Below are positions 1-37,186 of a stretch of 37,186 nucleotides of DNA, in pieces; the first letter of the stretch is position 1, and every line of letters begins with the position of its first letter. The notes beneath the pieces are model-generated. The model was not told where the DNA came from, did not search any database, and was given only the letters and a program-made list of their open reading frames with translations. This DNA is from Anaerolineae bacterium. Its GTDB lineage: Bacteria; Chloroflexota; Anaerolineae; UBA4142; SHND01. The stretch covers positions 1 to 37,186 of the forward strand of contig JADZCJ010000023.1 of assembly GCA_020851635.1 (NCBI GenBank). Direction: 5' to 3'. The translations under genes were made by a program, and so were the position numbers.

Positions 1-15
1 CCAGAGACTGGAAAA

Positions 16-55
16 CGCGAATCCTCGCGAATCATTACGAATTTACGCGAATTTT
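16..55. repeat. 10-bp tandem repeat, four copies of a CGCGAAT unit
   Basis: Four consecutive 10-base units start at 16, 26, 36 and 46. Each carries CGCGAAT or ACGAAT followed by three variable bases. The exact 10-base spacing puts each unit on the same face of the helix. It lies in the non-coding stretch 1-182, downstream of the TauE-like gene. No function is evident; it looks like a dispersed intergenic repeat. Confidence 0.7.
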
Positions 56-86
56 ATTTTGTCCCAAGCATTTTGTGGAGATTCGT

Positions 87-109
87 GCAAGCCGCAGTTT
101 GGCGAACGA
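87..109. repeat. 23-bp repeat, copy 1
   Basis: This 23-base sequence (core GCCGCAGTTTGGCG) is repeated exactly at 1139-1161. The core can form a short GCC/GGC stem. The rest of 1-182 holds only the tandem repeat at 16-55 and no recognisable gene. Confidence 0.75.
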
Positions 110-182
110 TTCGCGCCGATTCGCGTTTCAGGGACTAGCACCGGTTTCCGTTTCGGCAAGCAAGTTATACTTGTACGAACCC

Positions 183-908
183 TTACCCCACAATCAAACG
201 GATGCCGAGTGCGATCAGCAAAATGAGGACGATTTTGCGAAACAACGCGTCCGGAATATAGCGCGCGAGCGCCAGACCCACCACCATTCCGACCACCAAA
301 GCCGGGATCGCGACCCAGAGCAGATTCAACACCTCGGGCGTGTAATTGCCGCTGTAGGCATGTCCGGCGACGACGACGACGTTTTCAATCACAAACAGCG
401 CCTGCAAATTGCTACGAAATTCTGCCGGTTCCCAGCGCTTGCCCGTCGCATACACCACAGCAGGGGGTCCGCCGACATTGTACGCGCCCGCCAACAGACC
501 GGACGCAAAACCGAAAATGTACTTGTATACGGGATGCGTGAGCGTGGGGAGCTGCGGCGTGAACCACGCATACAGCGAATAGGCGATCAGCACAATGCCG
601 AGAACGACGAGCACGACATGCTCGCTGGCGAGTTTGACCACGGTGATGCCGAACGGAATGCCGACCATCGCCGCAAGGATTATCTGCCACATGGCATGCC
701 AACGCACCGCTTGACGGCGAATGAGCAGCAGACTCGAATTCAGCGTAATCGAAATGACCGCCATCAACGGCGACGCGACCCGCACGCCGACGACGGGCGA
801 AAGCAGCGGCATACCGACGAGAGCGGAATCAAAACCGGTAACAGCTTGAGTAAAGGCGGCGACAAAAGCGGCAACGGCGACGGATAGGTCTATGGGCACA
901 AGAGGCAT
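183..908 (-). CDS. TauE/SafE-type (DUF81) membrane permease
   Basis: The 241-residue protein is almost wholly hydrophobic, with about eight membrane segments in two similar halves. The first half carries GFDSALVGMPLLSP and the second GAYNVGGPPAVVYATGKRW, the glycine/proline-rich loops typical of TauE/SafE proteins. Members are thought to export sulfite, sulfoacetate or related organosulfur anions across the cytoplasmic membrane. Nothing beside this gene names its substrate. I chose the ATG at 908 over a TTG immediately upstream; neither has a strong ribosome site. The gene is monocistronic and diverges from the PP2C gene. Confidence 0.85.
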   Translation of the reverse strand: MPLVPIDLSVAVAAFVAAFTQAVTGFDSALVGMPLLSPVVGVRVASPLMAVISITLNSSLLLIRRQAVRWHAMWQIILAAMVGIPFGITVVKLASEHVVLVVLGIVLIAYSLYAWFTPQLPTLTHPVYKYIFGFASGLLAGAYNVGGPPAVVYATGKRWEPAEFRSNLQALFVIENVVVVAGHAYSGNYTPEVLNLLWVAIPALVVGMVVGLALARYIPDALFRKIVLILLIALGIRLIVG

Positions 909-952
909 CAAGAGACAGGCATCAATGGATTCAGCAGGGGCAGCCGGGACTC

Positions 953-980
953 GTTATACAGCATGGCGCGGAATACGCAA
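953..980 (-). promoter_or_regulatory. Putative sigma-70 promoter for the TauE-like gene
   Basis: On the minus strand TTGCGT (975-980) is separated by 16 bases from TATAAC (953-958), about 45 bases upstream of the gene start. The match is good but found by eye only. Confidence 0.4.
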
Positions 981-1042
981 GCTGATAGTACCATAGTAAG
1001 TCGGCGCGCGACCCAAAATGGGGTGTATTCTAGCGTTATTCA

Positions 1043-1051
1043 TGCTAGAAT
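1043..1051 (+). promoter_or_regulatory. Putative extended -10 promoter for the phosphatase-kinase-FHA cluster
   Basis: TGC-TAGAAT is an extended -10 element; no convincing -35 lies 17 bases upstream. It would give a leader of roughly 130 bases containing the second 23-bp repeat and a small hairpin at 1097-1113. Apart from these elements I see nothing in 912-1190. Confidence 0.35.
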
Positions 1052-1138
1052 GACAGCAGATTTTTTAAATAGATAGTGCGCCAACATTAGATTGCGGCGA
1101 TGTAATTCATCGCGTCGAGGATCGAGTTTTTGGTTCGC

Positions 1139-1161
1139 GCAAGCCGCAGTTTGGCGAACGA
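1139..1161. repeat. 23-bp repeat, copy 2
   Basis: An exact copy of bases 87-109, lying in the leader ahead of the PP2C gene. Because the other copy is plainly non-coding, this supports starting the phosphatase downstream at 1191 rather than at the TTG at 1092. Confidence 0.75.
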
Positions 1162-1190
1162 ACCCGACTCGCGTGCCATCATTATCACGT

Positions 1191-2375
1191 ATGCTCCCCC
1201 AATCCCTGCCCAGAGCAGAACCCGATAAACCTCCCCAAACTGCCGCGCCCGTTCCGGACCCGCTGGTCATGGGAACCACACTGCTCGACCGGTACACCGT
1301 CATCGAGTTTCTCAAGTCCGACAGCGACGCAAATGTATATCGCGTGGCAGAACTGCGCGCGTGCCTGCATTGCGGCGTCGAAAATGAAGGAAATCTCGAA
1401 CGCTGTGGCTTTTGCGGGACCGAACTGCCTATCCCGCACATGCTGGTGCTGGTCGAGCGCCCTACACCCGTCAACGGCGAGCGCCTGCCGACGAGTTTTG
1501 TCTTGTCGGGCATGACCTATGCGTTTGCATCCAACGCGGAACAAAATCCCAACTCGCCGCGCCGCGCGCCGGCGTGGGATTATGCCTATTTGACCGATCC
1601 CGGAATTGTGCGCGCGCTGCGCGGTGATCCGAACGAGGACAGCGTGCTTGCGCTTCGCATGTCATTCCAGCACACCAACATCACCCAAGACCTGGGCATC
1701 CTGATGATTGCGGATGGAGTCGGCGGCGCGGCGGCGGGTGAGGTGGCGAGCGAGATGGCGACGCGGACGATCGCGCAAGAGCTGATCGCCGCGCTGGTGG
1801 CGCCCGCGTCCAACGAGGACTTGGGCGGCGGAAGGTTGCGAGACATCTTGTGCGCCGCAATCGGTCAGGCAAACCGGCAGTTGATAGAATATGGCATACG
1901 CCATTCCGTTTCACCGGGCACGACCATTGTGCTGGCGCTGCTTTACGGGGGACGGTTGTATGTCGCCAACGTGGGCGACAGCCGCGCGTATCTGTTCAGC
2001 CGGCAAACGTTGACGCAGCTCACCCACGATCACTCTTTTGTGGCGGCATTGATGAAAAAGGGTGAAATCACCGCCGACCAGGCGCGTGCTCATCCCCAGC
2101 GCAACCTGATCTTGAAGAGTCTGGGCGACCCGACAGGTTTCGACGTGGATGTGTTTCCCGCGGAGGCGGACGGGATAGAACTCTGTGCGGGCGACAAGCT
2201 CTTGTTGTGCAGTGACGGATTATGGGAACTGGTTGACGACGAAGCGATTGCGCGCATTTTGGCAGAGCCGTTCGATGCGGCACAAGCATGCGCGCAGTTG
2301 GTAAGTTTTGCGAATGCGGCGGGCGGCATGGACAACATCAGCGTTTTGATCGCGCAAATGGAAGGCGCCCGGTAA
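1191..2375 (+). CDS. PP2C-family Ser/Thr phosphatase with N-terminal zinc ribbon
   Basis: The 394-residue product has a bacterial PP2C (PPM) catalytic domain at about 135-390. Metal-binding and core motifs are present: RGDPNED (144-150), DGVGG (175-179), NVGDSRAYLF, LLLCSDGLWELV and GGMDNISV. It should remove phosphate from Ser/Thr with Mn2+/Mg2+. Ahead of it are a zinc ribbon (Cys 58, 61, 72, 75) and a short stretch, RYTVIEFLKSDSDANVY, that resembles the glycine-loop strand of a protein kinase but lacks the glycines. The ATG at 1191 has no clear ribosome site; the ATG at 1269 is an alternative. It is followed after 6 bases by the kinase gene, so it is probably that kinase's antagonist. Confidence 0.88.
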   Translation: MLPQSLPRAEPDKPPQTAAPVPDPLVMGTTLLDRYTVIEFLKSDSDANVYRVAELRACLHCGVENEGNLERCGFCGTELPIPHMLVLVERPTPVNGERLPTSFVLSGMTYAFASNAEQNPNSPRRAPAWDYAYLTDPGIVRALRGDPNEDSVLALRMSFQHTNITQDLGILMIADGVGGAAAGEVASEMATRTIAQELIAALVAPASNEDLGGGRLRDILCAAIGQANRQLIEYGIRHSVSPGTTIVLALLYGGRLYVANVGDSRAYLFSRQTLTQLTHDHSFVAALMKKGEITADQARAHPQRNLILKSLGDPTGFDVDVFPAEADGIELCAGDKLLLCSDGLWELVDDEAIARILAEPFDAAQACAQLVSFANAAGGMDNISVLIAQMEGAR

Positions 2376-2381
2376 ACAATT

Positions 2382-4202
2382 ATGGCTCTGGCTATCGGCT
2401 ATCGGCTGTTGAATCGTTATGAAATCATGGCGCTGCTCGGGCAGGGCGGGATGGGCGCGGTGTATCGCGCTCATGACCACTCGCTGGGACGCACGGTCGC
2501 GGTCAAAGAACGCGCCCCCGACCCGAACGGCACGGAAGCAGGCATGGCACAGGCGCGGGCGCAGTTTCGGCGCGAGGCGCAGATTCTGGCGCAGCTGGGG
2601 CACGCACACCTGCCGCACATTTACGATTATTTTTCAGAAGCTGAACACGAATATATCGTGATGGACCTGGTCGAGGGCGAAAATCTGCATCATCTCGTCC
2701 AAACGCGCGGATCACAACCCGAAACGTTGGTGCTCAGTTGGACGCGGCAAATTCTGGATGCGCTGGTCTATTTGCACGCGCGCAACGTGATACACCGCGA
2801 CATCAAGCCGCACAATCTGATTCTCACCCCCGACGACCGTGTCGTGCTGGTAGATTTTGGGCTGGTCAAGCTGCTCGACCCCGACCGTCCGAGCACGCTG
2901 ACCCTGCTGCGCGGCGTGGGCACGCCCGAATATGCGCCGCTGGAACAGTATTCGCGCGAAGTGGGGCACACCGACCCGCGTTCCGACATTTATTCGCTTG
3001 GGGCAACGTTGTATACCCTGCTGACCGGCAAGCCGCCCGTGGATGTGCACACACGACTCTTGCACCCCGATGATTGGAAATCGGCGCGTGATGTGAATCC
3101 CACCGTTTCATTCGGCACGGAATCTATCGTGGAAAAGGCGCTGGGGTTATATCCGCAGCAGCGCTATCAGACCGCGCTGGATATGCTGCTGGCGTTTGGG
3201 TTTTCGCCCGCGCGCGTCATCGAGACGCCCGCCCCCGTCCCCGCGACACCCGCTGCGGCAGTGAAAACGGTCGGACCGGAAGAATTTATTTCGGGTCCGC
3301 GTCCGATGGATTTGGATTTCCCACCCTTTCCGCCCGTCCCCCCCCCCACAACAGCGCGTCCCACAAAAGAGGTCCGGGAGGCGGCGGCGGACTCGATTGA
3401 CCGGGCGCAACCCTTGCCCGGGGACACGCAGCTGCTGAGTCCGCGCCCCAAGCTTTCGTTGGCATTGGTGCGCGGCGTTTTGCGGATGCAAATCGGCTTG
3501 GGGAAATACATCGAATTTGTGCGCGTGCCCGGTGGTCCGTTCGTGATGGGCAGCAATCCCGCAGACGACCCGCACCTGCAATCGGATGAGACACCCCCGC
3601 GCACTGTGGACGTGGGCGAATTCTGGATTTCCAAATATCCGATCACCGTCGCGCAGTATACGTTGTTTACCAATGCGACGAATCAGCCCGCGCCTTTTGA
3701 TTTTCCGATCAAGAGCGAACACCCGATCACAAATGTGAGTTGGTATGACGCGATGGTGTTTTGCCGCTGGGTGTGCGATCTGACGGGTAAAGAGGTGCGG
3801 CTGCCCACCGAAGCGGAATGGGAAAAAGCAGCGCGCGGGACGGACGAACGGCTGTATCCATGGGGCGATGAATTTGACGCAACAAAACTGAACTGCGCCG
3901 AAAACGGCGGGAGCGCGACGACGGTCGTGACCAAGTATCCCGAAGGCGCCAGTCCCTGCGGCGCGCTGGACATGGCGGGAAATGTCTGGGAATGGGTGAG
4001 CGATTGGTACAAACCGGACTATTACAAGCTCGCGTCCGATTCAAACCCGCAGGGTCCTGATACGGGGTATTACAAGGCGCTGCGGGGGGGGGCATGGTTC
4101 AGCGACAGCGGGCATGTGCGCGCCGCGGACCGCACGCATTTTAATCCCGACAATCATTATGATTTTGTGGGGTTTCGGTTGGCGCTGGTGGGGGGGGTGT
4201 AG
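2382..4202 (+). CDS. Ser/Thr protein kinase fused to a SUMF1/FGE-like domain
   Basis: 606 residues. The PknB-type kinase domain (about 12-275) is complete: glycine loop GQGGMG (20-25), Lys42, HRDIKPHN (138-145), DFG (158-160) and the TPEYAPLEQY activation-segment end. A Pro/Ala-rich linker (about 280-355) contains a run of ten C at 3338-3347. The C-terminal part (about 370-606) is a formylglycine-generating-enzyme/SUMF1 fold: VPGGPFVMGSNP, WISKYPITVAQY, RLPTEAEWEKAARG, AGNVWEWVSDWY and VGFRLAL. The paired catalytic cysteines expected near the RGGAWFSDSG segment are absent, so this half is probably a binding or sensing module. It is coupled to the PP2C gene (6-base gap). No transmembrane segment is seen, so the protein is likely cytosolic. 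Confidence 0.92.
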   Translation: MALAIGYRLLNRYEIMALLGQGGMGAVYRAHDHSLGRTVAVKERAPDPNGTEAGMAQARAQFRREAQILAQLGHAHLPHIYDYFSEAEHEYIVMDLVEGENLHHLVQTRGSQPETLVLSWTRQILDALVYLHARNVIHRDIKPHNLILTPDDRVVLVDFGLVKLLDPDRPSTLTLLRGVGTPEYAPLEQYSREVGHTDPRSDIYSLGATLYTLLTGKPPVDVHTRLLHPDDWKSARDVNPTVSFGTESIVEKALGLYPQQRYQTALDMLLAFGFSPARVIETPAPVPATPAAAVKTVGPEEFISGPRPMDLDFPPFPPVPPPTTARPTKEVREAAADSIDRAQPLPGDTQLLSPRPKLSLALVRGVLRMQIGLGKYIEFVRVPGGPFVMGSNPADDPHLQSDETPPRTVDVGEFWISKYPITVAQYTLFTNATNQPAPFDFPIKSEHPITNVSWYDAMVFCRWVCDLTGKEVRLPTEAEWEKAARGTDERLYPWGDEFDATKLNCAENGGSATTVVTKYPEGASPCGALDMAGNVWEWVSDWYKPDYYKLASDSNPQGPDTGYYKALRGGAWFSDSGHVRAADRTHFNPDNHYDFVGFRLALVGGV

Positions 4203-4205
4203 GGG

Positions 4206-4234
4206 TTTTTGATTTTTGATTTTTGATTTTTTGA
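4206..4234 (+). repeat. T-rich 7-bp repeat between kinase and FHA genes
   Basis: Runs of five or six T separated by GA recur every 7 bases. There is no hairpin, so it is not an intrinsic terminator. It may act as a flexible or unstructured spacer. Confidence 0.6.
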
Positions 4235-4263
4235 AATGTGGTCTTTTTCGAGCAGATACAACT

Positions 4264-4695
4264 ATGGCGCTGATAAAATTGTGTCCAAACTGCAATCGGC
4301 GGAACCAGGCACGCGACGCAGAGTGTGAACGGTGCGGCACATCATTGAGCATGGCTCAGGTGATGGATGCGCCCGCCCTCTCGCCGCCGCGCCTGACCTT
4401 GAATCATCGCCCACTCTATGTGCCGATGCAGCTCGAACTGGTCATCGGACGCTCGGACAGGGAGACGGGATGGGCGCCCGATATTGACCTGACACCGTAC
4501 GGCGGCAGCTCGACTACGGGCATCTCACGGCGGCACGTGCGGCTGGTCTGGAACGGCAAGTGGCAGATCGAAGACCTGAATTCGAGCAACGGGACGTATC
4601 TGAATCACCGCCGCCTGATCCCGGGAGAACCACTTCCTCTCCTGCCCGGCTCGATCATTCAAGTGGGCAAGTTGTATCTCGTCTATCATGGCTAA
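4264..4695 (+). CDS. Zinc-ribbon/FHA-domain protein
   Basis: 143 residues. A zinc ribbon (Cys 7, 10, 21, 24) is followed by an FHA domain at about 50-143 with IGRS (61-64), SRRH (88-91) and NSSNGTYLN (106-114), the classic phosphothreonine-recognition residues. Such proteins dock onto phosphorylated kinases or their substrates. The ATG at 4264 starts directly at the zinc ribbon; an in-frame ATG at 4216 would add a tail translated from the T-rich repeat and is less likely. As third gene after a phosphatase and a kinase, it is the natural reader of that kinase's output. It ends at a bidirectional terminator. Confidence 0.88.
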   Translation: MALIKLCPNCNRRNQARDAECERCGTSLSMAQVMDAPALSPPRLTLNHRPLYVPMQLELVIGRSDRETGWAPDIDLTPYGGSSTTGISRRHVRLVWNGKWQIEDLNSSNGTYLNHRRLIPGEPLPLLPGSIIQVGKLYLVYHG

Positions 4696-4715
4696 CGTCA
4701 TCTATCCATCCAATC

Positions 4716-4749
4716 AAAAAACCCCCACCTCGATGAGGTGGGGGTTTTT
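4716..4749. terminator. Bidirectional intrinsic terminator
   Basis: A 10-bp stem, CCCCCACCTC (4722-4731) with GAGGTGGGGG (4735-4744), has a 3-base loop. It is flanked by six A on the left and five T on the right. It can end the FHA operon on the plus strand and the tRNA-Trp transcript on the minus strand. Confidence 0.92.
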
Positions 4750-4757
4750 ATTGGGGA

Positions 4758-4829
4758 CAGGGGCACAGAGATTTGAACTCTGAACGACCATTTTGGAGAC
4801 GGTCAGTTTGCCAATTAGCCTATGCCCCT
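4758..4829 (-). tRNA. tRNA-Trp (anticodon CCA)
   Basis: A 72-base cloverleaf: acceptor AGGGGCA/TGCCCCT, D-arm containing AATTGGCA, anticodon stem ACCGT/ATGGT around loop CTCCAAA (anticodon CCA), and T-arm CAGAG/CTCTG around TTCAAAT. The discriminator is G73, as usual for bacterial tRNA-Trp, and CCA is not encoded. The D-stem has one mismatch. It is the ligand predicted for the T-box leader at 10684-11059: CCA pairs with specifier UGG, and the G73-CCA end can pair with the T-box UGGU bulge through one G-U wobble. Confidence 0.95.
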
Positions 4830-4878
4830 ACGCCATGCGGAACAAAACGATTTCGCAACCGCGCCGTCCACGCAAAAT

Positions 4879-4907
4879 ATTCTAGCACAAGGTTGCAGAG
4901 GGCGCAA
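4879..4907 (-). promoter_or_regulatory. Promoter of tRNA-Trp
   Basis: On the minus strand TTGCGC (4902-4907) is followed by a 17-base spacer and TAGAAT (4879-4884), which is preceded by TGC as an extended -10. It lies 50 bases upstream of the mature tRNA 5' end, so the tRNA need not rely on readthrough from hutU. Confidence 0.55.
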
Positions 4908-4996
4908 TTTCGTGTCCGCATCGAGGTCTGCGTCACGATTTTGGACGGTACGGAACGAACGCTGTTTCGTGCCGTACCCGGCACGCCGCGGCGACT

Positions 4997-5047
4997 GCGT
5001 TCGGCACGCTGCGACGACCGCGTTCGGCACGCTGCGGTGAGCGTGCC
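4997..5047. repeat. 17-bp direct repeat plus 8-bp inverted repeat downstream of hutU
   Basis: GCGTTCGGCACGCTGCG occurs at 4997-5013 and again at 5020-5036. The second copy overlaps an inverted repeat, GGCACGCT (5026-5033) with AGCGTGCC (5040-5047). It lies just past the hutU stop and may form mRNA 3'-end structure, but no T-tract follows on the minus strand. The rest of 4830-5092 contains only the tRNA promoter. Confidence 0.6.
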
Positions 5048-5092
5048 CTACATTTTGATCAAAAATATGACGCATCCCTTGGCAGCAGCTTG

Positions 5093-6760
5093 TCAATCGC
5101 GCATCGGGAGGCGAATCCCGTTTCGTTCGGCAAACTCTATTGCCTGCTCGTAGCCGGCGTCGGCGTGACGGATAACGCCCGTGCCGGGGTCGCTGGTGAG
5201 GACGCGTTCGATGCGGCGGGCTGCTTCCGGCGTGCCATCGGCGACAATGACCTGTCCCGCATGTTGCGAGTAGCCAATCCCCACCCCCCCGCCGTGATGG
5301 ATGGACACCCACGTCGCGCCGTTGACGGCGTTGATCAACCCATTCAAAAACACCCAATCCGAAATGGCATCGCTGCCGTCTCGCATCGCTTCGGTCTCGC
5401 GACGCGGCGAAGCAACACTGCCCGCATCCAGATGGTCGCGCCCGATGACGATGGGCGCAGAGAGGATACCCTGCGCGACGAGTTCGTTGAATCGCAGCCC
5501 TGCACGGGCGCGCTCGCCATAGCCGAGCCAACAAATGCGCGCGGGGAGTCCCTGAAATGCGACGCGCTCTTGCGCCATGTGAATCCAGCGCGCGAGATGA
5601 TGGTTGTCGGGAAACAATTCCAGAATCGCGGCATCGGTCTTGAAAATATCCTGCGGGTCACCCGAAAGCGCAACCCAACGAAACGGTCCCTTACCCTCGC
5701 AAAACAACGGACGGATGTATGCCGGGACAAAACCGGGATAATCGAACGCGTTCGCAACACCCGCGTCCAAGGCGCGCTGTCGCAAGTTGTTGCCGTAATC
5801 AAACACGACCGAGCCGCGCGCTTGAAAATCGAGCATCGCTTGCACGTGCCGCGCCATCGCTTGCATCGAACGCGCCTGATACGCCTTCGGGTCGCCGGCG
5901 CGCAAGGTGTTTGCCTGTTCAAGCGGCATTTCGGGAACGTAGGAAAGCGGGTCGTGCGCGGGGGTTTGGTCGGTGACGATATCAGGGACGACGCCGCGCG
6001 CCACAAGCTCGGGCAACACGTCCGCCGCGTTGCCGACGAGCCCGATCGAGAGCGGCGCTTGGCGCGCGACATTCTCCTGCACCCAGGTCATTGCTTCTTC
6101 GAGGTTGTCGCTGACCACATCCACATAGCGCGTGTCCAGACGTTTTTGCGCGCGGGCGCGGTCCACTTCGACAATCAAACCTACACCGCCGTTCATGGTA
6201 ATGGCAAGCGGCTGCGCGCCGCCCATGCCGCCAAGACCCGCCGTGAGCACAAACTTGCCCTTGAGCGACGGAGCGCTGCCATCCGTGGTCGGAAAGTGTT
6301 TTTGCGCGAGCGCGCCAAACGTCTCGTAGGTCCCTTGCAAAATCCCCTGCGTGCCGATATAGATCCAACTGCCCGCCGTCATTTGCCCATACATGATCAG
6401 CCCCTCGCGCTCCCAGCGGTCAAAGTTCTCTTGCGTCGCCCAGTGCGGCACGATGTTGGTGTTGGCGATCAGCACGCGCGGCGCGTCGGGATGGGATTTG
6501 AAAATGCCGACGGGCTTGCCCGACTGGATGAGCAGGGTTTCATCGTTTTCGAGGGCGCGCAGGGCTTGAACGATGGCATCAAACGCTTCCCAACTGCGCG
6601 CGGCGCGTCCGCGCCCGCCATACACGATCAAATCTTGCGGACGCTCGGCAACGTCGGGGTCGAGATTGTTCATGAGCATGCGCAGGGCGGCTTCCTGAAG
6701 CCAGCCCTTGCATGAGATTTCAGCGCCGCGCGGGGCGCGGATGATACGTGGCTGGGACAT
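5093..6760 (-). CDS. hutU: Urocanate hydratase
   Basis: 555 residues, the normal length for HutU. The enzyme uses tightly bound NAD+ to convert urocanate to 4-imidazolone-5-propionate, the second step of histidine degradation, in the cytosol. The NAD-binding loop GGMGGAQP is at 177-184, and the conserved cysteine motif [15 protein letters not shown] places Cys at position 410, as I recall for the Pseudomonas enzyme. Conserved blocks [26 protein letters not shown] and the C-terminal [15 protein letters not shown] are intact. The start ATG lies 6 bases after the stop of the thioredoxin-like gene, so the two are cotranscribed. No hutH, hutI or hutG lies in the window. Confidence 0.96.
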
Positions 6761-6766
6761 GTTGCA

Positions 6767-7495
6767 TTAGACTCGCAGCAGGCGCTCGACCTGAGAGCGG
6801 AGTTGGGGTTCGGGGAGCGCGCCGACGAGACGGTCTATGATTTTGCCGTTCTTGACCAAGAGCAGAGTCGGTATGCTCTGGACGTTATATTGCATGGCAG
6901 TGCGTTGGTTTTCGTCCACGTTCAGTTTGGCGATGCGGACACGCCCGGAATATTCGCGCGCGAGTTTTTCCAATGACGGTGCGATGCGGTGACAGGGACC
7001 GCACCAGTCCGCCCAAAAGTCCACCATGACGGGCAGCGGCGCATTCAAGACGTCGCGCCCAAACGTCGCATCGGTGACAGGCAAAGGGGTATTTAACCCA
7101 CCTTTGCCCTGCTCCGCCTGCGCGGCGGGTCCGGCGGGTTCTGCGGCAGGGCGGGGCGGCGCAGCGGGTTGGGGTCCGCGACCGAGGAGATAGGCGGTGT
7201 GCGCGCGGACGATGTCGGGCACGGGCATTTCGGCGCGACTGTATTCTTTGCCGTCACGAAACGTAATGACCGAGCCGGCGCGCAGGTTCAAACGCCCGAC
7301 CAGCGCGGGGTTCTCTTCAAGGCGGATTTTGGCGACGAGCAATTTGCCGGACTCGTTCTTGGCAATCTGCTTCAAGACATCGTCGAGCGCGCTGTCGAGC
7401 GCGCCCGCGGAAAAAACCGCCAGGACGGGCAAACCGGCGCCGAGCACGCGGTCAAAGGATTGGTCGTTACTGTTGATGGGTGTATCAAAAGCCAT
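6767..7495 (-). CDS. Two-domain thioredoxin-like protein
   Basis: 242 residues made of two thioredoxin folds joined by a Pro/Ala-rich linker (about 107-135). The C-terminal domain (about 136-242) has the active site WCGPC (Cys165 and Cys168) and the cis-proline region SIPTLLLVKNG, so it should reduce or exchange disulfides. The N-terminal domain (about 5-105) keeps the fold pattern (VLAVFSAG, AKIRLEENPAL, ITFRDGKE) but has no CxxC. There is no signal peptide, so it is cytosolic. It lies directly upstream of hutU, which has a conserved cysteine. This layout recalls CnoX/YbbN-like chaperedoxins, but here the second fold is a thioredoxin rather than a TPR. Confidence 0.88.
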   Translation of the reverse strand: MAFDTPINSNDQSFDRVLGAGLPVLAVFSAGALDSALDDVLKQIAKNESGKLLVAKIRLEENPALVGRLNLRAGSVITFRDGKEYSRAEMPVPDIVRAHTAYLLGRGPQPAAPPRPAAEPAGPAAQAEQGKGGLNTPLPVTDATFGRDVLNAPLPVMVDFWADWCGPCHRIAPSLEKLAREYSGRVRIAKLNVDENQRTAMQYNVQSIPTLLLVKNGKIIDRLVGALPEPQLRSQVERLLRV

Positions 7496-7527
7496 ACATT
7501 ACCTCACACAAAATCGCAAGCCCCTCT

Positions 7528-7554
7528 ATTATAGCCGCAGTTGTCCAAATTCAA
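7528..7554 (-). promoter_or_regulatory. Possible promoter for the thioredoxin-hutU operon
   Basis: On the minus strand a perfect TATAAT (7528-7533) lies 33 bases upstream of the gene. The best -35, TTGAAT (7549-7554), is only 15 bases away, so the -10 is more convincing than the pair. Confidence 0.35.
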
Positions 7555-7599
7555 GCGAAATTGACGGGGCGCGGAGGGGACGAGCGTCAAGCGAATCAT

Positions 7600-7627
7600 T
7601 TGCCAGTTGGTGTTTCCATAGTATAAT
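7600..7627 (+). promoter_or_regulatory. Sigma-70 promoter for the TPR/propeller gene
   Basis: TTGCCA (7600-7605), a 16-base spacer and a perfect TATAAT (7622-7627) lie about 115 bases upstream of the start codon in the divergent intergenic region 7496-7741. Confidence 0.55.
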
Positions 7628-7741
7628 TTTGCACCAATTCGTCCTCAGACGCCGGACGGGTTGGTGAAGACGCGACTGCGTATAGTAATGGTACTACTGC
7701 CCCGTGTTTTTGGCGCGGCGCGTTCAACTGGAGGAATGTGC

Positions 7742-10570
7742 ATGACCCTGGCGCAAATGCAGGCGCGCTTTTTTGAACTAAAAGGCAAGCTTGCGGTTGG
7801 ACAGCTCACAGACCAAGAATTCAAGCACGAACTGGAAAAGCTGCGGTTTCAAGACCCGCACGGGCGCTGGTGGATGATCGGCGCACAGAGCGGGCGTTGG
7901 TATTACTATGACGGTGCGCGCTGGCTGCTCGGCGACCCACCCGACCCCGGTGCGCCCGGTCTGGACGCAGGCGCATCGGTCCCGGGCATCCCGGCGACCA
8001 CGCCGCGTCCGGCGTATTCGCAACCGCAAACAACGATCGCCGCGGATCACGTCACCGATTCCGCACAGACGATTTCGGTCCCCTATTCTTACGCTCCCGC
8101 GCAATCCAATCCTCAATCTCAAACGCCTGCGCCGCTCGCTGCATCAGCATACGCCGCGTCCCAATCTGCGCCACAGCCGCCCGTGCGGACCCCAACCCCT
8201 CCGCACGAGCCCGGCAAAACCGCGCCGCGGAATGGTTCGGGGACGCGCTATGTCGCGCCGCCGCCGCTGGATGTGATACCGCCCGCGCCGCAATCGGCGT
8301 CATACTCTGCCGCAGCACAACCTCCCACAGCGCCAAGTCTCGCGCCCGTCGCGCCGCCGATTGCAAAACAAACTCTTGGCGATTCGATCCGCCAGGACCT
8401 GGGCAAGGTGCATTTGCCGCACGTTGAAATGCCGCAACTTCAACGCCCGAACTTGCACACGCCCAACCTGCATGTGCCGCCGCAGTTTATGCCGCACGCG
8501 CCCGCTTCAATCAAAAAATACCAGCCGCCGTTTATTTTGATTGGCGCGGTGGTGATCGGACTGGCGATGGTGGCGCTGCTCTGGCTCGCGGTTGACAATT
8601 TCCTGCCCAACAAGCCGGTCAGCACATTTTTTGCGCGAGCGCTTGGAGCGCAGCCCAATGTGCGCCCGACGCGCGCGTCAGCGCAAATACCCGAGCCAAA
8701 CAGTCCGCAAAATGTGGACAACCTCGTGCAAATGGGCAGCGAGCTCTCTGCCAAGAGCCAATTTGAACCCGCCATCGCCCAATATCAAGCGGCGGCAAAG
8801 GAATCGCCCAACGACGCGAGGGTTTATACGCAATGGGCGCGCGCGCTGGCGCTGACGGGTCGGATCGGCGAGGCGATCGCGCAGGCGGAAAAGGCAACCC
8901 GACTCGATCCAAGTTCGGCGAACGCCTTTGCCGAACTGGCGCGCGCGTATGCGTGGGCGGGACGGAATGAACAGGCAATCGAAGCAGGCAAACGAGCGGT
9001 CGAACTGGACAGCGCGAATGCGACCGCGCAAGCATTTCTTGCCGAAGCTTTTTTGCGCGCCGGACGTAATGCCGAAGCTCAACAGACGGTGGACGCGGCG
9101 CTGGAGCTGGACGACCTGAACCCCGAAACGCATCGTGTGGCGGGCTGGGTCTCTATTCTTTCGGGACGCAAGGATGATGGGGTGGGCGAATGGAACCGCG
9201 TAATCGAACTCGCCCCCGGCATCTTTTTGTATCGCTATGAGTTTGGATTGGTGCTGGCGAATCATCTCAATGACCCCGAAAGGGCAATTCCATCGTTCCA
9301 AAGCGCCATCGAGCTGTATCCACCCTACATCCCGTCTTATATTGCGCTGGGGCAGGCATATCTCGAGGCGAATCAACCCGGTCCTGCGGTCCTACAGTTC
9401 CAAAAGGCATTGACGCTTGACCCGGGTTCGACTGATGCGTTTGTCGGGTTGGGACGGGCATTTGCGAAACAGCAAAAATGTCAGCAGGCAATTCCATATT
9501 TTCAAAAGGCGCTCGAATTGAATCAAGCGCTGGCGCTGGCGACCCAAGGCCTGGAAGATTGCGGCGCGTTGGCAAAAGGCGCCGCGCCGGAGATTGTCGC
9601 GACGCCGGTCGCCATCGCGCCGCTCCCCACCGCAATTTCGCAAGCGACCGTCGCGCCGCTGGCAAACGATCCCCCCCCCGCAACACCGGCGGTGAATCCG
9701 GCAGGCGCGCCCATCAACGCGGGTCCCGGGCGCATCTATTTTCCTGTTTATGACGGACAGTATCGCATCTATTCGGCGAATCAAGACGGCAGCGATCGGC
9801 AGCTGGTCCGCGAACTCGCGTCCAGTCCTTCCGTCAGTCTCGATGGCTCGCGTCTTTTGTATTACTCGTGGCAGGCAGACCAGCGCGGAATTCATCGCGT
9901 AAACAGCGACGGCTCGGACGATGTGTATCTCTCACTTCGGACCGAAGACACCCTGCCCGCATGGTCTCCCGACGGCAGTGAGTATATTTATTCGACCCGC
10001 GCCGGGGAGGGCGGCGACATCAACAAACGCGCCTACACCCTCCGCATCGCCAATACGGCAAACAAGCCGCGCAATGACCCGAACCCGGTCGTGGACGAGG
10101 CACAATATCCGAGCTGGGGACCGACGGGTGAAATCGTGTATCGCGATTGCGCGTTTCCCGATGACCAGTGCGGACTCGCAATCACGAACGACGATGGCTC
10201 GAACAAGCGCATCATCACCAATATCAATTCGACCGCGCCCGCATGGTCACCCGATGGCACGCGCATCGTCTTTATGAGCAATGTGGGCGGCAATTGGGAC
10301 CTATGGACGGTGAGCGCGGGAGGCGGCTCGCCGGCGCGTCTGACGGATGATATCGGAGATGATGGGCTGCCCATCTATTCGCCCGACGGAAGCAAAATCG
10401 CATTTGTCAGCCACCGCGAGGGACAATGGGCGGTCTGGACGATCGGGCTGGACGGTGAAAACGAAACGAAACTGTTTGATATCGGCGGAGAGGTAGGCGG
10501 ACCCATCGCGGGCGAGCCGCCGGCAATGCCGGGACAGACATGGTTGGGGCAGCGGATTGCGTGGAGATAG
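7742..10570 (+). CDS. Membrane-anchored TPR and TolB-like beta-propeller protein
   Basis: 942 residues. Residues 1-70 form an aromatic N-terminal module (QLTDQEFKHELEKLRF, then GRWWMIGAQSGRWYYYDGARW) that I associate with Chloroflexota membrane proteins. A Pro/Gln/Ala-rich region (70-250) precedes one transmembrane helix (about 262-285). About eight TPR-type helical repeats span 324-610, a low-complexity linker holds nine C at 9671-9679, and a TolB/PD40-like propeller fills 660-942 (YSPDGSKIAFVSHREG, WSPDGTRIVFMSNVGG). It is probably a surface-exposed scaffold; the partner is unknown. I chose ATG 7742 because GGAGG at 7730-7734 is 7 bases upstream. An in-frame ATG at 7736 is too close to that site. 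Confidence 0.85.
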   Translation: MTLAQMQARFFELKGKLAVGQLTDQEFKHELEKLRFQDPHGRWWMIGAQSGRWYYYDGARWLLGDPPDPGAPGLDAGASVPGIPATTPRPAYSQPQTTIAADHVTDSAQTISVPYSYAPAQSNPQSQTPAPLAASAYAASQSAPQPPVRTPTPPHEPGKTAPRNGSGTRYVAPPPLDVIPPAPQSASYSAAAQPPTAPSLAPVAPPIAKQTLGDSIRQDLGKVHLPHVEMPQLQRPNLHTPNLHVPPQFMPHAPASIKKYQPPFILIGAVVIGLAMVALLWLAVDNFLPNKPVSTFFARALGAQPNVRPTRASAQIPEPNSPQNVDNLVQMGSELSAKSQFEPAIAQYQAAAKESPNDARVYTQWARALALTGRIGEAIAQAEKATRLDPSSANAFAELARAYAWAGRNEQAIEAGKRAVELDSANATAQAFLAEAFLRAGRNAEAQQTVDAALELDDLNPETHRVAGWVSILSGRKDDGVGEWNRVIELAPGIFLYRYEFGLVLANHLNDPERAIPSFQSAIELYPPYIPSYIALGQAYLEANQPGPAVLQFQKALTLDPGSTDAFVGLGRAFAKQQKCQQAIPYFQKALELNQALALATQGLEDCGALAKGAAPEIVATPVAIAPLPTAISQATVAPLANDPPPATPAVNPAGAPINAGPGRIYFPVYDGQYRIYSANQDGSDRQLVRELASSPSVSLDGSRLLYYSWQADQRGIHRVNSDGSDDVYLSLRTEDTLPAWSPDGSEYIYSTRAGEGGDINKRAYTLRIANTANKPRNDPNPVVDEAQYPSWGPTGEIVYRDCAFPDDQCGLAITNDDGSNKRIITNINSTAPAWSPDGTRIVFMSNVGGNWDLWTVSAGGGSPARLTDDIGDDGLPIYSPDGSKIAFVSHREGQWAVWTIGLDGENETKLFDIGGEVGGPIAGEPPAMPGQTWLGQRIAWR

Positions 10571-10576
10571 AGTTTT

Positions 10577-10621
10577 ATTCGATTTTGGCGGAAACAAAAG
10601 CCGTTTCCGCCAAAATCGAAT
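10577..10621. repeat. Perfect 19-bp inverted repeat downstream of the propeller gene
   Basis: Arms 10577-10595 and 10603-10621 are exact reverse complements around a 7-base loop. No T-tract follows on either strand, so it is not a canonical terminator, though it could stabilise the mRNA 3' end or act as a transcription barrier before the trp promoter. Confidence 0.85.
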
Positions 10622-10652
10622 AGCGATGTCTCTCTCTCGACATAAATTTTAC

Positions 10653-10681
10653 TTGACATGGGTCCTTCCTTCTGCTATATT
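10653..10681 (+). promoter_or_regulatory. Promoter of the T-box trp operon
   Basis: A perfect TTGACA (10653-10658), a 17-base spacer and TATATT (10676-10681), which is preceded by TGC as an extended -10. This is one of the two best sigma-70 matches in the window and sits directly before the T-box leader. Confidence 0.8.
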
Positions 10682-10683
10682 AC

Positions 10684-11059
10684 CGTCACAAAGACGCTGA
10701 CGCAGACGAGTACGCGTTTTACGGGTTTCAGAGAGTCCGTTGGAGTGGTGCGAGACGGACAATCACGAAGACGCCGAATGGACTGTCGAGTTTTGCGAAC
10801 GAAAGCTGCAGTAGAGTGTACTGCGCCTGTAATTCGCAACGGAAAACGCCCCCGTTACCGCGGCTGAGGACATTATCCATGTGGTGGATTCACCAAACAG
10901 GACGTGTCTGCTAGAGTGAGACTGGCTCCAATCCTTCCGTCGCACCGCGACGGAATTTTTTATTCTCGCGGTTTGGGGGTCAGACTCAACAGGGTGGTAC
11001 CACGGGAAACTTGCTTGATGCAACACTCTCGTCCCTATCGGGATGAGAGTGTTTTTTTT
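10684..11059 (+). promoter_or_regulatory. tRNA-Trp T-box leader
   Basis: The leader senses uncharged tRNA-Trp and antiterminates the trp operon. Stem I shows the AGTA motif (10709-10712), the distal AGAGAG...GGTG loops (10730-10750) and the specifier GAA-TGG-AC with UGG (Trp) at 10779-10781. A Stem III-like hairpin (10935-10955) is followed by six T. The T-box AGGGTGGTACCACG is at 10991-11004. AGGG pairs with CCCT (11033-11036) and ACGGGA (11002-11007) with TCTCGT (11027-11032), leaving the canonical 7-base bulge TGGTACC. This antiterminator uses the 5' arm of the terminator, so the two exclude each other. The bulge UGGU can bind G73-CCA of the tRNA-Trp encoded at 4758-4829. Confidence 0.95.
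11023..11059 (+). terminator. Conditional terminator of the trp T-box
   Basis: A 13-bp stem (11023-11035 with 11040-11052, one G-U pair) and a 4-base loop are followed by eight T. It forms when no uncharged tRNA-Trp stabilises the antiterminator. Confidence 0.93.
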
Positions 11060-11076
11060 ATTTTGGGGAGGTGACG

Positions 11077-12561
11077 ATGTTTCAGCCAACACGCGAGGAA
11101 TTTGCAAATTACGCGCAGCAGGGCAATTTGGTGCCCGTGTTTCGAGAGCTGCCCGCCGATCTGGAAACGCCGGTATCGGTCTATTTGAAACTGCGTGGTC
11201 AGAAGAATTCGTTCTTGCTCGAATCGGTCGAGGGCGGCGAACAGCTGGCGCGCTATTCGTTCATCGGCGTGAACCCGTCCCGCGTGATCACCCTGCCCGC
11301 GCATGACCCGACTCGTGCGCCCAACGAGGCGGGAGGCGACTCGCTCGACACGGTGCGCGAGGCACTGCGGAAATATCGCGCGGTCACCGTGCCCGGGCTG
11401 CCGCGCTTTACGGGCGGCGCGGTCGGCTTTCTCACCTATGACATTGTGAATCGGTTTGAACGCCTCCGCACACACCACAACGGGAATTACCAGCAATATC
11501 CGCTCCAAGACCTGGCGGACGGGATGTTTATGCTCGCCGATACGGTTGTGGCATTCGACCACGTCAAACACCGGATGCTGGTGATTGCCAACGCGTTTGT
11601 GAATGGAGATGCGACCAAGGCGTATGACGACGCGACGGCGCGAATCAACGGATTGATCGCGCGCTTGCGTCAGCCATTATATCCACCGACGCGCGGTTCG
11701 GTGGCGAACGGGTTCGAATTGAAATCGAACATGACGCGCGAGCGTTACTGCGACATGGTGCGCGCGGCGCAGGAACATATCGCGGCGGGAGATATTTTCC
11801 AGGTGGTGCTGTCCCAGCGTTTCGAGCGCGAGACGCACGCCGAAGCATTCGAAATCTATCGCGCGCTGCGGCGGTTGAATCCGTCGCCGTATATGTTTTT
11901 TCTCGATTTTGGCGAGACGCAGTTTGTCGGTTCTTCGCCCGAAATGCTGGTGCGGCTCGAAGACGGCGCAGCGCAGTTGAATCCGATTGCGGGCACACGG
12001 CGGCGCGGGGCGACGGAACGGGACGACGCGGAATTGGAGCGCGAACTGTGCGAGGACCCCAAGGAACGCGCCGAGCATGTGATGCTGGTTGACCTGGGGC
12101 GCAATGATCTGGGACGCGTGTGCGAATTTGGTTCGGTCAAGGTGCAGGACTATGCGGTTGTGGAACGCTATTCGCACGTCATGCATCTCGTCTCGCGCGT
12201 GGTCGGCGCGTTACGCAAAGAATATGACGCGTTCGACCTGGTGCGGGCGACGTTTCCCGCGGGGACGCTGTCGGGTGCGCCCAAGGTGCGGGCGATGGAA
12301 ATCATTGACGAACTGGAGCGCGCACAGCGCGGACCGTATGCGGGCGCGGTCGGCTATTTTGGGTTCCCCGGAACGGACCATTCGGGAAATATGGACCTGT
12401 GCATCACCATCCGCACGATTGTGATGCGTGACGGACACGCTTTTATCCAGGCGGGCGCGGGCATCGTGGCGGACTCGCAGCCCGAGCAGGAATACCAAGA
12501 GACCCTGAACAAGGCAACGGCGCTCGCCGAAGCAATTCGGATGGCGGAGGAGGAGCTATGA
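11077..12561 (+). CDS. trpE: Anthranilate synthase component I
   Basis: 494 residues. It converts chorismate to anthranilate with ammonia delivered by TrpG, the first committed step to tryptophan. The tryptophan feedback-binding motif LLES is at 47-50. The chorismate-binding domain shows conserved blocks such as PIAGTRRRG, LVDLGRNDLGRV, THE-like ATFPAGTLSGAPK, and GAVGYFGF. I chose ATG 11077 because GGGGAGG ends 5 bases before it; the GTG at 11071 overlaps that site. The stop overlaps the trpG start by four bases (ATGA), implying translational coupling. It is the first gene behind the T-box. Confidence 0.97.
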   Translation: MFQPTREEFANYAQQGNLVPVFRELPADLETPVSVYLKLRGQKNSFLLESVEGGEQLARYSFIGVNPSRVITLPAHDPTRAPNEAGGDSLDTVREALRKYRAVTVPGLPRFTGGAVGFLTYDIVNRFERLRTHHNGNYQQYPLQDLADGMFMLADTVVAFDHVKHRMLVIANAFVNGDATKAYDDATARINGLIARLRQPLYPPTRGSVANGFELKSNMTRERYCDMVRAAQEHIAAGDIFQVVLSQRFERETHAEAFEIYRALRRLNPSPYMFFLDFGETQFVGSSPEMLVRLEDGAAQLNPIAGTRRRGATERDDAELERELCEDPKERAEHVMLVDLGRNDLGRVCEFGSVKVQDYAVVERYSHVMHLVSRVVGALRKEYDAFDLVRATFPAGTLSGAPKVRAMEIIDELERAQRGPYAGAVGYFGFPGTDHSGNMDLCITIRTIVMRDGHAFIQAGAGIVADSQPEQEYQETLNKATALAEAIRMAEEEL

Positions 12562-13178
12562 TTCTGGTTATAGACAACTATGATTCGTTCACCTACAACC
12601 TCGTGCAATATCTGGGCGAGCTCGGCGCGACGCTGCAGGTGTTTCGCAACGATCAGGTGACGCTGGAGGAGGCGCGGGCGCTGAATCCTTCGCACATTGT
12701 CGTCTCGCCCGGTCCCGGCACACCCGAACAAGGCGGCGTATCGAACGAGGTGATTCGCGAAATGTACCGCGATACACCGATTCTGGGAGTGTGTTTGGGA
12801 CATCAATGCATGGGAAGCGTATTTGGCGGGGTCGTGACGCGCGCGCCGCGCTTGATGCACGGCAAAACGTCGCGCGTCTTTCATCGCGGGCAGGGCATTT
12901 TTCAAGGGCTGCCGAATCCGTTCGAGGCAGGACGGTATCATTCTTTGATCGTGCAGGAACCCCTGCCCGAATCCCTGGTCGTCACGGCGTTCACGGACCA
13001 GGGCGAAGTGATGGGGTTGCAGCACGCCACCGCGCCGATGTTTGGGGTGCAGTTTCATCCCGAATCAGTGCTGACACCCAACGGCAAACAGGTGCTCAAG
13101 AACTTTATGGAGGTTAGGCATGGGCGACTGGAAAACAGGCACACCGGTAAACACAGAGATTACGCGGCATCGAGTTGA
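12558..13178 (+). CDS. trpG: Anthranilate synthase component II (glutamine amidotransferase)
   Basis: 206 residues, class I glutamine amidotransferase that supplies ammonia to TrpE. The nucleophile Cys79 lies in LGVCLGHQCMG, and the His167/Glu169 pair lies in FHPES. The oxyanion loop SPGPGTPEQ is intact. It is coupled to trpE by a four-base overlap. The last 20 or so residues, past NFMEVR, are polar and basic and lie beyond the usual end of the family. No pabB lies nearby, so it may also serve p-aminobenzoate synthesis elsewhere; that is conjecture. Confidence 0.96.
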   Translation: MILVIDNYDSFTYNLVQYLGELGATLQVFRNDQVTLEEARALNPSHIVVSPGPGTPEQGGVSNEVIREMYRDTPILGVCLGHQCMGSVFGGVVTRAPRLMHGKTSRVFHRGQGIFQGLPNPFEAGRYHSLIVQEPLPESLVVTAFTDQGEVMGLQHATAPMFGVQFHPESVLTPNGKQVLKNFMEVRHGRLENRHTGKHRDYAASS

Positions 13179-13188
13179 AAGGAGAATT

Positions 13189-14208
13189 ATGATTCGCGAA
13201 GCAATTGCCAAACTGGTCGAAGGGGAAAACCTTTCGCAGCAAGAAGCCGAGACCGTGATGCATGAAATCATGGACGGACAAGCCACCCAGGCACAAATGT
13301 CGGCGTTTCTGGTTGCCCTGCGGCTCAAGGGCGAAACGATGCAAGAGATTGCGGGCTGCGCGCATGTGATGCGGGAAAAGGCGATCCGCGTGTCGCCCCA
13401 CCGCACCGACATTGTGGATACGGCAGGCACGGGCGGGGACAAGGCAGGGACGTTTAATATTTCCACCACCGCCGCGTTCGTGATTGCGGGCGCGGGGCTG
13501 GGGGTTGCAAAACACGGCAACCGCGCGATCTCGGGAAAATCGGGCAGCGCAGATGTGTTGGAGGCGCTGGGCGTCAATTTCGATCTTTCGCCCCAGCAAA
13601 GCGCCCGCTGTATTGATGAGGTGGGCATCGGTTTTCTCTTTGCGCCCAAACTGCACCCCGCGATGAAGAGCGTCGCGCCCGTGCGCAAAGAACTGGGCGT
13701 GCGAACGATCTTTAACATTCTCGGTCCGCTGACCAATCCCGCCTACGCGCCCGCGCAGATTGTCGGTGTCTTTGACGGACTCTATGCCAAACCGATGGCG
13801 CATGTGCTAAAATCGCTTGGCAGCAAAGCGGCGTTTGTTTTCTATAGCCAGGATGGGCTGGACGAACTGACGACCACTTCCGAAAATCACATCACGCATT
13901 TCACCAACGGTATTATTCATACCGAAACCATGGATGCGCGCGAATTGGGACTGGCGCGCGCGGACCGATCTGAGCTGCGCGGCGGAACGCCGGAGGAAAA
14001 CGCCCACATCACGCGTCAGGTCTTGAGCGGCGCAGAACGCGGGGCAAAGCGCGATGTGGTCCTGCTGAATGCGGCGGCCGCTTTGGTGGCGGGCGGCAGA
14101 GCAAACGACTTGTGCGCAGGGTTGGACGCGGCGCGCGAGTCTATTGATTCGGGACGCGCCATGCGCGCGATGAACGAGCTCGTCGCGCTGACATCCGGCT
14201 ATGCCTGA
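13189..14208 (+). CDS. trpD: Anthranilate phosphoribosyltransferase
   Basis: 339 residues, normal length. It joins anthranilate to PRPP to give phosphoribosyl-anthranilate. The PRPP-binding GTGGD (80-84), ISTTAAF, KHGNR (108-112) and SGKSGSADVLEALG are all present. The start at 13189 is set by AAGGAG ending 5 bases upstream and by the family N-terminus (MIREAIAKLV). It begins 10 bases after the trpG stop. Confidence 0.97.
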   Translation: MIREAIAKLVEGENLSQQEAETVMHEIMDGQATQAQMSAFLVALRLKGETMQEIAGCAHVMREKAIRVSPHRTDIVDTAGTGGDKAGTFNISTTAAFVIAGAGLGVAKHGNRAISGKSGSADVLEALGVNFDLSPQQSARCIDEVGIGFLFAPKLHPAMKSVAPVRKELGVRTIFNILGPLTNPAYAPAQIVGVFDGLYAKPMAHVLKSLGSKAAFVFYSQDGLDELTTTSENHITHFTNGIIHTETMDARELGLARADRSELRGGTPEENAHITRQVLSGAERGAKRDVVLLNAAAALVAGGRANDLCAGLDAARESIDSGRAMRAMNELVALTSGYA

Positions 14209-14215
14209 TAGCGCC

Positions 14216-15034
14216 ATGATTCTCGATGAGATTGTGCGCGTCAAGCGCGACGAAATAGAGAAACGCAAGACCCGCATTTCGCCTCAAGAATTTCGCAGGC
14301 GCGCGGAAAATTCACCGCCGGTGCGCGATTTTGCGGGCGCGCTGCGGTCCGGCGAGCAGGTCGCGCTGATCGCCGAAATCAAACTCGCCTCGCCGTCGCG
14401 CGGCGATATTCGCGCGGGCGCGGACCCGGTCCGGGTGGCGGGGATGTATGAGCGCGGCGGCGCGGCGGCGATTTCGGTGCTCACCGACCGACAGTTCTTC
14501 AAGGGCGATTTGAACAACCTCAAGGCGGCGCGCGTCGGCGCGGAGCTGCCGCTGCTCCGCAAGGACTTTATTATTGACGAGTATCAGGTTTATGAATCGC
14601 GCGCGCTGCAAGCGGACGCGGTCTTGTTGATCGCGCGGATTTTGGACGACGCACAACTGCGGGACTATCGCCTGCTGGCACAAGGGTTGGGGATGGCGGC
14701 GCTGGTCGAAATCCATGACGAACCGGAATTGGAACGCGCCCTCGGGTCGGGAGCATCACTCATCGGCATCAACAATCGCAACCTTGCCGATTTTACGCTG
14801 GACCTGGCGACGACCGGGCGGCTGGCGCCAAAAATCGCGCAAGCGGCGAACGGCACAGATATTGTCATTGTGAGCGAGAGCGGAATCTTGAATCGCGCCG
14901 ACGTGGAACGCGCCGCCAACGCGGGCGCCGACGCTGTCCTCGTCGGGGAGGCATTGATGCGCGCCGACGATGTGAGCGCGAGGGTGCGCGAGCTGGCGAG
15001 CGTGCCGCGCCTCCGGATTCCGGGGCAGCCGTGA
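14216..15034 (+). CDS. trpC: Indole-3-glycerol phosphate synthase
   Basis: 272 residues from ATG 14216; a start at 14201 would add five residues and overlap trpD. The family usually begins with an MILDEIV-like sequence, which favours 14216. It closes the indole ring from carboxyphenylaminodeoxyribulose phosphate in a TIM barrel. Key residues are seen in AEIKLASPSRG (Glu54, Lys56), LLRKDFIIDEYQ, GINNRNL and SESGI. It is a single-function protein, not a TrpC-TrpF fusion. Confidence 0.96.
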   Translation: MILDEIVRVKRDEIEKRKTRISPQEFRRRAENSPPVRDFAGALRSGEQVALIAEIKLASPSRGDIRAGADPVRVAGMYERGGAAAISVLTDRQFFKGDLNNLKAARVGAELPLLRKDFIIDEYQVYESRALQADAVLLIARILDDAQLRDYRLLAQGLGMAALVEIHDEPELERALGSGASLIGINNRNLADFTLDLATTGRLAPKIAQAANGTDIVIVSESGILNRADVERAANAGADAVLVGEALMRADDVSARVRELASVPRLRIPGQP

Positions 15035-15705
15035 GAGCGGGGTCACGCGTGACAATCGTCAAGATTTGCGGCATTACAAATCTCGCGGATGCGCGCGCGG
15101 CGGTGGAGGCAGGCGCGGACCTCCTCGGTTTTGTGTTTTTTCCGCCCAGCCCGCGTTATGTGACGCCCGAACAGACGCGCGCAGTGCTGGACGCGTTGGG
15201 CGAGTCGCGCAAAACGATTCGGGCGGTCGGCGTGTTTGTCAACGCGCCGCTTGAAGAGGTCAACAACATTCTGGAAGCGGCGGGGCTGGATCTGGCACAG
15301 CTGCACGGCAAAGAAACGCCCGAAATGGTGCGGGCGCTGGGTCCGCGCGCATACAAATCCATTCAGGCCCAAGACCTTGACACCGCCCATATGTTAATGG
15401 CACACTATCGCGAGGCAGTGAACGGAAATATGCCCGCGCTGATTGCCGACGCGCCGCCCGCCCAACTGCCCGGTGGGAACGGGATCGTGGCGGATTGGTC
15501 GGTCGCAAGAGCGGTGGCGAACGAGTTTCCGATTTTGCTGGCAGGGGGGTTGAACCCGGAGAATGTCCGGGAGGCGATTGCGCGCGTTGCGCCGTATGGC
15601 GTGGATGTTTCGAGCGGAGTGGAACGCGCGCCGGGAATCAAAGACCACGACAAGGTGCGCGAGTTTGTTGAACGAGTCAAATCTCGGGGATTAAAAAATG
15701 AGTAA
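15031..15705 (+). CDS. trpF: Phosphoribosylanthranilate isomerase
   Basis: 224 residues from GTG 15031, which overlaps the trpC stop. A second GTG at 15049 would give the commoner N-terminus [11 protein letters not shown] and is equally plausible. The enzyme performs the Amadori rearrangement of phosphoribosylanthranilate. The catalytic cysteine lies in KICGITN and the general acid aspartate in LIADAPPA. The phosphate-binding ends [10 protein letters not shown] and DVSSGVE are conserved. Its last eight bases overlap trpB. Confidence 0.95.
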
Positions 15706-16876
15706 AGGGCGCTTTGGGAAATTTGGCGGACAATTTGTGCCCGAGACGCTGATGCCCGCGCTGGCGGAATTGGAAGAGGCATTTGAAACGGCGCGGCACG
15801 ATGTGGCGTTTCAAAAAGAATATCAAACGCTCCTCAACAGTTTTGTCGGGCGACCCACGCCGCTTTATTTTGCAAAACGGCTAACGGAACTGTGCGGCGG
15901 AGCGAAAATCTATTTCAAGCGCGAAGATTTGGCGCACACGGGCGCGCACAAGATCAACAATGCCCTGGGACAGGGACTGCTCGCCAAACGCATGGGCAAA
16001 TCGCGCATCGTCGCCGAGACGGGCGCGGGGCAGCACGGCGTCGCCACCGCCGCCACCTGCGCAATGCTCGGACTGGAATGTATCGTCTATATGGGGACGG
16101 ACGACATTAAACGCCAGCAGCCGAATGTGTTTCGCATGAAACTTTTGGGCGCTCAAGTGTGCGAGGTCAACGCGGGGAGTCGGACGCTCAAAGATGCCAT
16201 CAACGAAGCGCTGCGCGATTGGGTCACCAATGTGCGGACGACGCATTATCTGCTCGGTTCCGCGCTCGGACCACATCCGTATCCGACGATGGTGCGCGAA
16301 TTTCAATGCGTGATCGGACGCGAAGCCAAAGCGCAATTGATGGATGCCGAGGGCAAACTGCCCGCCGCCCTCATCGCCTGTGTGGGCGGCGGAAGTAATT
16401 CGATCGGGCTGTTTGACGCGTTTCGCCATGACAAGCAGGTGGCAATGATCGGCGTCGAAGCGGGCGGCGCGGGAATCGAATCGGGCAAGCACGCGGCGCG
16501 TTTCGCCGACCGCAGCATCGGCGTCCTGCACGGCACCTACACCTATCTGCTGAACGATGCCGACGGACAGATTCGCGAGACACATTCCGTCAGCGCGGGG
16601 CTGGATTATGCCGCAGTCGGTCCCGAACACGCGGACTTGTTCGAGTCGGAACGCGCGGGCTATACCTTTGCGACGGACGCCGAGGCGCTGGACGCCTTTC
16701 AAAAGATTTCGCATTTGGAAGGCATCATCCCCGCGCTCGAATCCGCGCACGCGGTCGCAGAGGCGCTGAAACGCGCGCCCAGAATGAGCAAGGATGAGAT
16801 TGTGATTGTGAACTTGTCGGGACGCGGCGACAAGGATTTACAGACCGTGATGAGCGTCCTCGAGATGGGGGATTAA
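15698..16876 (+). CDS. trpB: Tryptophan synthase beta chain (TrpB1 type)
   Basis: 392 residues. It condenses indole with L-serine using PLP. The PLP lysine is Lys85 in [25 protein letters not shown] and the phosphate-binding loop GGGSNSIG are intact. Its length and N-terminus ([22 protein letters not shown]) are those of canonical TrpB1, the partner of TrpA. It overlaps trpF by eight bases. It is separated from trpA by an inserted B3/4-domain gene, which is unusual. A second, divergent beta chain is encoded at 21610. Confidence 0.97.
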
Positions 16877-16882
16877 TTTTGA

Positions 16883-17584
16883 ATGGAAACTCGCCTTGAA
16901 ATCTCTGCCACTGCCGAATGGCGGCAGGCGCATCCGGGGTCCGCGATTGGTCTGCTCGAAATGACGGGCGTTGACAACGGACAGCCCTCCGCCGCATTGA
17001 ATGCGCTCAAACCGAAATTGGAGGCGGAACTGCTCCAACGCTATAATGGTTTTGCGCGCAAGGATTTCCTGGCTCTGCCGGTCATGTCGGCATACGACCG
17101 ATACTATACCCGATTCAACAAGACCTATCACGTGCAGCTCCAGCTCGAGTCCATCGTGCTCAAAGGCAAACATCTGCCGGGGATTTCTCCGGCGGTGGAC
17201 GCCAGTTTTATGGCAGAGCTGGACACTCTGATTCTTACGGCGGGTCATGATGTCTCGCGATTGCGCGGACCGATCACGATTGACGTTTCGCGTCAGGGTG
17301 ATACCATGACGCAAATGAACGGGACGATCAAGGCGTTTTCCGCCGGTGACATGGTCATGCGTGACGCAAACGGCATCAGTTGTTCCATCATTTACGGGCA
17401 GGACAATCGTTCGCCCATCGCCCCGACGACAACGCACGTCCTCTATGTTGCGTATGCTCCCGGTGGAGCGCAGACGCAAGTGGTCGAATCACATCTGCAG
17501 CTGCTTGAAAAGTATCTATGCATCTTTTCGCCCGAGGCGACAACACGCCAGTTTCTTGTGCTTGCCGCACCCCCGACAGTTTGA
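16883..17584 (+). CDS. Free-standing B3/4 domain protein (PheRS-beta editing-domain family)
   Basis: 233 residues. The body matches the B3/B4 domain of phenylalanyl-tRNA synthetase beta (COG3382-like solo proteins): RKDFLALPVMSAYDRYYTRF, QLQLESIVLKGKHLPG, PAVDASFMAELDTLIL, then DVSRLRGPITIDV, TIKAFSAGDMVMRDANG and CSIIYGQDNR. In PheRS this domain hydrolyses mischarged Tyr-tRNA-Phe; solo versions are candidate trans-editing or amino-acid/tRNA-binding factors. It starts 6 bases after trpB and ends 36 bases before trpA, so it is cotranscribed under the Trp T-box. The family call is firm; the substrate is unknown. Confidence 0.88.
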   Translation: METRLEISATAEWRQAHPGSAIGLLEMTGVDNGQPSAALNALKPKLEAELLQRYNGFARKDFLALPVMSAYDRYYTRFNKTYHVQLQLESIVLKGKHLPGISPAVDASFMAELDTLILTAGHDVSRLRGPITIDVSRQGDTMTQMNGTIKAFSAGDMVMRDANGISCSIIYGQDNRSPIAPTTTHVLYVAYAPGGAQTQVVESHLQLLEKYLCIFSPEATTRQFLVLAAPPTV

Positions 17585-17620
17585 GCATCCTCCATCTCGC
17601 CTCTAAAATCCCGGACCAAC

Positions 17621-18436
17621 ATGAATCGCATTGACGAAACCTTCCAAGCATTACAGGGCAAGCGCGCGGCGCTGATGCCGTATTTGCCGTTGGGCTATCC
17701 GACGCTGCCGATTTCGCGGGAATTGATTCGCGCGGCGGAGGATGCGGGGGCGGATATTTTGGAATTGGGGGTGCCGTTCAGCGACCCCCTGGCGGATGGT
17801 CCGGTGATTCAACATGCCACGCAGGTTGCGCTCGAAAATGGCATGACCCTTCACAAGTGTATTGAAATGGTCCAGGACGCGCGAGCACACGGGGTCAGGA
17901 TTCCGCTCGTCCTGATGGGCTATTACAATCCGATCTTGCGCTATGACCTCAAGAAATTTGCGCGCGACGCGCTGGAAGGCGGGGTGGACGGGGTCATCGT
18001 GCCCGACCTGCCCATAGAAGAGGCGGACGATCTGCAAGACGCCGCCAGGGCGCACAACTTGAACGTGATTTTTCTCGCGGCGCCGACGAGCAGCCAAGAG
18101 CGGTTGAAAAAGATCGGCAGAGAAACACGCGGGTTTTTGTATCTGGTCTCGCTGACGGGGACAACGGGACAGCGAGATGCTCTGCCCCCCGGACTGGAAG
18201 AGTTTGTCCGTCGGGCGCGCGAGGCGACCAGCAAACCGGTGTGCGTGGGCTTTGGCATTGGCAGCACAGACAGCGCGCGGCGGGTCGCGCAGATTGCCGA
18301 TGGGGTGATTGTGGGCAGCGCGCTGGTCGCCAAAATTGGGGATGCGTCGAGCGCGGTCGAAAATGCGCGCCAATTCATCAGCGAATTGCGCGAGGCAACA
18401 GCAACGGCGCAGCTCAAAAACGCGCCGGACAGCTGA
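17621..18436 (+). CDS. trpA: Tryptophan synthase alpha chain
   Basis: 271 residues. It cleaves indole-3-glycerol phosphate to indole, which channels to TrpB. The catalytic residues Glu48 and Asp59 lie in ILELGVPFSDPLADGP, and GFGIGSTDSARRVA with VIVGSALV binds the phosphate. It begins at ATG 17621 with a weak ribosome site (GGA). It follows the B3/4 gene rather than trpB, so the usual tight trpB-trpA coupling is broken here. Confidence 0.97.
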   Translation: MNRIDETFQALQGKRAALMPYLPLGYPTLPISRELIRAAEDAGADILELGVPFSDPLADGPVIQHATQVALENGMTLHKCIEMVQDARAHGVRIPLVLMGYYNPILRYDLKKFARDALEGGVDGVIVPDLPIEEADDLQDAARAHNLNVIFLAAPTSSQERLKKIGRETRGFLYLVSLTGTTGQRDALPPGLEEFVRRAREATSKPVCVGFGIGSTDSARRVAQIADGVIVGSALVAKIGDASSAVENARQFISELREATATAQLKNAPDS

Positions 18437-18521
18437 TTGATGTGAGCGCCGGCTGATCAAGTTGAAAACCCGGCAATCCCATTTAGAGATTCACTAACCG
18501 GCACAACAGACGGAGTGTCCT

Positions 18522-20474
18522 GTGGCATCAGTCCTCAGACCCGGAACGCTTGTCGCCCGGTACAAGCTTGTCGAGCTCGCGGGTGACGGCTCGCAGTCCA
18601 ACATCTATCTCGCCGAACTCGAGCCGGAAATGCACTGGCTCATTCAAATCGAAAATCCCGAATGGGAACCGAACGTGCCCTTTGCCAACATTGACCGTTT
18701 TACGGCGCATGGGGGACAATGGATCGCCCTGCCGACGGTGGGCACGAGCATGGTGAATCTGGCAAGTTGGGTGGACCGGCTCGAACTGCCATTCATCGGC
18801 TGGCGCTGGGCAAATTTGGGGCGCGAAGTAGGGCTTTTGCACAAAAAGGGTGTTGTTTTGCAAAACACCCAACCGTTGGCGCTGGACCGTTTGGAATTTA
18901 CGCGCGGCGGCGAATTGAGCATCGTGCAGGGGCGCGGCGGGGCGCCGGACGAATATACCTTTCCTGCGCCTCAATCCGCCGATGCGGTCAATGCAGCCGC
19001 GGATGTGTATGCGCTGGGCGCATCCTTGCAAGCGTTGGCAGGTGACAATCTGCCGCGCAATGTGCAAGGCGTCATCCGACGCGCGACGGACCCCGACGCA
19101 AGCAAACGTTATCCCGACGGCAGCACGTTTGGCGAAGCGCTTGCCGAGGTCTTGCCCGATCCACAGCGCGAAAAGGTCGCGCCGCCCCGCCCCAAACACA
19201 GTGTGCTCAAACTGGTCGCCATTGCAAGCGTGGTGATATGTCTTGGACTGGCGCTGTGTGTGGGGGCGCTTTACACCTATGCGTGGCGAATGTTTCAGCT
19301 AGGCGCGCCGACGATAACCGCCATCCAACCCGAACGCCTGCGTGTGACGATCCTCAAATGGGAAATGCTGCAAGGGTGCAATGCGCGCGCCGAGGTGACC
19401 GTCCAAGACGAGGGGCAGCCAGTCACTCGGGATGACGGTTTGAGTTTTTTTGTTCTTGCGCCGCAGGCATCCGTAAACCAAATAGAGATCGCGCCCGGCG
19501 CAGAGCCCGCCGCGACGGCGCTTCAATTCGCGCTGGGCGATTTTTGCGTAGAGGGCGGCGCGCTTGCGATTGGGGCGCGCCGCGACGACCGCGAGGGCAC
19601 GAGCACGGTTTACTATTATCCGCCGGATGAGGATATCCCGGAAAAGGTGGCACTTTACAAGGCAGGCGGGACCCAGGCGCGGATTTACAAATTTTCCACC
19701 AGTCACATGAACTTTGGGCTTGCGTCGCGGGCAGGCGAACCCGCCAACCTCAAGGGCGCGATCAAAATTCGACTCTTGCAGGACGGGCTCCCGGTCCACG
19801 ATGCGCGTTTGAAAGCGGTCAACGGCGCGTTGGACCCACTGGTCGTCGTGCTGGTTATGGACACCAGCAAAAGCATGACCGGCGATGCTCTTGCAAAATC
19901 ACAGCTTGCAGCCGCCGGACTGGTTGCAAAACTCTATCCGAATGATTATGTCTGTGTGTATCGTTTTGCCACAGAGGTGTCGGAACCGCACGTCTGCTCG
20001 ACTGACAAGGAATCGGCGAGCAAAGCGATTGCGCAGCTGACGGCGGGTGGCAATACGTCGCTGTATGACGTGCTGGTCGAGGTGGGCAAACGCCACGCCA
20101 ACCGCGCCGACCGTCAAGCTATCATTCTCTTGTCCGATGGGGCGGACAACAACAGCAAGGCGACGCGTGAACAGGCATTGAATGACATTGCGAAAACGAA
20201 CGTGCCCGTGTATGCGATCGGTCTGGTGAATCAGGACCTTGCGCCTGCGGTCTTGGCGCAAATTGCAGAGCGCACGGGGGGCGATTATATGGAAGCGCCA
20301 ACTCCCGACGATCTGGAACGCTTGTTTGACAAGCTGCAGGCGCGATTCGATAACCAGTACGAGGTCGAGTTTCAATCCCTCTTTCCGGACCGCGAGCGCG
20401 GGACGTTGGAACTGTTTATTTCGGACGGGGAAGGCGAAATCAGCATCAAAAAGGAATACCAAGTCCAACCTTGA
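18522..20474 (+). CDS. Membrane protein with pseudokinase and von Willebrand A domains
   Basis: 650 residues from GTG 18522 (GGAG six bases upstream). Residues 12-215 follow a protein-kinase fold: ARYKLVELAGDGSQSNIYLAE opens it and AAADVYALGASLQAL matches the SDIYSLG helix. The VAIK lysine, HRD aspartate and DFG are all missing, so it cannot be a normal kinase. One transmembrane helix is at about 228-252. A vWA domain (about 438-620) has a MIDAS motif DTSKS (447-451) and LLSDGADN, so it should bind a metal and a protein ligand. It sits between trpA and trpS with no terminator on either side, and should be expressed with them. Its role there is unknown. Confidence 0.85.
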   Translation: MASVLRPGTLVARYKLVELAGDGSQSNIYLAELEPEMHWLIQIENPEWEPNVPFANIDRFTAHGGQWIALPTVGTSMVNLASWVDRLELPFIGWRWANLGREVGLLHKKGVVLQNTQPLALDRLEFTRGGELSIVQGRGGAPDEYTFPAPQSADAVNAAADVYALGASLQALAGDNLPRNVQGVIRRATDPDASKRYPDGSTFGEALAEVLPDPQREKVAPPRPKHSVLKLVAIASVVICLGLALCVGALYTYAWRMFQLGAPTITAIQPERLRVTILKWEMLQGCNARAEVTVQDEGQPVTRDDGLSFFVLAPQASVNQIEIAPGAEPAATALQFALGDFCVEGGALAIGARRDDREGTSTVYYYPPDEDIPEKVALYKAGGTQARIYKFSTSHMNFGLASRAGEPANLKGAIKIRLLQDGLPVHDARLKAVNGALDPLVVVLVMDTSKSMTGDALAKSQLAAAGLVAKLYPNDYVCVYRFATEVSEPHVCSTDKESASKAIAQLTAGGNTSLYDVLVEVGKRHANRADRQAIILLSDGADNNSKATREQALNDIAKTNVPVYAIGLVNQDLAPAVLAQIAERTGGDYMEAPTPDDLERLFDKLQARFDNQYEVEFQSLFPDRERGTLELFISDGEGEISIKKEYQVQP

Positions 20475-20518
20475 TAGAGCGCACAGACAGCAGAAAGGCA
20501 GTATACTTGGAGGCGGAT

Positions 20519-21526
20519 GTGACGAAAAAGAAAATAGTCTTTTCCGGAATTCAACCGACGGGCGATCTTCATATCGGGAATTATCTCGGCGCCATCAAGC
20601 ACTGGGTGGCGGACCAGGATTTGTGTGACAGCATTTTTTGTGTCGTTGATTTACATGCGATCACCATTTTTCAAGACCCCCGGGTGCTGCGCGACAAGAT
20701 TCGCCAGACCGTGGGCTTGCTGTTGGCATGCGGCATTGACCCCAACAAGAGTCTCTTGTTTGTGCAATCGCACGTCCCGGCACATTCCGAATTGGCGTGG
20801 ATTTTGAATTGCGTGACGCCGGTGGGTTGGCTGGAGCGCATGACCCAATACAAGGACAAAGCAGCCAAGCAAGAAAGCGTGAGCACGGGCTTGCTCGATT
20901 ACCCCGTGCTGCAAGCGGCGGATATTCTGTTGTATCAGGCGGACTATGTTCCCGTGGGCGAAGACCAGCGCCAGCATATCGAATTGACGCGCGACATTTC
21001 GCTGCGTTTTAATCACCTGTATGGCGAAACGTTCAACCTGCCGGACGGAATGATTCCAAAAGTGGGCGCCAAGATTATGGGGTTTGATGAGCCGACCACC
21101 AAAATGAGCAAGAGCAGCGCCGTCAACCAGAATTTCCACGCGGTCGGCTTGTTGGACTCGCCCGACCAGGTGTGGAGCGTGTTGAAACGCGCCACCACCG
21201 ATTCCGAAAAAGAGATCGTCTTTAGCGATGACCCCAAAAAAGCCGGCGTGAACAATCTGTTGACCGTGTATCAGGCATTCACAGGCAAATCACGCGACGA
21301 GATCCAGGCGCACTTTGCGGGACAGCTCTATGGCGCGTTGAAACGGCAGGTGGCGGATGCGGTCATCGAGGCGCTCAAACCCATTCAAGAGCGTTATAAT
21401 CAGTATATGCAAGACGCGACCGCCCTGGACCACTATATGCGCGCGGCGGCAGAGCGCGCGGCAGAGCGCTCTGCGCCCACGCTCAAGACCGTCAAAGAAC
21501 GCGTGGGCTTTACTCTGCTTGCTTAG
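20519..21526 (+). CDS. trpS: Tryptophanyl-tRNA synthetase
   Basis: 335 residues from GTG 20519, which has GGAGG five bases upstream and gives the standard N-terminus. A TTG at 20471 would add 16 atypical residues. It charges tRNA-Trp with ATP and tryptophan. Class I signatures HIGN (18-21) and KMSKS (195-199) are present. As part of the operon behind the T-box it would be induced when tRNA-Trp is uncharged. Its tRNA substrate is encoded at 4758-4829. Confidence 0.97.
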
Positions 21527-21609
21527 GGGTCCCAATAGCGGACCCGCCAAAACATCATCTCGCAGAATCGGCAATTCACATTCTGCATTTGTTCCCAAAG
21601 GAGGGAAAA

Positions 21610-22986
21610 ATGTCCGAGCAAGTCAAATATCTACTGCAAGAGAACGAAATGCCGACGGCGTGGTACAACATTTTGAACGATTTTGAAACGCCGCTGCCGC
21701 CCGTGATTCATCCCGGCACAGGACAGCCCATCGGACCCCAGGACCTGGCGCCACTCTTTCCGATGCAGTTGATCATGCAAGAAGTCGGCGTAGGTCCGTA
21801 TGCGACGAGTTTTGTAGATATTCCTGAAGAGGTGTGGGAAGCATACAAACTGTGGCGTCCGACACCGTTGATTCGGGCGCGGCGTCTGGAAAAAGCGCTG
21901 GACACACCCGCGCACATTTTCTTTAAATACGAGGGCGTCTCACCGTCGGGATCGCACAAACCCAATACCGCCGTGCCGCAGGCGTATTACAACAAGCAAG
22001 AAGGCACAAAACGTATCACGACAGAGACGGGCGCCGGGCAATGGGGCAGCGCGCTCTCGTTTGCCTGCCAACTGTATGATATCGAGTGCAAAGTGTATAT
22101 GGTGGCGATTTCTTTTCGCCAGAAACCATACCGTCGCTTTTTGATGGAGACCTATGGCAGCTCGGTCGTCTCTTCCCCCTCGATGGACACCAACACGGGT
22201 CGTAAATTCCTGGCGCAAGACCCCGACCATACCGGTTCGTTGGGGCTTGCCATCAGCGAAGCGGTCGAAGACGCGGCGGGTCGCGAGGACACGAAATATT
22301 CGCTCGGCTCGGTGCTGAATCATGTGCTGATGCATCAAACGATCATTGGCGAAGAAGCGCTCAAACAAATGGAAATGGCGGGCGAGTATCCCGATATCGT
22401 GGTGGGCTGCGCGGGCGGCGGCTCGAACTTTGCGGGCATTGCGCTGCCGTTTATACGCGCCAAAATGAAGGGCGAAAAGAACACACGCATCATCGCCGCC
22501 GAACCGACCGCCGCACCCTCGTTGACCAAAGGGGTTTATACCTACGATTTTGGCGACACCGGGCAAATCATTCCGCTGGTCAAGATGTATACGCTCGGCT
22601 CGTCCTTTATCCCTGCGCCCATTCACGCCGGCGGCTTGCGGTATCACGGCATGGCGCCCATCGTCTGCAAGTTGTATAACGAAGGTCTGATCGAGGCAGT
22701 CGCCGTCCCGCAAAACGCGGTGTTCGAGTCGAATGTTCTGTTTGCGCGCGAGGAAGGGATTCTGCCCGCGCCGGAACCGGGGCACGCGATCCGCGTGGTC
22801 ATCCAGGAGGCGCTGAAAGCCAAAGAAGCGGGCGAAAAGAAAACGATCCTCTTTAATCTGTGCGGACATGGACATTTCGACCTTGCCGGATACGAACAGT
22901 ATCTCAAGGGCGGTTTGGAAGATTACGAATACCCGCGCGAGCAGGTGGAAATGGCGATTTCGATGCTGCCCAAAGTGGCGATCTAG
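21610..22986 (+). CDS. TrpB2-type tryptophan synthase beta-like enzyme
   Basis: 458 residues, about 65 longer than TrpB1. The start is set by GGAGG 6-7 bases before ATG 21610. The long N-terminal extension, [12 protein letters not shown], the PLP lysine Lys117 in [23 protein letters not shown] and [12 protein letters not shown] are typical of the TrpB2 clade. TrpB2 enzymes make tryptophan from indole without TrpA; some archaeal TrpB2a enzymes use O-phosphoserine in place of serine. It could salvage indole or work with a different beta-donor. It follows trpS by 83 bases with no terminator and is followed after 8 bases by the alkyltransferase-like gene. Confidence 0.92.
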
Positions 22987-22994
22987 GAATTCGG

Positions 22995-23402
22995 GTGACC
23001 AACGATCTGTTCGAGAAAATCTATGCGCTCGCCCGCGCGATCCCATCGGGCAAGGTGACGACGTATGGACAGTTGGGGGCGATGGTGGGGTTGAGCGATA
23101 TGCGGGCGGTCGGTGACGCGATGAATGCGTGTCCGCCGGACGTGCCGTGGCAGCGGGTGATCAATGCGCGCGGCACAATTTCGATTGGCGGCGCGAACGG
23201 GGCGCGTCAGCGCATACTGCTGGAACAAGAAGGCGTCGAGTTTGACGAGAACGGGCGCGTGGATTTTGGCGCGGTTGGTTGGAAGCCCGACGCGGACTGG
23301 CTGGCGACAAACGGATACAAGCAGCCGCCACCGTTGGTCAAGGAAAAAAATAAAACCAAGAATCAAGCCGGCGATGCCGGCGGGCAGATGAGTTTGTTTT
23401 GA
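22995..23402 (+). CDS. Alkyltransferase-like (ATL/MGMT-related) DNA-binding protein
   Basis: 135 residues from GTG 22995 (AGGA nearby). The core IPSGKVTTYGQLGAMVG and DVPWQRVINARGTIS match O6-alkylguanine alkyltransferases, but the active-site PCHRV is PWQRV: tryptophan replaces the acceptor cysteine, the ATL signature. ATLs bind O6-alkylguanine without repairing it and hand lesions to nucleotide excision repair. A Lys-rich tail (about 112-135) ends exactly in QMSLF, which fits the bacterial sliding-clamp consensus QL(S/D)LF. The start lies 8 bases after the TrpB2 gene, and a terminator follows at once, so it is the last gene of the presumed trp transcript. Confidence 0.9.
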   Translation: MTNDLFEKIYALARAIPSGKVTTYGQLGAMVGLSDMRAVGDAMNACPPDVPWQRVINARGTISIGGANGARQRILLEQEGVEFDENGRVDFGAVGWKPDADWLATNGYKQPPPLVKEKNKTKNQAGDAGGQMSLF

Positions 23403-23404
23403 AC

Positions 23405-23442
23405 AACAGGCAGACAAGCGGCGACTTGTCTGCCTGTTTTTT
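23405..23442 (+). terminator. Intrinsic terminator ending the trp transcript
   Basis: A perfect 14-bp stem (23405-23418 with 23425-23438), a 6-base loop and six T (23437-23442). It begins two bases after the stop of the ATL gene and is the first strong terminator I find after the T-box. Confidence 0.93.
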
Positions 23443-23467
23443 GTATTTCTTTTTTTCCTTATATACT
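23441..23467 (+). promoter_or_regulatory. Possible leaderless promoter of the ParB/SerK-like gene
   Basis: TTGTAT (23441-23446), a 15-base spacer and TATACT (23462-23467). The start ATG is at 23474, where transcription itself would be expected to begin, and no Shine-Dalgarno precedes it. Confidence 0.4.
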
Positions 23468-23473
23468 GGATGT

Positions 23474-24310
23474 ATGAAAGCCAGCGAATTAAAACTCTCG
23501 ATTGTCCCCCTTGCTCAGGTCCTTTTGCACGAAGAAATCGAATACAAACGGGTTGACACACTGGTCGAACAATTACGCGCCGACCGCGTGTTGAAAAATC
23601 CGCCGATGGTTGCCCTGGCAGAGAATGGGACAGAGACGCGCTATGTCGTGCTCGACGGCGCGTCGCGCTCCAGCGCCCTGCAAGCGCTCGACATACCCGA
23701 CATTTTGGTCCAGATCGTGGACTATAATTCGCCGCAGGTGAAATTGGAATCGTGGCATCACCTGCTGCTCGACATTTCGATCGAGGACCTGCGGCGCGAG
23801 CTTGACAGTGTGGCTTGCGTGACTCTGGTCGAGATGGACCTGGCGCGGGCAGAACGGGAGCTGGAGGCGCGCACAATTCTTGGATATTTGAAATTTACCG
23901 ATGGCACGATTACGGGGTTGCGGTGCAGCAGCGATCCCGGCGAACAAGCACATGCGCTGAACGAGGTGGTGCGCTCGTACGAATCCAAAGTCGAATTGTA
24001 TCGCGTTGCTTCGACCGATTTGGAACAGCTCGTCGCCGACCCCCGGCGGCTCGCCGCCGTGATGGTTTTTCCGAGATATAAACCGGCAGAGATCATTCAA
24101 CTTGCGCTCGGCGGCGCGCGCGTCCCAATGGGCATTACGCGGCATATCATTCCCGGGCGGGCGCTGCGGGTTAACATGCCGTTGGACGTGCTGGAGAGCG
24201 CGCAATCTCTGGAAGAAAAAAATGCGTGGTTTGATGCGTGGGTACAAGCCAAGATGAAACAGCGACATGTGCGCTATTATCAGGAGCCGGTGTTTTTGTT
24301 TGACGAATAA
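23474..24310 (+). CDS. ParB/Srx-superfamily protein, SerK/SbnI-like
   Basis: 278 residues. The first 100 follow the ParB/sulfiredoxin fold: LSIVPLAQVLLHEEIEYKR, VLKNPPMVALAENG, YVVLDGASRSSALQAL, then ILVQIVDYNSPQVKLESWH. The HEE (19-21), LDG (60-62) and VDY...SW pattern recalls free-serine kinases (SerK, SbnI) rather than the chromosome partitioning protein, which would have an HTH domain; none is seen. If so, it would phosphorylate L-serine to O-phosphoserine. The HxR of the usual DGHHR motif is ASR here, so activity is uncertain. No partner ParA is nearby. It lies just past the trp terminator and may be leaderless. Confidence 0.6.
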   Translation: MKASELKLSIVPLAQVLLHEEIEYKRVDTLVEQLRADRVLKNPPMVALAENGTETRYVVLDGASRSSALQALDIPDILVQIVDYNSPQVKLESWHHLLLDISIEDLRRELDSVACVTLVEMDLARAERELEARTILGYLKFTDGTITGLRCSSDPGEQAHALNEVVRSYESKVELYRVASTDLEQLVADPRRLAAVMVFPRYKPAEIIQLALGGARVPMGITRHIIPGRALRVNMPLDVLESAQSLEEKNAWFDAWVQAKMKQRHVRYYQEPVFLFDE

Positions 24311-24411
24311 GAGCGCGAGCGCGCCTGATTTGTGTTACCTCGAAAGCGCAAGAGCGTATACATACAAATTCGGCGTTTTCGTCAAAACCGGAGTCCGGCG
24401 CTCAACGTCCA

Positions 24412-24420
24412 TGCTATAAT
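24412..24420 (+). promoter_or_regulatory. Extended -10 promoter of the NfeD-flotillin pair
   Basis: TGC-TATAAT, with a perfect -10 hexamer at 24415-24420, lies 20 bases before the start codon; GAGGA serves as ribosome site. No good -35 is visible. Confidence 0.5.
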
Positions 24421-24440
24421 CCGCCGCGCGAGGAACCTAT

Positions 24441-24986
24441 ATGCCATTTGACTTGACCCCGCTGGAGCTTTTTTATCTCGTCCTTCTCGGGCTTGGCGTG
24501 CTCTATGCCCTGTTTTCGCTGCTATCGGGCATGGATTTTGATTTGCCGTTTGATCTGCCCGGGCTGGATGGAGGGGGCGACGTTTCGCTGGGGCATATCA
24601 GCCCGATCTCGATTGCCGCATTCATGACGGCGTTTGGCGCAATTGGCATTATCGCAACGCGAGGGTTTGACCAGCCGGCGATGGCGAGTGTGATTTGGGC
24701 GGTGGTCGGCGGAATCCTCGTCGCGCTCGGTGCACATGCGATTTTCTATTTCATGTTTGTCGCCCCGCAAGCGTCTTCGGCGGTCAAGCAAGGAGACCTG
24801 ATCGGCATCACTGCTGAAGTGACCGCGCCGATCCCGGCCGCGAGTGTGGGCGAAGTCACCTATGTGGCGATGGGTTCGAGACAAACGGCGCAAGCCCGCT
24901 CGACGAACGGACAACCGATTCCGCGCGGCGCAGCGGTCATTGTCGAAAGTATGACGGGCACGGTCCTGAACGTTCGGCTCAAATAA
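24441..24986 (+). CDS. NfeD/YuaF-like membrane protein, flotillin partner
   Basis: 181 residues. Three transmembrane segments lie at about 10-30, 57-76 and 82-111, followed by a C-terminal beta-rich domain (about 115-181) with GDLIGITAEVTAPIPAASVGEVTY and GTVLNVRLK, an OB-fold pattern as in NfeD/YuaF proteins. Such proteins sit in the membrane beside flotillins and are thought to help form or bind membrane microdomains. It lies 27 bases upstream of a flotillin gene, and this pairing is the main support. The sequence itself is short and divergent. Confidence 0.8.
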   Translation: MPFDLTPLELFYLVLLGLGVLYALFSLLSGMDFDLPFDLPGLDGGGDVSLGHISPISIAAFMTAFGAIGIIATRGFDQPAMASVIWAVVGGILVALGAHAIFYFMFVAPQASSAVKQGDLIGITAEVTAPIPAASVGEVTYVAMGSRQTAQARSTNGQPIPRGAAVIVESMTGTVLNVRLK

Positions 24987-25013
24987 CAACGATTCCATCT
25001 ACGGGAGGCAAGG

Positions 25014-26528
25014 ATGAACAATCCGCTCATTGTTGCGATTGCGATCATTGCAGTCATTTTTGTGATTGTGATATTGCTGCTGGTCATTTCGGGACGCTAT
25101 CAAAAGGTCGGACCGAATGAAGCCTTGATTATTTCGGGACGCGGCTCGACGCGCACGGACCCCGTTACCGGAAAAAAGGAACGCGTGGGCTATCGCATCG
25201 TCAAGGGCGGCGGCACCATTGTCTTTCCTGTGCTCGAATCGGCAAAGCGGCTGTCGCTCGAAATCATGACCATCGAAGTAGAAACGCCGCGCGTTTACAC
25301 AGCACAGGGCGTTGCCGTTACCGTGGACGGGATTGCCCAGGTCAAGGTCCGCAGTGACGAAGTTTCGATTGCGACCGCGGCGGAACAATTTCTCTCGAAA
25401 ACCACCGACGAAATCAAACAGGTCGCCCTGCAAACACTGGAAGGGCATTTGCGCGCCATCGTGGGCACGTTGACCGTCGAAGAGATTTATCGTGACCGCG
25501 ACCAGTTTGCCACGCGCGTTCAGGAAGTGTCGGCGGGTGATATGGCGAACATGGGCATCGGGATCATTTCGTTCACGATCAAGGATATTCGCGACGACCA
25601 GAAATACCTCGACTCGCTCGGCGTCGCCCGCACCGCCGAGGTCAAGCGCGATGCGGCGATCGGCGAAGCTCTCGCCACGCGCGACGCAAAAATCAAAGCG
25701 GCGGGCGCGGACCAGGAAGGCGAACAGGCGCGATTTATTGCGGCGACCAAGATTGCAGAGGCGGACAAGAATTTCCAGGTCCAAAAGTCAGCCTATGATG
25801 CCGAAGTGAACCGCAATCGCGCGGCGGCAGAGCTGGCGTATGAACTGCAGCGCAACAAGAGCAATCAAGAAGTCACCGCCGAGCAGGTGCAGGTGCAGGT
25901 CATCGAAAAGGAAAAGCAGATCAAGGTCCAGGAGCAAGAAGTTTTGCGCCGCGAGCGCGAATTGGAAGCGACCATTCGCAAGCCCGCCGAGGCGGAACAG
26001 TACCGCATAAGGACGATTGCCGACGGCGACAAGTATCGCACCGTGACAGAAGCAAACGGTCTCGCCGAAGCAAACAAGGCGCGCGGGTTGGCGGAAGCGG
26101 ATGTCGTGCGGGCGCAGGGTTTCGCCGAAGCCGAAGCGAACAAGGCGCGCGGGCTGGCGGAGGCCGACGTGATTCAGGCGCAGGGCTTTGCCGAGGCCGA
26201 AGCGATGAAGAAAAAAGCCGAAGCGTGGCGCGAATACAACCAGGCGGCGATCATCCAGCAGCTCATCGAAGCGATGCCCAAAATCGCGGCAGCGATTTCA
26301 GAACCGCTGTCCAAGACGGACCGTATCGTGGTGATCAGCAACGGCGGGGGCGACGGCGCGGGCGCGGGCGCGTCCAAAGTCTCGCAGGACGTGGCGAATA
26401 TTGTTTCGCAGGTGCCCGCCACCGTCGAAGCGTTGACGGGGATTGATATTATCAAGACGCTCAAGGATTTGCCGCGCGTTCAAGAGAGTGAAGCGGCGCA
26501 GGATCCGGGTCGCGAAACGCAAGCATAG
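25014..26528 (+). CDS. Flotillin-family (SPFH/band 7) protein
   Basis: 504 residues. An N-terminal hydrophobic anchor (about 3-24) is followed by the SPFH domain (RYQKVGPNEALIISGRGS, then VTVDGIAQVKVRSDEVSIATAAEQFL). A long Glu/Ala-rich coiled coil runs from about 215 to 420 and includes a near-perfect 22-residue repeat around AEANKARGLAEADV at 26064 and 26130. The glycine-rich C-terminus (NGGGDGAGAGASK) is also usual for flotillins. It would oligomerise on the inner face of the membrane and organise microdomains. GGAGG lies 8 bases before ATG 25014. A terminator follows at 26549. Confidence 0.93.
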   Translation: MNNPLIVAIAIIAVIFVIVILLLVISGRYQKVGPNEALIISGRGSTRTDPVTGKKERVGYRIVKGGGTIVFPVLESAKRLSLEIMTIEVETPRVYTAQGVAVTVDGIAQVKVRSDEVSIATAAEQFLSKTTDEIKQVALQTLEGHLRAIVGTLTVEEIYRDRDQFATRVQEVSAGDMANMGIGIISFTIKDIRDDQKYLDSLGVARTAEVKRDAAIGEALATRDAKIKAAGADQEGEQARFIAATKIAEADKNFQVQKSAYDAEVNRNRAAAELAYELQRNKSNQEVTAEQVQVQVIEKEKQIKVQEQEVLRRERELEATIRKPAEAEQYRIRTIADGDKYRTVTEANGLAEANKARGLAEADVVRAQGFAEAEANKARGLAEADVIQAQGFAEAEAMKKKAEAWREYNQAAIIQQLIEAMPKIAAAISEPLSKTDRIVVISNGGGDGAGAGASKVSQDVANIVSQVPATVEALTGIDIIKTLKDLPRVQESEAAQDPGRETQA

Positions 26529-26548
26529 AGCTCTTGCAGAATCAAGCT

Positions 26549-26581
26549 GCCCGCGTCAATCCAAATGACGCGGGCTTTTTT
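26549..26581 (+). terminator. Intrinsic terminator after the flotillin gene
   Basis: A 10-bp stem GCCCGCGTCA (26549-26558) with TGACGCGGGC (26566-26575), a 7-base loop and six T. It ends only 11 bases before the next start codon. Confidence 0.93.
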
Positions 26582-26592
26582 GTGAGGACAAG

Positions 26593-27363
26593 ATGGACGT
26601 TCGAGACTATAACCGTGAGGCGTGGGACAAAGAGGTCGTAAAAGGGAATCCGTGGACACAGCCCGTGTCGCCGGAGGTGATTGCGCGGGCGCGGCGCGGG
26701 GATTGGGACGTGCTGTTGACCGAGCAGAAATTTGTGCCGCGCGAATGGTTTGGCGAGGTGCGCGGCAAGGACATTTTGGGGTTGGCGTCGGGCGGGGGCC
26801 AGCAAGCGCCGACGTTTGCCGCGGCGGGGGCGAATGTGACCGTGCTGGACAATTCGCCCAAACAGTTGGAGCGCGACCGCATGGTCGCCAAGCGCGAAGG
26901 GTTGTCAATTCGGACGATTCAAGGCGACGCGCGCGATTTGTCCATGCTGGCGGCCGAGTCGTTCGACCTTGTGTTTCATCCCGTCTCGAACCTGTTTATC
27001 CCGCAGGTGCGTCCGATCTATCGAGAGGCGTTTCGCGTGCTGCGGCACGGGGGCATTCTGCTCGCGGGATTCATGAACCCGGTGGTCTATGCGTTCCCGT
27101 ATGATGCGTTGGACGGCAAGGAGCCGCTGACGGTGAAATTCAAGCTGCCCTATTCGGACACGGAGCAATTGCCCGCGGCAGAATTGGAAAAATTGATCGC
27201 GGATAAGGTGCCGCTCGAGCACAGCCATACGCTGACCGACCAGCTCGGCGGGCAGCTCGACGCCGGTTTTTTTCTAACCGGCCTGTACGAGGACTATCAC
27301 ACTGAAATGACGTTGAGCCAATTCATGCCGACGTATATTGCGACGCGGGCGCTCAAGCTATAA
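26593..27363 (+). CDS. Class I SAM-dependent methyltransferase
   Basis: 256 residues. The Rossmann motif I is ILGLASGGGQQ (61-71), the SAM-ribose acidic residue is Asp86 in VTVLDNSPKQL, and GDARDLSMLAAESFDLVFHPVSN carries motifs II and III. The later FRVLRHGGILLAGFMNP is the usual post-motif strand (UbiE/Methyltransf_11 type). The methyl acceptor cannot be told from sequence; small molecules are most common in this group. GAGGA lies 4-5 bases upstream of the ATG, but no promoter is obvious between the preceding terminator and the gene. Bases 27364-27480 show no feature. Confidence 0.85.
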   Translation: MDVRDYNREAWDKEVVKGNPWTQPVSPEVIARARRGDWDVLLTEQKFVPREWFGEVRGKDILGLASGGGQQAPTFAAAGANVTVLDNSPKQLERDRMVAKREGLSIRTIQGDARDLSMLAAESFDLVFHPVSNLFIPQVRPIYREAFRVLRHGGILLAGFMNPVVYAFPYDALDGKEPLTVKFKLPYSDTEQLPAAELEKLIADKVPLEHSHTLTDQLGGQLDAGFFLTGLYEDYHTEMTLSQFMPTYIATRALKL

Positions 27364-27480
27364 TTGGTGGTGCGGTTTATTTTCAGTTCAACTTGCAGGT
27401 TGGTGGCGTACTAGTTTAAGGGGAGATTAAAAGAAAATCTCGGGGCGAGAAAAAGGAAAATCTGCGCGCGGGATAAATTA

Positions 27481-27489
27481 TGCTACAAT
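27481..27489 (+). promoter_or_regulatory. Extended -10 promoter for the propeller-hydrolase gene
   Basis: TGC-TACAAT (-10 hexamer at 27484-27489) lies 45 bases upstream of the start codon; the -35 region is poor. Confidence 0.35.
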
Positions 27490-27534
27490 TCTCGCCACGC
27501 CCCTTTGCCCTGATCTGTATTTCTTTTTCTTTGA

Positions 27535-30177
27535 ATGTCATTTCTGCGTTCCATTGTCATCACAGCTCTCTTGCTTGCCGCGTTCCTCGCTACGTTTTCC
27601 GTTTCCGCTGCGCAAGACCTCAACCTAAAAATGTATACCACCCGCGACGGTCTCGCGGGTGATTTTGTGACCGCGATTGCGTTCGAGCCGAACGGCAGCG
27701 TGTGGGTCGGCACGACGGAGGGCGCGACGCATATTTCCGATGCGGGCTGGGTCAGTTATACTGCCGCGCATGGGTTGGGCGACAGCTGGATTACGGCGCT
27801 CACCGTCGCGCCCGATGGACGGATCTGGTTCGCGACGCAGAGCGGCGGAATTGCGGTCCTCGATCCGACCACGCGCGTTCTCACCCCCTATAACCTCGAA
27901 AACTCGGACATTCCCTCCAATTTTGTGACCGCGCTCGCGGTAGATTCGTCAAATCAACTCTGGGTCGGGACACTGGGCAATGGCATCGCCCGTTTCGATA
28001 CCGCGCAGAATACGTGGACGACGTTTGAGCGTTTTGCGAACGAGGTTACCGCGATCACGCTGGACCAGGATGAACTGCCGTGGGTTGGCACGGACGACGG
28101 CGCATATCATTTTGATGGCACAGCATGGACGCGCGATGAAAACGTCGGAGAGGCGCGTGTGCGGCGGATTGATGCGTTCGACGGGAAATGGTATCTGGCG
28201 ACCGACGACGCGCGCTATACGCTCAAGGATGGCGCGTGGGCGGCGAATGACAGCGCAGAGCGGATTGACGCGGGGCTGAGCGCGGCGAATTTGGGGGACG
28301 CGCAAATTACCGCCTTTGGCAAAGATTACCAGGAACGCATCTGGCTGGGGACGCCGCGCGGGGTGTTGATGGCGCATCACGGGAACGCGCCGACGCCACC
28401 CACACCCTACCCGGTCGTGCTGGTGCACGGCTGGACGGTCGCGGGAGATGACACGCTCGAATCGAGCGAGTTTCGGTTTCTGAAAAGTTTCGCCGACCGC
28501 GACGGGATTCCGATGTTTTATGCGGAGGGCGTCAAACCGGAAAACACCCTGTATCAAAACGCCGCAGTCATCCGCGATGAAATCGCGCGAGTGAAAGGGG
28601 CGACGGGCGCCGACAAGGTGAATCTCGTCGGCTTTTCGATGGGCGGAATGAACAGCCGCGCATATCTGGAAACATCGTTGTATGGGAATGACGTGAACCG
28701 CGTGATCATTCTCGGCACGCCGCAAGCGGGGGTGGAGGTGTGGAAGCCGATTCTGGTTCAGCAGATTCTCGCCAAGCCCGATCAGCCCTCGGCGATTGAA
28801 CTCTCACCCGAATACGCACAACAGGTTGTGAATGAAACGCGCGCCCCAAACCGCGCCGTGCCGTATGATCTATTGATCGGCGATGCGCGCGAGCAGACGG
28901 GGATGGCATTTCTGGAGGACATGCCCGCGAGCGACGCGCTGATTTCGGTTGCAAGCGCCCTCGCGCTCGATGCGCCGAACGTGCGCCATCATGTCAACGC
29001 CGATTTGCACGATTGGGGTCCCGAACCTGTGCCGCTGGACCTGACGGGCTATTTGTACCCGCGCGCGACGTGGGAGAGGTATTTGCGGAATGCTCTCTTT
29101 AATCGGGACAACGCGCCGATTGGGTGGGAGGTACGGAACGTTCCCGACGGGGACCGGAATGCGGCGGCGAGCGTTCCCTACGAGGACAGCGGAAAGGGAC
29201 CGAATCATACGCCGGTGGTGACGCGCGAGATTCGGGCGGGGGAGACGATCACGAATAGCGTGGTGATTGACGAAAATTCGTCGGCGCGGTTTATTGCCTA
29301 TTATCCCGGCGGGGAGATTGATTTTTCTCTCGTCGCGCCGGGCGGCGAGACATACGAGCCGGATGACTTGCCGCGCGAGGACGATTCAGGTGTCTTGTCG
29401 CTCTCGACCGATATCGCGAGTTTCAGCGGGTATGTAATACAAGATGCTCCGCCGGGCGAATGGCAACTGGTCTTGGCGCGGACGGACAGCGGGGCGCAGC
29501 CAATTCAAGCTTCAACGTATGTCGAACTCGATTCGCCGCAGCGGCTGGTTCTCCGCGAGATACCAGATGTGAATTTGGGCGGCGCGATACAAATACAGGC
29601 GCAGCTAACGCAGCCCGTTCAAGGGACGACGATGCGCGCTCGAATGGCGGAACCCGCACAGAAATCGGGGGAGCCGTTCGAGTTGTTTGACATTGAATTA
29701 TTTGACGATGGTTTACATGATGACGGGGCGGCGAACGACGGGGTATTTGCCGGCGCCTATTCGCCCTTGCGCGCGGGATGGCATACGCTTACAGTCGAGG
29801 CAACGGGCGCGGGTGTGGAACGCGCGAGCGAAGCGTTGTTCGCCGTGAATCCGTCCGATGTTACGATTGATCGGAACATGAGCAGAGTTTCTGCGACGGA
29901 CAGTTCGCAATTTCAAGTGGTCGTCAATTCCGGGCGCGCGGGGAGTTTTGCGCTCGGCGCGGCGCTGCAAGACGCGACAAGCGGCAGTGTGATTGCGCGC
30001 ACATTCGTCCCCGTTGCTTTGGATGTGGGCAAGAATCAGGTGCCCATCGCGTTCGATACATCCAAACTTGCGCCGACGCCGTTTGCGCTCAACGTTGTGC
30101 TGCTGGACACAAATTGGGCAGCATTCGAGTTGGACCGCGCGACACTTGCGCCCACAGATGCAAATTCAAATGAATAA
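27535..30177 (+). CDS. Secreted beta-propeller plus alpha/beta-hydrolase protein
   Basis: 880 residues. A signal peptide (1-26, ending VSAAQD) is followed by repeats of the two-component-regulator propeller type at about 27-285 (GDFVTAIAFEPNGSVWVGTT, DSWITALTVAPDGRIWFAT, GVLMAHHG). An alpha/beta hydrolase fold (about 298-480) opens with YPVVLVHGW and has the nucleophile elbow GFSMGG with Ser368, as in PGAP1/lipase-class esterases. The C-terminal 320 residues are beta-rich (GEWQLVLAR, DGVFAGAYSPLRAGWHTLTVEA), probably binding domains. No transmembrane helix follows the signal, so it is exported. Its last bases overlap the next gene. Confidence 0.82.
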   Translation: MSFLRSIVITALLLAAFLATFSVSAAQDLNLKMYTTRDGLAGDFVTAIAFEPNGSVWVGTTEGATHISDAGWVSYTAAHGLGDSWITALTVAPDGRIWFATQSGGIAVLDPTTRVLTPYNLENSDIPSNFVTALAVDSSNQLWVGTLGNGIARFDTAQNTWTTFERFANEVTAITLDQDELPWVGTDDGAYHFDGTAWTRDENVGEARVRRIDAFDGKWYLATDDARYTLKDGAWAANDSAERIDAGLSAANLGDAQITAFGKDYQERIWLGTPRGVLMAHHGNAPTPPTPYPVVLVHGWTVAGDDTLESSEFRFLKSFADRDGIPMFYAEGVKPENTLYQNAAVIRDEIARVKGATGADKVNLVGFSMGGMNSRAYLETSLYGNDVNRVIILGTPQAGVEVWKPILVQQILAKPDQPSAIELSPEYAQQVVNETRAPNRAVPYDLLIGDAREQTGMAFLEDMPASDALISVASALALDAPNVRHHVNADLHDWGPEPVPLDLTGYLYPRATWERYLRNALFNRDNAPIGWEVRNVPDGDRNAAASVPYEDSGKGPNHTPVVTREIRAGETITNSVVIDENSSARFIAYYPGGEIDFSLVAPGGETYEPDDLPREDDSGVLSLSTDIASFSGYVIQDAPPGEWQLVLARTDSGAQPIQASTYVELDSPQRLVLREIPDVNLGGAIQIQAQLTQPVQGTTMRARMAEPAQKSGEPFELFDIELFDDGLHDDGAANDGVFAGAYSPLRAGWHTLTVEATGAGVERASEALFAVNPSDVTIDRNMSRVSATDSSQFQVVVNSGRAGSFALGAALQDATSGSVIARTFVPVALDVGKNQVPIAFDTSKLAPTPFALNVVLLDTNWAAFELDRATLAPTDANSNE

Positions 30178-31339
30178 AACCAATCCACCTCTTGGGCGTC
30201 GCCCTCTTTTTTGGGTTGTGCTTGCTGCGGTTGCCCTCCTGGTCGGGGGCTGCGCGTATTTCTTGCAGAACCAGCCGTCAACACAGCTGCCGCAGACAGC
30301 GACGGTCACGCGCGGTGATTTGAAAGCGACGGTCAACGCCAACGCGCGCGTGCGCTCCGAGTCCGCCGTGCAACTCGCCTTTCCATTTGCGGGGCGTGTG
30401 GCAAGTGTCAATGCGCAGGAAGGCGACGCGGTCGAAAAGGACCAGGTGCTGGCGGAATTGGATGCGCCCGAAACGCGGCGGCGACGGCAACAGGCAGAAA
30501 TGAATCTGACAGCGCGGCTCCAGGACCTGGCGGAGGCGCAAGCGCCGCCCAACGCCCAAGACCTGGAAATCGCGCAGCAAAGCTTGAAAAAAGCCGCGCT
30601 GGCGCTGGCTGCCGCCGAGGACCGCTACGACGACGATCCGACCGACGACAACCGCGTGGCGCAAGAACTCGCACAGAGCGACTATGAAATTGCCCGCGCA
30701 AACTTTAAGCGTCAGACGCGCGGACCCACGGCGGGTCAGGTGGACGATCTGGAGCGCGCAATCGAGAGCGCGCGGCTCGAGTTGCAAGCCGCGCAAGAGG
30801 CGCTGGCGCAGACCCGACTCTATGCGCCGTTTGCCGGGACCATTACCGGCGTTTCGGTGGAACCCGGGCAGCTGCTCGGCGGATATAACCCGGTGGTCGA
30901 ATTGTCCGATCTGGAACGTTTGGAACTGCTCGCCGAGATTGACGAGATTGACGTGGCAGAGGTCAGGGAGGGACAGACGGTGGATTTGCGGTTTGACGCA
31001 TTTCCCGGCAAGAGCGCGACGGGGAAATTGACGCGGTTGTTTCCCGCCGCCTCAAACGATCGCGGCGCAACCGTTTATCAGGCGGTCATCACGCTCGACC
31101 CGACCGAACTTGAGCTGCGTCCGGGCATGGGCGCGACGGCAAATATCGCGACGGTGGAACGCACCGGCGTACTGCGCGTGCCCCTGCGCGCGGTCAAGAG
31201 CGCGGGGTCGCAAAAGATAGTGATCGTGCGCGATGGGAACGGAACGCGGAACGTGGTGGTCGAAACTGGTCTTTCGGACGGGACAAATACCGAGATCGTG
31301 AGCGGGGTGGACGAAGGGACAGTGGTGGTGATCAAGTGA
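30170..31339 (+). CDS. Membrane fusion (periplasmic adaptor, HlyD/MacA-like) protein
   Basis: 389 residues from ATG 30170, overlapping the previous stop by eight bases; ATG 30158 is an alternative. One N-terminal membrane segment (about 15-37, LFWVVLAAVALLVGGC, a weak lipobox) precedes a lipoyl half-motif (VASVNAQEGDAVEKDQVLAELDAP), a long alpha-hairpin rich in Ala, Gln and Glu, the second half (LYAPFAGTITGVSVEPGQ) and a beta-barrel ending (LRPGMGATANIATVERTGVL). It normally links an inner-membrane ABC or RND pump to the outside. No pump gene follows, since the next gene is convergent. It is cotranscribed with the propeller-hydrolase gene. Confidence 0.9.
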   Translation: MNKTNPPLGRRPLFWVVLAAVALLVGGCAYFLQNQPSTQLPQTATVTRGDLKATVNANARVRSESAVQLAFPFAGRVASVNAQEGDAVEKDQVLAELDAPETRRRRQQAEMNLTARLQDLAEAQAPPNAQDLEIAQQSLKKAALALAAAEDRYDDDPTDDNRVAQELAQSDYEIARANFKRQTRGPTAGQVDDLERAIESARLELQAAQEALAQTRLYAPFAGTITGVSVEPGQLLGGYNPVVELSDLERLELLAEIDEIDVAEVREGQTVDLRFDAFPGKSATGKLTRLFPAASNDRGATVYQAVITLDPTELELRPGMGATANIATVERTGVLRVPLRAVKSAGSQKIVIVRDGNGTRNVVVETGLSDGTNTEIVSGVDEGTVVVIK

Positions 31340-31414
31340 GGTCAGCCAATAACATTCGCACAAAATCTTGAGGTCTCTGGTATCTTGGATTTATGCGAGT
31401 TTGCGGACCGAGTC

Positions 31415-32188
31415 CTATTCGATGGTAATCTCTGCAAAAATCGGCAGATGGTCAGAACCCTGAACGTCGAGCGTCCACACCTTGCTGTGGATTGGACAAC
31501 GACTGGCAACAAAGATTTCGTCCAGTTTTTGACGGAGATGCAGCGCACGGATTGCCTGGGTCCAGGGGATCTCGTCCGAAATCGCCCGCAGACCCAATTC
31601 CGCCGCATCATGCTTGAGATGCGCCCAGGTGGGCTTGCCGCCAAAACGAAAAGTGTTGAAATCGCCCGCGAGAATAGAGAGTTCGGCATCGGGGCGCGAC
31701 CGCAAATCGTCAAGAATCGCTCGAAATTGCTGGCGTTTGAACCGATAGCCGATGACATCGAGATGGGCGGTGCAGACGCTGAGGGTGTGATTTTGAAACG
31801 TGCCATACCCGACCAGATTGACGCGCGACTGGTGTTTGACGCGATTGAGCAGGGCGCGTTCTGCGCGCGGGATGCGAACCTGCGTATGGTTCGGCAAAAC
31901 ATGATGTCGGACCGCGTCAAAATGCACCCGCTCGGTATTCCACACCAGACCATTCGCCTGCGGGCGCGCCTTGAGGTGGTGGTAAATGTGCTGGTACGAG
32001 GTAAAAGATTTGCCCAACGCGCGGGCGATGGCAGAGGCATCATCGCTTTGCGCGTTCGCCGAAGTCTCCTGAAGCGCAATCACATCCACATTTCGAAAAT
32101 CACGATGATTTCGGACGATGTCCAGAATCCGCTCTCGCTTCATCCCGACCTGGATATTCCAAGAACAAAAAAATAGAGTATGCCCCAT
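31415..32188 (-). CDS. Endonuclease/exonuclease/phosphatase-family enzyme
   Basis: 257 residues. The Mg2+-dependent EEP (DNase I/APE1-like) fold shows all landmarks: CSWNIQ (8-13), ALQET with the metal glutamate Glu41, CTAHLDV, LAGDFNTF and GSDHLPIFAEI. The family cleaves phosphodiesters in DNA, RNA or phospholipids, or dephosphorylates inositides; the substrate here is not clear. There is no signal peptide. It is transcribed toward the adaptor gene and divergently from the LysM gene, with a 56-base shared control region. Confidence 0.9.
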   Translation of the reverse strand: MGHTLFFCSWNIQVGMKRERILDIVRNHRDFRNVDVIALQETSANAQSDDASAIARALGKSFTSYQHIYHHLKARPQANGLVWNTERVHFDAVRHHVLPNHTQVRIPRAERALLNRVKHQSRVNLVGYGTFQNHTLSVCTAHLDVIGYRFKRQQFRAILDDLRSRPDAELSILAGDFNTFRFGGKPTWAHLKHDAAELGLRAISDEIPWTQAIRALHLRQKLDEIFVASRCPIHSKVWTLDVQGSDHLPIFAEITIE

Positions 32189-32207
32189 CCTTGTCAGGAT
32201 ACATCAC

Positions 32208-32235
32208 TTGTCACGATGCTTCAAATTGATAAAAT
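32208..32235 (+). promoter_or_regulatory. Promoter of the LysM-M23 gene
   Basis: TTGTCA (32208-32213), a 16-base spacer and TAAAAT (32230-32235). The start ATG at 32245 lies only 9 bases after the -10, so the mRNA leader is nearly absent. A weaker divergent promoter (TTGAAG/TATCCT, 32196-32224) may serve the opposite gene. Confidence 0.45.
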
Positions 32236-32244
32236 GGTGTCCGT

Positions 32245-33756
32245 ATGATTCCACGACTGCTTTTGGCGCTCGGTTTGGCATGGCTGCTCGCCGCCTGTTC
32301 GGGGCAAGCGACGCCGACCTCCAACCCGAACGCAACTCCCGCCCCCACCCCGCGCCCGCTGATCCAGCTGCCTTTTGGGAACTCGGGCACGGCGACCCCC
32401 TCACCCGAAGCGACTGAAACACGCAGACCCTCCCCCACGCCCGGTCCGGTCTTTACCGAGTACAAGGTTACATACGGCGACACACTCGGCGGCATCAGCG
32501 CGCAGTTTAACATGAGCATCGAAGAACTGATGGAGGTGAACGGACTGACCGACCCCCATTCGCTCCAGATCGGTCAGGTCTTGAAAATCCCCACCTTTAT
32601 CGAAAGAGAGGGACCTGCCCGGGAGATTTTGCCCGACAGCGAAGTGGTCTATGGTCCCGCCTACAAAGATTTTGACGTTGCCAAATTCCTGGAAAAATAC
32701 CCGAACAGCTATTTGGCAAATTATTCGGTCTATGTGGAACGCCGGGACATGACCGGACCCGAAATCGTCCAGCTCGTGGCGGAACGGTTCAGCGTGGGAC
32801 CGCGCGCGCTGTTGGCATTGATCGAACTTCAGGGCGGCTGGGTCACCTCGTCAAGTTTGACCGGCGCCCAAATCGCCTATCCCGTCGGAGCGCACGTCAA
32901 CGCGCGAGAGGATTTGTATCGCGAGCTATTTTGGGCGGCGAACCAAATCAATGCGGGTTATTACGGAAAAATCACCGGACGTTTTGGCATTCTCGAATTT
33001 ACCGACCGTGAACGAGCGCGCGTCGCATGGGACCTGAACCCCGGCTCGGCAGGGATTCAATATGTGCTTGCCAAGACCGCGACATGGGAGGACTGGCAGC
33101 CGCTTGTCTCGGAGCGGGGCTATCGCGCGACATACGAGAAACTTTTTGGCGACCCCGCGCAGTATGCGGTGGACCAACGGCTGCCCAAGGATTTGAAACA
33201 GCCCACCCTGCGTCTGCCATTGGAAGACGGCAAGCAGTGGTTCTTTACGGGCGGACCGCACGCCGGATGGGTGGATGGCAGTCCGTGGGCGGCGGTGGAT
33301 TTTGCGCCCGCCGACCAGGCCGGGTCGTGCTGGCAGTCCACATATTGGGCAGTTGCCGCCGCGCCGGGAGTGGTTACCTCGTCCGAGAATGGGCGCGTGG
33401 TGCTGGATTTGGATGGCGACGGGTTTCAGGGCACGGGTTGGGCGCTCTTGTATATGCACATGGGCGATGAAGGACGCGTGGAGGTCGGGACCAGGGTCAA
33501 GACCAATGATCCTATCGGCAACCCCTCGTGCCAGGGCGGCGATTCGCAGACCAGTCACGTGCACTTTGCGCGTTTGTATAACGGACAGTGGATCGCGGCG
33601 AGTGATCCTGCAATTCCGCTCGTCCTCTCGGGCTGGGTCTTGAGCGGGGACTCGCAGGAATATAACGGCGCCATGACCCGCGGGAGCGACAAGCGCAGCG
33701 CAGAAAATCAGCGTCTCGAAGGTGTGAACGATGTGATTGGCGACGGGGGCAAATAA
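32245..33756 (+). CDS. LysM-domain M23 (LytM) peptidase lipoprotein
   Basis: 503 residues. A lipoprotein signal ends at LLAAC (Cys18) and is followed by a Thr/Pro-rich spacer. One LysM domain (73-116: YKVTYGDTLGGISAQF, VNGLTDPHSLQIGQVLKIP) binds glycan chains. The C-terminal M23 peptidase (about 325-470) has the zinc ligands His339, Asp352 and His440 in TSHVHF, with YMHMGDEG between them, so it should be active. It would cleave peptidoglycan cross-bridges or recognise them at the cell surface. The middle region (120-320) is helical and unassigned. The final residues overlap the next gene. Confidence 0.9.
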   Translation: MIPRLLLALGLAWLLAACSGQATPTSNPNATPAPTPRPLIQLPFGNSGTATPSPEATETRRPSPTPGPVFTEYKVTYGDTLGGISAQFNMSIEELMEVNGLTDPHSLQIGQVLKIPTFIEREGPAREILPDSEVVYGPAYKDFDVAKFLEKYPNSYLANYSVYVERRDMTGPEIVQLVAERFSVGPRALLALIELQGGWVTSSSLTGAQIAYPVGAHVNAREDLYRELFWAANQINAGYYGKITGRFGILEFTDRERARVAWDLNPGSAGIQYVLAKTATWEDWQPLVSERGYRATYEKLFGDPAQYAVDQRLPKDLKQPTLRLPLEDGKQWFFTGGPHAGWVDGSPWAAVDFAPADQAGSCWQSTYWAVAAAPGVVTSSENGRVVLDLDGDGFQGTGWALLYMHMGDEGRVEVGTRVKTNDPIGNPSCQGGDSQTSHVHFARLYNGQWIAASDPAIPLVLSGWVLSGDSQEYNGAMTRGSDKRSAENQRLEGVNDVIGDGGK

Positions 33757-35797
33757 AATCGGCAGACAGGACCAGACCATCCATGATAAATCGCGCGCAC
33801 CGCAAGGGCGCGCTTTTTTGCGCTTGGTGGTGTGGGTCGCGCTCGCGGGGCTGGCAACTCTGCTTGCCGTCGCGCCCGCACAGCTGCCGGGAGCTGCGGC
33901 AATCCCATTCGGAATTTTTTTCGCCCTTTTTCTGCCGGGGTATCTGTTTGAAAGGATTCTGTTCCCTGACCGCGGCGAAATTACACTGACGCGGCTGCCC
34001 GCGTTTTTTGTGTTTGGGCTTGCCGTGTGGGCGCTTGCCGCGACCGCGCTGCAATTGCTCGGCTCCAACTGGCTGACGTTTCGGATCGTCTTTGTGGCGG
34101 GGTTGTGGACATTGACGCTGGCGGCGTGGTGGCGCACGGCGCCCATCCGCGAAACCTTCGAGGTTTTGGAAACCTCGAAGGTTTCGCGCGAATCTGCCAC
34201 CAGCGTCTCGATTCGAAATGACCGGTTGGCAGAGATTGTGGTTGGGGTGTTGTGTGTGATCGTCGCCCTCGTCGTGTGGGCGGGACCGCGCGATGCGGAC
34301 GATTGGGGGTATCTGCAAATCACCCAGCAGTTTATCGGCAGTGACCCGTTCCGGATTCTCGCCGCATCCGAAGCGCGATACAGTCTGCGGTATGCGTTTC
34401 ACATCTGGATTTTTCTGCAGGCGTTTTTGGGGCAGTGGCTCGACGCGGACGTAGTGACGCTGCTGCGCGACTGGCTGCCCGCGCTGCTCGCGCCGCTGGC
34501 GTTGATCAGTTTTTACGGATGGGCAAGAGAATTTTTTGGGCGCACAAACGCCGCGCTCGTCGCAGTGGTGATCCAGCTTGTAATTTATGTAACCTGGGCG
34601 AACATGGACGGTTGGGGGCGCGGTTTTTTTGTGCGGAGCGCACAGGACAAATTTCTGGTCTGGTTGATTGTGCTGCCGCTCGCATTCACCTTTGCCTGGA
34701 GATTTCTCGGCGCGGGCAAGACCGCGCATTGGATCGCGTTTGGCGCGGTCATTGTTGCAGGACTCTGGGTGCATCCCGTAAGCTTGTTTTTGGTGGTGAT
34801 CGGTCTGGCGGGTTTTGCGCTCTTTAATCTCCTCTCACGCGCGCCGTTCCCGCGCAAACGCTGGCTCGCGCTGGTCGTCGCCGCCATCCCCGCTCTGCTC
34901 GCCCCACTCGTCATCCGCGTCACCACTCTGCCGGTCGTCTTTACGGTCAATTCACCGGAGGTGGAAGCGTATATACGTATCAGCGACGGGCGTTTGCTCT
35001 TTCAAGGTCCATTCTACATCGCCGACCCTCTGCTCCTGGCGAACCCGATCGTCCTTTTTTCGCTTCCGCTCGTGGTGTTGTTTGTCGCCAACTTGAGACC
35101 TTCGAGGTCTTTTGAGACCTCGAAGGTCTCGGACTCGTCGCAAGTCTCGGGCGCGCGGATTCAATTCCTGTGGGGTACGACGCTCGTGCCGCTGGCGCTG
35201 GTGTTTAATCCATTCACGGCAAAAATCCTCGGCGAAATGCTCACTCCGTGGCAGCTGTGGCGCGTCACCTGGCTCGTCCCGTCGGCGTTCATCCTCACAG
35301 AAACACTCTTGTATTTCGGCGCAACGGAACGCTCCAGGCGACCGGCGCTGGCGGTCGCGCTCGCCGTGACGGCGCTGCTTGCGTTTAGCTTGTCCACGCC
35401 GAATTTTGCGCGCGTGATCAGCAATTTTCAACAGGACCACGCGCTCGAACCGCAGGTCGAGGACATGCTGCGCGTTCTGGACCGCACGCTGACCCAACCT
35501 GCCAACGTAATGCTCCCGCGCCGCCTCACGCGCTTTGCTCCCGCCTACAGCTATAACGCAATTGTTCTGTCCAACGACGCACAAAAGCCGGAAGACACGC
35601 GCGGGCAGCAGATTGACCGCTTTTATGACCCGCAGGCAGACCCCAAATTTCTCGAAGCATTTCTGGTATTTTGGCAGAGCGAATACGTGGTCGCCGAGAA
35701 CGATTCGTTGCAAGACACCTTTCTCAAAACGCACCCCCGCGCCACATTCCTCTACAAAAATACGGCGCTCACCCTCTACCGGATTGCGCCGCCATAA
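33737..35797 (+). CDS. Polytopic membrane protein carrying two palindrome-derived inserts
   Basis: 686 residues from TTG 33737, which overlaps the M23 gene by 20 bases; no good ribosome site is seen and the true start may be later, near 33821. About 12-14 hydrophobic segments are spread through the protein, with a soluble C-terminal end (about 560-686). It resembles large GT-C-like or DUF-type integral membrane proteins, but no catalytic motif lets me name it. Two short polar inserts, ETFEVLETSKVS (about 138-149) and RPSRSFETSKVSDSS (about 452-466), are encoded by perfect inverted repeats at 34148-34188 and 35095-35130 and look like in-frame repeat insertions. Confidence 0.75.
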   Translation: MATGANKIGRQDQTIHDKSRAPQGRAFLRLVVWVALAGLATLLAVAPAQLPGAAAIPFGIFFALFLPGYLFERILFPDRGEITLTRLPAFFVFGLAVWALAATALQLLGSNWLTFRIVFVAGLWTLTLAAWWRTAPIRETFEVLETSKVSRESATSVSIRNDRLAEIVVGVLCVIVALVVWAGPRDADDWGYLQITQQFIGSDPFRILAASEARYSLRYAFHIWIFLQAFLGQWLDADVVTLLRDWLPALLAPLALISFYGWAREFFGRTNAALVAVVIQLVIYVTWANMDGWGRGFFVRSAQDKFLVWLIVLPLAFTFAWRFLGAGKTAHWIAFGAVIVAGLWVHPVSLFLVVIGLAGFALFNLLSRAPFPRKRWLALVVAAIPALLAPLVIRVTTLPVVFTVNSPEVEAYIRISDGRLLFQGPFYIADPLLLANPIVLFSLPLVVLFVANLRPSRSFETSKVSDSSQVSGARIQFLWGTTLVPLALVFNPFTAKILGEMLTPWQLWRVTWLVPSAFILTETLLYFGATERSRRPALAVALAVTALLAFSLSTPNFARVISNFQQDHALEPQVEDMLRVLDRTLTQPANVMLPRRLTRFAPAYSYNAIVLSNDAQKPEDTRGQQIDRFYDPQADPKFLEAFLVFWQSEYVVAENDSLQDTFLKTHPRATFLYKNTALTLYRIAPP
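34148..34188. repeat. Palindromic repeat inside a coding region, copy 1
   Basis: Perfect 19-bp arms (34148-34166 and 34170-34188) with a 3-base loop; core ACCTTCGAGGT/ACCTCGAAGGT. It is read in frame as ETFEVLETSKVS within a membrane protein gene. Confidence 0.92.
35095..35130. repeat. Palindromic repeat inside a coding region, copy 2
   Basis: Perfect 16-bp arms (35095-35110 and 35115-35130) with a 4-base loop and the same core as copy 1. It is also in frame, giving SFETSKVS. Confidence 0.92.
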
Positions 35798-35807
35798 GAA
35801 ACCGGGA

Positions 35808-35869
35808 CCTGGGACCGCCAATCTCCCGATTGGCATTCTCCTGCCAATCAGGAGATTGGCGGTCCCAGG
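35808..35869. repeat. Long hairpin element (27 paired bases)
   Basis: Arms of 19 bp (35808-35826 with 35851-35869), then one C/A mismatch, then 8 bp (35828-35835 with 35842-35849) around a 6-base loop. It follows the membrane protein stop by ten bases. No T-tract follows, so it is a repeat element rather than a simple terminator. Confidence 0.9.
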
Positions 35870-35894
35870 GGCGGTCCCAGGGGCGGTCCCAGGG
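35859..35894. repeat. 12-bp tandem repeat, three copies
   Basis: GCGGTCCCAGGG occurs at 35859, 35871 and 35883. The first copy is part of the right arm of the preceding hairpin, suggesting the array grew from the hairpin edge. Confidence 0.9.
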
Positions 35895-35914
35895 GTGGTC
35901 AACCGTAATTTAAT

Positions 35915-35942
35915 TTGACATGGGGATTGATTGAGTTATACT
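35915..35942 (+). promoter_or_regulatory. Promoter of tRNA-Cys
   Basis: A perfect TTGACA (35915-35920), a 16-base spacer and TATACT (35937-35942), ending 23 bases before the tRNA. Confidence 0.75.
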
Positions 35943-35965
35943 CGCACAAACGCGGTGGAATACGC

Positions 35966-36037
35966 GGCGACGTGGCCAAGTGGCTAAGGCAAGGCTCTGC
36001 AAAAGCCTGATCGTGGGTTCAATTCCCACCGTCGCCT
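35966..36037 (+). tRNA. tRNA-Cys (anticodon GCA)
   Basis: A 72-base cloverleaf: acceptor GGCGACG/CGTCGCC, D-arm GCCA/GGC with AGTGGCTAA, anticodon stem AGGCT/AGCCT around CTGCAAA (anticodon GCA), and T-arm GTGGG/CCCAC around TTCAATT. The discriminator is U73, as expected for cysteine. CCA is not encoded. Confidence 0.97.
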
Positions 36038-36045
36038 TGAAAGAG

Positions 36046-36092
36046 AGACGGGAGACTGTTCCGATGGTCCGAAACAGTCTCCCGTCTGTTTT
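36046..36092 (+). terminator. Terminator of tRNA-Cys
   Basis: A perfect 15-bp stem (36046-36060 with 36073-36087) and a 12-base loop are followed by GTTTTCT. The T-tract is short but the position, 9 bases after the tRNA, is typical. Confidence 0.75.
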
Positions 36093-36118
36093 CTAAACAC
36101 GCAGCAAATTTCAGCCGG

Positions 36119-37081
36119 CTATCCTGCCCCGCAAGCTTCCAAAGGCATGACATAGACCACAAAACCATCGTTCTGATGCGCGACCGTGAAATTATAGTGA
36201 TGCGGCTTTTCGACGACGAGATAGGCGGCTCGATATTTACACGCGAGGCGCAGCAGGTCTTGATCGGTCAAACTATAGAACGCTTTCGAGACAATGCGCG
36301 TATTGTCGGCAGGATTGCCGTTCAATTGCGACAGCGCGCCCGGGGCGAGGTCGTTGAAACGCCCCACCCACGTATCGAGATAATTCGGGGTAAAGGAAAT
36401 TTCCAACAGCTCGGAAAGGGTCACCACGGTAGAGCGTTCAGAAAAAACGCGCCAGTCAGAAGTAAACAACCACCAAATCTCGGGCGGCGTGATAAAGATC
36501 GCGTCCCTGGGCGTATTGTCCCGCGCCCAGAACTGCACCCGATTCCATGCCGTCTCGGGCGGATAGATGTTGATGACCGGCTGCCACAAGTTCATTGCCA
36601 GCACGAGTGTCGCGGCATATACCATCGCGCAGACAGCAAAGGTCACGGCGACGATCCTGCGCCGGACCTGTCCCTTTCCCCAGCGCAGAATGCCCCAAAC
36701 GACAACCGGGACAAAAGAAACAAACGCCAGATAAAACGAGGCGGCGAGCAGCGCCCAATCCGCGCGCGGCAGAGTCCGGGACACGCGGGTGGTGGCGAGA
36801 TAATTTGTCATGTAGAGAATTCCAAAAACCGTGATCCAGATTCCGGCGCGCATGAGCTGAAATTCAACCAGAATCGCAGCCGGCAGCCAGGTCACGACAA
36901 TGATTTGCAAGCCGAGAACAAGCAGCGCGGCGATCACCATGAGCGTGACGGTGCGATTGTGCTCCGGAGAGGGAGCATATCGCCGTCCGATCAGGAACAG
37001 TCCCAGGGTCCCCAATCCGCTCAAGGTTGATATGATCACGTGCGGATGCGCAGAAACGAACGGCGTTGGTGCATGAATCAA
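36119..37081 (-). CDS. Polytopic membrane protein, probably 5'-truncated
   Basis: Up to 320 residues read from TTG 37081, two codons after an in-frame stop. About six membrane segments fill the first 180 residues (LGLFLIGRRYAP, LMVIAALLVLGLQIIVV, WALLAASFYLAFVSFVPVVVWGIL, VTFAVCAMVYAATLVLAM). A soluble tail follows (AWNRVQFWARDNTPRDAIFITPPEIWWLFTSD, then YRAAYLVVEKP). Tails of this kind close much larger membrane proteins of about 600-700 residues, such as the one at 33737-35797. There is no ATG or ribosome site at the beginning. It is likely the C-terminal half of a broken gene or of one interrupted by a sequence error. The function is unknown. Confidence 0.6.
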   Translation of the reverse strand: MIHAPTPFVSAHPHVIISTLSGLGTLGLFLIGRRYAPSPEHNRTVTLMVIAALLVLGLQIIVVTWLPAAILVEFQLMRAGIWITVFGILYMTNYLATTRVSRTLPRADWALLAASFYLAFVSFVPVVVWGILRWGKGQVRRRIVAVTFAVCAMVYAATLVLAMNLWQPVINIYPPETAWNRVQFWARDNTPRDAIFITPPEIWWLFTSDWRVFSERSTVVTLSELLEISFTPNYLDTWVGRFNDLAPGALSQLNGNPADNTRIVSKAFYSLTDQDLLRLACKYRAAYLVVEKPHHYNFTVAHQNDGFVVYVMPLEACGAG

Positions 37082-37094
37082 AAATCAGACGCAC

Positions 37095-37120
37095 AGCAAT
37101 CCCTTGGTGGGGGATTGGCT
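37095..37120. repeat. Short inverted repeat near the window end
   Basis: CAATCCC (37097-37103) and GGGATTG (37111-37117), extended by AGC/GCT with one bulged base. The stretch 37082-37186 shows no coding region continuing the membrane protein and nothing else I recognise. Confidence 0.5.
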
Positions 37121-37186
37121 CAGGCGACTTTGTAACTCTGTGGCATCCCGGCGTGCGTCATCTTGTTTAGAGCGACACAGCGAATC

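Follow-up and report, generated by a model that had tools for sequence, protein, structure and literature searches.

CtdA, a canavanyl-tRNA(Arg) deacylase whose substrate is established (PMC10018355; PDB 9f7e, 9mkl), is the only standalone B3/4 enzyme with a known substrate that we found in the literature. It lacks the editing-site His of PheRS and yet is active (PMC10018355), and its gene is an accessory one that spreads horizontally and is frequently plasmid-borne. The B3/4 domain is also the editing domain of PheRS beta, and a further B3/4 protein is encoded in an AraC-B3/4-LysE set on plasmid p5-HV1 of Roseomonas mucosa. As for trp operons, T-box control of trpE in Chloroflexi has already been published (PMC2494555). 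Here, we describe a B3/4 gene that lies within such an operon.

The window analysed is a stretch of 37,186 nucleotides from an Anaerolineae bacterium. As in the published T-box trp operons of Chloroflexota, a T-box with a Trp specifier lies upstream of trpE (10688..11039, plus strand); it scores 83.3 bits by cmscan (E 1.7e-18), which is below the Rfam gathering score of 93, but all T-box elements are nevertheless present. The specifier codon UGG (10779-10781) stands in the context GAA-UGG-AC, the bulge UGGU is at 10995-10998, and six related trp operons have T-boxes with the same specifier. This Trp-specifier leader places the window operon in a trp T-box regulon. Before the T-box, and 3' of the stop of the preceding gene, a near-perfect hairpin (TTCGATTTTGGCGGAAAC...GTTTCCGCCAAAATCGAA, window 10578-10620) is probably a terminator.

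The operon runs on the plus strand through trpE (11071..12561), trpG (12558..13178), trpD (13189..14208), trpC (14201..15034), trpF (15031..15705), trpB (15698..16876) and trpA (17621..18436), all read from their ORFs and from synteny with relatives, in which trpE is 62-84% identical. Between trpB and trpA lies an intact ORF with an ATG start (16883..17584, plus strand) that encodes a B3/4 protein of 233 aa, 6 bp from the end of trpB (16876) and 36 bp from the start of trpA (17621), so that the order is trpEGDCFB-x-A, where x is the B3/4 gene. The initial annotation had described a solo B3/4 gene at this place, with these spacers and under a tRNA-Trp T-box, and the ORF coordinates and the T-box bear it out on each point. 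By its position, the B3/4 gene would be co-transcribed under the tRNA-Trp T-box. Contrary to the published Chloroflexota operons, the operon thus contains an extra B3/4 gene, which among the loci examined was found only here. Assembly chimerism is unlikely, as one contig holds both trpB and trpA flanking the B3/4 gene, in the ancestral order.

A profile search, proposed earlier as a check of the domain, matched the protein to Pfam PF03483 B3_4 with 38.3 bits and an E-value of 1.3e-9, above the cut-off of 29.3; NCBIfam and PADLOC gave no match for it. The protein is free-standing, with a single domain and no synthetase domains, and the other B3_4 match in the genome is a separate frame of 862 aa, PheRS beta. 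We built a structure model from 39 family sequences (mean pLDDT 95.9) and found that its best structural match is CtdA (9f7e, Z 22.4, 219 of 231 residues), with PheRS beta next, through its B3/4 region (Z about 17); by these two matches the model has the B3/4 fold. Judged from profile and model, the window protein is a B3/4 protein of the standalone kind, and as such it is probably a trans-editing aminoacyl-tRNA deacylase.

Is the window protein CtdA itself, a canavanyl-tRNA(Arg) deacylase misplaced in a trp operon? Both proteins are standalone and about 230 aa long, and the fold match to CtdA is the best and covers the full length. However, the two are only about 11-14% identical, and they differ at the residues of the CtdA-type pocket. 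This is seen in an alignment of the window protein, its relatives, PheRS beta, CtdA and further solo B3/4 proteins. VDxxN is kept by nearly all other proteins in this alignment, and most solo B3/4 proteins carry a Ser after it plus an RRWxWR loop, whereas VDxxF (or VExxF), a Glu replacing the Ser, an AGHD motif and YGxD mark the window protein and those related to it. In particular, where CtdA has VDxxNxxS and RRWNWRQ, the window protein and those closely related to it have VDxxFxxE and YGQD. 'VDASFMAELD', initially read as the canonical B3/4 pattern, therefore departs from it, in that Phe stands where Asn is usual and Glu where Ser is, while the domain assignment itself stands. In the tree, the window protein branches apart from CtdA, in a single clade with its relatives that has 100/100 support and a long stem; the tree flags long branches where this clade joins the CtdA side. 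Finally, none of the ten related loci scanned has a guanidine riboswitch, nor any other Rfam element at the gathering score, so there is no riboswitch clue to the substrate in these loci. A misplaced CtdA is thus highly improbable.

The comparison with PheRS beta leads to a similar picture. PheRS beta shares the Pfam domain and the fold, but the window protein is not part of a synthetase and both editing-site residues, the His of HAFD and the Asn of VDxxN, are replaced. Clearance of Tyr-tRNA-Phe, one of the activities first envisaged, is therefore not suggested by the sequence. Because the editing residues are replaced, a substrate is not transferable from PheRS or from CtdA, and, with VDxxNxxS and HAFD / RRWxWR all changed, it is only from the fold that we infer deacylase chemistry. 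By its residues and its place in the tree, the protein belongs to an uncharacterised B3/4 subfamily (YHVQLQLES-type) that is distinct from CtdA; our literature search, in which the phrase 'B3/4' itself is not searchable, found no study of this subfamily.

Replacement of the editing-site residues known from PheRS could also mean that the protein has the B3/4 fold without hydrolysis and binds an amino acid or a charged tRNA, as a sensor or as an exporter helper, and some relatives do adjoin LysE/EamA exporters and AraC regulators. We consider this improbable: a set of polar residues is strongly conserved in the subfamily (E89, S90, E112, H122, D123, D156 and D174) and suggests a working active site, and CtdA is active although it too lacks the PheRS His (PMC10018355). 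Moreover, 22 positions are invariant across 39 sequences and all are kept in the window protein, so the gene looks functional.

What is the meaning of the trp position? The placement is tight, 6 bp after trpB with a Trp-specifier T-box upstream, and it would suit a Trp-specific quality control that removes a Trp analogue wrongly charged onto tRNA-Trp (or Phe or Tyr from related tRNAs), the T-box raising the protein exactly when charged tRNA-Trp is short. A survey of relatives for trp association had been set beforehand as the test to refute this link, and it found the gene scattered. Scanning a single genome for each species, we obtained 222 relatives and kept the best 80 of the 222 loci, with flanks of up to 6 kb: trp genes were near the relative in 0 of these 80. 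Likewise, no trp gene lies within 1.5 kb of any of about 35 further relatives from genomes of the class, and across the 151 loci surveyed altogether, with duplicates counted, trp genes occur at the window's own locus only. Orthologues with 59-64% identity occupy unrelated contexts, which argues that the function of the family needs no trp genes.

The same holds within the genus. In four genomes of the genus trpA was located (G001, G003, G004 and G005); all four have the same T-box and a complete trp operon, but their trpB-trpA junction holds no B3/4 gene. The only relative within the genus, in G001, is 38% identical and is located elsewhere. Within the set of genomes examined, this lineage alone thus carries the insertion, and the gene is not one of a recurrent class of trp-linked B3/4 genes. 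The Trp-specific reading is, on these grounds, unlikely. Of the role proposed in the initial annotation, tRNA quality control stands as the best inference given the full-length CtdA fold of the model, whereas the tie to a shortage of Trp or of aromatic amino acids is not supported. The trp position of the B3/4 gene looks incidental and probably has no special meaning, although the lineage that carries the insertion can still have adopted the gene for a trp-related use.

Inspection of the trpB-trpA junction points in the same direction. When trpB and trpA lie side by side, the spacer is shorter than 160 bp in 26 of 29 trp loci; the long ones are those of the window (744 bp, with the B3/4 gene), of the sister species G004 (529 bp) and of L215 (392 bp). 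In G004, the junction holds an unrelated ORF of 177 aa without a Pfam match (L173:8825-9355), and hence insertions into the spacer are tolerated. A junction that takes up unrelated inserts in this genus is more easily seen as a landing spot than as the site of a functional partnership.

Like CtdA, the window subfamily is a horizontally spread accessory gene. Its distribution is patchy: relatives are present in 5 of 20 genomes of the order and in 47 of 396 of the class, weak matches counted, and in the one-genome-per-species scan the matches span Chloroflexota, Proteobacteria, Desulfobacula, Spirochaetes and a cyanobacterium. One plasmid, from Deinococcus, carries a relative; phage records yielded none. 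The base composition of the B3/4 gene (GC 0.56, GC3 0.63) lies toward the lower end of that of its neighbours (GC 0.55-0.64, GC3 0.67-0.76), a lower GC that weakly supports transfer, and no direct repeats were found flanking the gene. We favour, as fairly probable, the reading that an accessory trans-editing B3/4 enzyme of a horizontally spread, non-CtdA subfamily was inserted between trpB and trpA in one lineage and would be expressed there by read-through. The free-standing B3/4-fold enzyme would hydrolyse a wrongly charged aminoacyl-tRNA, most likely one with a non-protein or misplaced amino acid. Transcription would now come from read-through of the trp T-box operon, which may merely set the expression of the gene in this lineage.

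Most neighbours of the relatives are unrelated to one another. Only a LysE-type exporter recurs as a functional neighbour: it lies directly downstream on the same strand in 6 of the best 80 of 222 loci (L110, L118, L119, L125, L134 and L146), and in three of these six an AraC regulator lies upstream as well. On the Deinococcus plasmid, AraC, an EamA exporter and B3/4 stand in a row. On the Roseomonas mucosa plasmid p5-HV1 the order is AraC, B3/4, LysE; there, the exporter and the regulator are homologous to those of L110, L118 and L119, and the B3/4 protein is of the same family as the window protein but of another subfamily. Sets of AraC, a standalone B3/4 and LysE (or EamA) are found at L110:5045-7313, L118:5118-7315, L119 around 6001-7308, L181:1842-4037 and L014:4229-6687. 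Two different B3/4 subfamilies take part in this recurrent set, which occurs in Chloroflexota, a cyanobacterium, Roseomonas and Deinococcus. Export combined with editing points to defence against a harmful amino acid, and the set resembles an edit-and-export system that would protect against a toxic one. The window gene differs from the p5-HV1 set in its place between trpB and trpA, with neither an exporter nor an AraC gene beside it; a search of its own genome for the LysE exporter of the cassette gave no match, a result of little weight given the diversity of this exporter family.

Because this uncharacterised B3/4 subfamily is distinct and widespread and recurs beside amino-acid exporters, it offers a lead to a new tRNA-editing substrate. 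A bolder proposal is that the subfamily is a new tRNA-editing class with its own pocket, acting with LysE-type exporters against a toxic analogue charged onto tRNA-Trp, hence the tRNA-Trp control at this locus. The putative pocket would comprise Phe109, Glu112 and His122-Asp123, replacing the Asn, the Ser and the loop of CtdA. We regard this proposal as quite unlikely; if true, it would concern a toxic amino-acid analogue not yet tied to any editing factor.

Another relative is found in a different biosynthesis setting: at L057:3448-8128 (G303), it follows a LeuA/citramalate-synthase-like gene at a distance of 8 bp and precedes a gene for isopropylmalate dehydrogenase, which puts it inside a branched-chain amino-acid gene set. 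Downstream of the window operon, a VWA-domain protein of 650 aa (window 18522-20474) is encoded between trpA and trpS; its N-terminus is kinase-like by eye, without a kinase Pfam match. A VWA gene between trpA and trpS is also present in two same-genus species (L063 and L065) and seemingly absent in a third (L064). After trpS, the window carries trpB2, a second, PALP-type trpB-like gene (21589-22986).
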